Shown here: positions 1-64,000 of the stretch, piece after piece | Layout of the letters: every line of letters begins with the position of its first letter | Position numbering within the stretch: position 1 is the first letter of the stretch | Assembly: GCA_946499505.1 (NCBI GenBank) | Contig: CAMMSL010000007.1 | Location: forward strand, 44,223 to 108,222 | Reading direction: 5' to 3' | Source: an uncultured Lachnoclostridium sp. | GTDB taxonomy: Bacteria; Bacillota; Clostridia; Lachnospirales; Lachnospiraceae | Length of the DNA: 64,000 nt | Position numbers and translations under genes: made by a program | Notes under the pieces: generated by a model | The model's input: only the letters and a program-made list of their open reading frames with translations | Told to the model about the DNA's origin: nothing | Database searches by the model: none

Positions 1-1083
1 CGCGTGAGAGATTGCATTTGTAATATCCGGATCCTCACTTCTCGCCCTGCTGCGGAAGATCGCGTTGTAATCAATATTCCGTTCCATATGCACCGCAATC
101 TTGACCATCATCTTAAGAGCTTCCACCGGATACTTGCCTGCAGCTGTCTCTCCGGAAAGCATGATCGCGCTTGTTCCCTGATAAATGGCGTTCGCAACGT
201 CTGTCGTCTCCGCACGGGTCGGGCGGGGATGGATCATCATAGAATCGAGCATCTGTGTCGCAGTGATGACAACCTTTCCTGCCGCATATACCTTCTCAAT
301 AATCTTCTGCTGGATGATCGGCACATGTTCCAGAGGAATTTCCACGCCCATGTCTCCTCTTGCGATCATGATTCCGTCTGCCGCCTCGATGATCGCATCA
401 ATATTGTCCACGCCCTGCTGATTCTCAATCTTGGCAATAATGTGGATTTCATTTCCGCCGTTATCATTGAGGAGCTGTCTCATCTCGCGGATGTCTTCAG
501 CCGTCCTTGTAAATGAAGCAGCCACAAAATCGAAATCCTCCTGAATTCCAAACAGAAGGTCGTCTCTGTCTTTCGGGCTGATAAACGGCATCTTCAGCTC
601 TACGCCCGGCACATTGACACCCTTATGGTCTGAAATATCTCCGCCGTTCTTTACGATACAGACGATATCCTTATCCACAATATTTACGACTTCCATACCG
701 ACAAGACCGTCATCGATCAGGATAGAATCACCCGGTTTTACATCTTTATAGAGATCCTTGTAGCTGATCGTCACCTGTTCCTGTGTTCCTTCAACCTCAT
801 CGTTTACAAGAGTAAACTCCTGTCCCTCTTCCAGCGTGATTTTCTTCTTCTTAAAACATCCGATCCGTATTTCCGGACCTTTTGTATCAAGAAGTGCTGC
901 AATCGGCTTGTCGAACTGCCTGCGCAGTGTTTTCAGTTTTTCCAGCCGCGCTTTCTGTTCTTCGTGAGTGCCATGTGAAAAATTAAAACGGGCCACATCC
1001 ATTCCCTCACGGATGAGAGCTTCCAGAATGCCCTCTTTGTCTGTGGCCGGTCCAAGTGTACAGATGATCTTTGTCTTTCTCAT
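1..1083 (-). CDS. pyk: pyruvate kinase (3' end runs off the window)
   Basis: Converts phosphoenolpyruvate and ADP to pyruvate and ATP, the last step of glycolysis, in the cytoplasm. 361 codons are visible from ATG at 1083 down to the left edge with no stop, so the C-terminal part is outside the window. The protein opens [13 protein letters not shown], the usual pyruvate kinase start, followed by NFSHGTHEE and DTKGPEIR, and later the active-site region [10 protein letters not shown] and [11 protein letters not shown]. The B domain lies between roughly residues 70 and 170. A good ribosome binding site (GGAAAGG) sits 7-8 bases before the ATG. Nothing looks unusual; it appears to be the housekeeping enzyme. 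Confidence 0.97.
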
Positions 1084-1202
1084 AATCTTTCCTTTCCGGA
1101 TAACTCCTTGCTTTGATAAAACGGTGCTGTTCTTTAACCAGGTGAACCGTTAAAATTATTATAACATCATCGCACATTCAATATCCAGAGAGAAATATAT
1201 TA

Positions 1203-1952
1203 TTATTGCTGAGCGGCCGCCTCATTCACACATCTGAGCGCATTTAAGCTCCTCGGATAGCCAATATAAGGCAGGCACTGTGAAATGATCTTGATCAAAA
1301 ATGCCTTGTCATTTCCAACTTTCATATTACCCGCCGCATGGGATATAAGCTGCGGTTCGCAACCGCCCTGTGCTGCAAGAAAACAGAATGTGATCATTTC
1401 TCTCTGTCCGTAATCAAGACCCGTACGGGTATAATAATCACCAAAACAGTTGCCGGACAGCCAGCGGTTGATGTGGCGGCTCTCCTCAGGGCCTGATGTG
1501 GCAAATCCTTTCATGCCGTCTCCGAATATATCCACCTGAGCCTGCTCGCCCTTTTCCACACGATCCTCGATTGTCGTAGTTGTCTGACCTTCCAGCGGCA
1601 GCGCGATACCTTTTTCCGTCAGGACTTCGTTGACCACGTCAAAGAACGGGCGCACTCTCCCGATTCCAAGATAAGCACATGCCTGATAGACGATCTCTTT
1701 TACCTCTACTGGTGTCACGCCGAGGTTCAGGGCCCCCGGAAGCACTTCTCTGAATTCATCGATTCCCTGGCATCCAAGTAATGTAGCCAGAATTGCCATC
1801 ATCCTTGTACGGTCGTCAAGATCATCCTGATTTACTACCTCATCGCAGGAAAAGTTTGTAAAAAACTCTGCAAATTCCGGATCTGTAGATGCAAGTTTAA
1901 ATTCGCCGTCCGGATATAATCTGTTGAAATATTTTTCTGCTGCTTCTGTCAT
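1203..1952 (-). CDS. carboxymuconolactone decarboxylase family protein, two CMD domains
   Basis: 249 residues with two carboxymuconolactone-decarboxylase/AhpD-like helical domains: one near residues 40-110 (ACAYLGIGRVRPFFDVVNEV) and one near 150-240 (MITFCFLAAQGGCEPQLISHAAGN). In AhpD a CxxC and a histidine carry the peroxidase activity; here the second domain has spaced Cys and His but no CxxC, so redox activity is uncertain. The cupin gene at 2090-2512 is directly upstream on the same strand, an arrangement common for this family (gamma-carboxymuconolactone decarboxylase subunit plus cupin), so the two probably act together on a small metabolite. The ribosome binding site GAGAGG lies about 12 bases before the ATG. 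Substrate not known. Confidence 0.85.
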   Translation of the reverse strand: MTEAAEKYFNRLYPDGEFKLASTDPEFAEFFTNFSCDEVVNQDDLDDRTRMMAILATLLGCQGIDEFREVLPGALNLGVTPVEVKEIVYQACAYLGIGRVRPFFDVVNEVLTEKGIALPLEGQTTTTIEDRVEKGEQAQVDIFGDGMKGFATSGPEESRHINRWLSGNCFGDYYTRTGLDYGQREMITFCFLAAQGGCEPQLISHAAGNMKVGNDKAFLIKIISQCLPYIGYPRSLNALRCVNEAAAQQ

Positions 1953-2089
1953 GATCGTTCATCCTCTCTTTCTTAACATCTCTTAATCTTCTTCTCATGC
2001 CTGATAAGGTTCCTCTGCCTGTGCCCAGTATTTTCCAGATACAGACAGATTCGGAGAGGGCATTTACCCTCTCCAAAATACATTGCATG

Positions 2090-2512
2090 CTACTTTAATT
2101 CTCCATATTCTTCATCAGAAACCGCCTCAAGCCACTCGTTGGATGCTCCCTCTGCCGGCACCTCGATAGCCAGATGCTGGAACCAGCTGTCCTTTGCTGC
2201 TCCATGCCAGTGTTTTACTTCCGGCGGAATGTTCACAACATCTCCGGCATGCAGCTCCTGTGCGGGTTTTCCCCACTCCTGATACCAGCCGCGTCCGCCT
2301 GTTACAAGCAGGATCTGGCCGCCTTTATGATGGACATGCCAGTTATTCCGGCAGCCCGGCTCAAAAGTCACGTTGCCTATGCCGACTCTCTCTGTTGTAA
2401 GCATCTTTAAGTAACTCTGTCCGATAAAATACTGTGCAAATGCTGTGTTCGGCTCGCCGATCTCAAACACGTTTCCGCCGCCTAAGTCCTGTTTCATTTT
2501 CTCTGTATCCAT
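2090..2512 (-). CDS. cupin domain protein
   Basis: 140-residue single-domain cupin. The two cupin motifs are visible: GCRNNWHVHHKGGQILLVTGG (metal-binding His, residues about 54-74) and GDVVNIPPEVKHWHGA (about 90-105). Such proteins bind a divalent metal and act as isomerases, oxygenases or sensors. It is the first gene of a pair with the carboxymuconolactone-decarboxylase-like protein downstream. A diverged fragment of a second copy of the same gene lies at 6803-6899. Function beyond the fold cannot be read from the sequence. Confidence 0.88.
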   Translation of the reverse strand: MDTEKMKQDLGGGNVFEIGEPNTAFAQYFIGQSYLKMLTTERVGIGNVTFEPGCRNNWHVHHKGGQILLVTGGRGWYQEWGKPAQELHAGDVVNIPPEVKHWHGAAKDSWFQHLAIEVPAEGASNEWLEAVSDEEYGELK

Positions 2513-2582
2513 GTGTAATGCCTCCCGTTTTCATATGATTTCTTCTCGTCTGTATATATTTTATTACCGGTTCAGACTATAG

Positions 2583-2630
2583 GCAAATGCTTAGTTTACA
2601 TGGCGGAGCATGCCCGGGAGGTATGATTAT
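2583..2630. repeat. 48-bp direct repeat, copy 1
   Basis: Exact 48-base match to 6891-6938, in the same orientation. The copy begins with nine bases that also occur inside the cupin coding sequence (GCAAATGCT) and ends after the last codon and TAA stop (2627-2629) of the broken HEPN gene. It lies 71 bases upstream of the intact cupin gene. The two copies bracket the MNT/HEPN/TOTE genes. Confidence 0.9.
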
Positions 2631-3031
2631 GATTTTTCCTCTTTCCTGAGAATATATGCTTCTACGGTCTTTACAAAAGTCTCCGCATGTTCCAGTTGTA
2701 TAGAGGATTCTTCTTTTGAAGCCAGGAAAAAGTCACTATAGTCGCATTTTTCCCTGATACGATAAGCACCATCAATAATCTAATATATTCCTCGGTCAAA
2801 TTCACCGGTATGCACATAATACTGATTAAAATGGGCAATCACAGAACTGTGTTTGGAGGCATCAAACCCATCCAGAATATTCACCGCACGTATACTATGA
2901 AAAATTGCATAATATGACCGATTGATTGCTGCCTTGAACAGTCCGGATTCATGATTTACATGAGCGGCCTGCAAATCTTCTTTTGCCCGTTCCAACCGGT
3001 ATTTGCACAGAGTTTCTCTCTCATGCTGCAT
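2627..3031 (-). pseudogene. HEPN-domain toxin gene interrupted by an in-frame amber stop
   Basis: The reading frame from ATG 3031 encodes a HEPN protein of about 134 residues, but a TAG at 2780-2782 stops it after about 83 residues. The same frame then continues without frameshift for another 50 codons (IIDGAYRIREKC...) to TAA at 2627-2629, so a single base change can explain the break. The RX6H motif expected of HEPN RNases (RSYYAIFH) is before the stop. The start was chosen because GGAAGGAG lies 9 bases before it and because it overlaps the MNT stop by 11 bases, the usual coupling in these pairs. HEPN proteins are toxins (RNases) silenced by their MNT partner. The truncated product lacks the last helices and is probably inactive. 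Confidence 0.85.
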
Positions 3032-3371
3032 AGACCACGACTCCTTCCCGGTCCACATTCCGATAGAACGGGGATATTGTCTTCCAATCCTGATACTCCT
3101 GATATTTTACATCAATGATGGAAAACACTTTCATATACTTCAGGGCAAGATCTGTAGATACATCACTGAGTCTTTCATCGTATTCTCGCAACTGCGCATC
3201 CGTGCCATCTACTAAAACCATGATATCCACATCGGAATCTTCCGTCTGGGTTCCTCTGGCGACAGAGCCGTATAAGATTACCGCCTTCAGCCGATTTCCA
3301 TACACACCGTGAAGAAGTTCCGCCATTTCCTGTAAAATCTTTCTTAACTTTTCATCCTTGATCTTTTCCAT
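3021..3371 (-). CDS. MNT-type minimal nucleotidyltransferase (antitoxin of HEPN/MNT pair)
   Basis: 116 residues with the polymerase-beta nucleotidyltransferase signature GSVARGTQTEDSDVDIMVLV near residues 31-50 (GS, then D-x-D) and a C-terminal helix. In HEPN/MNT modules this protein transfers AMP groups to the HEPN toxin and so silences it. It is translated just before the HEPN gene, with an 11-base overlap. Ribosome binding site GGGAGG, 9 bases before ATG at 3371. The catalytic motif is intact although its toxin partner carries a premature stop. Confidence 0.9.
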   Translation of the reverse strand: MEKIKDEKLRKILQEMAELLHGVYGNRLKAVILYGSVARGTQTEDSDVDIMVLVDGTDAQLREYDERLSDVSTDLALKYMKVFSIIDVKYQEYQDWKTISPFYRNVDREGVVVYAA

Positions 3372-3461
3372 ATGCTCAGACCTCCCGGATAAATAATTTC
3401 AAAATAAGACTCTTTCTCTCTGTTGCTTTTAGTATATTTAGTATACCACACAACCTCATGC

Positions 3462-6400
3462 TTATCTATCAGAAACAGTAAATCCAATCTCCAGCAGCTC
3501 CTGCGCAATTTCCTTACTTTTCACCCTCATCAGATTATCCTCTTCCTTAGCATTGGACAGCAGATTCACACTGCCATACCAGACAATCTTCTTGTCAATA
3601 ACAGCAAAATGCTCGTGTATTTTCGGCTTTTCCATCACGGCTACACCCAACTCCGTCAGTTCTGCAAGCAGTTCTTTTGTCTTTTCAATCCGTTCTTTCG
3701 GGTAACCATCTGCCGGCAGAGTCAGAAGTGTGATCTTTACCCCTGAGTCATGGCGTTCTCCCAGACCTTTTAGCATCCTGCGTATACTTCTTGCACCGAC
3801 ACCTGGACTGGAGATAACGATTTCAGCATTAGCTTCCGCTAAATCTCTCTCAAATACAGACATATAGGAATCACTGTCAAATATAGCATTTGTTTCCTGC
3901 TTTTTCTCTGTCGTATTCATAATGATCTCATAACCAATCTTCTTATACGCCCGCAATCTTTTATAATACATTTTATCCAGGACGCGGATATGCGTATCCA
4001 CATAATCATATATGATCACATCCTGTTTTCCTTCATAATCCCTGTGGAGCCTTCCTGAATACTGTTCCACGTTCCCCTGCCATGCGATGGGTGTTGCCAG
4101 CATCATCGTATCAAGTCTTGGATAGTTAAACCCTTCGCCGATATACTGTCCGATTGCCACAAGAATCATTGATTCGTTTACCGGAACATTTTTCATTTTC
4201 TCACGAATCTGTTCATTTTCTTTTCTGCTTCTTCCTCCTTTGAGCAGAAATACATGGTCCGCCTTATCTTGAAGCATAGCAAGCAATGTATCTGCATGAT
4301 CTTTAAATTTTGTCAGCACAAGTGGAGTCCTGCCCTGTTTCAGGCATTCTTCTACATCAGATACGATCTGCCTGTTTCTCACATCACTGCTGCGCACTGC
4401 GGCATATGCTTCATTAATCTTCCAGTCTTGTCCTGTTGTATTGATCAGCCTTGTAAATCTGGGATATACATAATGTTCGATTCCCTGAAGCTTTACTTTA
4501 TCTTTAGCACTGAAGCGATATCTGACCGGCCCGATCTGCATAAATATTTTTTGTTCCTGTCCGTCATCCCGTTTGGGCGTTGCGGTCAGTCCGTAAACAT
4601 ATCTGGCAGAGACTTCTTTTACTACCGCCTCTGCTGTATCCGATGCACAGTGATGGCATTCGTCTATGAGTACAAGGCCATAATCCTTCACAACTGCATC
4701 TATATTTCCAGGCTTGCCAAGAGATGATATCATCACTACATCAATAACTCCCGTCATCGAATCATGACCGGCATATCGGGTTCCAATCACGCTTTTCCTT
4801 CGTTTTATGCGTCCTGTCGGCGTCTTATACTCGGGCGGTTCTTCGTTAATATCCAGAAACTTCTGAAGGTCTTCCACCCAGTTATTCATAATTTCTTTAT
4901 TATGTACCAATACAAGGGCATTAGTCTTTCTTTCCGCGATCAGATATGCTCCTACTGCTGTTTTTCCGAACGCTGTCGCTGCATGCAGGATTCCATTCTC
5001 ATACTGCAACATTCGTTCTGCCGCTTTTCTCTGCTCAGGATAAAGTTCCCCGGCAAAATCCACATGGATATTTCTTCCTGTTTGTCTCTCGTCGCTGACT
5101 TCATAGGGTATTCCTGCTTCTCCCAGTTTTTCCGTAAGTTTTTCCTGCAGTCCTTTCGGGATGCAGATATAATCATCAAAATCTTCAGAGCACGCAACAA
5201 TCCTGGGATTATCCCGAGTGGAGAATCCCATTGCGAGATTTTTATAATACTGAGGATTGCTGTACGCAGCCATGCGGCGCAAAGTATTCTGTATTCTCGG
5301 CTGAAGATTGTCCTTATCAATATAAATTCCATTGGCAAGGACAATCTTAAACTGTCCGGAAACATCTTCCGGATGAAACTGAATCTTTTTCTTCTTCCAT
5401 GGCTTTGATTTTTTACCTGATTTCCAGCTTGTAACCTGCTGACTCTGGCCGTTCGTCTCCGTTTGCCCTGCTGCCAGACTTTCTATGTTTGCCTTTGATT
5501 TTCCTTCTGTTTCCTCCCCACCTATATCCTCTAGATCTGCAAGTGCGCCTAAGACTCCAGTCTCTGACCACTCATTTATCTTTTTTTCGATAAATTCTTT
5601 CGAAAGCTTTTTTACATTCTGCAGCTGCTGCCACTGATTCGGATATGCATTCCAATCCTGATCTATAAACGCACTGTTTCCATTCTTCAATGCCTGTCCC
5701 TGCAGAGGAAGTGCAATCAAATTTCCGAGCCCGCCCAAAGGCATATGATCCTGAGCTGGAAGCATCCTGTCATAAGTACGAAAGCTTTTCTGATTAACAG
5801 ATTCTGCTCCTTTTGTCAAAAGCGCTGTGCCGAACAGTCTTGCCATTCTTGCCGGAACAGATTCCTGAAAAAACATCCAGATATGCGCTCCCTTACCAGA
5901 ACGGGAACGCTCTGTCAGGATATCCACTCCATAAATCCGGCAGATTTCCCGCAAAGCATTCACTTCCTCCCTCCAGAGTTCGTCTGTGTTAGCAAAATCA
6001 TCCCCGTTTGTATTGTCATCATGATTGTCAAAATCAAATACGAGGAAATTGCAGGTCTCATCGGGCAGCATCGGATATACCCCGATCACATCAGAGCAGT
6101 CCTCCCGCAGTCCAAGTAAATGCTGCATAATCGCCTTTCCGGTAAGTTCTTTATAACGCTGTTCAGGACAGTCCGAACATTTCATTTTCTTTTTTTCATA
6201 TTTGGGACAGATGCCCGGTTTCCAATAATTCCAGCATTGAGTATAATACCCCGTCTTTCCGGTTTTTGGATTCGGCTTTCCGGCTCTTTTACTGTATACA
6301 TCTTTTCGACCTTTGAAAAAGGAATAGAAATACTGGGCATGTTTCTGAGTGATCGGTTCAGGAATAATACGCTTTCCCTGTTCGGTCTCTGCATCTTTCA

Positions 6401-6554
6401 CAGCTAAATCTGACTGAACAGCCACATTTTCTTGCGTTTTCTTTTCATATGGAATACCTGCTTCGGATAAGAGTGCATGAAGTCGTTGGATTTCTTCATT
6501 TAATGCAATAATTCTCTCTTTCTGCTCCTGAATGATCTTATCTTTTCTGTCCAT
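3462..6554 (-). CDS. primase-helicase-PLD protein (TOTE-type conflict-system helicase)
   Basis: About 1,030 residues. In order: a short N-terminal coiled coil (1-35); an archaeo-eukaryotic-primase-like domain (about 70-300) with a four-cysteine cluster (C107, C116, C126, C129), the catalytic DFD (174-176) and a GKGAHIW motif; a linker rich in Lys and Gln; an SF2 helicase with Walker A ATAFGKT (about 526-532), DECH (631-634) and GLTATP (655-660); and a C-terminal phospholipase-D-like nuclease domain (about 880-1025, HEHFAVID and GSVNLL). This architecture matches helicases of TOTE conflict systems, thought to act against invading DNA. ATG 6554 was chosen because AAAGG lies 7 bases upstream; in-frame starts reach back to a TTG at 6635 without a better site. 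The PLD motif has HxH rather than HxK. Confidence 0.85.
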   Translation of the reverse strand: MDRKDKIIQEQKERIIALNEEIQRLHALLSEAGIPYEKKTQENVAVQSDLAVKDAETEQGKRIIPEPITQKHAQYFYSFFKGRKDVYSKRAGKPNPKTGKTGYYTQCWNYWKPGICPKYEKKKMKCSDCPEQRYKELTGKAIMQHLLGLREDCSDVIGVYPMLPDETCNFLVFDFDNHDDNTNGDDFANTDELWREEVNALREICRIYGVDILTERSRSGKGAHIWMFFQESVPARMARLFGTALLTKGAESVNQKSFRTYDRMLPAQDHMPLGGLGNLIALPLQGQALKNGNSAFIDQDWNAYPNQWQQLQNVKKLSKEFIEKKINEWSETGVLGALADLEDIGGEETEGKSKANIESLAAGQTETNGQSQQVTSWKSGKKSKPWKKKKIQFHPEDVSGQFKIVLANGIYIDKDNLQPRIQNTLRRMAAYSNPQYYKNLAMGFSTRDNPRIVACSEDFDDYICIPKGLQEKLTEKLGEAGIPYEVSDERQTGRNIHVDFAGELYPEQRKAAERMLQYENGILHAATAFGKTAVGAYLIAERKTNALVLVHNKEIMNNWVEDLQKFLDINEEPPEYKTPTGRIKRRKSVIGTRYAGHDSMTGVIDVVMISSLGKPGNIDAVVKDYGLVLIDECHHCASDTAEAVVKEVSARYVYGLTATPKRDDGQEQKIFMQIGPVRYRFSAKDKVKLQGIEHYVYPRFTRLINTTGQDWKINEAYAAVRSSDVRNRQIVSDVEECLKQGRTPLVLTKFKDHADTLLAMLQDKADHVFLLKGGRSRKENEQIREKMKNVPVNESMILVAIGQYIGEGFNYPRLDTMMLATPIAWQGNVEQYSGRLHRDYEGKQDVIIYDYVDTHIRVLDKMYYKRLRAYKKIGYEIIMNTTEKKQETNAIFDSDSYMSVFERDLAEANAEIVISSPGVGARSIRRMLKGLGERHDSGVKITLLTLPADGYPKERIEKTKELLAELTELGVAVMEKPKIHEHFAVIDKKIVWYGSVNLLSNAKEEDNLMRVKSKEIAQELLEIGFTVSDR

Positions 6555-6802
6555 ATTTTTACCTTTCATAAAATCAAGAAAAATATCACGTTGCATTTGT
6601 AATTCGATTTTACAGCGCTGTATATAGAAAGGCAATTAAAATGATTAAAAAAGCCGGCATCCGGATCCTGCTCCTTCAGCCAGCTTCACATCTATCTCAA
6701 CACCATACACACTTTTCTTCCTCAACTATGTACACTGTACTATATTAACCTATATTTCCAACGCTATACACACGATACACACTCAAAATCTTAGTACATT
6801 TT

Positions 6803-6899
6803 ACGGCAACCCGGCTCAAAAGTCACGTTGCCTATTCCGGCTCTCTCTGTAGTGAGCATCTTCAGATAGCTCTGTCCGATGAAGTACTGCGCAAATGCT
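6803..6899 (-). pseudogene. remnant of a second cupin gene
   Basis: Reading the minus strand gives about 32 residues (AFAQYFIGQSYLKMLTTERA then GIGNVTFEPGC) that match residues about 24-57 of the intact cupin at 2090-2512. Both ends of the gene are missing. The DNA differs from the intact gene at several third codon positions, so this is an old or separately acquired paralogue, not a fresh duplicate. Its upstream end runs into 48-bp repeat copy 2. Confidence 0.85.
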
Positions 6900-6938
6900 T
6901 AGTTTACATGGCGGAGCATGCCCGGGAGGTATGATTAT
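6891..6938. repeat. 48-bp direct repeat, copy 2
   Basis: Exact copy of 2583-2630. It starts inside the cupin remnant and stops two bases before the stop codon of the AbiEii-like remnant. Confidence 0.9.
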
Positions 6939-6940
6939 TA

Positions 6941-7147
6941 TTATATCAGCCCGTAAATCAATTTCATTTTTTGGATAATCTCTTTCAGACTTTGGTTTCG
7001 TATACCAAACGATTTCAGATCAACCGTTTCCTTCTCCATAGCTGAAAAGAACGTCTCTAGATCCCTCTGAATTGAAGATGGTGGTATCACCTTCGTGTCA
7101 GGCGTCAATAAGATGCTCAGACGGAATACATCGTTTTTGTACTTACC
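6941..7147 (-). pseudogene. C-terminal remnant of an AbiEii-like nucleotidyltransferase
   Basis: An uninterrupted frame of 68 codons reads GKYKNDVFRLSILL... and ends LKEIIQKMKLIYGLI before TAA at 6941-6943. The KxKNDVFRL block followed by an IQRDLETFF segment resembles the C-terminal part of AbiEii/AbiGii-type nucleotidyltransferase toxins. The N-terminal catalytic part is absent; the remnant starts within the last codons of the AbiEi-like gene, the place where the toxin gene would normally begin. It has no start codon of its own in context. An internal deletion in the operon is the simplest explanation. Confidence 0.65.
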
Positions 7148-8093
7148 ATATCCTTTCTGTTAATTCTTCCAGGCATTGCCGGGTACGTTCATCTTCATCC
7201 TCTGCCAGACTCAATGCCAGTGATAAGACATCAACCCTCTCCGTCTGGCTGATATTTCGGGGATCATATTTCCAAATCTGCAGTGCACATTGTCTGTCCG
7301 AATCCAACAAACTGCTTGTGTAAGAATCTTTTTTTAAAAATAATTTCAGTGTACCCCAGGTTTGAATAGTCGGCGGATTCAGCATACTCATATCGGAAAG
7401 TGCTGAAAGTCCTGCGGAAAACATTTCGGGCTGCACATCCTCCTTAGAAATATATACGGTCTTTCGAACCGGTTGGATCAGATATGGCTGCATCTCCTGA
7501 TACAGTTCTTTGGGTGTACATTCTGTTACCAGCATTTTCTTTGCTCCGACGCCGGTTCCAACTTTTTTTATCAAATTGGTTCTGCACAGCTGATCGGCTG
7601 CACGCGTTATCGTCATAGCTGTAACCCCAAACCTTTTGGAAAGAGGTGACAGCAGCATAGGCTCACCCCCTCCAAGTATCATGGCAAAAAGTAACTGCTG
7701 AGCGGACGGCTGGAATTTATCCGTCATCGCCCCCGTTAACTCTGCGTCACATTTTTCCGTGAGCATTGTCCCCAGAAAGGGAAGATATAGCTGTTTTCCA
7801 GGTATAACAAATGGTATTCGTGCCTCAATTAATGTCTTGCGCCGCTGACTGGTAAGCCGTGGCATTTCCAGTACCATTGGTAATCCACAGATTTCACCAA
7901 TACGTTTTAAATGCTTTTTTATTGAATTCACGGTATCCAGTTCTTCTTGGGGATGCAAAAACAGACATACTGTTTTTCCGAGTTTTACCTGTTCAAAATA
8001 ATATTTTTCACTAAGAAAAAAAGGAAGTCTGCTTTGCTGTCTCCATTCTGTACGAATCACTGGAATGCCTAAAAGCTCTGTAATATATTCCAT
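7143..8093 (-). CDS. AbiEi-like antitoxin / winged-helix regulator
   Basis: 316 residues. The middle (about 128-185, QQLLFAMILGG... SKRFGVTAMTITRAADQL) looks like a winged helix-turn-helix; the N-terminal half contains the segment IPFVIPGKQLYLPFLGTML, common to Firmicute regulators found next to AbiEii-type nucleotidyltransferases. The expected partner immediately downstream survives only as a C-terminal fragment (6941-7147), which supports the type IV toxin-antitoxin reading. A promoter with an inverted repeat over its -35 box lies upstream (8125-8157), consistent with autoregulation. Family assignment is by sequence resemblance and context. Confidence 0.6.
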   Translation of the reverse strand: MEYITELLGIPVIRTEWRQQSRLPFFLSEKYYFEQVKLGKTVCLFLHPQEELDTVNSIKKHLKRIGEICGLPMVLEMPRLTSQRRKTLIEARIPFVIPGKQLYLPFLGTMLTEKCDAELTGAMTDKFQPSAQQLLFAMILGGGEPMLLSPLSKRFGVTAMTITRAADQLCRTNLIKKVGTGVGAKKMLVTECTPKELYQEMQPYLIQPVRKTVYISKEDVQPEMFSAGLSALSDMSMLNPPTIQTWGTLKLFLKKDSYTSSLLDSDRQCALQIWKYDPRNISQTERVDVLSLALSLAEDEDERTRQCLEELTERIW

Positions 8094-8124
8094 ACAACCA
8101 TCACCGTTTTAACTCATTTCTATT

Positions 8125-8157
8125 ATTATAACATCTCTAAAGTTAAATTGCAACTTT
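8125..8157 (-). promoter_or_regulatory. promoter and probable operator of the AbiEi-like gene
   Basis: On the minus strand: -35 TTGCAA (8148-8153), 17-base spacer, -10 TATAAT (8125-8130). The inverted repeat AAAGTT-N7-AACTTT (8139-8157) covers the -35 box, the place expected for a self-repressing antitoxin. Confidence 0.6.
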
Positions 8158-8245
8158 GTCGTTAAATCAATTATACTCATGGATCAGTAACGTTACGATG
8201 GTTTCTTCCAGTGACAGGGCATTCCCCTCGATTGCATTCTGATTT

Positions 8246-8479
8246 TTACTCATCAAATTCTAATGTCAGATACTTGAAACGTTCATCACTCCATTTTTTA
8301 ACGACCTTTCCAGATCTGGTTTTTAATCGTTCACGGTTTTTAAAATTGCCACTGGCACCATATGCATGCTCGATCATATACCAGTAAGATGTCGGAAGTT
8401 TATTCTCTTCCACCTGCAATATATCTCCTATCTCGCAGCAATTCGGTGTCTCAGTTGTAAAATCCATCAGTCTTCCCAT
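8246..8479 (-). CDS. small hypothetical protein
   Basis: 77 residues, not recognised. It contains two adjacent cysteines near the N-terminus (NCCEIGD), several aromatic residues (SYWYMIEHAY) and a basic stretch (RERLKTRSGKVVKKW). No signal peptide or membrane segment. Start supported by AGAGGA about 9 bases before the ATG. It stands alone between the AbiEi-like gene and the chromate transporters. Confidence 0.55.
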   Translation of the reverse strand: MGRLMDFTTETPNCCEIGDILQVEENKLPTSYWYMIEHAYGASGNFKNRERLKTRSGKVVKKWSDERFKYLTLEFDE

Positions 8480-8520
8480 AGTTCATTTCCTCTATTCTCT
8501 TAATTTAAAGCTAACACTTA

Positions 8521-9090
8521 TTATACTCCCTTTCCGATCACAGATACAACTGTATTGGCGACTCCCGCCAGGAGCATTACCCAAATGGGATTCATCCGGC
8601 ATTTTTTGAGCAGCACCAGACATCCGGCAAATATGAACACCATGATCCAGTTTGTCTTTGACAAAACAACCACTGCATCATTTCCCCAGAACGCCGTAAT
8701 CAGTATCGAAATCCCTGCCGAAGCGATCAGCGCCACCACCGCCGGCCTGAGGGAATTCAGGATTCCCTGCAACATAGCCATATTACGATATTTCAAATAC
8801 AATCTGGCCAGCACTGTCACTATGATACAGGATGGCAGAATACATCCCAGTGTTGCCGCCAGCGCCCCCGGTATTCCTGCAATCTTAATCCCTACAAAGG
8901 TAGCGGAATTGATCGCGATCGGTCCCGGCGTCATCTGGGAGATCGTGATCAGATCTGTAAACTCTTTCATACTCAGCCAGCCATGCTCCGTAACAACCTG
9001 CCCCTGGATCAGAGGCATGGCCGCATATCCTCCTCCGAAACTAAAGAGCCCGATCTGCAGAAAACTTAAAAACAATTTCAGGTATATCAT
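8521..9090 (-). CDS. chromate transporter family protein, second half-size subunit
   Basis: 189 residues, all membrane segments. It shows the family signatures FSFGGGYAAMPLIQ near the N-terminus and TPGPIAINSATFVG near residue 60. Half-size chromate transporters work as pairs; the other half is encoded immediately upstream and overlaps this start by 4 bases (ATGA). Start at 9090 is preferred because AGGAG lies 8 bases upstream and the extra N-terminal codons of longer frames are cysteine-rich and unlike the family. Predicted to move chromate or another anion across the cytoplasmic membrane; the true substrate in this organism is not known. Confidence 0.9.
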   Translation of the reverse strand: MIYLKLFLSFLQIGLFSFGGGYAAMPLIQGQVVTEHGWLSMKEFTDLITISQMTPGPIAINSATFVGIKIAGIPGALAATLGCILPSCIIVTVLARLYLKYRNMAMLQGILNSLRPAVVALIASAGISILITAFWGNDAVVVLSKTNWIMVFIFAGCLVLLKKCRMNPIWVMLLAGVANTVVSVIGKGV

Positions 9091-9653
9091 TTCTTCTCGC
9101 TCCTTTGCTTTGCAACGGTCCTGACAACACCGATCACTGCGCATACAAGGATCACATAAATCACATTGACACCCAAAAAGCATGTGGCAGCAAAGGCGAG
9201 CACCATGATCAAAACGGATACCGGATTTTTCCCATGAATGATTCCGCCTGCCATCTCGAATACCACTGCCGCGATCACAGCTCCCACTCCCGCCTGCATG
9301 CCTTCCAGCATAAGGCTTACAATATAATTACTCTGAAACGCATTATAAAAAAATGATATAAGAGATATAATCACAAAAGGCGGGATGACCGTTGCGATTA
9401 TAGCGGTCAGCGCGCCCGCTATTCCTGCCAGTTTATAGCCGACAACGATAGCCCCGTTTACAGCAATGGCCCCGGGCGAAGACTGTGCGATCGCGATCAG
9501 ATCCAGCATTTCGTCTTCTTCTATCCAGTGATATTCATCTACAAATTTTTTCTTCATCAGCGTGACAATCACATATCCTCCCCCAAAAGTAAAGGCACTC
9601 AGATATAATGTTGAAAAAAAGATCTTCCATAATACCTTCTTCTTAGTCTCCAT
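9087..9653 (-). CDS. chromate transporter family protein, first half-size subunit
   Basis: 188 residues, membrane protein with FTFGGGYVIVTLM and SSPGAIAVNGAIVVGYK, the same two family blocks as its partner at 8521-9090. The two are translationally coupled and probably form a heterodimer. Divergent from a LysR regulator at 9759, which probably controls the pair from the 105-base gap between them. Start at 9653 (METKKK) is supported by GGAGGAAAG upstream. Confidence 0.9.
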   Translation of the reverse strand: METKKKVLWKIFFSTLYLSAFTFGGGYVIVTLMKKKFVDEYHWIEEDEMLDLIAIAQSSPGAIAVNGAIVVGYKLAGIAGALTAIIATVIPPFVIISLISFFYNAFQSNYIVSLMLEGMQAGVGAVIAAVVFEMAGGIIHGKNPVSVLIMVLAFAATCFLGVNVIYVILVCAVIGVVRTVAKQRSEKK

Positions 9654-9758
9654 TATCTTTCCTCCTTTGTTCCAAGTATATTTGTTCTTGATTTATAAGT
9701 AAAATACTATTATTCTATTAAAAAGATAGTGATTTTCTTATATAGAGGTGGTGTATTT

Positions 9759-10646
9759 ATGACCCTTCGTCACATGAGGATCTTTGTATCCGTATTTCAA
9801 CACAGCAACATCACACGTGCTGCTGAAGAACTGCATCTTGCCCAGCCGTCTGTCAGCTTTGCGATCAAGGAACTGGAGGATTATTATGGAATCCGGCTGT
9901 TTGAACGAATCGGCCGGCGCATCTCTCCTACAGAAATCGGGAAGGAATTTTACGGATATGCACTGCATATCGTTTCTATATTTGATGAAATGGAGAAAAA
10001 AATACGCAATTGGGATACTCTTGGGACAGTGCGGATCGGTGCGAGCATTACCATCGGCACCCACATTCTTCCTCCGCTTTTAAAAAGCTACCAGGCCTTA
10101 TATCCTGACCTGCGGACAGAAGTAAACATCAGACAATCTGCGGCAATTGAACAACAGATTGTTGACAATGAAACGGACATCGGGCTCATAGAGACTCAGC
10201 CGAATCACCCGGATATCGTCTCTCTGCCATTTATGGAAGATTCTTTATGTCCCATAGTGTCCACCGATCACCCGCTCACGGAATACCGAAAAATCACATT
10301 GGAACAGCTTGCAGAATATCCTTTTCTGATGCGTGAAAAAGGAAGCGCCGGACGGGAAATTCTGGACGCCTATTTTTCCCTCCGGCACATCAGCATTCGC
10401 CCGCTTTGGGAAAGCTCCAGTACACAGGCGATTGTCCGAGGCGTCGCCGAGGGACTGGGAGTCGCCGTTCTTCCTTATCTGCTGATAAAAAAAGATATTG
10501 AGGAACACACAGTCAAAACAATTCCTTTTGACCGGCCAATAAGGAGAAAACTGAATATCATTTACCATAAAACCAAATATCTTACTGATAATATGCAGTC
10601 ATTTATAGAACTCTGCCAAAATATATCTATTTCATCTCCTTCATGA
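9759..10646 (+). CDS. LysR family transcriptional regulator
   Basis: 295 residues. N-terminal helix-turn-helix at about 1-60 (NITRAAEELHLAQPSVSFAI) and a periplasmic-binding-like effector domain at about 85-290. ATG 9759 was chosen since MTLRHMRIF is the usual LysR start and AGAGGTGG is upstream; longer in-frame starts would lie in the ribosome binding site. Divergent to the chromate transporter pair, so probably its regulator. The 3' end overlaps the end of the MTHFR-fusion gene tail to tail by 20 bases. Confidence 0.92.
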   Translation: MTLRHMRIFVSVFQHSNITRAAEELHLAQPSVSFAIKELEDYYGIRLFERIGRRISPTEIGKEFYGYALHIVSIFDEMEKKIRNWDTLGTVRIGASITIGTHILPPLLKSYQALYPDLRTEVNIRQSAAIEQQIVDNETDIGLIETQPNHPDIVSLPFMEDSLCPIVSTDHPLTEYRKITLEQLAEYPFLMREKGSAGREILDAYFSLRHISIRPLWESSSTQAIVRGVAEGLGVAVLPYLLIKKDIEEHTVKTIPFDRPIRRKLNIIYHKTKYLTDNMQSFIELCQNISISSPS

Positions 10647-12474
10647 TCTCTGCGATCATCCCTGCCCTGTTAAACGGCACCATGAAATAATATCCGTCCG
10701 CCACATCGCTGAGTTTTTTCACGATCTCTACAGCGATGCGCACACCTACAGCCTGCGCCTCTTCCCGGCTCATATCCTTGCCGTACTGTGTGATGATCTC
10801 ATCCGGCACATCAATCCCGGTGATCTCATTTTTCATGAACAGAGCATTGCGGTAGCTGACCAGCGGCATAATTCCGCAGATGATCTTTGTATCGATCCTG
10901 CTCTTTATGTACCGGATCCTCTCGATATCTTCTTCAGAATAAATGGGCTGGGTCAGGAAAAATGACGCTCCCGCCTCACACTTCTTCTGCATTCTTTTTA
11001 TTTCTGCATCGATATTTTTTCTTCCGTAATTCAGTGCTCCGCCGTAGGCAATCGGGTCTTCGGCAAAATGTTCCCGGTTCAGCTGCCGCACGTAATTCAT
11101 CAGAGTGACAGAATGATAATCATAAACAGACGTAATGCTGCCTCTGTCGCCCGAAGGCACCGGATCCCCTGTCACGATCAGGAAATTGCGTATCCCGTTC
11201 ATATAGGCACCCAGTATCTCCGAACCGATCCCGATCGCATTCCTGTCGCGGCATGCAATGTGGGGCATGGTCTCGATCTGGAGCTGATTGGCGACCTTGA
11301 CCGCAGACATGGACGCCGATGCCCGCATCTTGCCCATCGGAGAATCGGAAAATGTGATCATCTCTACGCCCGCCTGCTTCAGGACAGCCGCAGCATCCAC
11401 CATCTTTCTGTCATTTCCGTCAAATGGCGGATCCAGCTCGGCGATCACTACTTTTTCTCCGGAGTATAGTTTTCGGATAAACGGATTGTTGTCATAACGG
11501 ATCTCCGACTCCGCCCGCTGTTCCGGCCGGTCTGAAAGCCTTTTTGCAACCGGCCTGCCGCCTGCTGCCTGCGAAAGTTTCCGGATATATCCCGGATTTG
11601 TCCCACAGCATCCTCCTATGATATTGACACCCTGGCCGGCAATCTCCTCCATCGCCTCGCAGAAGTAGCCGGAGTTATCTCTGTAGACCATCCGATTCTC
11701 GATCCGGTCCGCATATCCGGCGTTGGGCACTGCCGCCACGACCAGATTTCCCAGATCCTGCCGCTTCAGAAGTTTCCCCAGGTGGGAAGGACCGATGCCG
11801 CAGTTAAATCCGATCCCGTCGATCAGATCACTGTCTTTCGCTGTTTTTATCAGCTCTCTCATCCCCATCCCTGTCTTCGTATACCCGAACACATTGACAG
11901 AAAAACTTACCATGATAAACGCATCGCTGACGGACCGGATCCATTCAGCAACCGGCAGGATACGTTCGAAATCCGAGAATGTCTCAAACCAGATCAGTTT
12001 CACCCCGGCGTCCAGATGTGCCTTTGCCATAGTTTTATATTCTTCGATCAGCTCCGCATCCTTCTCTTCGGCCCCGCGTTTTTCCGGCACAGGCCCGATA
12101 TCGCCTGCGATATAGATTTCCTTTATTTCCCGTCCGTCCTCTTTCGCGCGGCTCTGTTCCTGTTCGACTGCTGATTGCGCGATCCGGCAGGATGCGGCAA
12201 CATTTTCATAGACAGTCTGCAGCTGCTCTTCCCTTGTCATACTTCCGGCTTTTCCTGCGCACAGAGTCCGGATATTGGAGGAGAAACTGTTCGTCCTCAG
12301 GATATCAGCCCCCGCTTCTATATATTCCCTGTGGATCTCTTCAATCCTCTGCGGGGCTGTCAGATTGTCGTTCTCGGGCGCCCCCGAGTCCTTTCCGTAT
12401 TTCTCACTGTAGTATGTTCCCATCGCTCCGTCCGTGATCAGACACCGCGATCTGAATATCGTATAAAAATCCAT
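10627..12474 (-). CDS. bifunctional homocysteine S-methyltransferase / 5,10-methylenetetrahydrofolate reductase
   Basis: 615 residues, two enzymes in one chain. The N-terminal half (about 1-300) is a homocysteine methyltransferase barrel with TDGAMGTYY and the zinc-binding FNCG and GGCCGTNP cysteines. The C-terminal half (about 330-615) is a MetF-like TIM barrel that reduces methylene-THF to methyl-THF. The fusion resembles Bacillus subtilis YitJ and links one-carbon supply to methionine synthesis. I see no SAM riboswitch upstream; a 161-bp intergenic repeat (12515-12675) sits in the leader instead. A good start ATG at 12474 follows a GGGAGG site. Confidence 0.92.
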   Translation of the reverse strand: MDFYTIFRSRCLITDGAMGTYYSEKYGKDSGAPENDNLTAPQRIEEIHREYIEAGADILRTNSFSSNIRTLCAGKAGSMTREEQLQTVYENVAASCRIAQSAVEQEQSRAKEDGREIKEIYIAGDIGPVPEKRGAEEKDAELIEEYKTMAKAHLDAGVKLIWFETFSDFERILPVAEWIRSVSDAFIMVSFSVNVFGYTKTGMGMRELIKTAKDSDLIDGIGFNCGIGPSHLGKLLKRQDLGNLVVAAVPNAGYADRIENRMVYRDNSGYFCEAMEEIAGQGVNIIGGCCGTNPGYIRKLSQAAGGRPVAKRLSDRPEQRAESEIRYDNNPFIRKLYSGEKVVIAELDPPFDGNDRKMVDAAAVLKQAGVEMITFSDSPMGKMRASASMSAVKVANQLQIETMPHIACRDRNAIGIGSEILGAYMNGIRNFLIVTGDPVPSGDRGSITSVYDYHSVTLMNYVRQLNREHFAEDPIAYGGALNYGRKNIDAEIKRMQKKCEAGASFFLTQPIYSEEDIERIRYIKSRIDTKIICGIMPLVSYRNALFMKNEITGIDVPDEIITQYGKDMSREEAQAVGVRIAVEIVKKLSDVADGYYFMVPFNRAGMIAEIMKEMK

Positions 12475-12514
12475 GTATTTCCTCCCTGAATCCGCTTTTT
12501 ATAATTTTCTTTCG

Positions 12515-12675
12515 TAACAGTTCAGCCATCTGATGGCAGGAGACGGATTTATGCTTGCATAAGAATCCGGCGACTGACAATCAGATGAGCTGAGCGCCAG
12601 TATATGAGCAAAACAGCGGCGACAGCCGCAATAAGCACGCAGTGCGGTTTTGCGAATGGCGCGGGCTGAACTGTC
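12515..12675 (+). repeat. 161-bp dispersed intergenic element, copy A
   Basis: Starts TAACAGTTCAGCC and ends GGCTGAACTGTC, so the termini are inverted repeats. Inside are nested palindromes (CATCTGAT...ATCAGATG; CGGATT...AATCCG; GCACGCAGTGC). Copies of exactly the same length lie at 33426-33586 and 54677-54837. The 8-base direct repeat TTTCTTTC flanks this copy (12506-12513 and 12678-12685) and may be a target duplication, though the context is T-rich. Confidence 0.85.
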
Positions 12676-12817
12676 ACTTTCTTTCAATACCGGCAGCAAA
12701 TGAAAATATTATATCATACTTTTCTATTTTCGGAAGAACATAAATAATTCACTCTTTTACAAAAAATGCTTCACACAACTGCTATACATTGAACCTGAAA
12801 GATAAGGAGGTTATACC

Positions 12818-13087
12818 GTGAGCAATTATATTTATCATTCAGATCTGTCTGAGACTGCAGTTCATGTTCCTGAAGTCCCGACAGATGAAAAGAAAAAAGA
12901 AAAGCCGCACCGGGGCATGCGCATTCTGTGCATCTGCCTTTTCATAGCCGTTGCGGGACTGGCTTTTGCCGCTGTGATTTTTTTGTCCGGCTCCTTTATT
13001 TCAACAGATGAACCAGACAATGCCAACACAACATGGAAAGCCTCCGCATCATGCAGTGAAATTACAGAAACCGCTCCGCTCTTTTAA
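12818..13087 (+). CDS. small single-pass membrane protein
   Basis: 89 residues, not recognised. The start is GTG at 12818, preceded by a strong AAGGAGG with 8-base spacing. A charged N-terminal region (PTDEKKKEKPHRG) is followed by one membrane helix (about residues 35-57, ILCICLFIAVAGLAFAAVIF) and a short polar tail. Topology is probably N-in. A hairpin terminator follows. No function can be assigned. Confidence 0.65.
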   Translation: MSNYIYHSDLSETAVHVPEVPTDEKKKEKPHRGMRILCICLFIAVAGLAFAAVIFLSGSFISTDEPDNANTTWKASASCSEITETAPLF

Positions 13088-13090
13088 AAA

Positions 13091-13136
13091 AAGCCGAAAT
13101 ACTCCCAAGATTATGATATCAGGAATATTTCGACTT
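13091..13136. terminator. bidirectional hairpin terminator
   Basis: Imperfect 16-base stem (AAGCCGAAATACTCCC pairing with AGGAATATTTCGACTT) with an A-run on one side and T-rich sequence on the other. It separates the small membrane protein gene from the convergent aminotransferase gene. Confidence 0.6.
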
Positions 13137-13160
13137 TACTTCATTATCTGTTATTCTTAT

Positions 13161-14447
13161 TTACAGATTTCCAAGCAGTTTATCGATGCTGACCAGTTTT
13201 ACACTGAGCACAAAGATATCTGTTGCAACAGCCAGTTCTTCCGGCGTCGGATAGGACGGCGCGATACGGATATTGCTGTCGTGCGGATCTTTGCCGTACG
13301 GATAGGTAGCTCCTGCTCCTGTCATAACAAGTCCGGCCTCTTTCGCCTTAGCGACAATTGCTTTCGCACATCCTTCCATTGAATCGAAGGAAATAAAGTA
13401 GCCGCCCAGCGGTTTGATCCATGAACCGATCTCCAGACCGCCCAGTTCTCTTTCAAGGCCGTCGATGACTGCCTCGAACTTCGGCCGCAGGATATCTGCG
13501 TGTTTCTTCATATGCTCAACAATTCCGTGAACATCCTTGAAAAATCTTACATGACGCAGCTGGTTTACCTTGTCGTGGCCGATCGTCTGCATCTGCATCA
13601 TGCTGCGGATCTCATCCAGATTCGCTTTGGATGCTGCAAGAGCTGCGATACCTGATCCCGGGAATGTGATCTTTGATGTAGATGAGAATTTGTAAACCAT
13701 ATCCGGGTTTCCGGCTTTCTTACACTCTGTCAGGATCTCGATCAGATAGTCCTGCTTATCCTCATACAGGTGATGTACACAGTATGCGTTATCCCAGTAA
13801 ATACGGAAGTCTTCAGCAGCCGGTTTCAGGTTGGCGAAACGGAATACTGTCTCATCTGAATATGTGATTCCCTGCGGATTGGAATATTTCGGCACACACC
13901 AGATTCCTTTTACTGCCGGATCTTCATTTACATACTTCTCTACCAGATCCATATCCGGTCCCGTCGGTGTCATCGGGATGTTGATCATCTCGATTCCGAA
14001 ATGTTCTGTAATACCAAAATGTCTGTCATATCCCGGAACCGGGCAGAGGAATTTTACTTTGTCCAGTTTGCACCACGGTGTGCTCCCGAGCACTCCATGT
14101 GTCATCGCGCGTGCAACCGTATCATACATAACGTTCAGGCTGGAATTTCCGAAGATGATCACATTATCTTTCGGCACTTCCATCATATCTGCAAGGAGCT
14201 GTTTTGCCTCAGTGATTCCGTCCAGCCCGCCGTAATTCCTGCAGTCAACTCCATCCTCACAGATCAGGTCAGCACTGCTGTTCAGCACATCCATCATCCC
14301 CATGGACAGATTCAGCTGCTCGGCAGACGGCTTACCGCGGGACATATCCAGTTTCAGGCCTTTTGCCTTAATCTCTGTAAAACGGGCCTCCAGCCCACTC
14401 TTCAGTTCCAATAACTCTTCTCTACTTAAATCTTTGTACGCAGTCAT
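13161..14447 (-). CDS. aspartate aminotransferase, class I subfamily (PF12897-like)
   Basis: 428 residues, PLP enzyme. The Schiff-base lysine is in SSTSKITFPGSG (about residue 250), the substrate-side Asn/Asp/Tyr in YSNPQG and YWDNAYCVHHL, and the phosphate-binding area in IFGNSSLNVM. The overall sequence matches the subgroup that bears the RGKPS block near the N-terminus (SRGKPSAEQL). It exchanges amino groups between aspartate or similar amino acids and 2-oxoglutarate. ATG 14447 is preferred over an upstream in-frame ATG because GGAGGAG lies 7 bases before it. It stands alone. Confidence 0.88.
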   Translation of the reverse strand: MTAYKDLSREELLELKSGLEARFTEIKAKGLKLDMSRGKPSAEQLNLSMGMMDVLNSSADLICEDGVDCRNYGGLDGITEAKQLLADMMEVPKDNVIIFGNSSLNVMYDTVARAMTHGVLGSTPWCKLDKVKFLCPVPGYDRHFGITEHFGIEMINIPMTPTGPDMDLVEKYVNEDPAVKGIWCVPKYSNPQGITYSDETVFRFANLKPAAEDFRIYWDNAYCVHHLYEDKQDYLIEILTECKKAGNPDMVYKFSSTSKITFPGSGIAALAASKANLDEIRSMMQMQTIGHDKVNQLRHVRFFKDVHGIVEHMKKHADILRPKFEAVIDGLERELGGLEIGSWIKPLGGYFISFDSMEGCAKAIVAKAKEAGLVMTGAGATYPYGKDPHDSNIRIAPSYPTPEELAVATDIFVLSVKLVSIDKLLGNL

Positions 14448-14734
14448 TGCAGGACTCCTCCACTCTTTCTTCATTATTTTTAGTCACTGAATGGTATTGT
14501 ATCTGATTAATGACGCTTCGTCAATCCTTTCTTGCATTTTTCCACTCACTTTCTTTGAATTATTGCTGTTCGTCATCTCTGTTTTGAAGTTTTATTTCTT
14601 TCTTCATTCATTTTTCATCCTTAATAAACCTTATAAAATATGCTCAGGCCTTGCAGCTGATCCAAACAGTGAAAAGTGTATAAACAATATGTAAAAATTG
14701 TATGAAATTTCTTCTTCCCTTTATCGTGGTCAAG
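14448..14734. other. non-coding gap before the OPT transporter gene
   Basis: AT-rich stretch between the divergent aminotransferase and OPT genes. Apart from the promoter elements of the flanking genes I see no gene, RNA or repeat in it. Confidence 0.5.
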
Positions 14735-14743
14735 TGATATAAT
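14735..14743 (+). promoter_or_regulatory. extended -10 promoter of the OPT gene
   Basis: TGATATAAT gives a perfect -10 (14738-14743) with the TG extension; no strong -35 is visible. It lies 54 bases upstream of the OPT start codon. Confidence 0.55.
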
Positions 14744-14796
14744 GTTCAAGACTGCGTTAAGAAGTCGTTAAAACAAAAGAAAGGAATGTATGTAAC

Positions 14797-16689
14797 ATGG
14801 ACAACAAAAACGAGTTTAAGCCGTATATCCCGGCGGACAAAATCGTCCCTGAGTTTACGGTGACATCAGCCCTGATCGGTTGTCTTCTCGCAATTGTCTT
14901 CGGTGCAGCGAATGCATACCTCGGTCTTCTCGTTGGTATGACCATCTCCGCTTCTATCCCGGCGGCAGTTATCTCAATGGGTATCATCCGTGTGATCCTC
15001 AGAAGAGATTCCATCCTCGAGAACAACCTGGTTCAGACAATCGGTTCAGCCGGTGAGTCTCTGGCGGCAGGTGCGATCTTCACACTTCCGGCACTGTTCC
15101 TGTGGGCAGGAGAAGGAAAGATCGAATACCCGAGCCTCCTTACTATTTTCTTTATCGCACTGTTCGGCGGTCTCCTCGGAGTCTGCTTCATGGTGCCGCT
15201 GCGTCAGGCTCTCATCGTAGAAGAGCACGGAACGCTGCCGTTCCCGGAGGGAACTGCATGTGCGGAAGTTCTTCTCGCAGGTGAGGAAGGCGGCAGCAAG
15301 GCAGGTTCTGTATTCACAGGACTTGGAATTGCAGCAGTTTACAAATTCATAGCAGACGGTCTGAAGCTCTTCCCGAGCGAGATCGGATATGCATTCAAGA
15401 GCTATGCAGGATCCCAGATCGGTATCCAGGTGCTCCCGTCACTTGCAGGTGTAGGTTTCATCTGCGGTCCGAAGATCTCCAGCTACATGCTGGCCGGCGG
15501 TACATTAAGCTGGTTCGTGCTGATGCCGGCAATCGCACTGTTCGGCGGTGACGCAACAATCTATCCGGGAACTGACCCGATTTCCACTATCCTTGCTACG
15601 GACGGACCGTCCGGTCTGTGGACGAACTACATTAAATATATCGGTGCCGGAGCCGTTGCAGCCGGCGGTGTGATCAGCCTGATCAAAACATTCCCGCTGA
15701 TCGTTCGTACATTTAAGCAGGCCATGGCAAGTATGAGCAAGAAACATGCGCAGAAAAACGCACTGCGTACACAGCAGGATCTTCCGATGTCATTTCTGCT
15801 CGTGATCATTCTGGCAATCGTGATCCTGATCTGGCTCATCCCGACATTCCCGGTTAACCCGGTAGGTTCACTGATCATCGTAATCTTCGGATTCTTCTTT
15901 GCATCCGTATCCTCACGTATGGTCGGCCTGATCGGTTCTTCCAACAACCCGGTATCCGGTATGGCTATCGCGACTCTGATCATCGCCACACTGCTCCTGA
16001 AAGTTACAGGAACAGACGGCACAACAGGTATGGTCGGCGCCATCGCCATCGGCGGTGTGATCTGTATCATCGCGGCAATCGCAGGTGATACATCCCAGGA
16101 CCTGAAGACAGGATTCATCGTAGGTGCTACACCGAAGAAACAGCAGCTCGGCGAGATGCTCGGTGTTGTGGTTTCCGCAGCAGCGGTTGGATTCGTACTC
16201 TACCTCCTGAATGAGGCATGGGGATACGGTACAGAGCAGCTGCCGGCAGCACAGGCTACGATGATGAAGATGCTCGTTGAAGGTATTATGAACGCAGAAC
16301 TTCCGTGGGCACTGATCTTCATCGGTGTGTTCATCGCAGTTATGGCTGAAATCCTGAAAGTTCCGGTTATGCCGTTCGCAGTTGGTATGTACCTGCCGTT
16401 CAGCTTAAGTGCGGGTATCATGGCCGGCGGTGTTGTACGCTTCATCGTTGAGAAGATCAAAGGAACTGATGAAGAGAAGAAAGAGCGCTCCGACAGAGGT
16501 GTCCTCTTTACTTCCGGCCTGATCGCCGGTGAGGGTATCATGGGTATCGTACTGGCAGTGCTCGCTGTACTGGAAGTAGATTCCGTAATCCAGCTTCCAT
16601 TCCAGCTCCCGCAGTTGGGAAGCCTGATCATCTTCATCCTGCTCCTCTTCTTCCTGTACACACGCTGCATGAAGAAAGACAAAAAATAA
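14797..16689 (+). CDS. OPT family oligopeptide transporter
   Basis: 630 residues with about 14-16 hydrophobic segments. It matches bacterial OPT transporters in length and in blocks such as YLGLLVGMTISASIPAAVISMG, PEGTACAEVL and GDTSQDLKTGFIVGATP. Proton-coupled uptake of short peptides, or in some cases metal-ligand complexes, through the cytoplasmic membrane. Start supported by AAAGGAATG upstream. A stem-loop with T-run follows at 16711. The codon use is strongly biased to C- and G-ending codons, suggesting high expression. Confidence 0.93.
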   Translation: MDNKNEFKPYIPADKIVPEFTVTSALIGCLLAIVFGAANAYLGLLVGMTISASIPAAVISMGIIRVILRRDSILENNLVQTIGSAGESLAAGAIFTLPALFLWAGEGKIEYPSLLTIFFIALFGGLLGVCFMVPLRQALIVEEHGTLPFPEGTACAEVLLAGEEGGSKAGSVFTGLGIAAVYKFIADGLKLFPSEIGYAFKSYAGSQIGIQVLPSLAGVGFICGPKISSYMLAGGTLSWFVLMPAIALFGGDATIYPGTDPISTILATDGPSGLWTNYIKYIGAGAVAAGGVISLIKTFPLIVRTFKQAMASMSKKHAQKNALRTQQDLPMSFLLVIILAIVILIWLIPTFPVNPVGSLIIVIFGFFFASVSSRMVGLIGSSNNPVSGMAIATLIIATLLLKVTGTDGTTGMVGAIAIGGVICIIAAIAGDTSQDLKTGFIVGATPKKQQLGEMLGVVVSAAAVGFVLYLLNEAWGYGTEQLPAAQATMMKMLVEGIMNAELPWALIFIGVFIAVMAEILKVPVMPFAVGMYLPFSLSAGIMAGGVVRFIVEKIKGTDEEKKERSDRGVLFTSGLIAGEGIMGIVLAVLAVLEVDSVIQLPFQLPQLGSLIIFILLLFFLYTRCMKKDKK

Positions 16690-16710
16690 GATATAACGAC
16701 TACGAAGATT

Positions 16711-16737
16711 CAGCCTGCCTCTTGCAGGCTGTTTCTT
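16711..16737 (+). terminator. rho-independent terminator after OPT gene
   Basis: CAGCCTGC (16711-16718), 5-base loop, GCAGGCTG (16724-16731), then TTTCTTTCT. Confidence 0.85.
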
Positions 16738-16841
16738 TCTGTGTTATGGTATGTTGCAGCAGCCGGTCAACCCTGCCTTTTTCCGGCATCACCCCGGAGA
16801 GGCCATTTATAATCAGGGAGAGGAAATCTCTATAATAAAAT

Positions 16842-17195
16842 ATGAAGAAAAAGAATGATAACAACTATCTCGACTATATCCCGGTAAAGAATCCGGAGAT
16901 CGAATATGAAACAGACGACAACGGCAAAGTCACCGTCTATATTGAGTGGAAAGGATTCTATCACAGGATCGCCCAGAAGTTCTTCCACCGTCCCCGCGTA
17001 AGCGATGTAAAGATGGACGACTACGGAAGCTTTGTGTGGCTTGCCATTGACGACAAAAAAGACGTGCATCAGCTTTCCAAAGAGCTTGACGCACAGTTTC
17101 CGAAGATGGAGAAATCACTGTCAAGGCTGATCAAATTTCTTGAAATTCTCCATGACAATCATCTGATCCGCTGGAAAGGAGAAAAAGTAAAGTAA
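16842..17195 (+). CDS. PqqD family protein
   Basis: 117 residues resembling PqqD, the small peptide-chaperone fold that presents RiPP precursors to radical-SAM enzymes: DDYGSFVWLAIDDKKDVHQL and the LIKFLEILHDNHLIRW end. No radical-SAM maturase or precursor gene is adjacent, so it is unlikely to be part of a classic RiPP cluster; Firmicutes often carry PqqD-like proteins of unknown role. Its stop codon overlaps the start of the next gene (TAATG), so the two are translated together. The purine-rich site GGGAGAGG is rather far (about 17 bases) from the ATG. Confidence 0.75.
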   Translation: MKKKNDNNYLDYIPVKNPEIEYETDDNGKVTVYIEWKGFYHRIAQKFFHRPRVSDVKMDDYGSFVWLAIDDKKDVHQLSKELDAQFPKMEKSLSRLIKFLEILHDNHLIRWKGEKVK

Positions 17196-17542
17196 TGTTA
17201 AAGTATATCCCTTATGTCCTCCTTTTCGCTCTTGTGACTATGATCGTCTATGCATGGGGAATGTGGCGCGCCATGCGCCAGCAGCAGGATCTCTCCAATA
17301 TGCTGAGCGCGAAAGGCATCTCGAAAGTCAAAAAAGCATTGAAGAAAAACGGTTCCCTGACAGAAAAGGAACTGGAGCCTTTCATAAAAGATCTGACGGC
17401 AAAGCAGCCATTCAGCAGGGAACAGATCGCCGTGACCGATCCGAAGAAATTTCTTGACTCTATTCTGCCATATATGATAAAGCAGAAAATGATCACGGAA
17501 ACACAGGAAAATGGAAAAGCTGTCTATCAGTTACGCAGATAA
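17195..17542 (+). CDS. membrane-anchored protein of unknown function
   Basis: 115 residues: an N-terminal membrane helix (about 4-22, YIPYVLLFALVTMIVYAWGM) and a charged cytoplasmic part whose end (LPYMIKQKMITETQENGKAVYQL) looks like the wing of a winged-helix fold. Coupled to the PqqD-like gene by a 1-base overlap. The end of the coding sequence forms one arm of a terminator hairpin. Not recognised. Confidence 0.7.
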   Translation: MLKYIPYVLLFALVTMIVYAWGMWRAMRQQQDLSNMLSAKGISKVKKALKKNGSLTEKELEPFIKDLTAKQPFSREQIAVTDPKKFLDSILPYMIKQKMITETQENGKAVYQLRR

Positions 17543-17557
17543 CTGACAGACAGCTTT
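17515..17557. terminator. terminator shared by the PqqD operon and the PHP gene
   Basis: AAAGCTGTCT...AGACAGCTTT outer stem with inner CAGTTA/TAACTG, flanked by an A-run and TTTCTTTT; works in both directions. It includes the stop codon of the upstream gene. Confidence 0.7.
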
Positions 17558-17560
17558 CTT

Positions 17561-18376
17561 TTATGAGTGGTAATACAGTTCGATCGGATCAATAGGATCG
17601 AACGGATGCTCTTCTTCCATCTTTTTATTTCTCCCGCGTCGTTTGATCAGCTCGCCGCTCTTATTATATACCCAGAAAGAATAGACGAGCAGCTTGTTGA
17701 TCTTTCCGATTTTCTCTTTTGTCGTCTTTCCATAGAGAGTGCCTCCGGCTTTGAACGGTGTCTTCTTATGGATCAGAGAGATCAGTTCCGTCTCACAGGT
17801 CACCGGCTCGGGCAGGATCGTATAGCCTGTCCCTACGCAGTCCGGCTTATGGGCATCGCTTCCTCCTGTCATAACCTTGCCGTATTTCTTCGCAAGCTTT
17901 TCGGCTCCCGCATTGGATTCTGTGGGCTCACAGCTGTTAAACGCCTCGACGAAATCAAACCGCTTCGTAATCTCCGGCGAGAGATAGAATCTTCTCGCAT
18001 TCGTAAAACTCATATACTTCTCCCCGCACGGATGGGCAGGTCCGAGCACTCCGCCGTTTCTGTGCACCAGATCTATGAGAAGCGCAAGAGGCATTCCCCT
18101 CATTTCAAGGAGACGCATTTTCACTCCCTCCGGCATGATCACAAGGATGTGCCCCGCATCCCTTGTATCATATTCAATTCCCTTGAGCACCACAAAGTCC
18201 GTATGTTTCTTTCCCTTGATATGCTCTTTCCAGTAGCGGTATCCGTTATAAGTATCGTGATCCGTAATGACCATTCCCTGAAATCCGTGCTGCTTTAATA
18301 TTGTAATGTATTCTTCCAGACCGACCTTGCTGTCGATGGAACCTTCCTTTACGTGGCAGTGCATATCAATCTTCAT
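17561..18376 (-). CDS. PHP domain metal-dependent phosphoesterase
   Basis: 271 residues. The metal-binding motifs of the PHP family are present in order: DMHCHVKEGS (about 4-13), VITDHDTYNGY (about 36-46), GPAHPCGEKY and GGSDAHKPDCVG. It is predicted to be a cytoplasmic phosphoesterase; many PHP proteins of this size act on nucleotides or small phosphates and the substrate is unknown. ATG 18376 was chosen because GGGGGC lies 6 bases before it; a TTG six bases earlier is weaker. Monocistronic. Confidence 0.85.
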   Translation of the reverse strand: MKIDMHCHVKEGSIDSKVGLEEYITILKQHGFQGMVITDHDTYNGYRYWKEHIKGKKHTDFVVLKGIEYDTRDAGHILVIMPEGVKMRLLEMRGMPLALLIDLVHRNGGVLGPAHPCGEKYMSFTNARRFYLSPEITKRFDFVEAFNSCEPTESNAGAEKLAKKYGKVMTGGSDAHKPDCVGTGYTILPEPVTCETELISLIHKKTPFKAGGTLYGKTTKEKIGKINKLLVYSFWVYNKSGELIKRRGRNKKMEEEHPFDPIDPIELYYHS

Positions 18377-18526
18377 ACACAAGCCCCCTTTTGTTCTGTT
18401 CTCTTTATGATGTGGTTATCATAAACTAATTATACATCAAATAGCAGAACAATGACAATATAAGATCACGGACTTTTCACGAACATATGTAACGGTGCCG
18501 CTTTCGAATGGCACTGCGTGAGATTG

Positions 18527-18697
18527 TTATGACCTTGTCACGAAAAGCACGGCTGCAATGCATCCAAACCATGCTGACGCATACACCTGAACAGGAACAG
18601 AAATCTCCGTAAAGCAGTATAAAACTGCCAGGATCACTAAAAAAACGATGCCTAATACTGATACGATTCCGCTAAACACTGATTTTCTGATATCCAT
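18527..18697 (-). CDS. small two-helix membrane protein
   Basis: 56 residues, MDIRKSVFSG then two hydrophobic stretches (VSVLGIVFLVILAVLYCF and YASAWFGCIAAVLFV). A GAAAGGTG site lies about 9 bases before the ATG; a GTG 12 bases further upstream is possible. Small proteins of this kind are frequent in Clostridia, with no known role. Confidence 0.5.
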   Translation of the reverse strand: MDIRKSVFSGIVSVLGIVFLVILAVLYCFTEISVPVQVYASAWFGCIAAVLFVTRS

Positions 18698-18787
18698 AAA
18701 AAAACACACCTTTCTCTGATAAGATTTACCTTTTATTTCCTTTTGACAGGTATATCCTAACAGATCAGGTGTGTCATAAAACGGACT

Positions 18788-19654
18788 TTACTTTTCATCA
18801 TCCAAATCTATTATCGTCAGATCATCGTCTTCTAAATCGTCTTCCTCATACTCTTCCTCATGCTCTTCCCCCGCATATTCCTCTCCACGCTCTTCATCCG
18901 AAGATACTTCCTCGGATCTCTCCGGCATCTCATCCAGATCAGCCATCATGGCACGTGCTCTTTCCACCTCGTTTGCAGTGGACTTTTCTTCCCGGATCTC
19001 CGCTGCTTTCTTCAGACTTTTCTTCTTCTGTTTTCTTGATTCAAGCAGGAGCTGTACGAGGATACCGATGATGCAGATGCCTGCGCACAATGCGATAAGG
19101 ATCACATCTCCCGTCACCGGAAGCAGATGATAGATTGCAGTCCCTGCAATCGCCGCTCCATATACAGAAGTGGCAATGATCGTAAGTGCAGTCACAAACC
19201 GTACCGCCAGGATTGCAGCCACAAGAGCAATTGCCAGACAAATCGCAGCACCGATCCAATCCTGAGGCACGATCAGATAAGTACTGATACTTCCTGCCGA
19301 TACAAATACGGTAAGAAATACACCAACGCGGTAGAGTGCTGCGCCGAGGACTGCGAGGATCAGCCCCAGCACGCCGCCCGTGATCAGCATTCCTGTTCCG
19401 TTCAGTCCCAACAGGCCGCCTGCCGTCACTCCTGCAGCAAACCCAAATGCGAGTCCGGTCAGCGCTGCCCATACCCTGATCATCTTCAGGCCCAGCAGAC
19501 AAATCAGCAGCCCCAATACTCCCGTGACCGCCAGTGCTATTATCTCTGTCTGAGTCAGGACATGACTGTCCCTTCCAATCTCACGGATCACACCGTTCAG
19601 ATCAATTTCGCGTATTGTATCAAATAATTCACTTACATCCATAATACTATTCAT
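18788..19654 (-). CDS. multi-pass membrane protein with acidic tail (DUF4203/TMEM198-like)
   Basis: 288 residues. About seven membrane helices between residues 30 and 205, many of them glycine/alanine-rich (GLAFGFAAGVTAGGLLGLNG), then a basic region (SRKQKKKSLKKA) and a very acidic C-terminal tail (residues about 235-288, rich in Glu and Asp) that would be cytoplasmic. The membrane part resembles the DUF4203/TMEM198 family. Role unknown. It lies just downstream of the WYL regulator gene (18 bases apart) and is probably co-transcribed with it. Confidence 0.7.
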   Translation of the reverse strand: MNSIMDVSELFDTIREIDLNGVIREIGRDSHVLTQTEIIALAVTGVLGLLICLLGLKMIRVWAALTGLAFGFAAGVTAGGLLGLNGTGMLITGGVLGLILAVLGAALYRVGVFLTVFVSAGSISTYLIVPQDWIGAAICLAIALVAAILAVRFVTALTIIATSVYGAAIAGTAIYHLLPVTGDVILIALCAGICIIGILVQLLLESRKQKKKSLKKAAEIREEKSTANEVERARAMMADLDEMPERSEEVSSDEERGEEYAGEEHEEEYEEDDLEDDDLTIIDLDDEK

Positions 19655-19672
19655 ATCTATACACCTTGCCCC

Positions 19673-20668
19673 TTAATCAATATTTTTATATGTTTTCCCC
19701 AAATCTTCAAGCAGACTCCTGTACTCATCAACGACAGACTGCGGTGAAAGGATCTGCACGTCTCTCCCCAGCCCGGTGATCCATCCGAAAAATTGTTCAC
19801 TCACAGCAATCTCGACACGGGCGATAAAATGTTCATCGCCATCCGGCCGAAGAGTTACATTCTTACCGAACCTGTCAATCACAACACCCACAAACCTGTT
19901 ATGAAACCGGATGCGGACCGTCTCTTCATTGCCGCCGAACATACCAAATGTCTGTTTTGTATACCGTGCAAGATCGAATCGGGAGAATTCATCACGTCCG
20001 TCCCTCTCCTGTCCGGTAATCTCAATGTGCAGCATCTTATCCACACGGAAATGTTTGATGATCCCGGCATCTGTATCATATCCGATCAGATAATAGTTCT
20101 CGCTGTCCCAGGTCAGTGCCCAGGGACTTACATGATAATTTTCCCCTCCCTTTTTTAAGCGTATCTCTTTGGAAACCGTCCACTCGAAATACCGGAAAAT
20201 GATCTGCCGGTTCAATGCGATCGCTGAATGGATCTTATCCACATTATAATAGATGCTTTCATTCATTGCTTTGATGCGGTCTGCGACAACAACCTGGCGC
20301 TGCAGCTTGCGCGCCTCGTATCTGCTGGTCAGCTTTTCTATTTTCCGGATCAAAGCATCTGACTTCTTCTGCGTTATAAACCTTGAAGACTGTACTGCGT
20401 CCACAAGGAGTTTGAGCTCCGGAAGCTCAAATTCTCTTTCCGCAACATAATATCCCTCCGGATGTTCTTTTCGATAAGAAATGTCCATGCCGAAATTTTT
20501 CAGCGTCTCAATGTCATTATACAGGCTCTTTCTCTCCGCATGAATCCCGAGGTCCGCCAGTTTCTCTTCCAGTCCTTTCCGGGAGATCGGATGCTCTTCG
20601 TCCGTCTCTTCCAGGAACAACTGCATCAGATATAAAATTTTTGCTTTCTGGTTACTACTTTTTGCCAT
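19673..20668 (-). CDS. WYL domain transcriptional regulator
   Basis: 331 residues. N-terminal winged helix (about 5-65, ILYLMQLFLEETDEEHPISR then LADLGIHAERKSLYNDIETL), then a WYL sensor domain (about 135-230, SPWALTWDSENYYLIGYD) and a WCX C-terminal part. WYL proteins sense nucleic acids or small ligands and often regulate stress or defence genes. The start codon lies about 7 bases from the -10 box of its own promoter and lacks a Shine-Dalgarno, so the message may be leaderless. It probably controls itself and the membrane protein downstream. Confidence 0.88.
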   Translation of the reverse strand: MAKSSNQKAKILYLMQLFLEETDEEHPISRKGLEEKLADLGIHAERKSLYNDIETLKNFGMDISYRKEHPEGYYVAEREFELPELKLLVDAVQSSRFITQKKSDALIRKIEKLTSRYEARKLQRQVVVADRIKAMNESIYYNVDKIHSAIALNRQIIFRYFEWTVSKEIRLKKGGENYHVSPWALTWDSENYYLIGYDTDAGIIKHFRVDKMLHIEITGQERDGRDEFSRFDLARYTKQTFGMFGGNEETVRIRFHNRFVGVVIDRFGKNVTLRPDGDEHFIARVEIAVSEQFFGWITGLGRDVQILSPQSVVDEYRSLLEDLGKTYKNID

Positions 20669-20674
20669 GAGCTT

Positions 20675-20703
20675 ATTCTACCAATGATTCCTTTTATTGA
20701 CAA
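20675..20703 (-). promoter_or_regulatory. promoter of the WYL regulator gene
   Basis: Minus strand: -35 TTGTCA (20698-20703), 17-base spacer, -10 TAGAAT (20675-20680). Transcription would start at or next to the ATG at 20668. Confidence 0.55.
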
Positions 20704-20707
20704 GATG

Positions 20708-20773
20708 CAACCAATTTATTTACACACTGAAAGTGGATGCCAACCAATTTTTCTTGATCAACATCCACTTTCA
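20708..20773. promoter_or_regulatory. repeats upstream of the WYL gene, possible operator
   Basis: CAACCAATTT occurs twice (20708-20717 and 20742-20751), 34 bases apart, and a perfect 12-base inverted repeat TGAAAGTGGATG / CATCCACTTTCA spans 20728-20773. A third ACCAAT lies within the promoter spacer. Binding by the WYL protein is inferred. Confidence 0.4.
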
Positions 20774-21180
20774 TACTGATATTTCTATCATTCTTTTTTT
20801 ACCTCTTTCTTCTATCTTTCTTTTTTGATTGATAGATTTAACTTATGTTCCCGGTGGTCCGTACCTCCTTTACTTAAATTCCCATTGAACTTGAGCTCCT
20901 CGATAATCTTTTCTTCGATATAGATTTTGCTTCTCTCATAACTTTCTCGTCATTATGATCTTTCTCTATATCTGATTACCCATTTCTCAATTCCGATATT
21001 CAATGGGTTTTATAAAACTTTCAATCAGTTTTATTTGTTGTCATTATAATAACTCTATATTTTGTTTTTGTCAACCTATTTTTTGATATTTTTTATATTT
21101 TCATAAAATTATCTGTTAATTATAATTCATACATTATATAAAAGAAAGAAATTGTATTTTGTATTTGAAAAACTGCCCGG
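20774..21180. other. AT-rich non-coding region upstream of asnA
   Basis: About 400 bases, very AT-rich toward the right. I looked for a T-box leader (AGGGTGGNACCGCG) and did not find one; no gene, RNA or known repeat recognised. Confidence 0.5.
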
Positions 21181-21209
21181 TTGACTTCTATACAAGGTAC
21201 CTTTAAAAT
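21181..21209 (+). promoter_or_regulatory. sigma-A type promoter of asnA
   Basis: -35 TTGACT (21181-21186), 17-base spacer, -10 TAAAAT (21204-21209), leaving a leader of about 40 bases with no room for a riboswitch. Confidence 0.65.
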
Positions 21210-21257
21210 AGAATGGAAATGTCAAAATCACTGAATTTACGATAAGGAGTCTTAACA

Positions 21258-22268
21258 ATGGAAAACTTAAAAATACCTGAGGGCTACTCTTCGCCTCTCA
21301 CGATCCGGGAGACAGAAGTTGCCATCAAGGAGGTTAAAGATCATTTCGAGCGGGCACTTGCCAAATCCCTGCATCTGACACGTGTATCCGCTCCTCTGTT
21401 TGTCCGCCCGGAGACGGGTATGAACGACAACTTAAACGGCGTGGAGCGTCCTGTCTCTTTCGGCATTAAGGAACAGAACGACGCAGAAGCCGAGATCGTC
21501 CACTCACTCGCAAAGTGGAAACGTTATGCGCTGAAAAAATACGGCTTTCACTCAGGAGAAGGCCTCTATACTGATATGAGCGCTATCCGCAGGGACGAAG
21601 ACACCGACAACATCCACTCTCTCTATGTGGACCAGTGGGACTGGGAAAAGATCATCTCCAAAGAAGAGCGCAATATGGAGACGCTTGAGTACACAGTACG
21701 CAAAGTTTACAGCGCCCTGAAGGATACTGAGGATTACATATCCAGAAGGTACAACTATATCGAACCTCTCCTTCCGGACGATATCTTCTTCATCACTTCA
21801 CAGGAACTCGAAGATATGTATCCGGACTGCACTCCGAAAGAAAGAGAAAATAAAATCGCCAAAGAAAAAGGAGCTGTATTTATTTCCCAGATTGGAAAAA
21901 TCCTTGCTTCAGGCGAGAAACATGACGGCCGTGCGCCGGACTATGACGACTGGGAATTGAACGGAGATATCATCGTATATTATCCGGTGCTCGACATGGG
22001 GCTGGAGCTCTCTTCCATGGGCATCCGCGTAGATGAGGAATCTCTTAAGAGCCAGCTTAAGATCGCAGGCTGCGAAGAGCGCGCGGAGCTGCCGTTCCAG
22101 AAATCTCTGCTGAACAAAGAGCTTCCCTACACAGTAGGCGGCGGTATCGGACAGTCCCGTATCTGTATGTATTACCTGAGAAAGGCACACATCGGCGAGG
22201 TACAGTCTTCACTCTGGCCGGACGATGTGACAGAAGAGGCACTCGCCCACGGCATTAACCTGCTGTAG
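21258..22268 (+). CDS. asnA: aspartate-ammonia ligase (asparagine synthetase A)
   Basis: 336 residues, the usual length. AsnA makes asparagine from aspartate, ammonia and ATP with a class II tRNA-synthetase-like fold. Family blocks seen: [59 protein letters not shown] and the C-terminal [23 protein letters not shown]. Start supported by AAGGAG, 11 bases upstream. An MFS transporter gene follows 10 bases downstream and is probably co-transcribed. Confidence 0.97.
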
Positions 22269-22278
22269 AGGAATTGAC

Positions 22279-23463
22279 ATGACACACTTATTACTCGCGA
22301 TCATATATCTGGCGTTTATCAGCCTCGGGCTGCCGGACGCACTGCTGGGTTCTGCCTGGCCTGCGATGTACACGGAATTTAATGTTCCCGTCTCCTATGC
22401 CGGGATCATATCCATGATCATTTCACTGGGCACCATTGTATCCAGTCTCCAGAGCGACCGGCTCACGCGGAAGCTGGGCACAGGAAAAGTCACAGCCGTC
22501 AGCGTGGCGATGACCGCTGTTGCCCTTCTGGGCTTCTCCTTTACCCACTCTTTCTGGATACTCTGCCTCTGGGCTGTCCCATACGGCCTGGGCGCCGGCA
22601 GCGTGGACGCGGCTCTGAACAATTACGTAGCACTGCACTACAAGAGTCATCACATGAGCTGGCTCCACTGTATGTGGGGTGTGGGCGCAACACTCGGACC
22701 TTACATCATGGGATTTGCTCTTTCCGGCGGGAAGACATGGAATTCCGGCTATCGCTATATCGGCATACTTCAGATTGTACTGACCGCATTCCTGATCTTC
22801 AGCCTGCCGCTATGGACAAAACAGAAAAACAGGACCGGAGTACAGGCGTCGGACAATGCACCGGAAGAAACACACAATAAGTCTCTCTCCCTCGCAGAGA
22901 TCATACGGATTCCCGGAGCGAAAGAGGTCATGCTCTGCTTTTTCTGCTACTGTGCCATAGAACAGACTGCCAGCCTGTGGGCCAGCAGTTATCTCCATCT
23001 TTTTAAAGGGATTCCTGCGGAAACCGCCGCGCGCTTTGCAGGTATGTTCTTCATCGGCATCACCGCAGGCCGGGCGATCAGCGGTTTTATCACAATGAAG
23101 CTGAATGATGTGCAGATGATCCGTCTGGGACAGGGAATCATCGCGGCCGGTATCGTTGTCATGCTTCTGCCCGGCCCGGACATCATATCCCTCGCCGGCC
23201 TGATTCTGATCGGACTGGGATGCGCGCCTGTGTATCCCTGTATCATCCACTCTACACCGGATCATTTCGGCGCGGAACGGTCACAGGCAGTCATCGGCGT
23301 GCAGATGGCAAGCGCCTATATCGGCACCTGCCTCATGCCGCCTCTGTTCGGACTGATCGCCAACCATATCAGCATCACGCTTTTTCCGGTCTATATGATG
23401 GCTCTGCTCATTCTCATGATCGTAATGCATGAACTGCTTACAAAGAAGACGATGCATTTATAA
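22279..23463 (+). CDS. MFS transporter
   Basis: 394 residues with 12 predicted membrane helices and the loop motif SDRLTRKLGTGKV between helices 2 and 3. It resembles the FucP/sugar or YhjX-like branch of the major facilitator superfamily found in Clostridia (GLPDALLGSAWPAMYTEF near the start). Substrate cannot be predicted. It is 10 bases downstream of asnA with AGAGGA as ribosome binding site. Its last 26 bases overlap the end of the convergent C39-like peptidase gene. Confidence 0.88.
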   Translation: MTHLLLAIIYLAFISLGLPDALLGSAWPAMYTEFNVPVSYAGIISMIISLGTIVSSLQSDRLTRKLGTGKVTAVSVAMTAVALLGFSFTHSFWILCLWAVPYGLGAGSVDAALNNYVALHYKSHHMSWLHCMWGVGATLGPYIMGFALSGGKTWNSGYRYIGILQIVLTAFLIFSLPLWTKQKNRTGVQASDNAPEETHNKSLSLAEIIRIPGAKEVMLCFFCYCAIEQTASLWASSYLHLFKGIPAETAARFAGMFFIGITAGRAISGFITMKLNDVQMIRLGQGIIAAGIVVMLLPGPDIISLAGLILIGLGCAPVYPCIIHSTPDHFGAERSQAVIGVQMASAYIGTCLMPPLFGLIANHISITLFPVYMMALLILMIVMHELLTKKTMHL

Positions 23464-24130
23464 CGCCCACCGCCTGCATATGCTGCGCGCGGTAGCGTTT
23501 TTCTGTAATTTCACGGGGATATCCGGTCAGCCCGTTCCCGTTATGCGGATCATTGAAATAATAATTTTCTTCATCATATCCCACCAGCAGCATACAGTGC
23601 TCATTGGATATCCACGTAAAGAGCTCGCCCGGGCTTTGGTTCGACGCTGCAGTATCAAAAAGATACCACTGCGGACCGATGACCGGCTCACGCATATCAA
23701 TACACGCCCAGCAGATTACCGGCATTCCGTGATCGATATACTTTGTCAGAAGTTCTTCCAGAGGCGTGCCGGTCTCATCTATCGCCCGGTATTGCGGGAC
23801 ATCTTCCGGCTTTATGCCGTACTCATCGGGTTTCGCATTTAAGAACACTTTATCAAGAGCATTTACGATCACTGGCGCATAGCAGCCGAATGCGTCTTCA
23901 TCATACGGGCTTCCGCAGAAATATTTTCGCGGATCGGGGCCGAACAGCGCACCGTTTTTCACTTCAAATGCCTTCTGTTCCAGACAGTTCCTTATAAATT
24001 CATCTGCCGTAATATCAAAGCCCAGATACTGAAGCAGCATCACCGCTGAAACGCTCTCGCACCCTGTAGGATAACGACCGCTCTGGTCAATATAAGGTGC
24101 ACGGATGATAACTTTCTTTCCTTTTCCCAT
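23438..24130 (-). CDS. C39-like cysteine peptidase family protein
   Basis: 230 residues, Peptidase_C39_2 type. The candidate catalytic residues are Cys in YPTGCESVSAVMLL (about residue 24), His in NEHCMLLVGYD (about 178) and Asn/Asp in YYFNDPHNG (about 191). There is no signal peptide or ABC domain, so it is not a bacteriocin exporter; related proteins cleave or bind peptides at the cell surface or in the cytoplasm. Start supported by GGAGG upstream of ATG 24130. Tail-to-tail with the MFS gene. Confidence 0.82.
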   Translation of the reverse strand: MGKGKKVIIRAPYIDQSGRYPTGCESVSAVMLLQYLGFDITADEFIRNCLEQKAFEVKNGALFGPDPRKYFCGSPYDEDAFGCYAPVIVNALDKVFLNAKPDEYGIKPEDVPQYRAIDETGTPLEELLTKYIDHGMPVICWACIDMREPVIGPQWYLFDTAASNQSPGELFTWISNEHCMLLVGYDEENYYFNDPHNGNGLTGYPREITEKRYRAQHMQAVGVINASSSL

Positions 24131-24155
24131 GATTTTTTCCTCCTGATACAGCTGA

Positions 24156-24187
24156 CGGCCGGACAGACATCTGCTGTCTGCCGGCCG
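24156..24187. terminator. strong hairpin between NhaC and C39-like genes
   Basis: Nearly perfect stem (CGGCCGGACAGACA with TGTCTGCCGGCCG) and 5-base loop, just after the nhaC-family stop codon on the minus strand. No clear T-run follows, so termination is likely but not certain. Confidence 0.5.
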
Positions 24188-24207
24188 CTTTCACACTTTA
24201 TCTATAT

Positions 24208-25728
24208 TTATCTGCCGCCCTGCTTTGCCTGTGTCACTTTCCGGATCACCATGAGCACTCCTATAAGAAGAAGCAGGCTTACGCCGAGCACGATCCACCA
24301 GACGTGTACGATTCCGGCGATCAGATATCCTGCAATGCAGACCGCAGCGACAACCGCCGCATACTGCATCTGCGTGGATACATGATTGATATGATTGCTC
24401 TGGGCTCCCGCCGAGGACATAACCGTGGTATCGGAGATCGGGGATACATGATCACCGCACACAGCCCCCGCAAGAACTGCCGATACAGAGATCACCATCA
24501 TGTCCAGATCAGCGCCGCCGGAGAACATAGCTGTCGCGATAGGCACAAGAATCGCAAACGTTCCCCATGATGTTCCGGTCGAAAATGAGAGAAATACCGC
24601 TGCTGCGAACATTACTACCGGAATGAAAATGCTGGCGGATGCATTATCTCCAACAATATGCCCTACGAAATCCGCAAGGCCGAGAGCATCTCCAACTCCT
24701 TTCAGCGACCATGCAAAGATCAAGATCGTCACCGCCGGCACCATCAGCTTGAACCCCTCTGCCAGACTGTCCATAAAGCCTTTGAATGTAACTACTTTCC
24801 TCGGAAGGTAAAGGATAAGCATAAAAAAGATCGTGATCATTGTCGCAAAGATCAGACTTGTCTCCGCGTCGCATCCAGAAAATGCCGTGATCACATCTGT
24901 GGCTCCGCCCAGATATCCCGTATAAATCATGGCTCCGATTGCGGATATGATCAGGACCGCAACCGGAAGAACAAGGTCGATCACCTTCCCGTTCGGGTTG
25001 ACCTCGTCTTCGGATATCTGCTCGAATTCCTCCGCACCGCTTGTAAAGAGATCCCCTTTCGCGGCATTTTCCTCGTGTTTTTTCATCAACCCGAAGTCAA
25101 ATGCCGTCACGGTGATGAAAATGACCATAAACAGCGTGAGGATCGCATACAGGTTGTACGGGATCGTTCGCAGGAAAAGCTGGAACCCGGTAATCCCCGC
25201 ATCTTCCGGCACATAGGAGTTGACTGCCGCCGCCCAGCTTGAGATAGGTGCGATGATGCACACCGGTGCAGCGGTAGAATCAATGATATATGCCAGCTTT
25301 GCCCTGGACACTTTATAGCGGTCTGTCACAGGACGCATAACCGATCCCACTGTAAGGCAGTTAAAATAATCATCCACAAAGATCAGTATCCCCAGACCTG
25401 TCGTCGCCAGAAGCGCACTCTTCTTCGATTTGATCTTCGTTCCCGCCCATTTGCCGTATGCAGCGGATCCTCCGGTCTTTGCCATCAGCACGATGATCAT
25501 GCCGAGCAGAACGTCAAAGATCAGAATATTCAGATTCATGCTGTTCTTCATAATCTCGAAGAAATTCACAAACGACTCCCACGGGTGAAATCCACTGTAA
25601 AGCATGGCTCCCACAGCCACACCCAGAAATAGGGAACTGTATACTTCTTTTGTTACAAAGGCGAGTATGATCGCCAGAAGCGGCGGGATCAATGCCCACC
25701 ATGTTCCGATAAACATAGAACCATCCAT
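24208..25728 (-). CDS. Na+/H+ antiporter, NhaC family
   Basis: 506 residues, about 12 membrane helices. Family blocks: FVDDYFNCLTVGSVMRPVTD, DSTAAPVCIIAPISSWAA and STGTSWGTFAILVPIATAMF followed by CGDHVSPISDTTVMSSAGA. NhaC-type antiporters exchange sodium for protons; related members of this large family carry malate/lactate or amino acids, so the substrate is not fixed. Monocistronic, with hairpins on both sides. Confidence 0.9.
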   Translation of the reverse strand: MDGSMFIGTWWALIPPLLAIILAFVTKEVYSSLFLGVAVGAMLYSGFHPWESFVNFFEIMKNSMNLNILIFDVLLGMIIVLMAKTGGSAAYGKWAGTKIKSKKSALLATTGLGILIFVDDYFNCLTVGSVMRPVTDRYKVSRAKLAYIIDSTAAPVCIIAPISSWAAAVNSYVPEDAGITGFQLFLRTIPYNLYAILTLFMVIFITVTAFDFGLMKKHEENAAKGDLFTSGAEEFEQISEDEVNPNGKVIDLVLPVAVLIISAIGAMIYTGYLGGATDVITAFSGCDAETSLIFATMITIFFMLILYLPRKVVTFKGFMDSLAEGFKLMVPAVTILIFAWSLKGVGDALGLADFVGHIVGDNASASIFIPVVMFAAAVFLSFSTGTSWGTFAILVPIATAMFSGGADLDMMVISVSAVLAGAVCGDHVSPISDTTVMSSAGAQSNHINHVSTQMQYAAVVAAVCIAGYLIAGIVHVWWIVLGVSLLLLIGVLMVIRKVTQAKQGGR

Positions 25729-25770
25729 AACTTTTTACTCTCCATTCCTTGAATCAGGAGCGCCGTAAAA

Positions 25771-25796
25771 GGAGCGGCCGCATACGCAGCCGCTCC
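25771..25796 (-). terminator. terminator after the alpha-glucosidase gene
   Basis: GGAGCGGC ... GCCGCTCC stem (8 bases, 10-base loop containing further pairing), followed on the minus strand by TTTTA. Confidence 0.75.
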
Positions 25797-25862
25797 CTTT
25801 GTTCCGACACTCGCATTTGTCTATTATTGTATAAGAAATGCAGGGAAATAACAAGTTATAAT

Positions 25863-27566
25863 TTACAGCAGAATCACGGCTGCTTCACAGCTGCCGAGAG
25901 TGATCGTTCCTTTCCCGCTGATTTCCCGTGTTCCGGCCTCCTCTTCTCCTGTGTTGGACAGGAGTACTCTTCCTGACTGTCTGGCAAGTTTCAATGTACA
26001 TGGCTCAGTCCCGTAATTTGCTGCAATAAGGATGTCCTGAACTGCTTTTGCATCGTCTTTCCCGGAGATCCTGTGATAAGCAAAGATACCGTCCTGCTCC
26101 TCATAATCAGGAACAAATCTTCCATATGTAAATGTCTCTTTATATTCCGGAGATTTCTTCAGCGCAAGGAGCTTTTTATAATAGGAGAATACAGAATCCG
26201 GACGTTCTGCCTGTTCCTCCACATTGATCTGTGTATAATTCGGATTGAGGGCAAGCCAGGGAGTTCCATGTGTAAACCCTGCTCCCTCTCCGGCGCTCCA
26301 CTGCATCGGCGTCCTTGCATTATCCCGGCTGTTCTCATAACAGCATTCCAATGCCTGATTTCTGCTGCATCCTGCTGCCAGAGCTTCCCGGTACTGATCT
26401 TTTGTGCTGATATCGTCATATTCTGAGATATCATTTCTCCGGCAGTTGGTCATACCGATTTCCTGTCCCTGATAGATGAAGGGGATGCCGTACAGAAGCA
26501 TGGATGTAGTGGCAAGCATTTTCTTGCCTGTCTCATTTTGCGCATATTCCGGAAGGAAACGGCTCGCGCCTCGCGGTTCGTCATGATTTTCAATAATATT
26601 TGCCGGGAATCCGACTCCCTGCATCCTCTTCTGGGAAGCAAAAATGGTGTCACGCCACTCTTTAAATGACGGTTTGCGACTGTTGTACCAGCCGTTTTCT
26701 CCCTGCGCGAGCATATGCGCGCTGAAGTCAAACATCGTTGAGAAATGTCCGTCATCGCCAATGAACTCTGCAAGCTCATCATCTTTCATATTGAAAACTT
26801 CCGCCACGGTAAACGCATCATATTTCTCAAATGTATTCTTCTTTATATCTTCAAAATAGTCTCCGACGCCCTGTACTTCTTCCACCATCTTCACACAGGA
26901 AGCCAGCCCATCCGGGCCGTCCGGCTCAAAGGATGGGAAACACAGATCTTTCTTAATGTTGATGATCGCGTCAATGCGGAATCCTGCCAGTCCTTTGTCC
27001 AGCCACCAGTTGATCATCTTATAGATCTCCTGCCTCAGTTCCGGATTCTCCCAGTTGAGATCCGGCTGCTCTTTTGCGAACATATGGAGATAGTACAAGT
27101 CTGTCCCCGGCACCGGCTCCCACGCGCTCCCGCCGAAATAAGAACGGTAATTGCTCGGCTCTTTTCCGTCTTTTCCTTTTACAAAATGAAAATATCCCGC
27201 ATACTTTCCGTACGGATCTTTCAGCGCTTTCTGAAACCACTCGTGCTTGTCGGAACAGTGGTTCACTACCAGATCCATCAGGACATACATACCCCGCTTC
27301 TTCGTCTCGGCGAGCAGCTCATCGAACTCCTCCATCGTTCCGAACTCTTCCGCGATCTTATAATAGTCGGAAATATCGTATCCCTGGTCTACAAAGGGGG
27401 ACTGATAGATCGGGGACAGCCAGATAATGTCGATCCCCAGATCTTTGAGATAGTCCAGTTTTGAGATAATTCCCCTGAGATCTCCGATCCCGTCGCCGTT
27501 CGTATCGAGAAAACTTTTCGGGTAGATCTGATATGCAGCCTTATCATGCCACCATTTCTTTTTCAT
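25863..27566 (-). CDS. alpha-glucosidase / oligo-1,6-glucosidase (GH13)
   Basis: 567 residues, cytoplasmic GH13 enzyme. The four conserved regions are present: MDLVVNHCSD (about 97-106), GFRIDAIINI with the nucleophile Asp (about 196), VAEVFN with the acid/base Glu (about 256) and IENHDEPR (about 325). It hydrolyses alpha-1,6 or alpha-1,4 bonds in short malto/isomalto-oligosaccharides; the VVNH/AIINI pattern fits oligo-1,6-glucosidase. The AraC regulator divergently encoded at 27704 probably controls it. Start at 27566 (MKKKWWHDK) is typical for the family. Confidence 0.92.
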   Translation of the reverse strand: MKKKWWHDKAAYQIYPKSFLDTNGDGIGDLRGIISKLDYLKDLGIDIIWLSPIYQSPFVDQGYDISDYYKIAEEFGTMEEFDELLAETKKRGMYVLMDLVVNHCSDKHEWFQKALKDPYGKYAGYFHFVKGKDGKEPSNYRSYFGGSAWEPVPGTDLYYLHMFAKEQPDLNWENPELRQEIYKMINWWLDKGLAGFRIDAIINIKKDLCFPSFEPDGPDGLASCVKMVEEVQGVGDYFEDIKKNTFEKYDAFTVAEVFNMKDDELAEFIGDDGHFSTMFDFSAHMLAQGENGWYNSRKPSFKEWRDTIFASQKRMQGVGFPANIIENHDEPRGASRFLPEYAQNETGKKMLATTSMLLYGIPFIYQGQEIGMTNCRRNDISEYDDISTKDQYREALAAGCSRNQALECCYENSRDNARTPMQWSAGEGAGFTHGTPWLALNPNYTQINVEEQAERPDSVFSYYKKLLALKKSPEYKETFTYGRFVPDYEEQDGIFAYHRISGKDDAKAVQDILIAANYGTEPCTLKLARQSGRVLLSNTGEEEAGTREISGKGTITLGSCEAAVILL

Positions 27567-27703
27567 AGAAGTCCACTCCTCTCTTTAATGGATGCTCTCT
27601 TGTATTTCTTGTATGATGCTGTTATTATAGGCTTAAGATAAAAAGATTTCTTGCACAATCATTTGAATTAATAACACAATTCTGCTTTTTAGGAGGGTGG
27701 TTT

Positions 27704-28621
27704 ATGAAATCTGCTTTTGATCTGTCACCGGAACAAAAAGAGAAAGCCCAGCACGGAGAAAAGATGTTTCCGCTAAAGAGATACATCACAAAACTTTCAG
27801 ATCTCTACCCCACGGTCACCGCTCACTGGCATGAAGAGGCCGAGCTGACTCTGATCACAGGGGGATCCTGCACATACCAAATTCATCTTGAGAATTACGA
27901 GGCGCAGTCCGGTGATATCCTGTTCATCCCTCCCGCTGAACTTCATTCGATCAACATAGAGTCGGGCACGGAAATGACATCTACGACTTATGTCTTCCAC
28001 ATGGATTATCTGAACGCTGATTCAGCCGATATATGCGCCGTAAAATATCTGCATCCGATCAGCCGGCACACGCTGATGCTTCCCTATATCATAAAAAAAG
28101 ACCACCCGGCTTATCCGAAGCTTCTGGAGGTCTTTCAGCAAATGGAGCGGGCATACAGTGAAATGCGCCCCGGTTACGAAATGATGCTCAAAGCGCTGCT
28201 GCTCTATGCCACAGCGCTCCTGCTGCCCTACAGACAGGCGGAGAACTCACGTCCGCAGCTTGAAGATGAACATACATCCAAGCTTAAGCTGGTCCTTGAA
28301 TATATCGGGGAGCACTACGCGGAAGATCTGACGATCCCACAGCTCGCGCGGCTGTGCTTTTTCAGCGAGTATCATTTTATGCGCTTTTTTAAAAAGTACA
28401 TCGGTGTATCCTGTCTGGAATATATTAAGAACTTAAGGCTGGAAAAAGCCGCCTCGCGCTTGGCGCAGGGCGGCCAGTCCGTACTTGACGTATCCATGTC
28501 ATGCGGGTTTTCCAACCTGTCATATTTCTATCGGGAATTTAAGAAAAAATACGGTATGACGCCGAAGCAGTTTATCCGTGAAACGCCGTCACTGCCGTTT
28601 CTGCCGGAACAGAAAACTTAA
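27704..28621 (+). CDS. AraC family transcriptional regulator with cupin sensor
   Basis: 305 residues: an N-terminal AraC-type cupin (about 30-110, HWHEEAELTLITGG and GDILFIPPAELHSI) and two C-terminal helix-turn-helix motifs (about 195-295, LTIPQLARLCFFSEYHFMRF and VLDVSMSCGFSNLSYFYREF). AGGAGGGTGG precedes the ATG. Divergent to the GH13 glucosidase, so probably senses a sugar and regulates that gene. The last 4 bases overlap the end of the convergent cytX gene. Confidence 0.9.
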   Translation: MKSAFDLSPEQKEKAQHGEKMFPLKRYITKLSDLYPTVTAHWHEEAELTLITGGSCTYQIHLENYEAQSGDILFIPPAELHSINIESGTEMTSTTYVFHMDYLNADSADICAVKYLHPISRHTLMLPYIIKKDHPAYPKLLEVFQQMERAYSEMRPGYEMMLKALLLYATALLLPYRQAENSRPQLEDEHTSKLKLVLEYIGEHYAEDLTIPQLARLCFFSEYHFMRFFKKYIGVSCLEYIKNLRLEKAASRLAQGGQSVLDVSMSCGFSNLSYFYREFKKKYGMTPKQFIRETPSLPFLPEQKT

Positions 28622-29793
28622 TTTCTCTTTCCGGATACACCTTCCACGATCAGGCAGATCACGATCACTACCGCCATATCCGGCAGTGTATTTCCCACCG
28701 GTATATCGATCGTCATGAACCACCGGTAGACAATAAATCCGATCAGCCAGATGATCAGATTCTTCCAGTCGAAATCTGTCAGCTTCTTCTCTTTTCTCAG
28801 GATGAACACATCTGCGATCTGTACCGCGATCATGGGAGCGAACACGGAACCGATCAGGTAGAGGAAATCCGTGATATCATCCATCGGGAAAATGATGGCC
28901 GCAATCGTACCGATCACCGTCACCACGATGCCCACATGATTTCCTTTCAGTTTCGCAAATATGGACTCGGATGACACGCCCGCTGAATATGCATCAAGGA
29001 ACGTAGTCGTGACAGTGGAGAAGATCACGATCAAAAGCGCCGCAATGCCGAGTCCGGCTTTCGCCATGATTATGGCGATATCTGTCTCGCCGGTGTAGAT
29101 GGCGGCTCCCATACCGATCACATACATCCAGCAGCTCACCAGGCCGTAGACGATCACGCTTGCCGCGGTGGCTTTCACCGGTTTCTCCGCCTCTCTTGTA
29201 TAATCGCTGATAACAGGCAGCCAGGAGAGCGGCATTGCCACGGACAGTTCTACTGCCGCGCCAAAGCTCATCGCGTCACTGCTCAGATCTGCGCCCGCGT
29301 CCGAACCACCGAAGAAGATGACTCTGCACAGCAGGATGGTCAGGATAAAGAGCGCTGCCATAGCAATCGTATTGATCTTTCCAAGATTGGTCACTCCGAC
29401 AGCGATCCAGAGAACGATCAGCGCTCCGATCACGATGCACCACACCCATGCCCCGGTATGGAAGATACCGTCTGCGGCAAGGGCTCCGTCATAGATCATG
29501 ATGGCTGTCCATCCGACAAGCTGGAGGACATTGAGTACGGCAAAGAGCAGCCCGCCTTTGCGTCCAAAGCTCATTTTCACAGTTTCCATGGCGCTCTTTC
29601 TCATTCTCGCACCGATCAGTCCGGCAAAGAACATCATACAGCATCCGATAATATGTCCGATGATGACCGCTGCAAGGCCTCTCTGGAATCCAAGGGGAGC
29701 CAGATAGGTTCCGGTCAGGATCTCGGCAATGGATACACCAGCGCCGAACCAGATCAGGCCATTTTCATATACTGAAGTACGTTTTGTTTCCAT
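28618..29793 (-). CDS. cytX: hydroxymethylpyrimidine transporter CytX
   Basis: 391 residues, about 12 membrane helices, of the NCS1 cytosine-permease family (GLIWFGAGVSIAEILTGTYL at the start and LPVISDYTREAEKP in the middle). It is the last gene of the TPP-riboswitch operon and follows thiD by one base, which points to import of the thiamine pyrimidine moiety (HMP). AAAGGAG lies about 10 bases before the ATG at 29793. Confidence 0.9.
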   Translation of the reverse strand: METKRTSVYENGLIWFGAGVSIAEILTGTYLAPLGFQRGLAAVIIGHIIGCCMMFFAGLIGARMRKSAMETVKMSFGRKGGLLFAVLNVLQLVGWTAIMIYDGALAADGIFHTGAWVWCIVIGALIVLWIAVGVTNLGKINTIAMAALFILTILLCRVIFFGGSDAGADLSSDAMSFGAAVELSVAMPLSWLPVISDYTREAEKPVKATAASVIVYGLVSCWMYVIGMGAAIYTGETDIAIIMAKAGLGIAALLIVIFSTVTTTFLDAYSAGVSSESIFAKLKGNHVGIVVTVIGTIAAIIFPMDDITDFLYLIGSVFAPMIAVQIADVFILRKEKKLTDFDWKNLIIWLIGFIVYRWFMTIDIPVGNTLPDMAVVIVICLIVEGVSGKRN

Positions 29794-29794
29794 G

Positions 29795-30673
29795 TCAGAC
29801 TGTCTCCTTTCCGGCAGAAGGCATATCTGTTTCTGTCACTGTACTTTCCGGTGTTTCTATAGCTGTATCTTCCGGAGTCTTTACATATTCCCCTGTAATG
29901 TCAAAGGCATGGTTCATCGGGCCGCTGCCTTTTCCCAGATCCAGCATAGCTCCCAGCGCACCGGAAATATATGCTTTCGCCCTCTCTACGGATGTATCCA
30001 TGTCAAAGCCTTTCGCCAGATTAGACGCGATGGCGCTGGACAGCGTGCATCCTGTTCCGTGAGTATTCGGATTGTCAATGCGCTTTCCGTAGAACCAGCG
30101 GTAACTTCCGTTTCTATAAAGCAGATCATTGGCGTCATTTAACTGATGTCCGCCTTTTAAGAGAACAGCGCAGTGATAGTTCTCACTGATCTTCTCTGCG
30201 GCTTTTATCATATCTTCCTCAGTCCTGACTTCCATGCCTGAGAGTACTTCCGCCTCCGGAATGTTGGGCGTCAGAACATCCGCCATGGGGAGCAGTCTTT
30301 CTTTCAGCGTATCTATCGCGTCATCACTGATCAGTTTTGCCCCGCTTGTGGCTGCCATAACCGGATCGACCACAATATTCTCTGCGTGATATTCCGTAAG
30401 TTTCTCTGCAATGGCAGCGATCAGCTCTGCTGATGATACCATCCCGATCTTGACCGCATCCGGACTGATATCCGTAAAGATACAGTCAATCTGCTCTTTT
30501 AGAAATTCAGGAGATACCTCCATGATTCCTGCTACGCCGGTTGTATTCTGTGCAGTCAGTGCAGTGATCGCACTCATGGCAAACACGCCATTCGCGGTCA
30601 TTGTCTTGATATCTGCCTGAATTCCGGCGCCTCCGCTGGAGTCACTGCCAGCGATTGTTAATGCTGTTCTCAT
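29795..30673 (-). CDS. thiD: bifunctional hydroxymethylpyrimidine kinase / phosphomethylpyrimidine kinase
   Basis: 292 residues, ribokinase fold. Opens ALTIAGSDSSGGAGIQADIK, the ThiD signature, and contains VDPVMAATSGAKLI and the catalytic NTHGTGCTLSSAIA. It phosphorylates HMP twice to HMP-PP for coupling to the thiazole. The C-terminal 20-25 residues (after FDITGEYVKTPED) are a Thr/Glu-rich extension beyond the usual end of about 266. Between it and the upstream HAD gene is a 147-base gap with a hairpin. Confidence 0.95.
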   Translation of the reverse strand: MRTALTIAGSDSSGGAGIQADIKTMTANGVFAMSAITALTAQNTTGVAGIMEVSPEFLKEQIDCIFTDISPDAVKIGMVSSAELIAAIAEKLTEYHAENIVVDPVMAATSGAKLISDDAIDTLKERLLPMADVLTPNIPEAEVLSGMEVRTEEDMIKAAEKISENYHCAVLLKGGHQLNDANDLLYRNGSYRWFYGKRIDNPNTHGTGCTLSSAIASNLAKGFDMDTSVERAKAYISGALGAMLDLGKGSGPMNHAFDITGEYVKTPEDTAIETPESTVTETDMPSAGKETV

Positions 30674-30773
30674 TTTTCATACTTCCTTTCCTCTTTCGTG
30701 TTATGCGTATCCGTGTCTGCCATATAAAACTGCCGTCATTTTCCGGATATGCACTCAGCATTAATTTTATATA

Positions 30774-30804
30774 GCGGCAGAAAGTGGTGCCCCCGGCCTG
30801 CCGC
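30774..30804 (-). terminator. hairpin between the HAD and thiD genes
   Basis: GCGGCAG ... CTGCCGC (7-base stem, 17-base loop) in the 147-base gap; possible internal attenuator or RNA-processing site. No strong T-run. Confidence 0.35.
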
Positions 30805-30820
30805 TGAAAAGTGCCCGCTG

Positions 30821-31480
30821 TTATACGGACGCTCTTTTCCAGAATATATTAAAATCTTTAAACTCCGGCAGATAGATATCCGCCGTGTTCCAGATATGGG
30901 CAAGATCCCGGTCGCTTGCCTTGTCATAAACTCCCACTGTCCTAAATCCCGCCCTTTTCGCGGTCTGAAGCGCGTGTAGCGCATCTTCAAACACCCATGT
31001 CTCAGAAGGTTCCGTATCGATCTGCAGTGCCGCGGCGTAATAGATATCCGGCTGGCTCTTGCTGCTTCCGATCTCGGAGCAGGTAAAAACCCCCTGAAAA
31101 TACGAAAAGACCTTCAGTCTTTTAAGGGCGGCTTCCGCGTTCTTCCTGTCACCGGACGTAGCAATTACCATGGGAATCTGCTTCTCCCGGAATTCCTGAA
31201 GATACTGCCGTACCCCCTCTTTCAGAGGAACCCGGTTCTCATAAAAGTCCTGCACCTCCCGGTTCAGCCCCTTTATAATCTCCTCCGGCGTCTTATCAAG
31301 GCGATAATGGGAAATCAGATAGTCCGCTCCCTCTTCAAGACTCATGGTAAACAATATATCTCCGAGACCTTTCTCCGCCTCGACCCCCAGCCTGTTCAAG
31401 TAGAGTTCTCCCAGATTTTCCCAGACGGGCATGGAATTTAACAGTACACCGTCCACATCAAATATCACTCCACGGATCAT
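30821..31480 (-). CDS. HAD superfamily phosphatase inside the thiamine operon
   Basis: 219 residues, beta-phosphoglucomutase-like HAD: motif I FDVDGVLLNS (about 7-16), motif II VIATSGD (about 108), motif III Lys in GSSKSQPDIYY, motif IV WVFEDALHALQTAKRAG. It sits between thiE and thiD in a TPP-controlled operon, so a role in dephosphorylating thiamine phosphate or an HMP phosphate is plausible, as for other thiamine-operon HAD proteins. AGGAGG precedes ATG 31480. Substrate is inferred from context only. Confidence 0.85.
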   Translation of the reverse strand: MIRGVIFDVDGVLLNSMPVWENLGELYLNRLGVEAEKGLGDILFTMSLEEGADYLISHYRLDKTPEEIIKGLNREVQDFYENRVPLKEGVRQYLQEFREKQIPMVIATSGDRKNAEAALKRLKVFSYFQGVFTCSEIGSSKSQPDIYYAAALQIDTEPSETWVFEDALHALQTAKRAGFRTVGVYDKASDRDLAHIWNTADIYLPEFKDFNIFWKRASV

Positions 31481-31535
31481 CTTTTCGAATCCTCCTTTTT
31501 GCAGTCAGTTTGCTGCATTACACTTGAATTACGCT

Positions 31536-32201
31536 TTACACCTGTGCCTTCAGCATCTCTTCTGTACGGCTTTTCAGTTGCCGCGCTGCTTCTTCTATCT
31601 CTTTCTGCGCAAAGATGGCGCTGATCACGGCAATGCCGCAGATGCCTGTGCCGGAAAGTTCTGCCACATTATCGGCAGTGATGCCTCCAATGGCGATAAC
31701 CGGTATATCTACGGCTTCGCAGATTTCCTTTACCGTCTCATGGCTTACTTCCACTGCATCAGCCTTTGAGCCTGTAGGAAATACCGCGCCCACGCCAAGA
31801 TAATCTGCCCCGTGCTCCTGAGCTTTTAGCGCCTGCTCTACAGTCTGGGCAGACACGCCGATGATCTTGTCCGGTCCCAGCTTCCTGCGCACATCGCCCG
31901 CTTCCATATCGCTCTGTCCTACATGGACGCCGTCTGCGTTGATCTGCGCGGCAATCTCTACATTATCGTTTATTACAAAGGGGACGCCATACTGTGCGCA
32001 CAGCTTCTGGATTTCTTTCGCCTCTTCGAGAAAAGCCTTCTCGTCCAGATTTTTTTCTCTGAGCTGAACAAAAGTCACCCCGCCTTTTAACGCTTTCTCC
32101 ACCTGAGCGTAAAGAGTCTCCCCATTCAGCCAGCTGCGGTCTGTGACTGCATAGAGGAGCAGATCCTCTTTCCTGCAGTTTCCCTCATTATCTGATTTCA
32201 T
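31536..32201 (-). CDS. thiE: thiamine-phosphate synthase
   Basis: 221 residues, TIM barrel. Joins HMP-PP and thiazole phosphate to give thiamine monophosphate. Family blocks: VTFVQLREKNLDEKAF, VPFVINDNVEIAAQINADGVHVGQSDM and GVGAVFPTGSKADA, then AIGGITADN. Overlaps the end of thiM by 14 bases, with AAAGGGG inside thiM as ribosome binding site, so the two are translationally coupled. Confidence 0.96.
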   Translation of the reverse strand: MKSDNEGNCRKEDLLLYAVTDRSWLNGETLYAQVEKALKGGVTFVQLREKNLDEKAFLEEAKEIQKLCAQYGVPFVINDNVEIAAQINADGVHVGQSDMEAGDVRRKLGPDKIIGVSAQTVEQALKAQEHGADYLGVGAVFPTGSKADAVEVSHETVKEICEAVDIPVIAIGGITADNVAELSGTGICGIAVISAIFAQKEIEEAARQLKSRTEEMLKAQV

Positions 32202-33006
32202 ATTTTGCCCCTTTCTCGAGCTCTTCGCCCGTCATATTGTAGATGGCGTCAATGATCCGGTTACGGTAGGTTGCGTTTCCGTCTCCATCCTGCATCCGGC
32301 TCCATCCAATCTCTCCTGCAAGTCCCATGACACAGACAGCCGCAGCGGCAGCCTCCAGCGGGTGGTCCGGATTTGCCGTCACATAGGCTGTCATCATTCC
32401 GGAGAGCTGGCAACCGGTTCCGGTGATTTTTCCCATCTCCGGTCTGCCGTTTCGGATCACATAGCAGGTCTTCCCGTCAGATACAAGGTCGATAGCTCCG
32501 GTCACGGCAATGATCGTTCCTGTCTCTTCCGCAAATTTTTTCACAAATGCAACTGCCTCATCCAGACTTTCCTCGGCCACTGCGTCCGCCACGTCTGCAT
32601 CTACGCCCTTTGTCGTGCCGCTTCCGAGAGCCAGAGTCTTGATCTCGGATATATTTCCGCGGATCACGGCTAATTTCAATTCTTTCATCAGCCCCAGCGC
32701 TGTATTCGTGCGCAGCGCACTGGCTCCGGCGCCCACCGGATCAAGCAGTACGGGATGCCCCAGTTCGTTCGCTTTCTTTCCCGCGCGGAACATTCCTTCA
32801 ATGCTTGTCTTGTGAAGGGTGCCGATGTTGATATTAAGACCGCCGCAGACAGACGTGATATCCTCCACATCTTCTGCCTCGTCGGACATGATCGGACTTC
32901 CGCCGCAGGCCAGAAGCACATTCGCCACATCATTTACGGTTACGTAGTTTGTGATATTATGTACCAGCGGTACTGTATTTCTTACATTTTCCAGATATTC
33001 TCTCAT
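32188..33006 (-). CDS. thiM: hydroxyethylthiazole kinase
   Basis: 272 residues. Phosphorylates the thiazole alcohol for ThiE. Visible: VPLVHNITNYVTVNDVANVLLA (N-terminal), GGSPIMSDE, LLDPVGAGASALRT and the catalytic ITGTGCQLSGMM. ATG 33006 was chosen as the family start (MREYLENVRN) with AAAGGTGG upstream; longer frames run into intergenic repeats. First gene after the TPP riboswitch. No ThiC/ThiG/ThiS are seen here, so this locus supports salvage of both moieties. Confidence 0.95.
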   Translation of the reverse strand: MREYLENVRNTVPLVHNITNYVTVNDVANVLLACGGSPIMSDEAEDVEDITSVCGGLNINIGTLHKTSIEGMFRAGKKANELGHPVLLDPVGAGASALRTNTALGLMKELKLAVIRGNISEIKTLALGSGTTKGVDADVADAVAEESLDEAVAFVKKFAEETGTIIAVTGAIDLVSDGKTCYVIRNGRPEMGKITGTGCQLSGMMTAYVTANPDHPLEAAAAAVCVMGLAGEIGWSRMQDGDGNATYRNRIIDAIYNMTGEELEKGAKYEIR

Positions 33007-33089
33007 CGTATTTCCACCTTTCATTTGGATGTTCCAAAGAATAATCGGATAGAGGGTTTTCCGCCCCCTATCCGCCCGCGATACCGCAC

Positions 33090-33241
33090 AGCTCTCAGCT
33101 TCGCTGCTCGCTGTCCGTTGCCCGGCAAATCTCCGCTCGTGCAAGCACGGCAGCCACTTGCCTCTTTCCAGCTCTCAGCTTCGCTGCTCGCTGTCCGTTG
33201 CCCGGCAAATCTCTGCTCGTGCAAGCACGGCAGCCACTTGC
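33090..33241. repeat. tandem 80-bp palindromic repeat in the thiM leader
   Basis: Two near-identical units (33090-33169 and 33170-33241, the second cut short) differing at one base in the aligned part. Each carries TTGCCCGGCAA and, about 30 bases on, a complementary CTTGCCGGGC or part of it, with GTGCAAGCAC between, so each unit can fold into a hairpin. A third, diverged copy lies at 34304-34378. Confidence 0.85.
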
Positions 33242-33255
33242 CGGGCTTATCGCAC

Positions 33256-33290
33256 AAAAAAACGGGAAGCCCTGCAAAAGGGTTCGCCCG
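33256..33290 (-). terminator. expression-platform terminator of the TPP riboswitch
   Basis: Minus strand: CGGGCGAACCC ... GGGCTTCCCG stem with a bulge, followed by seven T. Lies 18-50 bases downstream of the aptamer and well before thiM, so TPP binding would be expected to stop transcription here. Confidence 0.7.
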
Positions 33291-33307
33291 CATCAGTAGT
33301 TTATCTA

Positions 33308-33394
33308 TGTTCCCTACGTTGGCATTACCCAAATCAGGTGGCGGGTCGAAGCGATTCATCTTCCTCTCAGCCTGCTTGATACGCAAGCTCCCCG
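33308..33394 (-). promoter_or_regulatory. TPP riboswitch (THI element) aptamer
   Basis: On the minus strand the conserved parts occur in order: GGGGAGC, GGCTGAGAGGA, the P3 arm, ACCTGAT, then GGTAATGCCAACGTAGGGAA. These are the CUGAGA and ACCUGAU...AAUGCCANCGUAGGGAA landmarks of TPP aptamers. It controls thiM-thiE-HAD-thiD-cytX. Confidence 0.95.
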
Positions 33395-33425
33395 TTTTTT
33401 CATATGTGTTTCAGACAATCTTTCT

Positions 33426-33586
33426 TAACAGTTCAGCCATCTGACATCAGGAGACGGATCTATGCTCGCATAAGGATCCGGCAACTGATCGGCAGATGAA
33501 CCGAGTGCCCGCTTATGAGCAAAGAAGCGGCATCGCCGCGGTAAGCACGGCAGTGCGTCTTTGCGAATGGCGCGCGCTGAACTGGT
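33426..33586 (+). repeat. 161-bp dispersed intergenic element, copy B
   Basis: Same length and structure as copy A at 12515-12675, with TAACAGTTCAGCC at one end and GCTGAACTGG at the other. It sits between the thiW stop region and the riboswitch leader. TCTTTCT flanks it on both sides (33419-33425; 33591-33597). Confidence 0.85.
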
Positions 33587-33611
33587 TTTTTCTTTCTGCA
33601 AATATGCTTCG

Positions 33612-34142
33612 TCAGTGCTTTATTTTCTGAGTTTCTGCATCCAGATTTCCGAGATAAATATCAAACACTTTCATCTTCTTCATCGCAGTTACGAGCACCG
33701 CCGCTATGATGGTGCCTCCGCAGCTTGAAACGAAGAACGGAATGACAAACCCAAATACTGCGCTCTCACTTCCCATGATCAGTGTTGCAATCGGATAGCT
33801 TAAAAGCCCGCCGATAACTGATGTTCCGAACAGCTCTCCTGCATAGGCAAACGGAAGATGTTTTCCGTACTTATACAGCATGCCGCACAGAAATGCTCCG
33901 CACATAGAACCCGGGAATGCAAGCAGTGTGCCGGTTCCCATCAGATTTCTTAAAAGGCTGGTCACAAACGCCATACCCACCGCATAGCCTGGTCCCAAGA
34001 ACACTCCCCCGAGAATATTGATAAAGTGCTGGACCGGAGCGCATTTAGATGCTCCCACCGGAATTGACAGCGGTGAACATACGATACCAACCGCTACCAG
34101 TATCCCTGCGAGGGCAAGTTTCCTTACGTTGACATGTTTCAT
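33612..34142 (-). CDS. thiW: energy-coupling-factor transporter S component ThiW
   Basis: 176 residues, about five to six membrane helices. The segment LSIPVGASKCAPVQHFINILGG followed by GPGYAVGMAFVTSLLRN and GTGTLLAFPGSMCGAFLCG is characteristic of ThiW. ECF S components bind the vitamin precursor (here the thiazole moiety is proposed) and work with a shared AAT module encoded elsewhere. ATG 34142 was chosen because AGGAGGG lies 7 bases before it. I could not find a second TPP riboswitch directly upstream. Confidence 0.92.
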   Translation of the reverse strand: MKHVNVRKLALAGILVAVGIVCSPLSIPVGASKCAPVQHFINILGGVFLGPGYAVGMAFVTSLLRNLMGTGTLLAFPGSMCGAFLCGMLYKYGKHLPFAYAGELFGTSVIGGLLSYPIATLIMGSESAVFGFVIPFFVSSCGGTIIAAVLVTAMKKMKVFDIYLGNLDAETQKIKH

Positions 34143-34239
34143 GTCTTTCCCTCCTGTATACATAACGGTCGATGCTTACTGGCATCCTCTCACTCCGGAA
34201 CACGGATTCCCTCGCATGTTGTTTTTGTATCGCGTACAG

Positions 34240-34270
34240 TCGTATAGGGGAAATCCATTCCCCTATACGA
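34240..34270. promoter_or_regulatory. perfect 13-base inverted repeat upstream of thiW
   Basis: TCGTATAGGGGAA (34240-34252), 5-base loop, exact complement (34258-34270). No T-run on either side, so more likely an operator or RNA stem than a terminator. Confidence 0.5.
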
Positions 34271-34303
34271 TCTGCGCGATGCTGCGGGCAGCTCACGGTC
34301 AAA

Positions 34304-34378
34304 CCGTTCGCTGTCCGTTGCCCGGCAAATGCCCCTCATGCAAGCATGGCGGCCGCTTGCCGAGCTTATCGCGCAAAA
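34304..34378. repeat. third, diverged copy of the thiM-leader palindromic repeat
   Basis: Shares GCTGTCCGTTGCCCGGCAAA, the GCAAGCA core and CTTGCCGAGCTTATCGC with the tandem units at 33090-33241 and the sequence just after them. Confidence 0.75.
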
Positions 34379-34449
34379 CCCGGAACGGCGCTCCCCGCCC
34401 GGTAAAACTTCTTTCGTGTGATCTTTCATTCGATTGTCCGAAAGTAATG

Positions 34450-34971
34450 TTACCACGTCCGTATGAAAAATGCAATAAGGTTGATCACCGCCGTCAGTAT
34501 CCACACGATCCCGAATGCAAGTAATTGTTGGCTTCTCATCGTGCGGTATCTGGAGCAGTAAAAAAATCCGTTAAAGGTACATATAAGTGCCATAAGCCCG
34601 GTCGCCTCCTGCCCTTTTACACCGCAGTATATAAGCAGAAGAACAAAAAGCGGCAAAAGGCCCGCCATCCCTGTCCGAATACTTCCAAGATATTTAAGCG
34701 AGGCCATATCCGCTACATTCATAATGTTACGCTCGCTTTTTTCCCTGACTTTCTCCTCTGGTATGATTTCTCCGCTGAGCAGGTCATTGACGCCTACCCC
34801 GAGAATTCTGCTGAGCGGCTGGAGCAGAGAAAGATCCGGCATACACCGTCCATTCTCCCACTTCGATACGGCACGATCCGTGATACCGAGTTTGTCTGCC
34901 AGTTCCTTCTGTGTAAGATTCAGTTCTTTTCTTCTGCGAACAATGAAAGCGCCGATCTTCTGCTGATCCAT
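34450..34971 (-). CDS. XRE family regulator with C-terminal membrane helices
   Basis: 173 residues. N-terminal XRE helix-turn-helix (about 5-62, LNLTQKELADKLGITDRAVSKWENGRCMPD), a short linker, then three hydrophobic segments (about 95-170, GLLPLFVLLLIYCGV, LMALICTFNGFFYC and FGIVWILTAVINLIAFFI). Such membrane-tethered regulators are common in Clostridia and may respond to envelope signals. ATG 34971 follows AGGAGGGGG. Targets unknown; it stands alone. Confidence 0.85.
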   Translation of the reverse strand: MDQQKIGAFIVRRRKELNLTQKELADKLGITDRAVSKWENGRCMPDLSLLQPLSRILGVGVNDLLSGEIIPEEKVREKSERNIMNVADMASLKYLGSIRTGMAGLLPLFVLLLIYCGVKGQEATGLMALICTFNGFFYCSRYRTMRSQQLLAFGIVWILTAVINLIAFFIRTW

Positions 34972-35003
34972 GTAATCCCCCTCCTGTGTTATGATATATA
35001 ACG

Positions 35004-35043
35004 ACAATTCAGCCATCAGGAATGGCGCGGGCTGAACTGTTAC
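35004..35043 (+). repeat. internally deleted remnant of the 161-bp element
   Basis: The left end (ACAATTCAGCCATC) is joined directly to the right end (GAATGGCGCGGGCTGAACTG), leaving about 40 bases. Confidence 0.7.
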
Positions 35044-35132
35044 AACGTAAAAGGCAGGAAGTTCATTTTTCTTCCTGCCTCTAATATACATTCTAAAGCG
35101 TCAAAAGTAACCCTACCGGTGGTTGAGTCAGA

Positions 35133-35698
35133 TCATTTTTTCGCTTTCAGCCACTGTTTTACTACCGTAACATCCGCATCTACAGCGCGGGCAATCGTCT
35201 CGATCGGCATTCCCATCTGACCCAGATTAACAGCTGTCTTCCTGCTGCTTTCCAAGCGGCCGGATTTTCGTCCTTCCCGGAGACCGGATTTCTTTCCCTC
35301 ACGTATTCCTTCTAATCTTCCTTCTTCCCTGATCCGTTCCATAATCTCACACATGATCTCTATTCCTCCTTCCTCAGTCTTCAGAAACCGTACCCGTTCT
35401 GACAACTCTCCCTCACTGTCGTCAAAAGGATCTGCCGTTCTAAAATACTGCATCAATTTTGCTGTCCTGCTCTTATCATCTATCTCTGCATTTACATAAA
35501 TAAGATGAGCGCCGTCCATATACGGCTGTCCTGTCTGCCGTAAATATTTTTCTTCTTCATAAACACATCACTGAGCAGCGTAAGCTGTTCCAGATCTTTC
35601 AGCCGGCGTTCCCGTTCGGCAAGGCGTCCTTTCTCTACAGGCAGATGTATGTCACAGACTTTTAGGGAGTTCCTTTTCTTGTTCTTTTCGTTTTTCAT
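35133..35698 (-). pseudogene. decayed Rpn-type recombination-promoting nuclease / PD-(D/E)XK transposase-like gene
   Basis: Two frames are needed. The upstream one (start 35698, MKNEKNKKRN...) reads to LEQLTLLSDVFM, the usual N-terminus of this family; the downstream one (stop 35133) reads AHLIYVNAEIDDKSRTAKLM, QYFRTADPFDDSEGELSERV and a C-terminal basic/repetitive stretch REGKKSGLREGRKSG. The two overlap at about 35492-35519, and the central PD-(D/E)XK nuclease core, normally about 150 residues, is missing. So the gene has an internal deletion plus a frame change. These genes are multicopy in Lachnospiraceae. Confidence 0.75.
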
Positions 35699-35790
35699 AT
35701 ATGGGCCTTTGGGCCGCGATGAATCAATACACATCTATTTTAGCATGGCGGTCCGGCAATGTAAACCGACATGCATCGGATTCAGAATTG

Positions 35791-35853
35791 TAACAGTTCA
35801 GCCCGCGCCATTCGCGAAACCGCACTTCGTGCTTATTACGGCTGAACAGTTAC
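35791..35853 (-). repeat. internally deleted copy of the 161-bp element, inverted
   Basis: TAACAGTTCAGCCCGCGCC ... CGGCTGAACAGTTA: both termini are kept, with the GCACTTCGTGC hairpin of the right half between them; about 63 bases. Confidence 0.75.
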
Positions 35854-35969
35854 TCAAAATTCAATATACGAAGAGGGAAAAAACTGATATAATAGTCACG
35901 TGGCGCGCTTTTTGAGCGCCTGTGGTATGAATATCCACATTTGAATTTTAAGTAAAGGAAGTTTTCATT

Positions 35970-36446
35970 ATGTCAGTAGAGCTTGTAAGAAATTATTTCA
36001 AGGAAAACAACATTGATAAAGAGATTCTCGAGTTTCCTGTCTCCAGCGCCACGGTAGAGCTGGCGGCGCAGGCTGTGGGCGTGGAGCCGGCGCGGATTGC
36101 CAAGACACTTTCTTTCTACACAAAGGAGAAAGACGCTGCCATCCTCATCGTTACTGCCGGGGATATGAAAATCGATAACAGCAAATTCAAACATTTCTTC
36201 GGGATGAAAGCTAAGATGCTCGCTTCGGAGGATGTGGAAAAGCTGACCGGACATGCCATCGGAGGCGTCTGCCCGTTCGGGAATCCGGAGGGTATCTCTG
36301 TATATCTGGATGTTTCTCTGAAAAGATTTGAAACTGTATTTCCTGCTGCCGGAAGCGGAAACTCTGCTGTCGAGATGACATGCGAGGAGCTGGAACAGGA
36401 TTCCAAATCAAAAGAATGGATTGATGTGTGCAAGCCGAGTATGTAG
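35970..36446 (+). CDS. YbaK/EbsC family protein (aminoacyl-tRNA deacylase-like)
   Basis: 158 residues, YbaK fold. Contains the conserved GGVCPFGNPEGISVYLD block and the Lys in VEPARIAKTLSF. Members hydrolyse mischarged aminoacyl-tRNAs such as Cys-tRNA(Pro) or Ala-tRNA(Pro). Start supported by AAAGGAAG, about 9 bases upstream. Single gene followed by a hairpin at 36564. Confidence 0.9.
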   Translation: MSVELVRNYFKENNIDKEILEFPVSSATVELAAQAVGVEPARIAKTLSFYTKEKDAAILIVTAGDMKIDNSKFKHFFGMKAKMLASEDVEKLTGHAIGGVCPFGNPEGISVYLDVSLKRFETVFPAAGSGNSAVEMTCEELEQDSKSKEWIDVCKPSM

Positions 36447-36563
36447 CAGTTGTCACAGCAGCAATTTAATCATCGGAAGTACCAAAGGGCATATTCAAGA
36501 ATTGTACGAAGCCGCCTCGGTCTCTGGCAAGCCCGGATGGGGCACATTTCCATCACAAAGAGC

Positions 36564-36600
36564 GCTCCCATGCATGTGAATCTATCACCCGCATGGGAGC
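36564..36600. terminator. hairpin between ybaK-like and SufB-like genes
   Basis: GCTCCCATGC (36564-36573) and GCATGGGAGC (36591-36600), perfect 10-base stem, followed by TCTCTTCTTT on the plus strand; serves convergent genes. Confidence 0.8.
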
Positions 36601-36621
36601 TCTCTTCTTTGTATTGTATGT

Positions 36622-37593
36622 TTATCTCAGGAAGTTCTCGATGATCACAGACTCCGCCTCTTCTTCATTGAGGCCGAATGTTCTCAGCTTCACAAGCTGC
36701 TCGTCATTGATTCTTCCGATGGCCGCCTCGTGAATAATCTGCGCATCCACGTGTTTTGCGTCGATCTCCGGAATGGAGCTGATCTCCGCCTGATCCATGA
36801 TGATTGAATCGCACTGTACATGTGCGTGGCAGCGGTTGCTTCCGATCGCCCTCGGGTGGAATACCTGATGGGATTTGCCTTTGCCGACGGAACGGGAGAC
36901 GATCCTTGCAGAACTGTCTTCTCCGTTTAACTCTACGTCAAAGTTGGAAACTGCAGTCTGATCATCGTCTGTCATCAGTTTTTCTGTTACAAACAGTTTC
37001 GCATTATCGGCAAGCTCCACATAGTTTTCACGCTCTGTGGAATCCACGCCTCTGATCTGGGTTGTCTCAAGCGTAAATGTGGAATCCTCACCTACGTAAA
37101 TCTTAGTCACAGGGTTGAGAACCTTCTGTCCGGTTCCGTTTCCCTCTGCATAATGATTCTCCACATATTTTACATTGCATCCTTTTCCCACATGGAACGC
37201 ATGGATACCGTCGTGGCGGGTCTCGGAGCAGCCTTCGCCGTGAATACCGCATCCTGCGATAATCGTCACATCAGCGCCGTCTTCAATATAGAAATCATTG
37301 TATACGACATCAATGCCTTCCTGGCTCATAACCACCGGAATGTGGACCTGCTCGTCCTTTGCCTCACCGCTGATATGGATGTCAATGCCCGGCTTATCCT
37401 CTTTCTTTACGATATGGATATGACGGCTGTCGCCGTGGCAGACCGCCATACCGTTCAGTCTCAGGTTGTATGCTCCCTCCTGCTTAAATCCGTAGGAATC
37501 GATCACCTTTAACACGTCTTCCGTCACTTTGTCGAGCTCTGTTTTTGTCTGCTCTGCCTCTGTGTTCTGTACTTTTGTCTGATTATTCTCCAT
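36622..37593 (-). CDS. SufB/SufD-like Fe-S cluster scaffold (SMS-type SmsB)
   Basis: 323 residues, shorter than SufB (about 465) or SufD (about 420). The beta-helix region has IIAGCGIHGEGCSETRHDGI, VKYVENHYAEGNG and the C-terminal GRINDEQLVKLRTFGLNEEEAESVIIENFL that ends SufB/SufD proteins. It is translated with a SufC-like ATPase (11-base overlap). The absence of SufS, SufU and SufE, together with the short length, fits the minimal SmsC-SmsB system described in archaea and anaerobic bacteria. ATG 37593 was chosen because GGGAGGTG precedes it. Confidence 0.82.
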   Translation of the reverse strand: MENNQTKVQNTEAEQTKTELDKVTEDVLKVIDSYGFKQEGAYNLRLNGMAVCHGDSRHIHIVKKEDKPGIDIHISGEAKDEQVHIPVVMSQEGIDVVYNDFYIEDGADVTIIAGCGIHGEGCSETRHDGIHAFHVGKGCNVKYVENHYAEGNGTGQKVLNPVTKIYVGEDSTFTLETTQIRGVDSTERENYVELADNAKLFVTEKLMTDDDQTAVSNFDVELNGEDSSARIVSRSVGKGKSHQVFHPRAIGSNRCHAHVQCDSIIMDQAEISSIPEIDAKHVDAQIIHEAAIGRINDEQLVKLRTFGLNEEEAESVIIENFLR

Positions 37594-38329
37594 AGAGCTC
37601 ACCTCCCTTTTGTCTCCTGCATTCACAGCCATCCAGCTCATCGCCGAAAAGCGTCGGCATAATATCTTTTGCATCTCCGATGGATTCTACCTTTCCGTCG
37701 GAAATGACCATAATACGGTCAGCCATCTGGATGATCCTTTCCTGATGGGAGATCAGGATCAGGCTCTCCTTCTTCTCTTTATGGATCTTCTCGAAACGCT
37801 TGATCAGCATGGAGAAGCTCCAGAGATCAATACCTGCCTCCGGCTCGTCAAATACACAGAGCTTATGCTGTTTCGCCAGAACTGTCGCGATCTCTATTCT
37901 CTTCATCTCGCCGCCTGAGAGTGTCGCATCAGCCTCACGGTCAATATATTCCATTGCGCAGAGTCCTACGCTGCTTAAAAGATTACAGCACGTCTTCTCA
38001 TCCAGCGGCTCTCCTGCTGCCAGAGACAGAAGTCTGCGCACCGTCATTCCCTTAAACCGCGGCGGCTGCTGGAATGCAAAGCCTATTCCTGCCTTGGCAC
38101 GCTCATCAATGGTGTAATCCGTAATATCCTGTCCGTCCAGAATGATCTTTCCGCCTGTCGCCTTGTTGATTCCCATAAGCAGCTTGGCAAGCGTAGACTT
38201 TCCGCCGCCGTTCGGGCCGGTGATCACGAGCATTTCTCCGTCATTTACAGTAAAACTGACGTCTGAGAGGATCTCGGACTGTTTTCCTTCTTCTACCACA
38301 TCATATGATAAATGTTCTACCTGTAACAT
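37583..38329 (-). CDS. SufC-like ABC ATPase (SMS-type SmsC)
   Basis: 248 residues, soluble ABC ATPase. Walker A TGPNGGGKSTLAKLL (about 37-51), Q-loop GFAFQQPPRFKGMTVR, signature LSGGEMKRIEIATVL (about 140), Walker B LCVFDEPEAGIDLWS and H-loop LISHQERI. The DEPEAGID and GMTVR forms are SufC-like, not transporter-like, and no permease is nearby. It would drive conformational change in the SufB-like partner during Fe-S assembly. Confidence 0.88.
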   Translation of the reverse strand: MLQVEHLSYDVVEEGKQSEILSDVSFTVNDGEMLVITGPNGGGKSTLAKLLMGINKATGGKIILDGQDITDYTIDERAKAGIGFAFQQPPRFKGMTVRRLLSLAAGEPLDEKTCCNLLSSVGLCAMEYIDREADATLSGGEMKRIEIATVLAKQHKLCVFDEPEAGIDLWSFSMLIKRFEKIHKEKKESLILISHQERIIQMADRIMVISDGKVESIGDAKDIMPTLFGDELDGCECRRQKGGELYGE

Positions 38330-38375
38330 CTCTTAAGTTCACTTCCTTCTTTATATATGTGTAATTAAAAAACCG

Positions 38376-39299
38376 CTATGAAGAAAATCTGCGGAAGATT
38401 TCCTTATATCTGTCCGCATAGATACTTCCACGTCTCCAGATAAAACTGAACTCATGGGAAATCTCAAAGCCTTTCAGAGGAATCCGTTTCAAAGTTCCCT
38501 CCCTGAGCTCATCCCGCACAGCAGTTTCATATAAAAATGTAATACCGCATCCGGCTTTTGTCAACTCCCTGATGGTCTGAAGGCTTCCGACTTCCATCAC
38601 TTTGTCAAAATCACGGATACTGAAATTCTGGGCGTCCAGACAGCGTTCCAGCACTTCACGCGTCCCCGAGCCTTCCTCCCGCACGAGCAGCCGCTCATGA
38701 AAAAGTTTCTCAACAGATACCGCTTTCCCGGAAAATACCGACTCGCGAAGACCGGCGGAATCTGCTTCACTCTTTCCCTCCCAGTTATAGTCCGGTGCAC
38801 AGACCGCAATATAATTCTCATCAGAATACTTCTGATGGTCATATTCATTTTTCTGGAAAAAACCTTCCACAAGCGCAAAATCAATAGCGCCCTCATCGAG
38901 TTTTCGCAGAAGCTCCTGGGTATTATCCACGATCATGCAGATCTTCGCATCCGGATACTCCCTCAGATAACGTTCCAGAATCCTGCCCATGAGCACGTCT
39001 CCTACCGTCCTCGTAGCGCCGAAACGGATCTCCTCTTCCTCATCCGTCTTCTGCATCTGATTCTGCATGGAAATCTCATCATGCATCATCGTAAGAGACG
39101 CATTGCGGAGGATCTCTCCCGCCCCGGTAAGCTTCAGCTTCTTTCCCTCATACCGGAAAAGCTTCGTATTATAGTGCTTCTCCAGAAAATGAATGTGCTG
39201 TGACACAGCAGGCTGCGTAATATTCAGTTTTTCCGATGCACGTGTGAAATTCATACACTGACATACAGTTAGAAAAGTCTCCATCCTGAAATCAAGCAT
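38376..39299 (-). CDS. LysR family regulator, CysL/YeiE-like
   Basis: 307 residues. Helix-turn-helix at about 1-60 (NFTRASEKLNITQPAVSQHI) and a substrate-binding-like domain at about 90-300. It is divergent from yeiH at 39583, the same pairing as E. coli yeiE-yeiH, and YeiE/CysL proteins respond to sulfite or sulfate status. It may also influence the Suf-like pair 46 bases downstream on the same strand. ATG 39299, start MLDFRMETFL. Confidence 0.9.
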   Translation of the reverse strand: MLDFRMETFLTVCQCMNFTRASEKLNITQPAVSQHIHFLEKHYNTKLFRYEGKKLKLTGAGEILRNASLTMMHDEISMQNQMQKTDEEEEIRFGATRTVGDVLMGRILERYLREYPDAKICMIVDNTQELLRKLDEGAIDFALVEGFFQKNEYDHQKYSDENYIAVCAPDYNWEGKSEADSAGLRESVFSGKAVSVEKLFHERLLVREEGSGTREVLERCLDAQNFSIRDFDKVMEVGSLQTIRELTKAGCGITFLYETAVRDELREGTLKRIPLKGFEISHEFSFIWRRGSIYADRYKEIFRRFSS

Positions 39300-39355
39300 T
39301 ACCTCACTCCCCTTATCAACGGCAATACATCAGTGACTTAATATAAAAGAAACCC

Positions 39356-39385
39356 GGGCGGAGGTTTATAAGCAATCCTCCGCCC
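39356..39385. promoter_or_regulatory. perfect hairpin in the lysR leader
   Basis: GGGCGGAGG, 12-base loop, CCTCCGCCC, 57 bases upstream of the LysR start. It may act as an attenuator or terminator; no T-run on the minus strand. Confidence 0.4.
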
Positions 39386-39434
39386 AAATCTATACAGAAC
39401 TACTCCCTGGGCATTATCATAACATATATTTATG

Positions 39435-39464
39435 ATAAAATAAATATTAATAATTTTATTTTAT
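39435..39464. promoter_or_regulatory. inverted repeat, candidate LysR-binding site
   Basis: ATAAAATAA-N12-TTATTTTAT in the LysR/YeiH divergent gap, of the size and symmetry of LysR boxes. Confidence 0.4.
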
Positions 39465-39513
39465 AGTTTTTTTATGATATCTTATGATTCGTAGCCAGAT
39501 ATTGGAAATCAAC

Positions 39514-39541
39514 TTTTACGAATGGCGCGGCTGAACTGCTG
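39514..39541 (+). repeat. right-end fragment of the 161-bp element
   Basis: TTTTACGAATGGCGCGGCTG followed by AACTGC matches the last 28 bases of the element; the rest is absent. Confidence 0.7.
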
Positions 39542-39582
39542 CATCGTAAATCAACAAAGGAATAACAAGGGAGGAAAAAAGA

Positions 39583-40590
39583 ATGAACTTCTTAAAGAAA
39601 AACGGAGCGGGTCTCCTGCTCTGCCTTATCATCGCAATACCGTCATGGTTTCTCGGGCAGGCGGTTCCCGTCATCGGAGGACCGGTGTTCGCCATACTGA
39701 TCGGAATGATCCTTACACTGATACTTACAAAAAAAGAGCCCTTTACAGCAGGCGTTAATTATACATCAAAAAAGATCCTGCAGGCGGCAGTCGTCTTCTT
39801 AGGCTTCGGCATGAATCTGACAGAGATCCTTGCAAAGGGAAAACAGTCGCTTCCGATCATCATATCCACCATCGCGACCTCCCTGATCATTGCATTTATC
39901 CTGTATAAAGCGCTGAAGCTCCGCACCAACAACGCAATCCTTGTGGGCGTGGGTTCGTCGATCTGCGGCGGAAGCGCCATCGCAGCCACAGCGCCTGTAA
40001 TCGAGGCGAATGACGAAGAAGTGGCGCAGTCCATCTCAGTTATCTTCCTCTTCAATGTACTCGCCGCCCTCATCTTCCCCACACTGGGAGCCATGCTGGG
40101 CCTGAGCAACGAGGGATTCGGCCTGTTTGCCGGAACCGCCATCAATGACACCTCCTCAGTCACTGCGGCGGCAACCGCATGGGACGGTATCCACGGAAGC
40201 AATACACTGGAATCCGCTGCCATCGTAAAAATGACAAGAACCCTTGCGATCATCCCGATCACTCTGGTCCTTGCCATCTGGAGAGGCAGGAAAGAGAAGA
40301 ATTCGGAAGGCTCTACTTTCAGCCTGAAAAAATCCTTCCCGTTCTTCGTACTGTTCTTTGTACTTGCATCCGTTGTAACAACCATATTCCAGCTGCCTGC
40401 AGCTGTGACCGATCCGCTCAAAGAGCTGAGCAAGTTCCTGATCGTCATGGCAATGGCTGCCATCGGTCTGAACACAAACATCGTCAAACTGGTCAAGACC
40501 GGCGGGAAACCGATCTTCACAGGATTCTGCTGCTGGCTGGGGATCTCCCTTGTAAGTCTGGGGATGCAGCACGTGCTTGGTATATGGTAA
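39583..40590 (+). CDS. YeiH family putative sulfate/sulfite exporter
   Basis: 335 residues, about 10 membrane helices, UPF0324 family. Blocks: [53 protein letters not shown] and [19 protein letters not shown]. Thought to export sulfur anions, paired with a LysR regulator that is encoded divergently here. AGGGAGG precedes the ATG at 39583. Terminated by the very long hairpin at 40598. Confidence 0.9.
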
Positions 40591-40597
40591 AATATCC

Positions 40598-40656
40598 AAA
40601 AATGGAAATGGGGACGTAGTAAAACCTGATTTTACTACGTCCCCATTTCCATTTTT
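40598..40656. terminator. 27-bp perfect hairpin, bidirectional terminator
   Basis: Arms 40598-40624 and 40630-40656 are perfect complements with a 5-base loop; the arms end in runs of A and T. It sits between the converging yeiH and MATE genes, and its right arm reaches the first base of the MATE stop codon. The stem is much longer than needed for termination and looks like a mobile palindrome that has been adopted. Confidence 0.85.
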
Positions 40657-42020
40657 TATCCATTCACTGCTTTTAATTGCCGTATACACTTTTTCCGAAC
40701 GAAATAGAAACACACTGCCTGCATGAGGATCGTCGCGATCCACGATCCCGGATAGGAGATAAAGAGGAAAAACAGTGATCTGTGATGCGGGAAAAGCCCG
40801 TAGATCCACACGATCCTCGTTCCTACCGTACCGATCACGGACAATACCATCGGCACTGCGGAATGTCCCATTCCTCGAAGGGCTCCCGGTATCAGATCCA
40901 TGATACCACAGAGGAAATACGGGACCGTAGTGATTGAAAGAATCTCAAGCCCGCACTCGATTACGGATGCATCTGACGTATAGATTCCCAGAAGCTGCGA
41001 ACCGAACACATACGCCCCGACTCCAAGCACTCCCGCCGCACCGGCCGACAAAATGATACAGTCAATGAGCACTCTGTCCATACGCTTCTGCTTACCTACA
41101 CTGTAATTCTGGCTTGTAAAACTCATGCATGCCTGTGTAACGGCATTGACTGATACATACAAAAAACCGAGGATATTGTTAGCTGCTGTATATCCTGCCA
41201 TTGCCGTGGAGCCGAATGAATTGACGGACGACTGGAGCATGGCATTGGAAAAATTGATTACCGTACTCTGGATTCCTGCCGGTATCCCCACCTGAAAGAT
41301 ACGTTTCAGATAAATCCATTTGATCGTGAGCTTCGAGAATCGGAGCTGATAACTTCCCTCCGACCTGTGAAGGCACCACAGCACCAGTATACAGGACACA
41401 AACTGGGAGCTCACCGTTCCAATAGCAACTCCCGCCACTCCCAGCGGAATCACAATGACCAGCAGAAGATCCAGCGCCACATTCGCCATACCTGCTATCG
41501 CAAGGAAGAGCAGCGGACGTTTTGTATCCCCTACCGCTCTTAAAACCGCCGCCCCGTAGTTATACAGCATGAAGAACGGCATTCCCATAAAGTAGATCCT
41601 CATATATGTAACAGACTGATCGATCACATCCGCCGGCGTATCCATAAGATCCAGCGCCAGTCTGGACGCCCCCGCTCCAACAAACGCCATGATAACACCG
41701 CTGATCAGCGCGAGAGTGATCGCCGTATGTACCGCCTCCGACATCTCTTTGTCCCGCCCCGCCGCGAAATACCGGGCCGCAAGGACATTTGCCCCCAGCG
41801 AAATACCAATAAAAAGATTCGTGAAAATATTGATCAGTGCAGTTGTCGATCCGACCGCCGCGAGAGCCTGACTGCTGTCAAATCTTCCTACGACAATAAT
41901 ATCCACCGCGTTAAACATCAGCTGCAGGATACTCGAGAGCATCAACGGCAGCGAAAACGAGATCAGCTTGTCCATGATCGATCCGTTGCACATATCGATT
42001 TCAAATTTACTGGTTTTCAA
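40656..42020 (-). CDS. MATE family efflux transporter
   Basis: 454 residues, 12 membrane helices in two halves. The start MKTSKFEIDMCNGSIMDKLISFSLPLMLSSILQ and the NAVDIIVVGRF block are typical of Clostridial MATE proteins. Exports drugs or organic cations driven by Na+ or H+. The first codon overlaps the stop of the Rrf2 regulator gene by 4 bases (ATGA), so regulator and pump are one operon. Confidence 0.92.
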   Translation of the reverse strand: MKTSKFEIDMCNGSIMDKLISFSLPLMLSSILQLMFNAVDIIVVGRFDSSQALAAVGSTTALINIFTNLFIGISLGANVLAARYFAAGRDKEMSEAVHTAITLALISGVIMAFVGAGASRLALDLMDTPADVIDQSVTYMRIYFMGMPFFMLYNYGAAVLRAVGDTKRPLLFLAIAGMANVALDLLLVIVIPLGVAGVAIGTVSSQFVSCILVLWCLHRSEGSYQLRFSKLTIKWIYLKRIFQVGIPAGIQSTVINFSNAMLQSSVNSFGSTAMAGYTAANNILGFLYVSVNAVTQACMSFTSQNYSVGKQKRMDRVLIDCIILSAGAAGVLGVGAYVFGSQLLGIYTSDASVIECGLEILSITTVPYFLCGIMDLIPGALRGMGHSAVPMVLSVIGTVGTRIVWIYGLFPHHRSLFFLFISYPGSWIATILMQAVCFYFVRKKCIRQLKAVNG

Positions 42021-42481
42021 TTTCTTTCCCCCTCCCCGGATTCTTTCTCTTCCTGTTCTACTCCTTCATAGTCGGAGATAATATCGGCGAGCGTAATATT
42101 CTCCAGACTTTCCTTCAGATCACTCCTTATCTTCTGATAAGAACAATCCAGAACATGATGAATATTTCTCCCAACCGGGCACAATGAGGACGGAGAGCGG
42201 TGAACTCCTATCAGCTTGGAGAGAAACTCAGGCTCCAGAGTTCTGCATACACGGTACAGACTGACCTCATCCGGAGAACAGTTAAGCTCCGCCCCTCCTG
42301 TACCGGCTTTTACCGTTATAATATCTTCTTTCTTTAAAGCACGGAAAATATTCCTGATCGTAGCCGCATTAATCCCCGTGGACTTCGATAACAGGTCGCT
42401 GGTAACCCTCGTCTTTTCCTCGTACTCATATATAAATATAAGGCAGTGAAGCGCCACCGAACATTTTGTACTGATATGCAT
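42017..42481 (-). CDS. Rrf2 family transcriptional regulator
   Basis: 154 residues. Winged helix at about 1-60 (STKCSVALHCLIFIYEYE and LLSKSTGINAATIRNIFRAL). Only one Cys in the sensor region is flanked as in Fe-S Rrf2 proteins (NCSPDEVSLYRVC, LCPVG, LDCSY: four Cys in all), so an Fe-S cluster is possible but not certain. Located upstream of and coupled to the MATE gene, and divergent from the EFR1 ferredoxin gene. Confidence 0.9.
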   Translation of the reverse strand: MHISTKCSVALHCLIFIYEYEEKTRVTSDLLSKSTGINAATIRNIFRALKKEDIITVKAGTGGAELNCSPDEVSLYRVCRTLEPEFLSKLIGVHRSPSSLCPVGRNIHHVLDCSYQKIRSDLKESLENITLADIISDYEGVEQEEKESGEGERN

Positions 42482-42574
42482 AATTCTTATTCATTCCTCA
42501 TTTTCTTTATCAGCGTCAGGCATATAAACCTCAGCCATTCACCATTATATCCCCAATTTTATATGATGTAAACA

Positions 42575-42603
42575 TTGACACTGCCTGATCGGGTGACTAT
42601 AAT
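42575..42603 (+). promoter_or_regulatory. consensus sigma-A promoter of the EFR1 gene
   Basis: TTGACA (42575-42580), exactly 17 bases, TATAAT (42598-42603): a full match to consensus, 38 bases upstream of the chosen ATG. Confidence 0.9.
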
Positions 42604-42640
42604 TATTGTTGTAAATCTAAATTTTACAGTAGGCATGGAT

Positions 42641-43408
42641 ATGAATATAGTACAAATAGTTTTCAGCCCCACGGGCGGCACACAGAAAGCAGCAGATATG
42701 ATAACTTCAGCATGGGATACTCCCGTCAGAAAAGTGGATCTGTCAGATCCGGAAACTGATTTCAGCGCAGTCAGCCTCGAAAAAGGCGACGTCGCCGTGA
42801 TCGCCGTTCCTTCTTTTGGCGGACGGGTACCGGCTCCCGCTATCCAGAGACTGGAAAAAATCAATGGAAATCAGGCAATGGGCATCCTTGTCTGTGTATA
42901 CGGCAACCGCGCATATGAGGACACTCTCATTGAGCTGAACGATTCTGCCGAAAAGAGCGGATTCAGAGTCATAGCAGGTATTGCCGCCATTGCAGAGCAT
43001 TCCATCGCACACCAGTATGCGGCAGGAAGACCTGACTCCGCAGATGCAGAGGTGCTCCACGGCTTTGCCGGGAAAATAATTGAAAAGATCAACGGAAATC
43101 CGGCTGCTCTCTCAGCGCCCAAGATACCGGGGAACCACCCGTATAAAAAGGCAGGAGGCGGCGGTCTGGTTCCCAAGGCAGACCGCAGCTGCACCGGATG
43201 CGGTCTCTGCGCACAGAACTGTCCTGTTCAAGCGATCAGTAAGGATAATCCGAAAGATACCGACAGCAAGAAGTGTATTTCCTGTATGCGATGCGTGGTA
43301 AAATGTCCGCAGTCAGCGCGCAAGGTAAACGGAGCTATGGTAAAAGCCGTAGGACTGGCACTGAAAAAGGCTTGTTCAGAGAGAAAAGAAAACGAGCTGT
43401 TTATATAA
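42641..43408 (+). CDS. EFR1 family ferrodoxin (flavodoxin-like domain plus two 4Fe-4S clusters)
   Basis: 255 residues. N-terminal flavodoxin-like domain (IVFSPTGGTQKAADMI, residues about 6-21; VPSFGGRVPAPA) and a C-terminal double ferredoxin with CTGCGLCAQNCP and CISCMRCVVKCP (about 185-225). EFR1 proteins are electron carriers of anaerobes. ATG 42641 was chosen because AGG lies 7 bases before it; an ATG at 42635 is nearly as good, and earlier starts fall inside the promoter. Followed by a terminator at 43427. Confidence 0.9.
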   Translation: MNIVQIVFSPTGGTQKAADMITSAWDTPVRKVDLSDPETDFSAVSLEKGDVAVIAVPSFGGRVPAPAIQRLEKINGNQAMGILVCVYGNRAYEDTLIELNDSAEKSGFRVIAGIAAIAEHSIAHQYAAGRPDSADAEVLHGFAGKIIEKINGNPAALSAPKIPGNHPYKKAGGGGLVPKADRSCTGCGLCAQNCPVQAISKDNPKDTDSKKCISCMRCVVKCPQSARKVNGAMVKAVGLALKKACSERKENELFI

Positions 43409-43426
43409 GAAGAAATATTACATACC

Positions 43427-43467
43427 GAAAAATCCGACAGAACACAGACCGCTCTGTCGGATTTTTC
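43427..43467. terminator. terminator after the EFR1 gene
   Basis: GAAAAATCCGACAGA ... TCTGTCGGATTTTTC, perfect 15-base stem with 11-base loop; serves both converging genes. Confidence 0.9.
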
Positions 43468-43512
43468 AATCTTAAATTACCAAACATATCGTTTTTACCG
43501 TCTTGCTCAGAA

Positions 43513-43839
43513 CTAATTAATCGCTCTTCCCAGCTCATAAGCCTCCTTAAGTTCCGGTTTTCCTTCGATATCTCCCACATCTCCGTTGCCTCCGGCAAGG
43601 ACATGGCCCAGATTCTTCCATTTCAAATGCTCCATCAGGTGGTCATAGTAGAGAAGGACGTCGTCAAATCCGTTTCCTTCTGCCGCCATCAGAAGCGCAG
43701 AAGACCTGTCGTGTCCTCTTAAGAGATTGCCATCGCCCTCCTCCAGCGCAAACAGACGGTCGATCGCTGTCCGGATCTGACCGCTCATATTCCAGTAATA
43801 GAGCGGTGTGGCAAGAATTACCACATCACATTCTTTCAC
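43513..43839 (-). pseudogene. flavodoxin / NAD(P)H-dependent FMN oxidoreductase, N-terminally truncated
   Basis: The 108 residues (KECDVVILATPLYYWNMSGQ, then IRTAIDRLFALEEGDGNLL and GNGDVGDIEGKPELKEAYELG) match the C-terminal two thirds of flavodoxin-fold oxidoreductases of about 185-190 residues. The first about 70-80 residues, including the FMN phosphate loop, are missing. The reading begins at GTG 43839 with no ribosome binding site or promoter, because the upstream DNA is the equally truncated HxlR gene. Confidence 0.8.
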
Positions 43840-44134
43840 TACCGGATTCAGTTATACGTTATCGCTGATCAACGGGAAATATAAAATGACGATTCTCTAC
43901 ACACTGATGGAATTCGGTGTAGTGAGATTCAATAAAATGAAAAAATATATCGGACAGATTTCCTATAAAACGCTGAGCTCCACATTAAAAGAACTGGAAG
44001 CAGACCAGCTTGTCCACAGGGAAGAATACCCGCAGATCCCGCCCAAAGCAGAGTACAGCCTGACAGAAAGGGGCAAGTCACTGATCCCTATTCTGGACGG
44101 AATGTGCGAGTGGGGTGATAAGAATCGGCTTTAA
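43808..44134 (+). pseudogene. HxlR family regulator, N-terminally truncated
   Basis: From about 43850 the frame reads SYTLSLINGKYKMTILYTLM and continues to the end of a winged-helix HxlR protein (ADQLVHREEYPQIPPKAEYS). The usual first 15-20 residues with the sensor Cys are replaced by antisense flavodoxin sequence, and the promoter is gone. An ATG at 43808 is in frame but lies within the flavodoxin fragment. HxlR proteins usually regulate a divergent oxidoreductase, which fits the neighbour. Confidence 0.75.
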
Positions 44135-44162
44135 GGCAGAGAATTCCGCCTCTGTCTGTATT

Positions 44163-45338
44163 TTATGCCGTCTTCAGTTTCTTTCCTGCGCTCTGCACTC
44201 TTTTTTCACTGCGCACCCTCATGGTGATCAGCACAAAAGCGCAGGCGATGAAGAGGATTCCTCCCAGTACAATATACTGAGTCCCCATTCTTGACAGGAA
44301 GAAACCGCATACGGAAGTTCCCACTGTCGTTCCCAGATTCGTAGATGCAAGGAACAGACCGTTGGCAAAATCAGGCGCCTTCGGCGCTGCTGTGGCAAGC
44401 CAGTACTGATTGATATTGGCCGCCGCTCCGGCAAGCACACCCCAGACAAAAGTGAGCACCGCCATCGGAACTGTGAAGCAGCCGAGGAAGAAAAGCACCG
44501 CATACACCGCCGCAAGAAGGAACGGGAATGTGACAACAAATCCCAGCGGACGGCTGCTCAGCATCCGGCCCGCGATCAGGTTTCCCAGCATATTGGAAAG
44601 ACCATATACAAGAAGAAGAATACTGATCAGCCCTGCCGAAAGCTGTGTCACAGTCTCCATGTATTCGGAAAGATAACTGTATACACCAAATACGGACCCG
44701 TTTAGGAACATAACTCCGAAAATGGACAGCCATGTCCTGCTTTCTTTGAGCACACTCAGCTGAGACCCGTAGGACAGCTTTTCTTTTACCGGAAGATCCG
44801 GCACTGCAATTATAGTAGCGATCAGGGCCGCTGCATTGACAGCCGCGAAGAAAAGCATACCGACTCTCAGCGACGTCATGTTTGCGATATAACTTACGAT
44901 CGGCACTCCGAGAACCATGCCTGCGGACACTCCCATCATGACTTTAGACACAGCCTTCGGCGCGTCCTTCTCCGGCACAGAAGAACCTGCAACCGACATT
45001 GCCATCGATACGTACACCGGCTGGAAAAATGCCGGGATCACACGGGTGATCAGAACAACCGGAAAGTTCGTGGCAAATGCTGAGATCACATTACACACCG
45101 TAAATACACTCAGAACAAGTATCATTGCCTTTTTTCTATTTACTCCCGAGAAAAAAAGCGGCATCGTAGGTCCGGATACTGCTACGACCAGTGCGAACAT
45201 ACTGACGAGAAGGCCTGCCGCTGCGACTGTCACCCCATAATTTTCGGAGACCAGCGGAAGGATGCCGACTACGCCCATCTCTGTATTAATAATGCTGAAA
45301 ACGCCAATTGTTAAAATCAGGATCAAGCCTTTTTTCAT
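44163..45338 (-). CDS. MFS transporter (AraJ/purine-efflux-like)
   Basis: 391 residues with 12 membrane helices. The start EMGVVGILPLVSENYGVTVAAAGLLVS and the end resemble drug/purine/sugar exporters of the AraJ-PbuE-NepI branch. Predicted efflux pump; substrate not known. It follows the HxlR fragment convergently. Start ATG 45338 with GGAGGTTT upstream. Confidence 0.88.
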   Translation of the reverse strand: MKKGLILILTIGVFSIINTEMGVVGILPLVSENYGVTVAAAGLLVSMFALVVAVSGPTMPLFFSGVNRKKAMILVLSVFTVCNVISAFATNFPVVLITRVIPAFFQPVYVSMAMSVAGSSVPEKDAPKAVSKVMMGVSAGMVLGVPIVSYIANMTSLRVGMLFFAAVNAAALIATIIAVPDLPVKEKLSYGSQLSVLKESRTWLSIFGVMFLNGSVFGVYSYLSEYMETVTQLSAGLISILLLVYGLSNMLGNLIAGRMLSSRPLGFVVTFPFLLAAVYAVLFFLGCFTVPMAVLTFVWGVLAGAAANINQYWLATAAPKAPDFANGLFLASTNLGTTVGTSVCGFFLSRMGTQYIVLGGILFIACAFVLITMRVRSEKRVQSAGKKLKTA

Positions 45339-45511
45339 TTCAACAAAACCTCCTTCATACTTTTTACACGTTCAATTTAGCAGACGTTTATTGAAATAGC
45401 AAATATTTATATTTAATGTTTTTTCATAGTCTAAACCTATACGTTCTAAAATAATCTCTCATCTCCATCCCCCTAATTCAAAATAACAGTTCAAATTTTT
45501 TCTTTCACAGG

Positions 45512-45540
45512 TTGACATATACCACCACAGGGTATATATT
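45512..45540 (+). promoter_or_regulatory. promoter and CsoR operator of the copper operon
   Basis: -35 TTGACA (45512-45517), 17-base spacer, -10 TATATT (45535-45540). The spacer holds the pseudo-palindrome ATACCACCACAGGGTAT, and a second GC palindrome ATACCCCATAGGGGT lies at 45558-45572; both look like the G/C-tract operators of CsoR proteins. Confidence 0.7.
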
Positions 45541-45592
45541 ATATGTGCAGAAAGAAATACCCCATAGGGGTTTGAAAGGAGTGTATAGATAC

Positions 45593-45904
45593 GTGGAAGA
45601 AAATAAAACCTGTCCCGCCTGTAAGCATAAAACAAAAGAACGCTCGGAAAAAGAGCGGCGGAATATGCTGAACCGCCTGAACCGTATTGAAGGTCAGGTG
45701 CGCGGAATCAAAAAGATGGTAGAAAATGATGTATATTGTCCGGATATCCTGATTCAGGTATCCGCAGTCAACGCAGCACTGAACAGTTTTAATAAAGTTC
45801 TTCTGGCGGAGCATATCCGCACCTGTGTTGCAGAAGATATAAAAGAAGGAAAGGATGAGACCATCGACGAACTGGTCCTTGTCCTGCAGAAACTGATGAA
45901 ATAG
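45593..45904 (+). CDS. csoR: CsoR family copper-sensing repressor
   Basis: 103 residues, all-helical. The copper ligands of CsoR are in place: Cys in VYCPDILIQ, and His and Cys in AEHIRTC. MLNRLNRIEGQVRGI is the family N-terminal helix. GTG 45593 was chosen because GAAAGGAG precedes it; upstream in-frame starts overlap the operator. It is a repressor released by Cu(I), here directly upstream of a copper ATPase. The N-terminus carries an extra CPACKH motif that may add a metal site. Confidence 0.92.
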   Translation: MEENKTCPACKHKTKERSEKERRNMLNRLNRIEGQVRGIKKMVENDVYCPDILIQVSAVNAALNSFNKVLLAEHIRTCVAEDIKEGKDETIDELVLVLQKLMK

Positions 45905-45928
45905 CAGCAAATTTCGGGAGGTTTTATT

Positions 45929-48475
45929 ATGGAACAATATAATGTAACGGGCATGAGCTGTGCGGCGTGCAGCGCCCGGGTTGAAAAAGCTGTCTCCAAA
46001 GTTCCGGGAGTCACGTCCTGTTCTGTAAGTCTGCTGACCAATTCTATGGGAGTGGAAGGGACCGCGTCTCCGTCCGATATCATCGCCGCTGTAGAAGCGG
46101 CCGGATACGGCGCCACGGAGAAAGGACACCACGCAGCAGAACAGGCCGGCGGAAGCGGTGTCTCCATCGCGGAGGCGGAGGATTCCCTAAAAGACAGAGA
46201 AACGCCGAAAATGAAACGGAGACTGATCGCCTCAATCTGCTTCTGGGTACCGCTGATGTATATTTCTATGGGACATATGATGTGGAACTGGCCGCTGCCG
46301 TCCGTTCTCGCAGACAATCATATGGCCATCGGTCTGGTTGAGCTGCTGCTCACAACCGCGGTCATGGTGATCAATCAGAAGTTCTTTGTCAACGGATTTA
46401 AAGGACTAATCCACGGCGGACCGAATATGGATACACTGGTAGCCCTCGGAGCCAGCGCTTCATATGTTTACAGTCTCTATGCCCTGTTTGCCATGTCTGC
46501 CGCCCTGACTCAGGGAGATGCGGCAGGCGCCATGTCCTATATGCATGAATTTTATTTTGAATCAGCCGCCACGATCCTGACGCTGATCACAGTCGGGAAA
46601 CTGTTGGAGGCTATCTCAAAAGGCCGTACCACGGACGCCCTGAAAGGTCTCATGAAACTGGCTCCGAAAACAGCCACTGTGATCCGGAACGGTTCTGAGG
46701 AAGTCGTTTCCATAGAACAGGTACGAAAAGGCGACATATTCGTAGTAAAACCCGGCGAGAATATCCCGGTAGACGGTATCGTGCTGGAAGGCACCAGCGC
46801 AGTCAATGAATCCGCTCTCACTGGCGAGAGTATCCCGGTCGATAAAAATGCCGGCGACGCTGTCTCGGCGGCAACTCTGAATAAGTCCGGCTATCTCCGG
46901 TGCGAGGCGTCCCGTGTAGGCGAAGGTACCACACTGTCGCAGATCATTCAGATGGTCAGCGACGCTGCGGCAACAAAAGCGCCCATCGCCAAAGTAGCGG
47001 ACCGTGTATCAGGCGTATTCGTTCCCGCCGTGATCGCCATCGCCATCGTCACGCTGATCGTATGGCTCCTTGCCGGACAGACAGTAGGTTTCGCTCTTGC
47101 AAGAGCAATCTCCGTGCTGGTCATCAGCTGCCCCTGCGCGCTGGGGCTGGCCACTCCTGTAGCCATCATGGTAGGCAACGGCATGGGAGCAAAGAACGGT
47201 ATTATGTTTAAGACCGCCGTATCATTGGAAGAAGCCGGAAAGACACAGATCGTTGCTCTTGATAAAACCGGAACGATCACCAGCGGCGAACCGAAAGTAA
47301 CCGATATGATCCCCGCAGACGGGGTTACGGAACAGGAGCTTCTCTCCTATGCATATGCCCTGGAGAAAAAGAGCGAGCATCCTCTTGCCCGCGCCGTCAT
47401 TGTAAAAGCGGAAGAAAACGGACAGAAGGATTCTCTGAAACAGCTTGAGGCTGAAGAATTCCAGGCTGTGCCGGGCAACGGACTTTCCGGAAAGATCGAC
47501 GGTTCTCTGATCTGCGGCGGCAACTTAAAATTTATCAGCCAGAACACCGAGATATCCGAAGCGACTTCACAGACCGCCGGCCGGCTTGCAGAGGAAGGGA
47601 AAACACCTCTGTTTTTCAGCAAGGACGGCAGATTGATGGGTATCATCGCCGTAGCTGACGTCATTAAAGAGGACAGCCCGAAAGCCATCAGAGAGCTCCA
47701 GAATATGGGCATCCGCGTTGTCATGCTGACCGGCGATAACGAGCGTACCGCAAAAGCCATCGGAGCTCAAGCCGGTGTGGATGAAGTCATCGCAGGCGTA
47801 CTGCCTGACGGAAAGGAAAGCGTCATCCGCTCCCTGAAGAAAAAGGGCAAAGTAGCAATGGTAGGCGACGGCATCAACGACGCCCCGGCTCTTACCAGAG
47901 CCGACATGGGTATCGCCATCGGAGCCGGTACGGATATCGCTATCGACGCCGCGGATGTGGTCCTGATGAAGAGCAGGCTTACCGATGTTCCTGCGGCGAT
48001 CCGCTTAAGCCGCGCGACGCTGCGCAACATCCACGAGAACCTGTTCTGGGCGTTCTTCTACAATGCCATCGGTATTCCGCTGGCGGCCGGCGTATGGATC
48101 CCGCTGTTCGGATGGCAGTTAAATCCGATGTTCGGAGCCGCGGCCATGAGCCTTTCCAGCTTCTGTGTCGTAAGCAATGCACTGCGTCTTAACTGGTTCA
48201 AAATGTATGATTCCAGTAAAGATAGAAAAATCAAAACAAAGAAACAAAACAAGGAGGAGACAACAATGACAAAAACAATAAAAATCGAAGGAATGATGTG
48301 CGGACACTGCGAGGCCACTGTAAAGAAAGCCCTTGAGGCTCTCGATCAGGTAGATGCAGCTGAAGTAAGCCATGAGGCAGGCACAGCTGTTGTAACACTC
48401 AACTCTGACGTAAGCGACGACGTACTGAAAAAGACTGTAGAAGATAAAGACTACAAAGTAGTGGGAATCGAATAA
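45929..48475 (+). CDS. copA: Cu+-exporting P-type ATPase CopA fused to a CopZ-like chaperone domain
   Basis: 848 residues. N-terminal metal-binding domain (GMSCAACSARVEK, about 8-20), eight membrane helices, ion-binding SCPCALGLATPV (about 400), phosphorylation DKTGTIT, SEHPLA and hinge GDGINDAPAL. After residue about 760 the chain continues through a Lys/Gln-rich linker (KIKTKKQNKEETT) into a second HMA domain, GMMCGHCEATVKKAL, which is a complete CopZ chaperone. CopA exports cytoplasmic Cu(I); CopZ delivers it. A stop codon between the two is lacking, and an AAGGAGGAG site with ATG lies at the joint (see 48266-48475). Confidence 0.93.
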   Translation: MEQYNVTGMSCAACSARVEKAVSKVPGVTSCSVSLLTNSMGVEGTASPSDIIAAVEAAGYGATEKGHHAAEQAGGSGVSIAEAEDSLKDRETPKMKRRLIASICFWVPLMYISMGHMMWNWPLPSVLADNHMAIGLVELLLTTAVMVINQKFFVNGFKGLIHGGPNMDTLVALGASASYVYSLYALFAMSAALTQGDAAGAMSYMHEFYFESAATILTLITVGKLLEAISKGRTTDALKGLMKLAPKTATVIRNGSEEVVSIEQVRKGDIFVVKPGENIPVDGIVLEGTSAVNESALTGESIPVDKNAGDAVSAATLNKSGYLRCEASRVGEGTTLSQIIQMVSDAAATKAPIAKVADRVSGVFVPAVIAIAIVTLIVWLLAGQTVGFALARAISVLVISCPCALGLATPVAIMVGNGMGAKNGIMFKTAVSLEEAGKTQIVALDKTGTITSGEPKVTDMIPADGVTEQELLSYAYALEKKSEHPLARAVIVKAEENGQKDSLKQLEAEEFQAVPGNGLSGKIDGSLICGGNLKFISQNTEISEATSQTAGRLAEEGKTPLFFSKDGRLMGIIAVADVIKEDSPKAIRELQNMGIRVVMLTGDNERTAKAIGAQAGVDEVIAGVLPDGKESVIRSLKKKGKVAMVGDGINDAPALTRADMGIAIGAGTDIAIDAADVVLMKSRLTDVPAAIRLSRATLRNIHENLFWAFFYNAIGIPLAAGVWIPLFGWQLNPMFGAAAMSLSSFCVVSNALRLNWFKMYDSSKDRKIKTKKQNKEETTMTKTIKIEGMMCGHCEATVKKALEALDQVDAAEVSHEAGTAVVTLNSDVSDDVLKKTVEDKDYKVVGIE
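48266..48475 (+). CDS. copZ: free CopZ copper chaperone from an internal start
   Basis: 69 residues from ATG 48266, in the same frame as CopA. AAGGAGGAG ends 6 bases before this ATG, a near-perfect Shine-Dalgarno, and the product (TKTIKIEGMMCGHCEATVKK...) has the normal length and start of a stand-alone CopZ with a CGHC copper site. This suggests that the cell makes both the fused form and a separate chaperone. The internal start is inferred from the sequence only. Confidence 0.7.
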   Translation: MTKTIKIEGMMCGHCEATVKKALEALDQVDAAEVSHEAGTAVVTLNSDVSDDVLKKTVEDKDYKVVGIE

Positions 48476-48504
48476 ATACAATATCCGGTTTTATCCCTGA
48501 CCTG

Positions 48505-48546
48505 AAAATACCGGGCAGACCTCAGCTGAGATCCGCCCGGTATTTT
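48505..48546 (+). terminator. terminator of the copper operon
   Basis: AAAATACCGGGC ... GCCCGGTATTTT, 12-base perfect stem with 18-base loop containing an extra small palindrome; T-rich on leaving. Confidence 0.9.
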
Positions 48547-48569
48547 CTTACCGGAAATTCATACAAAAA

Positions 48570-48983
48570 TCATATAGTATCCAGAATATCCTTGTATTTT
48601 TCCTGTATTTTCTTCCTCATTATTTCAAAAGCCGGAATATACTTTCGAAGAATCATATCGACAAGACGTTTCGCCGTCTCACCATCATATATATGAGTCA
48701 TATCATTTCTTGATTTCAGCATCTCAAGCCAGATATCCTCATCAATAAAATCATAGACAGAATACGCAGCCTTCAATATTTCTCTTGGCGATCCCGAATT
48801 TGCCGCGCTTTTGCCCTCATAGCGCAGAAGCTCCTTTAACACTTTCCAGCTGAGTTCGAACTGGAGAAAAAATTTAACAATAATTCCACTGAGTATAAAT
48901 TCATTATTCAAATCCTCGTTTTCCGCCTTTTCCAATACATTCAAATTAGAAATAAAATTGTCAAATTTTTTCGAATTCTGCAT
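48570..48983 (-). CDS. nucleotidyltransferase substrate-binding protein (HI0074 family, HEPN-like)
   Basis: 137 residues, four-helix bundle of the HI0074/HEPN type. FELSWKVLKELLRYEG and the RX4HXY motif in SRNDMTHIYD are visible. Such proteins are partners (often toxins) of small MNT nucleotidyltransferases, whose gene is normally adjacent; here no MNT gene lies on either side, so it is an orphan. The RX4H motif is intact. Confidence 0.85.
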   Translation of the reverse strand: MQNSKKFDNFISNLNVLEKAENEDLNNEFILSGIIVKFFLQFELSWKVLKELLRYEGKSAANSGSPREILKAAYSVYDFIDEDIWLEMLKSRNDMTHIYDGETAKRLVDMILRKYIPAFEIMRKKIQEKYKDILDTI

Positions 48984-49125
48984 AACTAATCACCCATGAA
49001 AAGAATACCATTATCAAATATCTTTCGCAAGCTGTTTATTCTCCAGATACCAAATTACATTTCACTACAACCACACTCATTATCCCGTTTGAACTTTCTG
49101 AACACAATGTGCGAATGGGAGCGAC

Positions 49126-49153
49126 AAAAACCGGCTTAAATAAGCCGGTTTTT
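49126..49153. terminator. bidirectional terminator
   Basis: AAAAACCGGCTT, 4-base loop, AAGCCGGTTTTT; lies just downstream of the GH32 gene on the minus strand. Confidence 0.9.
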
Positions 49154-49225
49154 ATCACTCAATCTCATATTTGCGGGTTTCATTCGCACCCTCATTTTTA
49201 TTTCATTCTCGAATCAATGGCTCTA

Positions 49226-50818
49226 TCAGACCGCAAGCTCTCCATATTCTTTTATCTCCGGTTCGTCATTCTCCTGCATCTTTGCGGCCTGCTCCTCTGA
49301 CAAATTATCTTTATCGGATACAGACTGTCCTTCAGACACGAGATCGTATTTCACCACATCCATATTTACCACTCCGTCAGCAAAGAAGGAAATCCCGTCT
49401 GCCGACTGGTCTGTATACATGGTTGCCGTCATGACCTGCTCTCCGTCGTTTACGAAGACCTCCACACTGAACCGGTCGAGGATTACCCGCAGTTTCAGTT
49501 CTCCGTTTTTGCTGTTCACCAGACTTCGTCTCTGGTGGATGATTGCTCTTCTTGAACCGGAGAATTTCCGGTCTATTTTAAGAACTGATTCATGAGGCCG
49601 GAAGCTGACCGCCGTCTGATACTTTTCATCTTGGGCAAAACGCAACGCAAATTTCTGATAAAGCTTCTCCCCGTCTCCCGGGCGCAGTGTCAGTTCAATG
49701 TCCACTTTTCTTCCCTTTACGCCATCCAGACTGATCACATCAGAAAAGGTCACGTCACGGTGCTCCACTTTATTCACTCTTAATTCGTCCAGTTCGCGGA
49801 TCGGTCTCTGGCAGAGTCTTCCGTCTTTTATAAATAGTTCTCTGGGCAGGCTCATCTGTCCGAACCACTTATCTTCCGGTGAGCGCAGATTGCATGCATC
49901 CCAGTTCTGCATCCAGCCGATCATCACCCGGCGCCCGTCCGGCGTCAGGACTGTCTGGGGTGCATAGAAGTCGATTCCATAATCAATGGCTTGATCATGC
50001 TCCTCTGTAAAAGTCCCCGTCTCCTCGTCATACTCTCCGATCAGACAGAGGGTTCCGTTTCCGTTATGGTATTCAAATCCTTCCGGCAGCATATCCTGCG
50101 GACTTGTCAGGAGAACCCATTTACCGTCCAGCTCGAAGAAATCGGGGCACTCCCACATCTTTCCGAAACGGTTATTGTTTGCAGCAAGAACACTTTTAAA
50201 CTTCCACTGGAATCCGTCCGGGCTGGTATACAGCAGGATCTGCCCGCTTCCGTCTGCAGGACGGTTCCCGACAACACAGCAGTAGGTGCCGTCTTCTTTC
50301 TGCCACATCTTCGGATCGCGGAAGTCATGGACACTGCTTCCTTCCGGGATATCTGTTTTATCCAATACCGGATTCATCTCATACTTCTCGTAATCTACTC
50401 CGTCACCCACAGCAAGACACTGTGTCTGCATATCACAGTATTCTCCGTTTGCCTGACGCTCCCGAAGTACTCCGGTATACATCAACAGTTGTCTGCCGTC
50501 CGGGAGCGTTACCGCGCTCCCGGAAAAGCATCCGTCTCTGTCATAAGCCTCATCCGGCGCCAGAGCTGCCGGGAGGTACTCCCAGTGCAGAAGGTCTTTG
50601 CTCACCGCATGTCCCCAGTGCATGGATCCCCACCTCGGCTCATACGGATAATACTGATAAAACATGTGATACTGTCCGTTATGATAAGAGAATCCGTTTG
50701 GATCATTCATCCAGCCAGTACGTGTAGACAGGTGGAAATCCGGGCGTTCCTCTTTCTTTATCATTTTTTCAGAAGCTTCTTCGTATTTTCTTGCTTCACG
50801 CAGTGTCTGACTTGTCAT
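49226..50818 (-). CDS. GH32 beta-fructosidase (sucrose/fructo-oligosaccharide hydrolase)
   Basis: 530 residues, five-bladed propeller plus C-terminal beta-sandwich. Catalytic residues: nucleophile Asp in WMNDPNG (about 37-43), the FRDPK block and the acid/base Glu in WECPDFF. No signal peptide, so it is intracellular and acts on sucrose, kestose or imported oligofructose. Last gene of an ABC-transporter operon. ATG 50818 (MTSQTLREAR) follows an AAGGAAAGG site. The C-terminal tail after about 505 is acidic and polar (SDKDNLSEEQAAKMQENDE). Confidence 0.92.
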   Translation of the reverse strand: MTSQTLREARKYEEASEKMIKKEERPDFHLSTRTGWMNDPNGFSYHNGQYHMFYQYYPYEPRWGSMHWGHAVSKDLLHWEYLPAALAPDEAYDRDGCFSGSAVTLPDGRQLLMYTGVLRERQANGEYCDMQTQCLAVGDGVDYEKYEMNPVLDKTDIPEGSSVHDFRDPKMWQKEDGTYCCVVGNRPADGSGQILLYTSPDGFQWKFKSVLAANNNRFGKMWECPDFFELDGKWVLLTSPQDMLPEGFEYHNGNGTLCLIGEYDEETGTFTEEHDQAIDYGIDFYAPQTVLTPDGRRVMIGWMQNWDACNLRSPEDKWFGQMSLPRELFIKDGRLCQRPIRELDELRVNKVEHRDVTFSDVISLDGVKGRKVDIELTLRPGDGEKLYQKFALRFAQDEKYQTAVSFRPHESVLKIDRKFSGSRRAIIHQRRSLVNSKNGELKLRVILDRFSVEVFVNDGEQVMTATMYTDQSADGISFFADGVVNMDVVKYDLVSEGQSVSDKDNLSEEQAAKMQENDEPEIKEYGELAV

Positions 50819-50837
50819 ATTGATTTGTTTCCTTTCC

Positions 50838-52547
50838 TTAATTTCCAGTTGCGGTATCTGCCGTCTCTGTTGTTTCCATTTCCGCCAGTGACTCCTGATA
50901 CTGGTCAAAATATTTCTGCTTGATGGCAAGGTATTCGGAAAGTCCGTAATCCTCCATTTTCTGGAGATAGGAGTCCCACTCTTCCTCTATACCGCCGTTT
51001 AAGATCCAGTCCGCTTTCTTCTGCTCCGCATATTTCTTGATATCCGTGTCGAGCTGCGACACTCTGTTGGTGTCATCAATGCTCATAAATACATTCGGAT
51101 ACACATATTTGCTGTGCATATCTTTCAGATAAGTCTCGTGCATATTGTCGAGACGCCATTTTGCATCGTCCGGCTGTGTCACGTAGACGTCATAATAATC
51201 GTTCAGTACAGCCAGCGGACCGTTTACGGACTGCGCCTGTCTTACCTCTACAGGCGACGCGTCTCCGAGATCCAGATGTTTCAGCATTTTTCCGCCTTCC
51301 GCGTTCGTGCTCATCTCGAAAATATTGTCGGCATCTTTCTCGCCGTATGTTCCCCAGTTATTCTGAACCGACTGGAGCGGAGCATACATCTGATCAATCC
51401 ACGAGGCTGCAAGTGCAGTATCCCGGCAGCTTGTGGTCAGTACGCATCTTCCACGGTCAAATCCGCTGGTCTCGCTTCCGTTCTGCCTTGTAATATTAAC
51501 AAGACCGTCCGGTCCCGCCAGAGCCGGCATCATCACATAATCCTCATAGTTGTCGATATTTGCGATATCCCATGTAAAACAGAGACCGTATCTGTGGTTC
51601 TTACCCTTTGCCACATAAGTGGACCATTCCTGAGTAAATGCCTCAGGGTCTACAAGATCCTGTTCTACAAGAGAATGGAGCCATTCGATTCCTTCTTTAT
51701 AGCCTTCCTGTACCGTTGTATAGATCACTTCTCCGTCATCTGTCACCGCAAAATGATCTCCGGTATCTCCATAGCCTTCACCGAAGCCGTTGATCAGGAT
51801 TGCAGGGTCCTGATCGCCGTTGTTGATGATAAATGACATCGGGATCACATCGCCCTCGATATCAAATTCCTCTTCAAGGGCATCCGCATTATCGCGGAAT
51901 GCGATCAGCGCCTGCTCCAGTTCATCTGTCGTGTCGGGCACATCGAGTCCGAGGAAATCCAGCCATTTCTTATTAATGTACGGAATATCACCGATGGCCT
52001 GAATCGCTTCCTTGCCTTCGCCAAGCTGTTCGATCCACGGGAATGAGTAAATATGTCCGTCCGGCGCAGTCACCATGGTCCTGTACTCCGGATATTTCTC
52101 GAATACAGCCTGAAGATTGGGCATATATTTGTCGATCAGGTTTTCCAGCGGAATAATGATACCCTGTTTTGCATACCTGAGCAGGTCATAGTCATTCATG
52201 CCCGCCGTAAAAAGTCCGTCCGGCAGGTTGCCGAACTGTGCCAGAGCAAGATTTTTCTTATCGGCAAACTGGTCGTCCACAAAACACGTCCAGTCAATAT
52301 GTACATTGGTCTGCTTCTCCAGTCTCTTGAAGATCAGCTTGTCATTGGGCTCCTGTGTGGTCGTTGCCGGAGCGCTTGTAATAAACGAAAGCTCTTTCGT
52401 CTCTTTGAGCGGAAATGTTACTTCTTCGATCGGAGTATCCGGATCTGTATCTGCAACCTGCGCGGTTCCGCTGCTGCATCCGAACAGGGACAGTGTTAAT
52501 ATGAGGGACAGGCCCAGTCCTGTCAGTCTCTTGATTCTGCTTTTCAT
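50838..52547 (-). CDS. sugar ABC transporter solute-binding lipoprotein
   Basis: 569 residues. Signal peptide with lipobox LSLFGCSSG (Cys at about 23), then a family-1 type binding protein like LplA. It presents a carbohydrate, most likely a fructo-oligosaccharide given the GH32 next to it, to the two permeases upstream. AGGAGG precedes the ATG. No ATPase is encoded here; a shared MsmX-type ATPase is usual for such systems. Confidence 0.92.
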   Translation of the reverse strand: MKSRIKRLTGLGLSLILTLSLFGCSSGTAQVADTDPDTPIEEVTFPLKETKELSFITSAPATTTQEPNDKLIFKRLEKQTNVHIDWTCFVDDQFADKKNLALAQFGNLPDGLFTAGMNDYDLLRYAKQGIIIPLENLIDKYMPNLQAVFEKYPEYRTMVTAPDGHIYSFPWIEQLGEGKEAIQAIGDIPYINKKWLDFLGLDVPDTTDELEQALIAFRDNADALEEEFDIEGDVIPMSFIINNGDQDPAILINGFGEGYGDTGDHFAVTDDGEVIYTTVQEGYKEGIEWLHSLVEQDLVDPEAFTQEWSTYVAKGKNHRYGLCFTWDIANIDNYEDYVMMPALAGPDGLVNITRQNGSETSGFDRGRCVLTTSCRDTALAASWIDQMYAPLQSVQNNWGTYGEKDADNIFEMSTNAEGGKMLKHLDLGDASPVEVRQAQSVNGPLAVLNDYYDVYVTQPDDAKWRLDNMHETYLKDMHSKYVYPNVFMSIDDTNRVSQLDTDIKKYAEQKKADWILNGGIEEEWDSYLQKMEDYGLSEYLAIKQKYFDQYQESLAEMETTETADTATGN

Positions 52548-52561
52548 CGATTCTCAGCCTC

Positions 52562-53464
52562 CTAACCTTTTACAGAACCTACCATGATTCCTTTGTCAAA
52601 ATACTTCTGGAAGAACGGATACATGATCAGAAGCGGCAGACTCGACACAACGATCGTCGCGTATTTCAGCAGCTCCGCCACCTTCGCCATCTCCGCCGTA
52701 CTCTGTATATCTGCGATCATACCCGGCTGAGGAGTATTCTGTACAAGGATCGATCTCAGCACAAGCTGCAGCGGCTGCATATCAGCGTCATTCAGGTAGA
52801 TCATGGCGTCGAAATAGCTGTTCCACATTCCTACAAAGGACCACAGCGCAAGCACCGCGATGATCGGCTTGCACACCGGCATCATGATCTTGAAGAAATG
52901 CTGGATCTCGCTTGCCCCGTCCAATGCGGACGCCTCTCTGAGTTCTCCCGGAATTGACTGGAAATAAGTTCTTGCGAGGATCATATTCCACACGTTGAAC
53001 GCTCCCGGAAGGAGAATCGCCCAGATCGTATTTACCATGTGCAGATTATTGATCAGGATGAACGTTGGTATCATACCGCCGCCGAAGAACATCGTGATCA
53101 CAAATATAATGTTAAAAAACTTACGTCCTACAAATTCCTTCTTGGACATCGGGTAAGCGGCGAGCAGTGTAACAAATACAGATATCACCGTAAATGCCGC
53201 CGAATAGAAGAATGAGTTGGCAAAGCCCCGCCAGATCATATCATTTTCAAGCACACGCCTGTAGGCATCCAGCGTCCAGTCTTTAAAGTTAAAGCTGAGT
53301 CCCTGATTGTTCAGCACATTCGGATCCATAAAGGAGGCCAGGACTACGTACACAAGCGGCACAAAGACTGCCAGCACGAACAGGCCGAGCAGTGTATATC
53401 CGACGCCGAGAATAATCTTGTCGGATGTTCCGAGTTTCATTTTTCTTCTCGTTTCCATCATCAA
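52562..53464 (-). CDS. carbohydrate ABC transporter permease (MalG/YtcP type)
   Basis: 300 residues, six membrane helices. The EAA-like loop reads ELREASALDGASEIQHFFKI MMP-type (around residue 190), the contact point with the ATPase. Second permease of the operon, 9 bases downstream of the first. Confidence 0.93.
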   Translation of the reverse strand: MMMETRRKMKLGTSDKIILGVGYTLLGLFVLAVFVPLVYVVLASFMDPNVLNNQGLSFNFKDWTLDAYRRVLENDMIWRGFANSFFYSAAFTVISVFVTLLAAYPMSKKEFVGRKFFNIIFVITMFFGGGMIPTFILINNLHMVNTIWAILLPGAFNVWNMILARTYFQSIPGELREASALDGASEIQHFFKIMMPVCKPIIAVLALWSFVGMWNSYFDAMIYLNDADMQPLQLVLRSILVQNTPQPGMIADIQSTAEMAKVAELLKYATIVVSSLPLLIMYPFFQKYFDKGIMVGSVKG

Positions 53465-53473
53465 ATCCCCCTT

Positions 53474-54415
53474 TTATAATCCTTCGCCGTCATTTAATTT
53501 CTTCACAACCCAGTTCACAAATACCAGAAGGATCACGTTGATCACTGAGTTGAAGAGACCGACTGCCGTTGAATATCCGTAGTCTCCGTTGAGAAGACCG
53601 AGTCTGTATACATATGTAGAAAGGATCTCGGAAGCCGGAAGGTTCATATCTGTCTGCAGCGCATAAGCCTTTTCAAAACCGATGCTCATAATATTTCCTG
53701 CCTGCAGGATAAACTGGATCACTATGATATTTTTGATCGCAGGCAGCTGTACGTAACGGATCTGCTGCAGGATATTCGCTCCGTCCACGATCGCTGCTTC
53801 TTCCAGATCTTTGCTGGCATTGGACAACGCTGCCGTATACATAATGGAAGACCATCCTGCTGTCTGCCAGATGCCGCTGGCAATGTAGATCGTCCGGAAT
53901 GCTTCCGGCATTGTCATCCAGTTGGTGTCAATCCCGAACAGTGAATTGATCGGTCCAACCGGAGAAAGGAACATGCGGACCATACCACAGAGTACGATGA
54001 CCGAGATAAAGTTCGGTGCATAGATCAGAAGCTGAATCTTCTTTCGGATCCCTGTCCTGCGGATCTGGTTGAGCAGAAGCGCAAGGATAATCGGGATTGG
54101 GAAGCCCCACAGCAGCCCGAATACACTTAGCTTCAGCGTATTCATCAGATAGTTCATGAAATCCGGGGATGAAAGGAATCTCTGGAAATATTCCAGCCCC
54201 ACCCACGGACTTCCGAGAACGCCTTCAATAACATTGTAATCCTCAAAAGCGATCAGGATACCGCCCATCGGACCATACTTGAAGATCAGCGTCAGCAGAA
54301 GTCCCGGCAGCAGAAAGAATACATACAGCTGCCAGTTCTTTTTCACATACTTCAGTTTTTCCCGCGGCGTCTGCTTAGCGATAACTGCCGTATTTTTTTT
54401 ACGGAAAACTCTCAT
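53474..54415 (-). CDS. carbohydrate ABC transporter permease (LplB type)
   Basis: 313 residues, six membrane helices, EAA loop DLEEAAIVDGANILQQIRYV (about 205-224). First gene of the operon, divergent from the LacI regulator; a promoter with TTGACA (54524-54529, minus strand) and a -10 TACTAT 17 bases on lies in the gap. Confidence 0.93.
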   Translation of the reverse strand: MRVFRKKNTAVIAKQTPREKLKYVKKNWQLYVFFLLPGLLLTLIFKYGPMGGILIAFEDYNVIEGVLGSPWVGLEYFQRFLSSPDFMNYLMNTLKLSVFGLLWGFPIPIILALLLNQIRRTGIRKKIQLLIYAPNFISVIVLCGMVRMFLSPVGPINSLFGIDTNWMTMPEAFRTIYIASGIWQTAGWSSIMYTAALSNASKDLEEAAIVDGANILQQIRYVQLPAIKNIIVIQFILQAGNIMSIGFEKAYALQTDMNLPASEILSTYVYRLGLLNGDYGYSTAVGLFNSVINVILLVFVNWVVKKLNDGEGL

Positions 54416-54432
54416 TTTTAGCCCCTCCTGTG

Positions 54433-54654
54433 TTTACATTTGCACACCTTGCATTTTTTGATCGATCTTTTTATGCATAGATAATTTATAGGTTGTGGTA
54501 ATAGTATCATTTATTGTGCATATTGTCAATCTTATTTTTACATTTGCATAATATTTTTATTTTACAAATGCACCATTTTAACAATTTATGTAAAACCAGC
54601 GGTTCCAATTCCGATAATATCTATCTTTTAACATTTTTACATTTGACAAATTTG
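54433..54654. promoter_or_regulatory. operator-like repeats in the LacI/LplB gap
   Basis: TTTACATTTGCA occurs at 54433-54444 and 54537-54548, TTTACAAATGCA at 54561-54572, and a compound TTTACATTTGACAAATTTGCA at about 54636-54656. The pattern TTTACANNTGCA may be the LacI protein's binding sequence; the sites flank the operon promoter. Confidence 0.45.
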
Positions 54655-54676
54655 CACAATTCCATTACATTAAATG

Positions 54677-54837
54677 TAACAGTTCAGCCATATGATATCA
54701 GTCGGCAGATTTATGCTTGCATAAAAATCTGCCGGCTGATAATCAGATGTGCTGAGCGCCTGTCAATGAGTAAAACAGCGGCGGCAGCCGCAATAAGCAC
54801 GAAGTGCGGTTTTACGAATGGCGCGTGCTGAACTGTT
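54677..54837 (+). repeat. 161-bp dispersed intergenic element, copy C
   Basis: Same 161-base length and internal palindromes as copies A and B. It ends 37 bases before the LacI start codon, between the operators and the gene, so it forms part of the lacI leader. Confidence 0.85.
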
Positions 54838-54874
54838 GCAATGCATCATCACTATTATTCGGGAGGTACTATAA

Positions 54875-55909
54875 ATGGAAAAGAAAATCACGATTCAGGA
54901 TATTGCAGACGCTTTAGGTCTTTCCAGAAATACGGTATCAAAAGCACTGAATAATACGGGCGTCCTTGCCGAGGACACCCGGCAGAAAATACTTGAGAAA
55001 GCTGCGGAAATGGGATACCGCCGGGTCATCTATATCTCAGAGCCTTCCCCGGCAGAAAAAGGAGAGGTAAAGGAACTTGCCCTGATCACACAGAATATGC
55101 CTTACGGATCCCATTTCGGTACCTATGCGCTGAACACTTTTCAGGAGCGGATGAGCAAGAATAACTACCGGCTGTCCATGTTTCCGGTAAGGGATACAGA
55201 GATTGCTTCGTTAAGCCTTCCAATGGGTTTTAATAAGGAAAAGACTGCCGGAATCATATGTCTCGAGCTGTTTGACCCGGAATATATCGAAATGCTGAAC
55301 ACTCTCGATATCCCGCTTCTCTTTTTAGATACAGCCGCCGATACAGATATGACACGGATCAACGCAGACTTTCTGCTTATGGAAAATCATCTGAGCGTTT
55401 TTAATCTTACAGACACACTGATACAAAACGGCTGCCGGCGCTTTGCATTTGCCGGGAATCCGGAACACTGCCGTTCTTTCTCGGAGAGATATCAGGGTTT
55501 TATACACGCCCTCAGCGCCAATCAGCTTGAGCCGTGTACTTCTCAGTTTATCGGACGGACTGTCTTCTCAGATGCGCAGACACTGGCGGAAACTATCAGG
55601 CGGACACTCCAGCTCCCTGAAGTATTTGTATGTGCCAATGATTTTATTGCCATCGACCTGATCCGCGCTCTTAAAAAATGTGGGATAAACGTGCCCAGCG
55701 ATGTGCGGGTCGCCGGCTTTGATAATTCCACTGAGTCAAGGATCATCGAACCCCACCTGACAACTGTTGACATTCCCAGTTCAAAAATGGGTTATATTGC
55801 GGCAGATATGCTGCTCTCCCGCATCAACGAACCGGATATGCCCTACCGGATCACACACGTCCGGACAACGCTGAAGTTCAGGGCTTCCACAGGGGATCTT
55901 AACCTCTGA
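54875..55909 (+). CDS. LacI family transcriptional regulator
   Basis: 344 residues. Helix-turn-helix TIQDIADALGLSRNTVSKALN (about 5-25) and a periplasmic-binding-like sensor (about 65-340). GGGAGG precedes the ATG. Divergent from the fructo-oligosaccharide operon and the probable regulator of it. Terminated at 55917. Confidence 0.93.
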   Translation: MEKKITIQDIADALGLSRNTVSKALNNTGVLAEDTRQKILEKAAEMGYRRVIYISEPSPAEKGEVKELALITQNMPYGSHFGTYALNTFQERMSKNNYRLSMFPVRDTEIASLSLPMGFNKEKTAGIICLELFDPEYIEMLNTLDIPLLFLDTAADTDMTRINADFLLMENHLSVFNLTDTLIQNGCRRFAFAGNPEHCRSFSERYQGFIHALSANQLEPCTSQFIGRTVFSDAQTLAETIRRTLQLPEVFVCANDFIAIDLIRALKKCGINVPSDVRVAGFDNSTESRIIEPHLTTVDIPSSKMGYIAADMLLSRINEPDMPYRITHVRTTLKFRASTGDLNL

Positions 55910-55916
55910 CAGATAT

Positions 55917-55958
55917 AAAAAAGATCTCAGTGCTATCTCTAACACTGAGATCTTTTTT
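55917..55958. terminator. bidirectional terminator between lacI-type and MATE genes
   Basis: AAAAAAGATCTCAGTG and CACTGAGATCTTTTTT, perfect 16-base stem with a 10-base loop. Confidence 0.92.
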
Positions 55959-55994
55959 TCATAGACTTCCTGATAAGGCAGCAACGGAAAACCA

Positions 55995-57344
55995 TCAAAT
56001 AACCCTGTGTTCCAGCCATCTGCGGCTTCTGAACCTTGCCGTATAGATAATGCACCTCACAGTCCAGTCCGTAAACATACCGATCCACACTGCCATAGGC
56101 CCCATGCCGAATACTCTCGCCAGAATGATCACAAATGTAACCCTGCAGACCCACATAGAGACTACAGAGACTATCATGGTAAATTTCACGTCTCCCGCCG
56201 CCCGGAATCCATATGCAGGTATAAAAGACATGACCCATACCACCGGCTTTACGACGGTGATCCATGTTACCATGTAGATGCACATTTTTGCGCTCTCCGA
56301 TTCCATGCCGCCAAAATACGTGATCGGGCGGACAAATGCATACATGACAAGGCATGAGACGATAATAATAACCTCCGATATGATGCACAGTTTTTTCACA
56401 TAATAGACCGCCTCTTCTTTTCTTCCGGCCCCCAGTGTCTCCCCGACAATCGTCATCAGACCGACGCCAACGCCCAGAGCAAGGATTCCGTTCAGGTTCT
56501 CGATAATATTGGTCATTCCCTGAGCTGCGATGGCCGCCGTTCCCATTAGTGACACCGTAGACTGGATCGCAAGCTTCCCGAACTGGAACATACCATTCTC
56601 CACACCGGAAGGGATACCGATATTCAGGATTCTGCGGATCACTCTCCAGTCCGGGCGGATCAACAGATAATCTTTCAATACAATCTCCAGATCTTTTCTT
56701 CGCAGTCTGATCATAACAACGATCATGGAAAAGATCCTTGCCAGCAGGGTTGCGAAAGCAGAACCCGGAACTCCCAGATGCAGTTTCCATACAAAAAGCA
56801 GATTCAGCGCCAGGTTTACCCCGTTTGCCGCCACAGAGATCATCATCGGGAAACGGCTGTTTTCCTGTGCTCTGAGGATTGATGCTCCGTCGTCATACAG
56901 AGCAATAAACGGGTATGAAACTGCGGAAATGAAGAAATACTGTCTCGCCTTCTCCATAACCTCAGGCTCAACTTCTCCGAAGATCACTCTCAGAATCTGA
57001 TGGTTAAAGATCAGGCATAGCACCGTTATAACAACGGACATGAACAATGTAATAAATACCAGCTGCCTTGCAGCGCCATTTGCATGCTCCCTGTTCCGTA
57101 AACCAAGGTAATGGGAACATACCACCGTACCGCCGGAAGCAAGAGCGAAAAACGCCTGCACAATCAGCATATTAATGGAATCCACCAAAGATACCGCAGA
57201 AATCGCCGCAGATCCCAGATTGCTGACTACAAAGGTATCCACACTTCCCATAAAAGAATTCAGGAGCTGATCCAGAGCCAAAGGGATCAGAAGGGCGGCA
57301 AGTTTTCTATTATCAAACAAAAGCGTCTGTGTTCTATTCTTCAT
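55995..57344 (-). CDS. MATE family efflux transporter
   Basis: 449 residues, 12 membrane helices. Typical blocks: LIPLALDQLLNSFMGSVDTFVVSNLG and AIAAQGMTNIIENLNGILAL. Distinct from the other MATE gene at 40656 (different start and no linked Rrf2 gene). ATG 57344 was chosen because AAAGGA lies 9 bases upstream and MKNRTQTLLFDNRKL is a normal start. Substrate unknown. Confidence 0.9.
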   Translation of the reverse strand: MKNRTQTLLFDNRKLAALLIPLALDQLLNSFMGSVDTFVVSNLGSAAISAVSLVDSINMLIVQAFFALASGGTVVCSHYLGLRNREHANGAARQLVFITLFMSVVITVLCLIFNHQILRVIFGEVEPEVMEKARQYFFISAVSYPFIALYDDGASILRAQENSRFPMMISVAANGVNLALNLLFVWKLHLGVPGSAFATLLARIFSMIVVMIRLRRKDLEIVLKDYLLIRPDWRVIRRILNIGIPSGVENGMFQFGKLAIQSTVSLMGTAAIAAQGMTNIIENLNGILALGVGVGLMTIVGETLGAGRKEEAVYYVKKLCIISEVIIIVSCLVMYAFVRPITYFGGMESESAKMCIYMVTWITVVKPVVWVMSFIPAYGFRAAGDVKFTMIVSVVSMWVCRVTFVIILARVFGMGPMAVWIGMFTDWTVRCIIYTARFRSRRWLEHRVI

Positions 57345-57369
57345 GATATTTCGTCCTTTATCGTTCAAT

Positions 57370-57406
57370 GACAGTTCACCCCGCTCCATTCGCAAAGCTG
57401 AGCTGC
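57370..57406 (-). repeat. degraded end of the 161-bp element
   Basis: ACAGTTCACCCCGCTCCATT CGCAAAGCTGAGCTG resembles the fused ends of the element with several mismatches. Confidence 0.45.
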
Positions 57407-57545
57407 CACACTTATTCTAACACATTCAGGCATAGCTTGACCAAAAATTACTGAAAATGCTACAATGCATTTATCGCGGGCGGTGATCAGACTAAAAACT
57501 GCCGCAGCCGAATACTAACACTGGTCACAACTAAGGAGCAGCATA

Positions 57546-57965
57546 ATGGATATTAAAGTTTATCATACATTATACAAGGATGCCGTTAAGATCAGAAACG
57601 AAGTGTTCATGGAAGAACAGGGATTTCACGATGAATTCGACGAAACAGACGAGAACGCTGTTCATCTTGTCCTGTACATAGACCAGATTCCCGCCGCCAC
57701 ATGCCGGTTTTTCCCCGGACAGACACAGGGAGAATATATCGTCGGGCGGATCGCCGTTGAGAAAGAATTCCGCGGGAAACATCTCGGTTCCCGGATCCTT
57801 TCCGCCGCTGAATCCGAGATCAGAAACTCCGGCGGAAGCACAGTCCGCCTGCACGCCCAGCAGCAGGCAAGACCATTTTATGAAAAACAGGGTTATTCTG
57901 CTTTTGGGGAACCGGATTTTGATGAGGACTGTCCGCATATCTGGATGGAGAAAGCGCTGACATAA
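57546..57965 (+). CDS. GNAT family N-acetyltransferase
   Basis: 139 residues. The acetyl-CoA binding motif reads VGRIAVEKEFRGKHLGSRIL (about 62-81) and the C-terminal region RPFYEKQGYSAFGEPDFDEDC is typical of the ElaA-like branch. AAGGAG precedes the ATG. Acceptor substrate not known. Confidence 0.9.
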   Translation: MDIKVYHTLYKDAVKIRNEVFMEEQGFHDEFDETDENAVHLVLYIDQIPAATCRFFPGQTQGEYIVGRIAVEKEFRGKHLGSRILSAAESEIRNSGGSTVRLHAQQQARPFYEKQGYSAFGEPDFDEDCPHIWMEKALT

Positions 57966-58013
57966 ACCATTGACTTATGTACGAAATCGGACATTTTGGA
58001 GGGAGAGATATAT

Positions 58014-58445
58014 TTGCACTATTTAGAAACCGGACAATATACCTATTTAGCAGAAGAAATCAATGCTTTATACCACGAAGCGGCTGTAAAAACGGGTATT
58101 TCGGACAGTGTTCAAAATATTCTGTATGTACTTTGTGAGAAAGATGGGCAATGTCTGCAAAGCGAAATAAGCAAACTTACAGGAATCAGCCGCCAGACAA
58201 TTAATTCTGCCATTCGCAAATTGGAAAAAGAAGGAATCGTATATCTGAAACAAGGGAAAGGCAGAAATACAATTCTCTGCCTGACTGAAAAGGGAAAGAA
58301 ATTTTCATCAGAAAAAATACTGCCTCTGCACGAGATTGAAAATAAAATCTGGGACGACTGGACGGAGGAGGAACAGCATCAATATCTGAGGCTCACAAAA
58401 AAATATCGTGACGGATTAAAAAAATATCTGGAAGCCATGTTATAA
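58014..58445 (+). CDS. MarR family transcriptional regulator
   Basis: 143 residues, winged helix (about 45-105, QSEISKLTGISRQTINSAIR). TTG 58014 was chosen because GGAGGGAGA ends 6 bases before it; an upstream in-frame TTG lies inside that site. The gene is more AT-rich than its neighbours and is followed by the efflux pump at 58565, so the two are probably an acquired drug-resistance module with local control. Confidence 0.82.
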   Translation: MHYLETGQYTYLAEEINALYHEAAVKTGISDSVQNILYVLCEKDGQCLQSEISKLTGISRQTINSAIRKLEKEGIVYLKQGKGRNTILCLTEKGKKFSSEKILPLHEIENKIWDDWTEEEQHQYLRLTKKYRDGLKKYLEAML

Positions 58446-58475
58446 AAACAAAATCTTATGAAGGGAGGTGGCTTG

Positions 58476-58496
58476 ATGTCGGCAGCAGTACAATAA
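58476..58496 (+). CDS. candidate six-residue leader peptide ahead of the efflux gene
   Basis: ATG TCG GCA GCA GTA CAA TAA, encoding MSAAVQ, preceded by a strong GGGAGGTGG at 6-base spacing, in the 119-base gap between the MarR gene and the MFS gene. Short leaders of this kind can control translation of resistance genes by ribosome stalling; here the role is inferred and the ORF could be chance. Confidence 0.4.
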   Translation: MSAAVQ

Positions 58497-58564
58497 GGGG
58501 ATGATCACATTCGATATTGTCCCCTGTTTGAAAAACTATTTTGAGAATGAGAGGACAATTTGAT

Positions 58565-59788
58565 ATGGAAAAAACACAAAAATGGAAATCGCAGTTTACG
58601 ATCGTTGCATTGGGACAGGCAGTTTCAATGTTAGGAAGTCACGGTGTTCAGTTTGCTCTTATCTGGTGGCTTGCTGAAAAAACATCTTCGCCGTTAATGT
58701 TGGGAATATCGGGGATTGTTGCCTATCTTCCAATGACCTTATTTAGTCCGCTGGCAGGAATTTCAGCTGACCGTTATAACCGAAAATTTATCTCTATTTT
58801 TTCGGATATGACAATGGGGACGGTTGCGCTGATTTACGCAGTATTACTATTCTTTTTTGACCTGCCTGTGTGGACAGTATTTGTTATGCTGTGTGTCCGA
58901 GGGATCGGAAGTACATTCCAGCAGCCGGCAATACAGTCAATTATTCCGCAGCTTGTACCAAAAGATCAGTTAGTAAAAACAAATGGGTGGATGCAGCTTC
59001 TGAATTCAGGCTCATTTTTGCTGGGACCGGTGATCGGTGCGTCTTTGTATGCGATTTTCCCGATGTCAATCGTTTTAATGAGTGATGTGGCCGGGGCAAT
59101 TTTAGCAAGTATTGCGTTAGCAGTCGTTAAAATCCCAAAACTTGAAAAAGCAGAACGGAAAGAACAGCATTTCATAACAGAAATAAAAGAAGGATTGCAA
59201 GTATTCAAAGAAGATAAAAAATTATTTTACATCGTGATTGCAGAGGCGCTCTGTATGTTTTTTTATGCGCCGTTATCCTCCTTTTATCCACTGATGACGA
59301 GCGATTATTTTAAGTTATCGGCAATGTATGGCAGTGCTGTGGAGTTATCTTTTGCAATCGGCATGATGGTCTCCTCCCTTTTATTTTCCAGTGTTCTAAA
59401 GATAAACCGGAAAATCAGAGTTTCTTTTATCGGTTTGTTTGCAATGGGAGTTATGTCGCTGATCTGCGGTATCATACCGCCTGCTTATGTTGGCTGGTTT
59501 TTCTTTGCAGGAAGCTGCATCTGTTTAGGAGCTTCCGGAAATGTCCATACAATTCCGCTGACCGCATATATGCAGGAAACCATATCTCCGGACAGGATGG
59601 GACGTGCATTTTCGGTTCTCACGCTGATTTCATCTGTTACAATGCCAATCGGCTTACTTTTCAGCAGTCCAATAGCAGAAAAAGCAGGTGTAAATGTCTG
59701 GTTCTTCATTTCTGGTCTGTGTATGATTATGCTTACTACTGGTGTTTCAATACGATATGCGGCAAAACGCAGGGACCTTTCTGTATAA
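58565..59788 (+). CDS. MFS efflux transporter, macrolide-efflux (Mef)-like MFS_3 family
   Basis: 407 residues, 12 membrane helices. The start KWKSQFTIVALGQAVSMLGSHGVQFALIWWLAEKT and the SADRYNRKFISIFSDM loop are characteristic of the MFS_3/Mef branch. Likely exports macrolides or related drugs. ATG 58565 was chosen because AGAGGA lies 9 bases upstream. AT-rich third positions set it apart from the surrounding genes. Confidence 0.85.
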   Translation: MEKTQKWKSQFTIVALGQAVSMLGSHGVQFALIWWLAEKTSSPLMLGISGIVAYLPMTLFSPLAGISADRYNRKFISIFSDMTMGTVALIYAVLLFFFDLPVWTVFVMLCVRGIGSTFQQPAIQSIIPQLVPKDQLVKTNGWMQLLNSGSFLLGPVIGASLYAIFPMSIVLMSDVAGAILASIALAVVKIPKLEKAERKEQHFITEIKEGLQVFKEDKKLFYIVIAEALCMFFYAPLSSFYPLMTSDYFKLSAMYGSAVELSFAIGMMVSSLLFSSVLKINRKIRVSFIGLFAMGVMSLICGIIPPAYVGWFFFAGSCICLGASGNVHTIPLTAYMQETISPDRMGRAFSVLTLISSVTMPIGLLFSSPIAEKAGVNVWFFISGLCMIMLTTGVSIRYAAKRRDLSV

Positions 59789-59802
59789 TAAATTTATGAA
59801 AA

Positions 59803-59835
59803 CAGGCTTCCAGCACTATTTATTCTGGAAGCCTG
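59803..59835. terminator. hairpin after the efflux gene
   Basis: CAGGCTTCCAG, 11-base loop, CTGGAAGCCTG, perfect stem between converging genes. Confidence 0.75.
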
Positions 59836-59871
59836 TTGCACATTCAATTTCTGTTTTACCTCAATACTATT

Positions 59872-60891
59872 TTATACTTCTTCGGCCCTGCTCTTTCTAT
59901 ATCTTCTCCACACAAGAGCTCCAAGGCCGATCAGGATCACACCCACTGCCACATCTGCACCGATCACTGCTTTCTGCCATACAGGAAGTCCGGCATCCAC
60001 ACCGTCTTCCTCATACATCCAGCTGTTCACCACTGTGTACATAACATTCTTGCACGCCTGTCTCATATATTTAACCGAAGAAGCCGCATCCGGATTCTGT
60101 ACTACATTCGGGCCGCCGGCATACGTGGAGAGCATTGCGTCCACGCCGTTTGCAAGGGCTGCATCTGCGTTCATAAATCCGTGTCCGTTATTTCTGAAGA
60201 AGTCAGTCAGACAGAATCCTTCAAATCCCCACTCGCCGCGGAGCACGTTGTTGAGAAGATTACTATTCTCACCGGACCACTTAATACCGATAAAACTCCA
60301 TGATACCATGACTGCGTGTGCATCACCGTCTTTCACGGATATCTCAAATGGTTTCAGATAGATTTCACGCATTGCCTGCTCGTTGGACCATACGCATACC
60401 ATCTTAGCGTTCATCTCATACATTGCAAAATGCTTGATGTATGCGTATACACCCTGACTTGCTGCACCCTTTACTGTTGCTGAGGGAATGTAACCGGCCA
60501 GCGTCCCATCCTCTGAGAAATACTCATAGTTTCTTGCCCCGAATGGAGTACGATGGGTATTCATCCCCGGCGCATACCATCCGGCAATATTCATCTCGCG
60601 GCACATCTTTCCCATCATCTCTCCGTACTGCTGTGCAAGATCCTGGTTCCATGTGCAGGCGATCATCACTTCTACCGGGAATCCGATGGAACCCGCGCCG
60701 GTGAAGTTGTTGTTGATTGCCGCCGGACCGTCCGCGTCTACTGTTGCGACCTTCCCGACAGATTCCATGGCCGGGGTCTGGTATCCGGACAGGGCGATCA
60801 TATTAGTCATATCATCTATGGTAAGCTCGTCCAGCAGATCATCCCACCGCTCGTCATCATAGTCCGCTCCACGCAGTTCATTAAGCCTCCG
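59872..60891 (-). pseudogene. GH3 beta-glucosidase-like gene, N-terminally truncated
   Basis: In-frame sequence from about 60891 (RRLNELRGADYDDERWDDLL) through DELTIDDMTNMIALSGYQTP reads as the N-terminal GH3 barrel region, with DGPAAIN, VKGAASQGVYAYIKHFAMYE and the catalytic-Asp region GFEGFCLTDF, then a C-terminal membrane anchor (AVIGADVAVGVILIGLGALVW) and basic tail. The upstream part of a much longer gene (usually about 800-950 residues) is missing: the frame runs back only to a TGA, without a ribosome binding site, and meets a truncated regulator gene at 60893. An ATG at 60810 could give 312 residues but would lack the fold's first part. Confidence 0.75.
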
Positions 60892-60892
60892 G

Positions 60893-61324
60893 ATGGCTGA
60901 GGATAGCTGTCAGGATCCAAATGCAGACGCGCTGCAGATTCTGAATCTCCTTGCCGGTGTACAGCCGGAACATTTAAAGGAAAATGAATCCCTGCTTCCC
61001 GTCTGCCATAGAGTTGCGCAGCTTCCAAAGTATCAGGTAATCTTTCACGATGAAACAATCTCTAATTATGTGGTAAACCGAATCTTCCAGAGTCAGAAGC
61101 AGAAACTGATTCCGGTCTATATGGATGCCTGCGGTCTTTCAAAAAAAGAGGCAGAAATGCTTACCCTTTTTGTGATCACAGGAACATATAATGTCAACAA
61201 AGCGCTAAACTGGAACAGCAACTCCGTCTGGTACAACATTCATTCCATACTGTTCAGGTTCATGTCCGGCGGCTACGAAAGACTCAGGAAACACGATACT
61301 AAAAGCGAGACACAAAGTATATGA
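60893..61324 (+). pseudogene. TetR-like regulator, DNA-binding part missing
   Basis: 143 residues resembling the ligand-binding half of a TetR regulator (LLPVCHRVAQLPKYQVIFHD, then CGLSKKEAEMLTLFVITGTYNVNKALNW). No helix-turn-helix is present; the 5' part appears to have been deleted together with the 5' end of the facing GH3 gene. The ATG at 60893 lacks a ribosome binding site. Confidence 0.6.
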
Positions 61325-61378
61325 AGACCGCAGTATCAATCTACGTGATTTTCCGAAACAGGAAAAGATATACTTTCT

Positions 61379-61414
61379 CTCAGGCAAATAGCTAAAACAG
61401 CTATTGTGCCTGAG
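61379..61414. terminator. hairpin between TetR-like remnant and radical-SAM genes
   Basis: CTCAGGCA ... TGCCTGAG outer stem with inner ATAGCT/AGCTAT; followed by GATTTTAAT on the plus strand. Confidence 0.7.
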
Positions 61415-61438
61415 ATGATTTTAATAGAACCAGCAATA

Positions 61439-62359
61439 TTACAGTTCCTTTTGCCGTTTCCCGGTATTCTCCGATCCTCTGACCTCTTCATGATAGAAAT
61501 AGTCGACAATTACGGGATGCCCCTGTTCCGCGCGTCCGTAAGGCAGCTCATTGTCTACAAACGGACAATTATTGTTTCTTGCCAGCCGTGTTGCTTTCTC
61601 TTCAAGCATCTGGAAATAGCTGCGGTCTTTTTTGTTATAGATGGCATCATAAAGGGGTACAAGATCCGGATATTTTTCTTGAATGTAATCCATAATATCT
61701 TTTTTAAACCCGCCCCGCAGGTTCAGATTTTCCAGCCACACCAGATCACACTGATTCCTGACTCTTTCAAAGATTGCTTCAAAATCTGTAATGCCGGGAA
61801 ATACAGGAGAAATGAAACAGACGGTTCGTATTCCGGCATCGTAGACCTTTTTCATCGCCGCGAGCCGTCGTTCTATGCTGACTGCCTGATCCATATCCGC
61901 CCGGAACTGCTCATCCAGTGTATTTATAGACCAGGATACTGTAACTTTTCCCATTGTTTTCAGCAGCTCCAGATCCCGGACGACCAGATCCGATTTGGTA
62001 CAGATAAGGATCTCTGCGCCGCTTCCTTTCAGCTGCTCCAGAATCCGACGGGTATTACCGAACTGCTCTTCCTGTGGATTGTATCCGTCGGTTACCGAAC
62101 CGATAACCACTCTCTGACCTCTGTATTTCCATGGATTTTTGATCGCCGGCCAGCGTTTCACATCAAGGAAAGTGCCCCACTGCTCAGTATGACCTGTAAA
62201 CCGCTTCATAAATGAGGCATAGCAGTATTTACAGCCATGGGTACATCCCACATACGGATTTACGGAATATCCTCCTACCGGAAGGGTGGATTTTGTCATA
62301 ATATTCTTTGTCTCCACTTCCCGGATCAGAATACTGCTTTCCTTTACTTGCTCTTCCAT
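61439..62359 (-). CDS. radical SAM mobile pair protein B (SPL-like radical SAM)
   Basis: 306 residues. Radical-SAM cysteines in VGCTHGCKYCYASF (CxxxCxxC, about 38-48), then a TIM-barrel resembling spore-photoproduct-lyase-type proteins (VIGSVTDGYNPQEEQ, LICTKSDLVVRDLELL). The companion upstream is a second radical-SAM protein overlapping it by 16 bases, and a MarR regulator leads the operon. This triad matches the family annotated as radical SAM mobile pair proteins A and B. The reaction is unknown. Confidence 0.85.
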   Translation of the reverse strand: MEEQVKESSILIREVETKNIMTKSTLPVGGYSVNPYVGCTHGCKYCYASFMKRFTGHTEQWGTFLDVKRWPAIKNPWKYRGQRVVIGSVTDGYNPQEEQFGNTRRILEQLKGSGAEILICTKSDLVVRDLELLKTMGKVTVSWSINTLDEQFRADMDQAVSIERRLAAMKKVYDAGIRTVCFISPVFPGITDFEAIFERVRNQCDLVWLENLNLRGGFKKDIMDYIQEKYPDLVPLYDAIYNKKDRSYFQMLEEKATRLARNNNCPFVDNELPYGRAEQGHPVIVDYFYHEEVRGSENTGKRQKEL

Positions 62360-63036
62360 GCTTTCTGCTCCTCCAAAACATCATAAAATACCTGCGGCAG
62401 TTCCTGGACCATCTGCTCTTCTCCCATGACAGGAAGAAGGTCTTCCTTCATAAACACAGGAATGCCGCGGCTATGGGCCTGATCCGTCAGATTCCACACC
62501 CATTCCGTCTTTGACTCTGATTTTCCCTTCCGGCGTCCGGTTTCCGTACCGACCACGATCCACTCAATCCCGGTAAAGTCCACTTCTCCGATGTTGTCAA
62601 ACATAGGTTCAAAGCTGACCTGATAGTGTTTTGCCCTGATATGCTCACGCATCGCCTTGATTCTCCCCTTCTCCTTCGCAGACGTCACCGTTACTCCGAA
62701 CCAGACATTATCAAGCTCTGTGGAAAACTGAATCTTCTCCGGCCGTTTGGTGAGAAAGATATACTGATGCTGAGGATTCCGTGCGATTCTGGCAAACACT
62801 TCTTCTCTCCATTCCGGGTCCCAGTCTGAAAAATCGCTCATCCCTGTAAGCAGCAGATTCTGTGGACGTTTTCTGTCCATCAGTTTCAGTTTTCCGGGAA
62901 AATATTCCGGTCTGGAAAAATCCTCTGTCATATGAAACCGACGGACATTATTTCTCGCATAACAGTAACTGCACCCAATGGTACAGCCGATCACAAGATT
63001 CATATTCTGGATCTGGTCTTTAATACAAACAGCCAT
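62344..63036 (-). CDS. radical SAM mobile pair protein A (DUF5131-like)
   Basis: 230 residues. Radical-SAM cysteines in IGCTIGCSYCYAR (about 17-29), followed by LLTGMSDFSDWDPEW, FLTKRPEKI, VWFGVTVTSAKEKGR and WIVVGTETGRRKG, as in the phage Gp37/Gp68-like DUF5131 radical-SAM family. Cotranslated with protein B (16-base overlap). It probably forms a two-enzyme system; the substrate is not known. Confidence 0.85.
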   Translation of the reverse strand: MAVCIKDQIQNMNLVIGCTIGCSYCYARNNVRRFHMTEDFSRPEYFPGKLKLMDRKRPQNLLLTGMSDFSDWDPEWREEVFARIARNPQHQYIFLTKRPEKIQFSTELDNVWFGVTVTSAKEKGRIKAMREHIRAKHYQVSFEPMFDNIGEVDFTGIEWIVVGTETGRRKGKSESKTEWVWNLTDQAHSRGIPVFMKEDLLPVMGEEQMVQELPQVFYDVLEEQKAWKSK

Positions 63037-63055
63037 ATTGATTCACTCCATTACA

Positions 63056-63487
63056 CTATAATCGCTCTTCAACATTATGAAAAATCCGCTGCAGATATTT
63101 TTCGCACTGATCGATTTCTTCTTCGCTGAATCCCTTATAATATATATTTTCTATTTCTTCGGTCACTTCGTTATAATCCTTTTCCAGAGATCTGGCGTTA
63201 TCTGTCAGGAAAATCAGAACCTTTCTCCTGTCTTTATCCCCGCGGTCTCTGTAAATCAATCCTGCTGCTTCCATCCGGTCCAGCATTCCGGTCAGCGAAG
63301 TCACTGCCAGACCTGACCGTCTGGAAAGTTCTCTGATCGGAATACCGTCCTCCTGCCACAAAATATATAAAAGACTCCCCTGCGACCCGTTAAAGGCATC
63401 GATATTCTTCTCGGAAAGAATGTGCTCAAACAATCTTCCACCTATATGTTTAATTCTTGAAATCAAGAAACCGGCTTGTCTACTCAT
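63056..63487 (-). CDS. MarR family regulator of the radical-SAM pair
   Basis: 143 residues, winged helix (about 45-105, IPIRELSRRSGLAVTSLTGM and the wing DRGDKDRRKVLIFLT). First gene of the three-gene operon, 19 bases before protein A. Its own promoter carries the palindrome TACTATATAGTA (see 63591-63628), so it most likely represses the operon. Confidence 0.88.
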   Translation of the reverse strand: MSRQAGFLISRIKHIGGRLFEHILSEKNIDAFNGSQGSLLYILWQEDGIPIRELSRRSGLAVTSLTGMLDRMEAAGLIYRDRGDKDRRKVLIFLTDNARSLEKDYNEVTEEIENIYYKGFSEEEIDQCEKYLQRIFHNVEERL

Positions 63488-63590
63488 AAATCGCTACAAT
63501 GGGCAGCCATGACATATATCATAGCTGCCCGCCCTTTCTATAAATTAATTTTTCTGCGCTTTTGCAATTTCCCTTTCAAGCACATTTGTT

Positions 63591-63628
63591 CTATATAGGA
63601 TAATACTATATAGTAATATTCATGTCAA
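63591..63628 (-). promoter_or_regulatory. promoter and MarR operator of the radical-SAM operon
   Basis: Minus strand: -35 TTGACA (63623-63628), 17-base spacer, -10 TATTAT (63600-63605). The palindrome TACTATATAGTA (63604-63615) fills the spacer next to the -10 and a second CTATATAG lies at 63591-63598, near the transcription start. Confidence 0.7.
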
Positions 63629-63781
63629 TAATATTTTATAATTAATCGCTCACTTCTATCAGAAAATCTCAGCCCGCATGCCGTCCAGACATACAGCTAC
63701 ACGCACCGAGTCATCTTTCAGCCAGGTACACTTGGCTGGAGCAATTCTCCTTTTAACACACTCTCTGCAAAAGGAGCAAGG

Positions 63782-63953
63782 TCAGCTCATAAACTGTTGC
63801 AGCGCATCCTGCTGATCTGCAAAATCTTTCATCCCCAGATCATACAGTTTTCGCTCTGTCTCTTCATCCATAGAATAAGTTCCCACTTTAATCGGCTCAC
63901 TGGGCGCAAAGACAAACGCCTTTCCTTCCTTTTCCAGATCGAATACTTCTTTC
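63782..63953 (-). pseudogene. C-terminal remnant of a patatin-like phospholipase
   Basis: 57 codons from just after a TAG to TGA at 63782-63784: KEVFDLEKEGKAFVFAPSEP then KLYDLGMKDFADQQDALQQF. The pattern (E-G-K-A-F-V-F-A-P-S-x-P, then Y-D-L-G) resembles the C-terminal end of Clostridial patatin-like phospholipases. The catalytic part is absent. Confidence 0.5.
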
Positions 63954-64000
63954 TACTACAATATATTTATGGTTAATACCCCTTACAGCCAGTAAGGAAT

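Follow-up and report, generated by a model that had tools for sequence, protein, structure and literature searches.

Three genes on the minus strand of the window (the whole stretch of DNA that was analysed, 64,000 nucleotides), encoding a MarR family regulator and the radical SAM proteins A and B, form a real operon, and the A-B pair, judged by sequence comparison, is a portable and self-regulated unit whose spread extends over unrelated gut bacteria, many of which apparently carry it as a neat gene cassette. The pair is kept at high identity across the gut phyla, with its own switch and little else that is shared, and must be useful to many anaerobes.

Operon, promoter and operator

The three open reading frames (MarR, A and B) are read in one direction behind one predicted promoter:

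61439..62359, minus strand: radical SAM mobile pair protein B (306 aa); TIGR04470, 593 bits, cut-off 410
62344..63036, minus strand: radical SAM mobile pair protein A (230 aa), DUF5131; TIGR04471, 419 bits, cut-off 355; PF07505
63056..63487, minus strand: MarR family regulator of the pair (143 aa); TIGR04472, 203 bits, below the cut-off of 240
63591..63598, unstranded: candidate operator 2, core CTATATAG right after the -10; two exact cores in 50 of 61 homologous upstreams
63600..63628, minus strand: predicted promoter TTGACA-17-TATTAT, 11 of 12 consensus bases
63604..63615, unstranded: candidate operator 1, TACTATATAGTA, across the spacer and the -10; core CTATATAG upstream of 58 of 61 homologous MarR genes

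The overlap of A and B by 16 bases (62344-62359) behind a MarR gene, described in an earlier sequence-only reading of this DNA, was borne out by the reading frames at 61439-63487, and so was the identity of a radical SAM mobile pair, both proteins exceeding the curated cut-offs of the named NCBIfam families rSAM_mob_pairB (TIGR04470) and rSAM_mob_pairA (TIGR04471), with A also matching the Pfam family DUF5131 (118 bits, cut-off 28.9). The MarR of the window fails the cut-off of its own NCBIfam family, TIGR04472, and its position and operator core agree with that family despite the low score; it is 90% identical to the copy in the locus L031, and the MarR of the locus L045 reaches 290 bits against the same model. 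An Rfam search of the 56-64 kb part of the window gave no match.

The palindrome TACTATATAGTA is present at the promoter, as had been proposed, although it is not the spacer itself, being composed of the last 10 spacer bases and the first 2 bases of the -10. Its core CTATATAG occurs only twice in the 64-kb window, both times at the MarR-A-B promoter, and it is absent from all 11 listed loci without MarR. The two cores of the window are 15 bp apart, whereas the 50 homologous upstreams that contain the core twice in exact form have a spacing of 25-27 bp. In the upstream set, which counts one locus twice (L005/L050) and excludes three others, one for its insufficient length and two because the start of MarR had no match, TTGACA followed by CTATAT within the spacer was found in 57 of 63 upstreams, and the second core was joined to AGGAG in the same number, 57 of 63. 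The promoter-like sites of the region as a whole number six, which is not above shuffled sequence (4.8 +/- 2.1). The conservation of the core upstream of homologous MarR genes supports CTATATAG as the candidate operator of MarR, in agreement with the dedicated regulator and palindromic operator suggested earlier, and it provides a direct handle that predicts which promoter suits an inducer screen.

Spread between hosts and the cassette form

The pair, far from being fixed and vertically inherited in the genus, is present in just 6 of 37 genus genomes, and in the order A exceeds its cut-off in 12 of 245 genomes and B in 18 of 245, including all 12 with A. At fourfold sites A-B differs in 16 of 215 positions, as against 75 of 413 (p 2e-4) and 120 of 287 in the neighbouring genes. 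On the A-B tree the Lachnospiraceae are scattered like shuffled labels (19 changes, shuffled mean 17.8), and all labels taken together are slightly more clustered (28 changes, mean 31.4, a value this low in 12 of 200 shuffles). Plasmid copies of the pair exist, including that on a 98-kb Bacteroides plasmid. The mobility claimed from the first reading of the DNA is thus supported by the patchy presence, the scattered tree and the lower divergence of A-B than of its neighbours, and these comparisons indicate that A-B is exchanged between distant hosts. In the loci sample, formed by the best 80 of 180 A relatives, MarR is present in 61 loci and absent from 19 (one of which, L092, starts too near A to tell), and A stands without a neighbouring B match in two, L041 and L100.

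The regulators appear interchangeable among the loci, a point that had been missed: by locus comparison, A-B is found behind at least four different regulatory arrangements. A flavin reductase adjoins A or MarR-A in nine mapped loci, eight of them with an HxlR cluster (the Pfam check of the flavin-reductase cluster covers two members); in L029 and L030 the gene immediately preceding A is patatin, and an Rrf2 gene is near; and on the 98-kb Bacteroides plasmid A-B is accompanied by AraC and an MBL-fold enzyme.

In 26 related loci one short site marks both ends of the 2.1-kb unit, and the sequence beyond it varies, the left flanks being of 22 and the right flanks of 24 distinct kinds. At the left ends the promoter was found in 55 loci and the site in 26 of these, and at the right ends 38 of 78 loci have the shared end. 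The site was counted 106 times, as against 6 in shuffled sequence, with a matrix trained on the same loci in which the sites were counted; more independent checks are provided by a genus scan with this matrix (32 matches against 0 in a backward-read control) and by cassettes of other, non-rSAM genes, which are also separated by the short site. Neighbouring site pairs are on the same strand in 42 cases and on opposite strands in 5, and the stop of a reading frame lies within 20 bases of 47 of the 90 sites, often inside the site, so that a long attC hairpin would find little room behind these genes; the shortness of the site likewise speaks against folded attC sites. The cassette neighbours include GNAT, NUDIX, RibD_C, FMN_red and alpha/beta hydrolase. 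This cassette form in relatives had escaped the sequence-only reading, and at the window's own copy the boundary site was not found.

The integron integrase IntI (TIGR02249) exceeded its cut-off in 0 of 14 genomes, and an integron in the strict sense was therefore rejected; weaker matches to tyrosine recombinases occurred in 14 of 14, control genomes alike. A putative integrase cluster, which we take to be of Tn916 type, is present in 8 loci, and no integrase is constant across loci. On the plasmid of E. eligens, considered as a candidate for a long cassette array, the only site-like sequences seen by eye are those beside the rSAM cassette and one weaker before the preceding gene.

The balance tips slightly towards the pair and its MarR being, in gut Firmicutes, the cargo of an undescribed cassette system, with exchange at a site of about 20-40 bp by a recombinase other than IntI, the copy in the window belonging to another lineage of the pair, one that moves without cassette ends. 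In this narrowly favoured reading the cassettes would hold single genes or single operons, and the site would consist of the core AATTCCAGTTTG with inverted arms, often with the stop codon of the gene inside. The cassette loci were chosen because they hold A and are therefore not a sample from which the proportion of cassettes with the pair could be read. No Firmicutes cassette system other than integrons is described in the titles or abstract openings of the literature found. Provided that the cassette site is real, genes are exchanged in gut Firmicutes by an integron-like system that may have escaped notice because it lacks IntI and an obvious attC, and whose content could be listed by means of the site motif.

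Enzymes and possible functions

The CxxxCxxC motif of the Radical SAM superfamily is intact in both proteins, as C18/C22/C25 in A (90 of 90 aligned sequences) and C39/C43/C46 in B (83 of 83), many of the aligned sequences being near-copies, and it predicts cluster binding by both enzymes, whose absence in one of them would, by the first reading, have refuted its proposal. Homology between A and B themselves is shown by hhalign (probability 99, E 8e-18). The profile of B matches spore photoproduct lyase structures (PDB 4fhc-4fhg, 4rh0) over the SAM domain at E 1.3e-4; at the position of Cys140, the hydrogen-donor cysteine of the lyase, 79 of 83 B sequences have Ser and the other 4 have Thr, and against TIGR04070 B scores 19.9 (cut-off 400). 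B is thereby ruled out as a spore photoproduct lyase. The earlier description of a DUF5131 half and a lyase-like half thus stands for A, while the second half is reduced to a distant relative without the donor cysteine, so that a repair role can be put forward only as a hypothesis. For A, the profile search of PDB gave no credible relative; its match to an NTF2-related profile (E 0.013) and the bile-acid receptor matches of B (E 0.038 or higher) were taken as chance. The literature search found no paper naming 'radical SAM mobile pair', 'mobile pair protein' or the TIGR numbers, and none on DUF5131 together with radical SAM; the passages on the TcmP/three-Cys partner give table entries only.

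It is tentatively proposed, with confidence short of even, that the unit is a portable stress operon in which the pair undoes a modification. MarR would repress the operon until bound to, or oxidised by, a chemical that accompanies the stress; A and B, reduced by the host flavodoxin or flavin-reductase system, would then cleave SAM, and the radical would reverse the chemical modification. The target would most likely be a nucleotide or nucleic acid present in every host, and such universality would allow the pair to work in so many hosts although no transporter or third enzyme accompanies it constantly. The core enzyme may be B, since in the order sample B was found without A and A never without B; against a strict dependence of A on B stand the two loci (L041 and L100) that hold A with no B beside it. 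The resemblance of B to the lyase structures speaks for chemistry of the nucleic-acid type, whereas the missing donor cysteine of B and the lack of a credible PDB relative of A speak against it.

The relatives of the regulators, the flavin reductase, the MBL enzyme and the cassette neighbours point as well to small-molecule detoxification or resistance, a possible though rather doubtful reading, in which a toxic compound, be it an electrophile, a quinone, an antibiotic or a substance from the diet, would be sensed by MarR, HxlR, Rrf2 or AraC and chemically altered by A and B, with electrons from the adjacent flavin reductase or FMN reductase. The nearest named relatives of the regulators are OhrR, HpaR, SlyA and HypR, every score being below cut-off, and the adjoining flavin-reductase cluster in nine mapped loci, the MBL-fold enzyme within the Bacteroides operon and the enzymes found as cassette neighbours would suit such a role. 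However, no transporter or second detoxifying gene is constant across the clustered loci, and the context genes are interchangeable and may mirror the usual load of such cassette arrays.

Defence or counter-defence, in which the pair would modify nucleotides or nucleic acid when phages infect or elements compete, is improbable. A matches the PADLOC candidate models PDC-M30B and PDC-M41B (E 1e-30), its distant relatives occur in 72 phage records (71 of them at less than 60% identity), and SIR2-like and patatin genes are neighbours of the operon in the lineage of the window. However, the two-component composition of PDC-M30 and PDC-M41 was not found among the six proteins scanned, which left the partner models unmatched and hit only PDC-M30B and PDC-M41B; the SIR2-like proteins (a label from one weak NCBIfam match, below cut-off) have no PADLOC match and the patatin has just E 0.0075, and their clusters occur in 13 and 6, respectively, of 85 clustered loci. 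MarR regulation is not known as typical of defence systems.

The surroundings of the window copy and the known systems

The operon of the window lies among gene remnants and junctions:

59769..59773, unstranded: junction of an MFS gene and the block, at GCAGG; empty-site homology ends at 59773
59872..60888, minus strand: GH3 gene, 3' part (337 of 806 codons aligned)
60889..60892, unstranded: deletion junction; about 2.3 kb of L029 (12073 to 14402) missing, by blastn segments
60893..61324, plus strand: TetR-like gene, 3' part (141 of 217 codons aligned), collinear with the intact L029 gene (11644-12297)
63566..63572, unstranded: flavin-reductase scar, where two L031 blastn segments overlap by 7 bp; the L031 gene (479 bp, 8988-9466) is absent and its promoter kept
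63662..63780, minus strand: approximate remnant of a TIGR04076-family gene, by tblastn of L031 8595-8912, two frames
63785..63952, minus strand: patatin-like gene, last 56 codons; codons 1-236 at C52:14074-14778
63956..64000, unstranded: contig-end sequence recurring at G000:C52:1-45; a repeat element splitting the patatin gene probably has its edge here

The fragments on both sides, taken by the sequence-only reading as marks of an insertion, do exist, but their cause is another one. The GH3 and TetR fragments were rejected as insertion scars, being the two sides of one deletion of about 2.3 kb relative to the collinear genome G025, and so was the patatin fragment, since its gene is split between two contigs, with the 3' end in the window and the 5' part 53 bases from the end of contig C52. 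In the intact L029 gene TetR_N scores 21.5, below the Pfam cut-off of 24. Relative to L031 the window also misses, as had not been noticed, the flavin-reductase gene (Flavin_Reduct, PF01613) between the promoter and MarR, and the promoter of the window operon is that of the flavin-reductase gene in L031.

The block around the operon is enclosed by two genes which three sister species (G076, G003 and G019) have next to each other. Either the genomes G000 and G025, which carry the operon in the same place of the same chromosomal block, could have gained this block, or the three species could have lost it by deletion between the two GCAGG copies. In G025 there is no MarR beside A-B, which may reflect loss there rather than transfer of A-B alone. 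The shared block position and such a deletion would agree with an ordinary, vertically inherited chromosomal operon that is 'mobile' by name alone, yet this very improbable reading is already contradicted by the presence in 6 of 37 genus and 12 of 245 order genomes, the scattered tree, the plasmid copies and an A-B less diverged than its neighbours.

In comparison with the NCBIfam system TIGR04470/TIGR04471/TIGR04472, A and B of the window belong to the same families in identical gene order, and the MarR differs in lying under its family cut-off. The likeness of B to spore photoproduct lyase consists of remote profile similarity over the SAM domain and the cluster motif, with Ser or Thr for the donor cysteine in 83 of 83 sequences, and the next-best radical SAM families, PA0069 (134 bits) and Rv2578c (106 bits), are far under their cut-offs of 360 and 430 bits. 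Integrons and CALINs, in the part of their description available (PMC8618304), likewise have mostly one-gene cassettes in one orientation with a common boundary site, whereas the 14 genomes scanned here gave no IntI above cut-off, and 47 of 90 sites leave little room for a long attC hairpin behind the gene. The rAID arrays of Bacteroidales, also gut bacteria, are presented in the accessible part of the source (PMC12247911) as runs of short genes in one orientation that have conserved motifs between them, together with orphan immunity genes and a tyrosine recombinase that is predicted. The proposed cassettes likewise consist of co-oriented short genes with a conserved intergenic motif; no dedicated recombinase was assigned to them, and they differ in their cargo, the ten scanned proteins of which are mostly enzymes and one regulator.

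Operon, proposed operator and regulators

Contig C7, from a 3.08-Mb genome, ends with the window, and three of the window's genes stand in the order MarR-A-B downstream of one promoter:

63628-63600, minus strand: promoter
63056-63487, minus strand: MarR-type regulator gene
62344-63036, minus strand: radical SAM mobile pair protein A
61439-62359, minus strand: radical SAM mobile pair protein B

The gene map and the ORF coordinates agree with the sequence-only reading in that the MarR gene heads A and B behind a single promoter and that the reading frames of A and B share 16 bases. The predicted identity as a radical SAM mobile pair also holds, NCBIfam assigning that name to A and B, each above cut-off; MarR scores 203, below its cut-off of 240. 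A is also Pfam DUF5131, A and B are mutually homologous, and a search of the genome with A returned, besides A, one 29% match to part of it on contig C8. Neither enzyme lacks the cluster motif, the cysteines being invariant in homologue alignments containing many near-copies (B 83/83, A 90/90).

Two copies of the core CTATATAG are present in the 64-kb window (63591 and 63606), and both fall within the MarR-A-B promoter. Among the best 80 of 180 relatives of A, MarR is present in 61 loci. Exact cores were sought in the 120 bases preceding each homologous MarR gene, after one locus too short and two whose start had no match had been dropped; locus L005/L050 is present twice, and the window and L031 are not counted. 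Of these 61 upstreams, 58 have the exact core and 50 have two cores spaced 25-27 bp, which supports the proposed palindromic operator with a dedicated MarR. Of the 19 loci without MarR, the 11 listed have no core, and the 80 loci combined (1.26 Mb) contain 110 cores. TTGACA has CTATAT after it in the spacer in 57/63 upstreams, and a second core joined to AGGAG close to the MarR start was likewise seen in 57/63. Many upstreams are near-copies, forming 11 groups at 70% identity, and at least one exact core is present in nine of the 11 representatives; L053 has no exact core and two with one mismatch, and in L031 the core sits farther upstream. In L031, the same operator-promoter precedes a flavin-reductase gene and then MarR-A-B; compared with it, the window has retained the promoter and misses the flavin-reductase gene (479 bp). 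MarR would be the protein that binds at the core.

As judged from the gene neighbourhoods, regulators and partners vary with lineage. The alternative settings include an HxlR cluster with flavin reductase; patatin immediately before A, with Rrf2 nearby; and, on Bacteroidales plasmids, AraC with an MBL-fold enzyme. Many of these plasmids are ~98 kb, and the one examined was typed non-mobilizable, yet has mobilization genes annotated. In the Bacteroides fragilis plasmid NZ_CP069564.1 (L109:3982-6295), the MBL-fold hydrolase, A and B are adjacent on one strand by AraC genes, and similar ~98 kb plasmids occur across several Bacteroides and Parabacteroides species. In several loci (L087:6713-8632 and cluster c31 in L063, L090 and L104), the neighbourhood of the triad includes a gene that reads like a ribosomal-protection tetracycline resistance protein.

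Proposed cassette boundaries in relatives

Both families, A and B, already have names; the open-access literature searched gave no paper on either. Within the limits of those searches, the new findings are the operator, the flavin-reductase gene missing from its place between promoter and MarR, regulators that replace one another, the cases of B without A and, above all, the cassette boundaries, of which the literature searched gave no description.

In loci at least 90% identical over the unit, homology ends ~520-560 bases before A and at most ~25 bases from the end of B; counted from the A start, the left edge lies at -580 to -451 in 937/961 alignments and the right edge at 1510-1629 in 921/961. 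Both ends bear the imperfect direct repeat AATTCCAGTTTG (the site), followed at the left end by GGAGAATTGA on the inner side. The site was found at 26 of the 55 left ends, and 38 of 78 loci have the shared right end; the 26 loci with both have 22 different left flanks and 24 different right flanks, and column conservation drops from ~0.9 to 0.3-0.65 just beyond the site.

The site also stands between other genes: 74 loci have 106 occurrences at the chosen score threshold versus 6 in shuffled sequence, the matrix having been trained on the loci counted, which were picked for containing A. Neighbouring sites share a strand in 42/47 cases, an ORF stop lies at most 20 bases upstream at 47/90 sites (52%) versus 12% of 2000 random places, and the 42 site-to-site intervals form 28 families, four of them in at least two loci, the longest ORF being on the site strand in 23. 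Ten cargo proteins scanned gave HxlR, GNAT (two), NUDIX, RibD_C, FMN_red, alpha/beta hydrolase, DUF1349 and DUF1706, and one had no match. The HxlR cassette end adjoins the radical SAM unit in L045, L064, L094 and L104, and other DNA in L051, L058, L070, L088, L091, L097, L098 and L315; in L310 it also adjoins other DNA, the end itself being altered. Arrays of mostly co-oriented cassettes, with the short conserved site between them and a stop codon often inside it, were observed in gut Firmicutes:

L051:7418-15626, cassette array
L050:7296-14840, cassette array
L088:2407-7404, cassette array
L098:11642-13824, cassette array
and others

A genus scan gave 32 matches to the site pattern, and the backward pattern gave none. 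The pair-bearing genomes G007, G027 and G034 account for 16 of the 32, and the likewise pair-bearing G000 (the window's genome), G005 and G025 for zero; the window's own copy has no site. An integron integrase above cut-off was found in 0/14 genomes. Some loci have a second boundary type, AATCGGAATTT, with the left edge near AATCGGAATTTAC (e.g. L047, L055, L056, L097, L098, L104) and the right edge GAAATCGTTAA (L047, L097, L098, L104). This second type, the siteless copy in the window, the training of the matrix on loci picked for A and the want of an assigned recombinase weigh against the cassette form.

Flanks, distribution and transfer

The gene remnants outside the operon had been read as signs of insertion, which does not hold. 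The window is collinear with L029, the A-B locus of genome G025, except for ~2.3 kb gone at 60889-60892, comprising the start of the TetR-like gene and most of the GH3 gene; these fragments reflect a deletion adjoining the operon and do not mark its arrival. The patatin gene is shared by two contigs, its final 56 codons being in the window and its first 236 on C52, 53 bases from that contig's end. The 45 bases that end C7 are found again at C52:1-45, so that a repeat element probably interrupts the gene and broke the assembly. Other genes of C52 encode an M20 peptidase, an Rrf2 regulator and two SIR2-like proteins; therefore, the order peptidase, Rrf2, two SIR2-like genes, patatin, A-B, TetR, GH3, MFS is very likely common to G000 and G025. 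In G076, G003 and G019, with a 96-98% match to the window MFS region, the peptidase directly follows the MFS gene, and this empty site has a single TGCAGG. GCAGG stands at the window MFS junction and TGCAGG at the G025 peptidase junction, a pattern that fits either duplication of a short target or deletion of the DNA between two short repeats.

At 57996-59788 a MarR-type regulator gene comes first and then one for MFS efflux, with distant similarity to Mef(A) (301 bits versus a cut-off of 675), and 58400-59773 is 96-98% identical across three sister species. Where B and the TetR fragment converge, direct reading shows an inverted repeat, CTCAGGCA...TGCCTGAG, between their ends at 61379-61414, which is not among the sites listed by the terminator scan. 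Adjacent SIR2-like gene pairs lie by Rrf2 and patatin genes near A-B (L029:6506-8323, L031:5362-7124, G000:C52:12168-13994); one of the proteins matches an NAD-dependent deacylase weakly, and the tested one of L031 had no Pfam match.

The pair is not fixed in the genus: A is above cut-off in 6 of the 37 genomes (G000-G036), a set including [Ruminococcus] torques (L050, G034), [Ruminococcus] faecis (L051, G007) and Candidatus Mediterraneibacter vanvlietii (L029, G025). Order-wide, A is above cut-off in 12/245 genomes, all of which have B, and B in 18/245. Six genomes have B above cut-off and A not, namely G169, where A is broken, and G113, G133, G149, G284 and G312; a second G283 copy (L311) has B with a mere A fragment alongside. 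Because B occurs in this way, it may be able to work alone. Conversely, L041 and L100, two of the 80 loci retrieved through A, have no B match next to A.

On the tree of 80 A-B pairs (40/77 inner branches weak), Lachnospiraceae are scattered as if shuffled (19 changes versus a shuffled mean of 17.8), Oscillospiraceae are clustered (8 versus 13.5), and all groups jointly show slightly more clustering than after shuffling (28 versus 31.4; as low in 12/200). Rows labelled Spirochaetota, Actinomycetota and Chloroflexota, partly MAGs, fall among Bacillota. Between G000 and G025, fourfold sites differ at 16/215 in A and B, at 75/413 in Rrf2, the SIR2-like genes and MFS, and at 120/287 in patatin, GH3 and TetR. 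Since the 97% block spans just from 2 bases before A to codon 303 of B, the comparison suggests that A and B moved here without the regulator, unless G025 lost MarR.

Candidate function and likeness to spore photoproduct lyase

A matches two PADLOC candidate-defence models and has no credible match among PDB profiles; the regulators resemble the OhrR/HpaR/SlyA and HypR types, with scores below those cut-offs. Because of these likenesses and of the profile of B, MarR-A-B is weakly favoured as an inducible module that would reverse the chemical modification of a nucleotide or nucleic acid; small-molecule detoxification by A-B is almost as likely. The suggestion that B is the half resembling spore photoproduct lyase stands as a distant profile similarity (E 1.3e-4), but the position of that enzyme's hydrogen-donor cysteine is taken by Ser or Thr in 83/83 B sequences.
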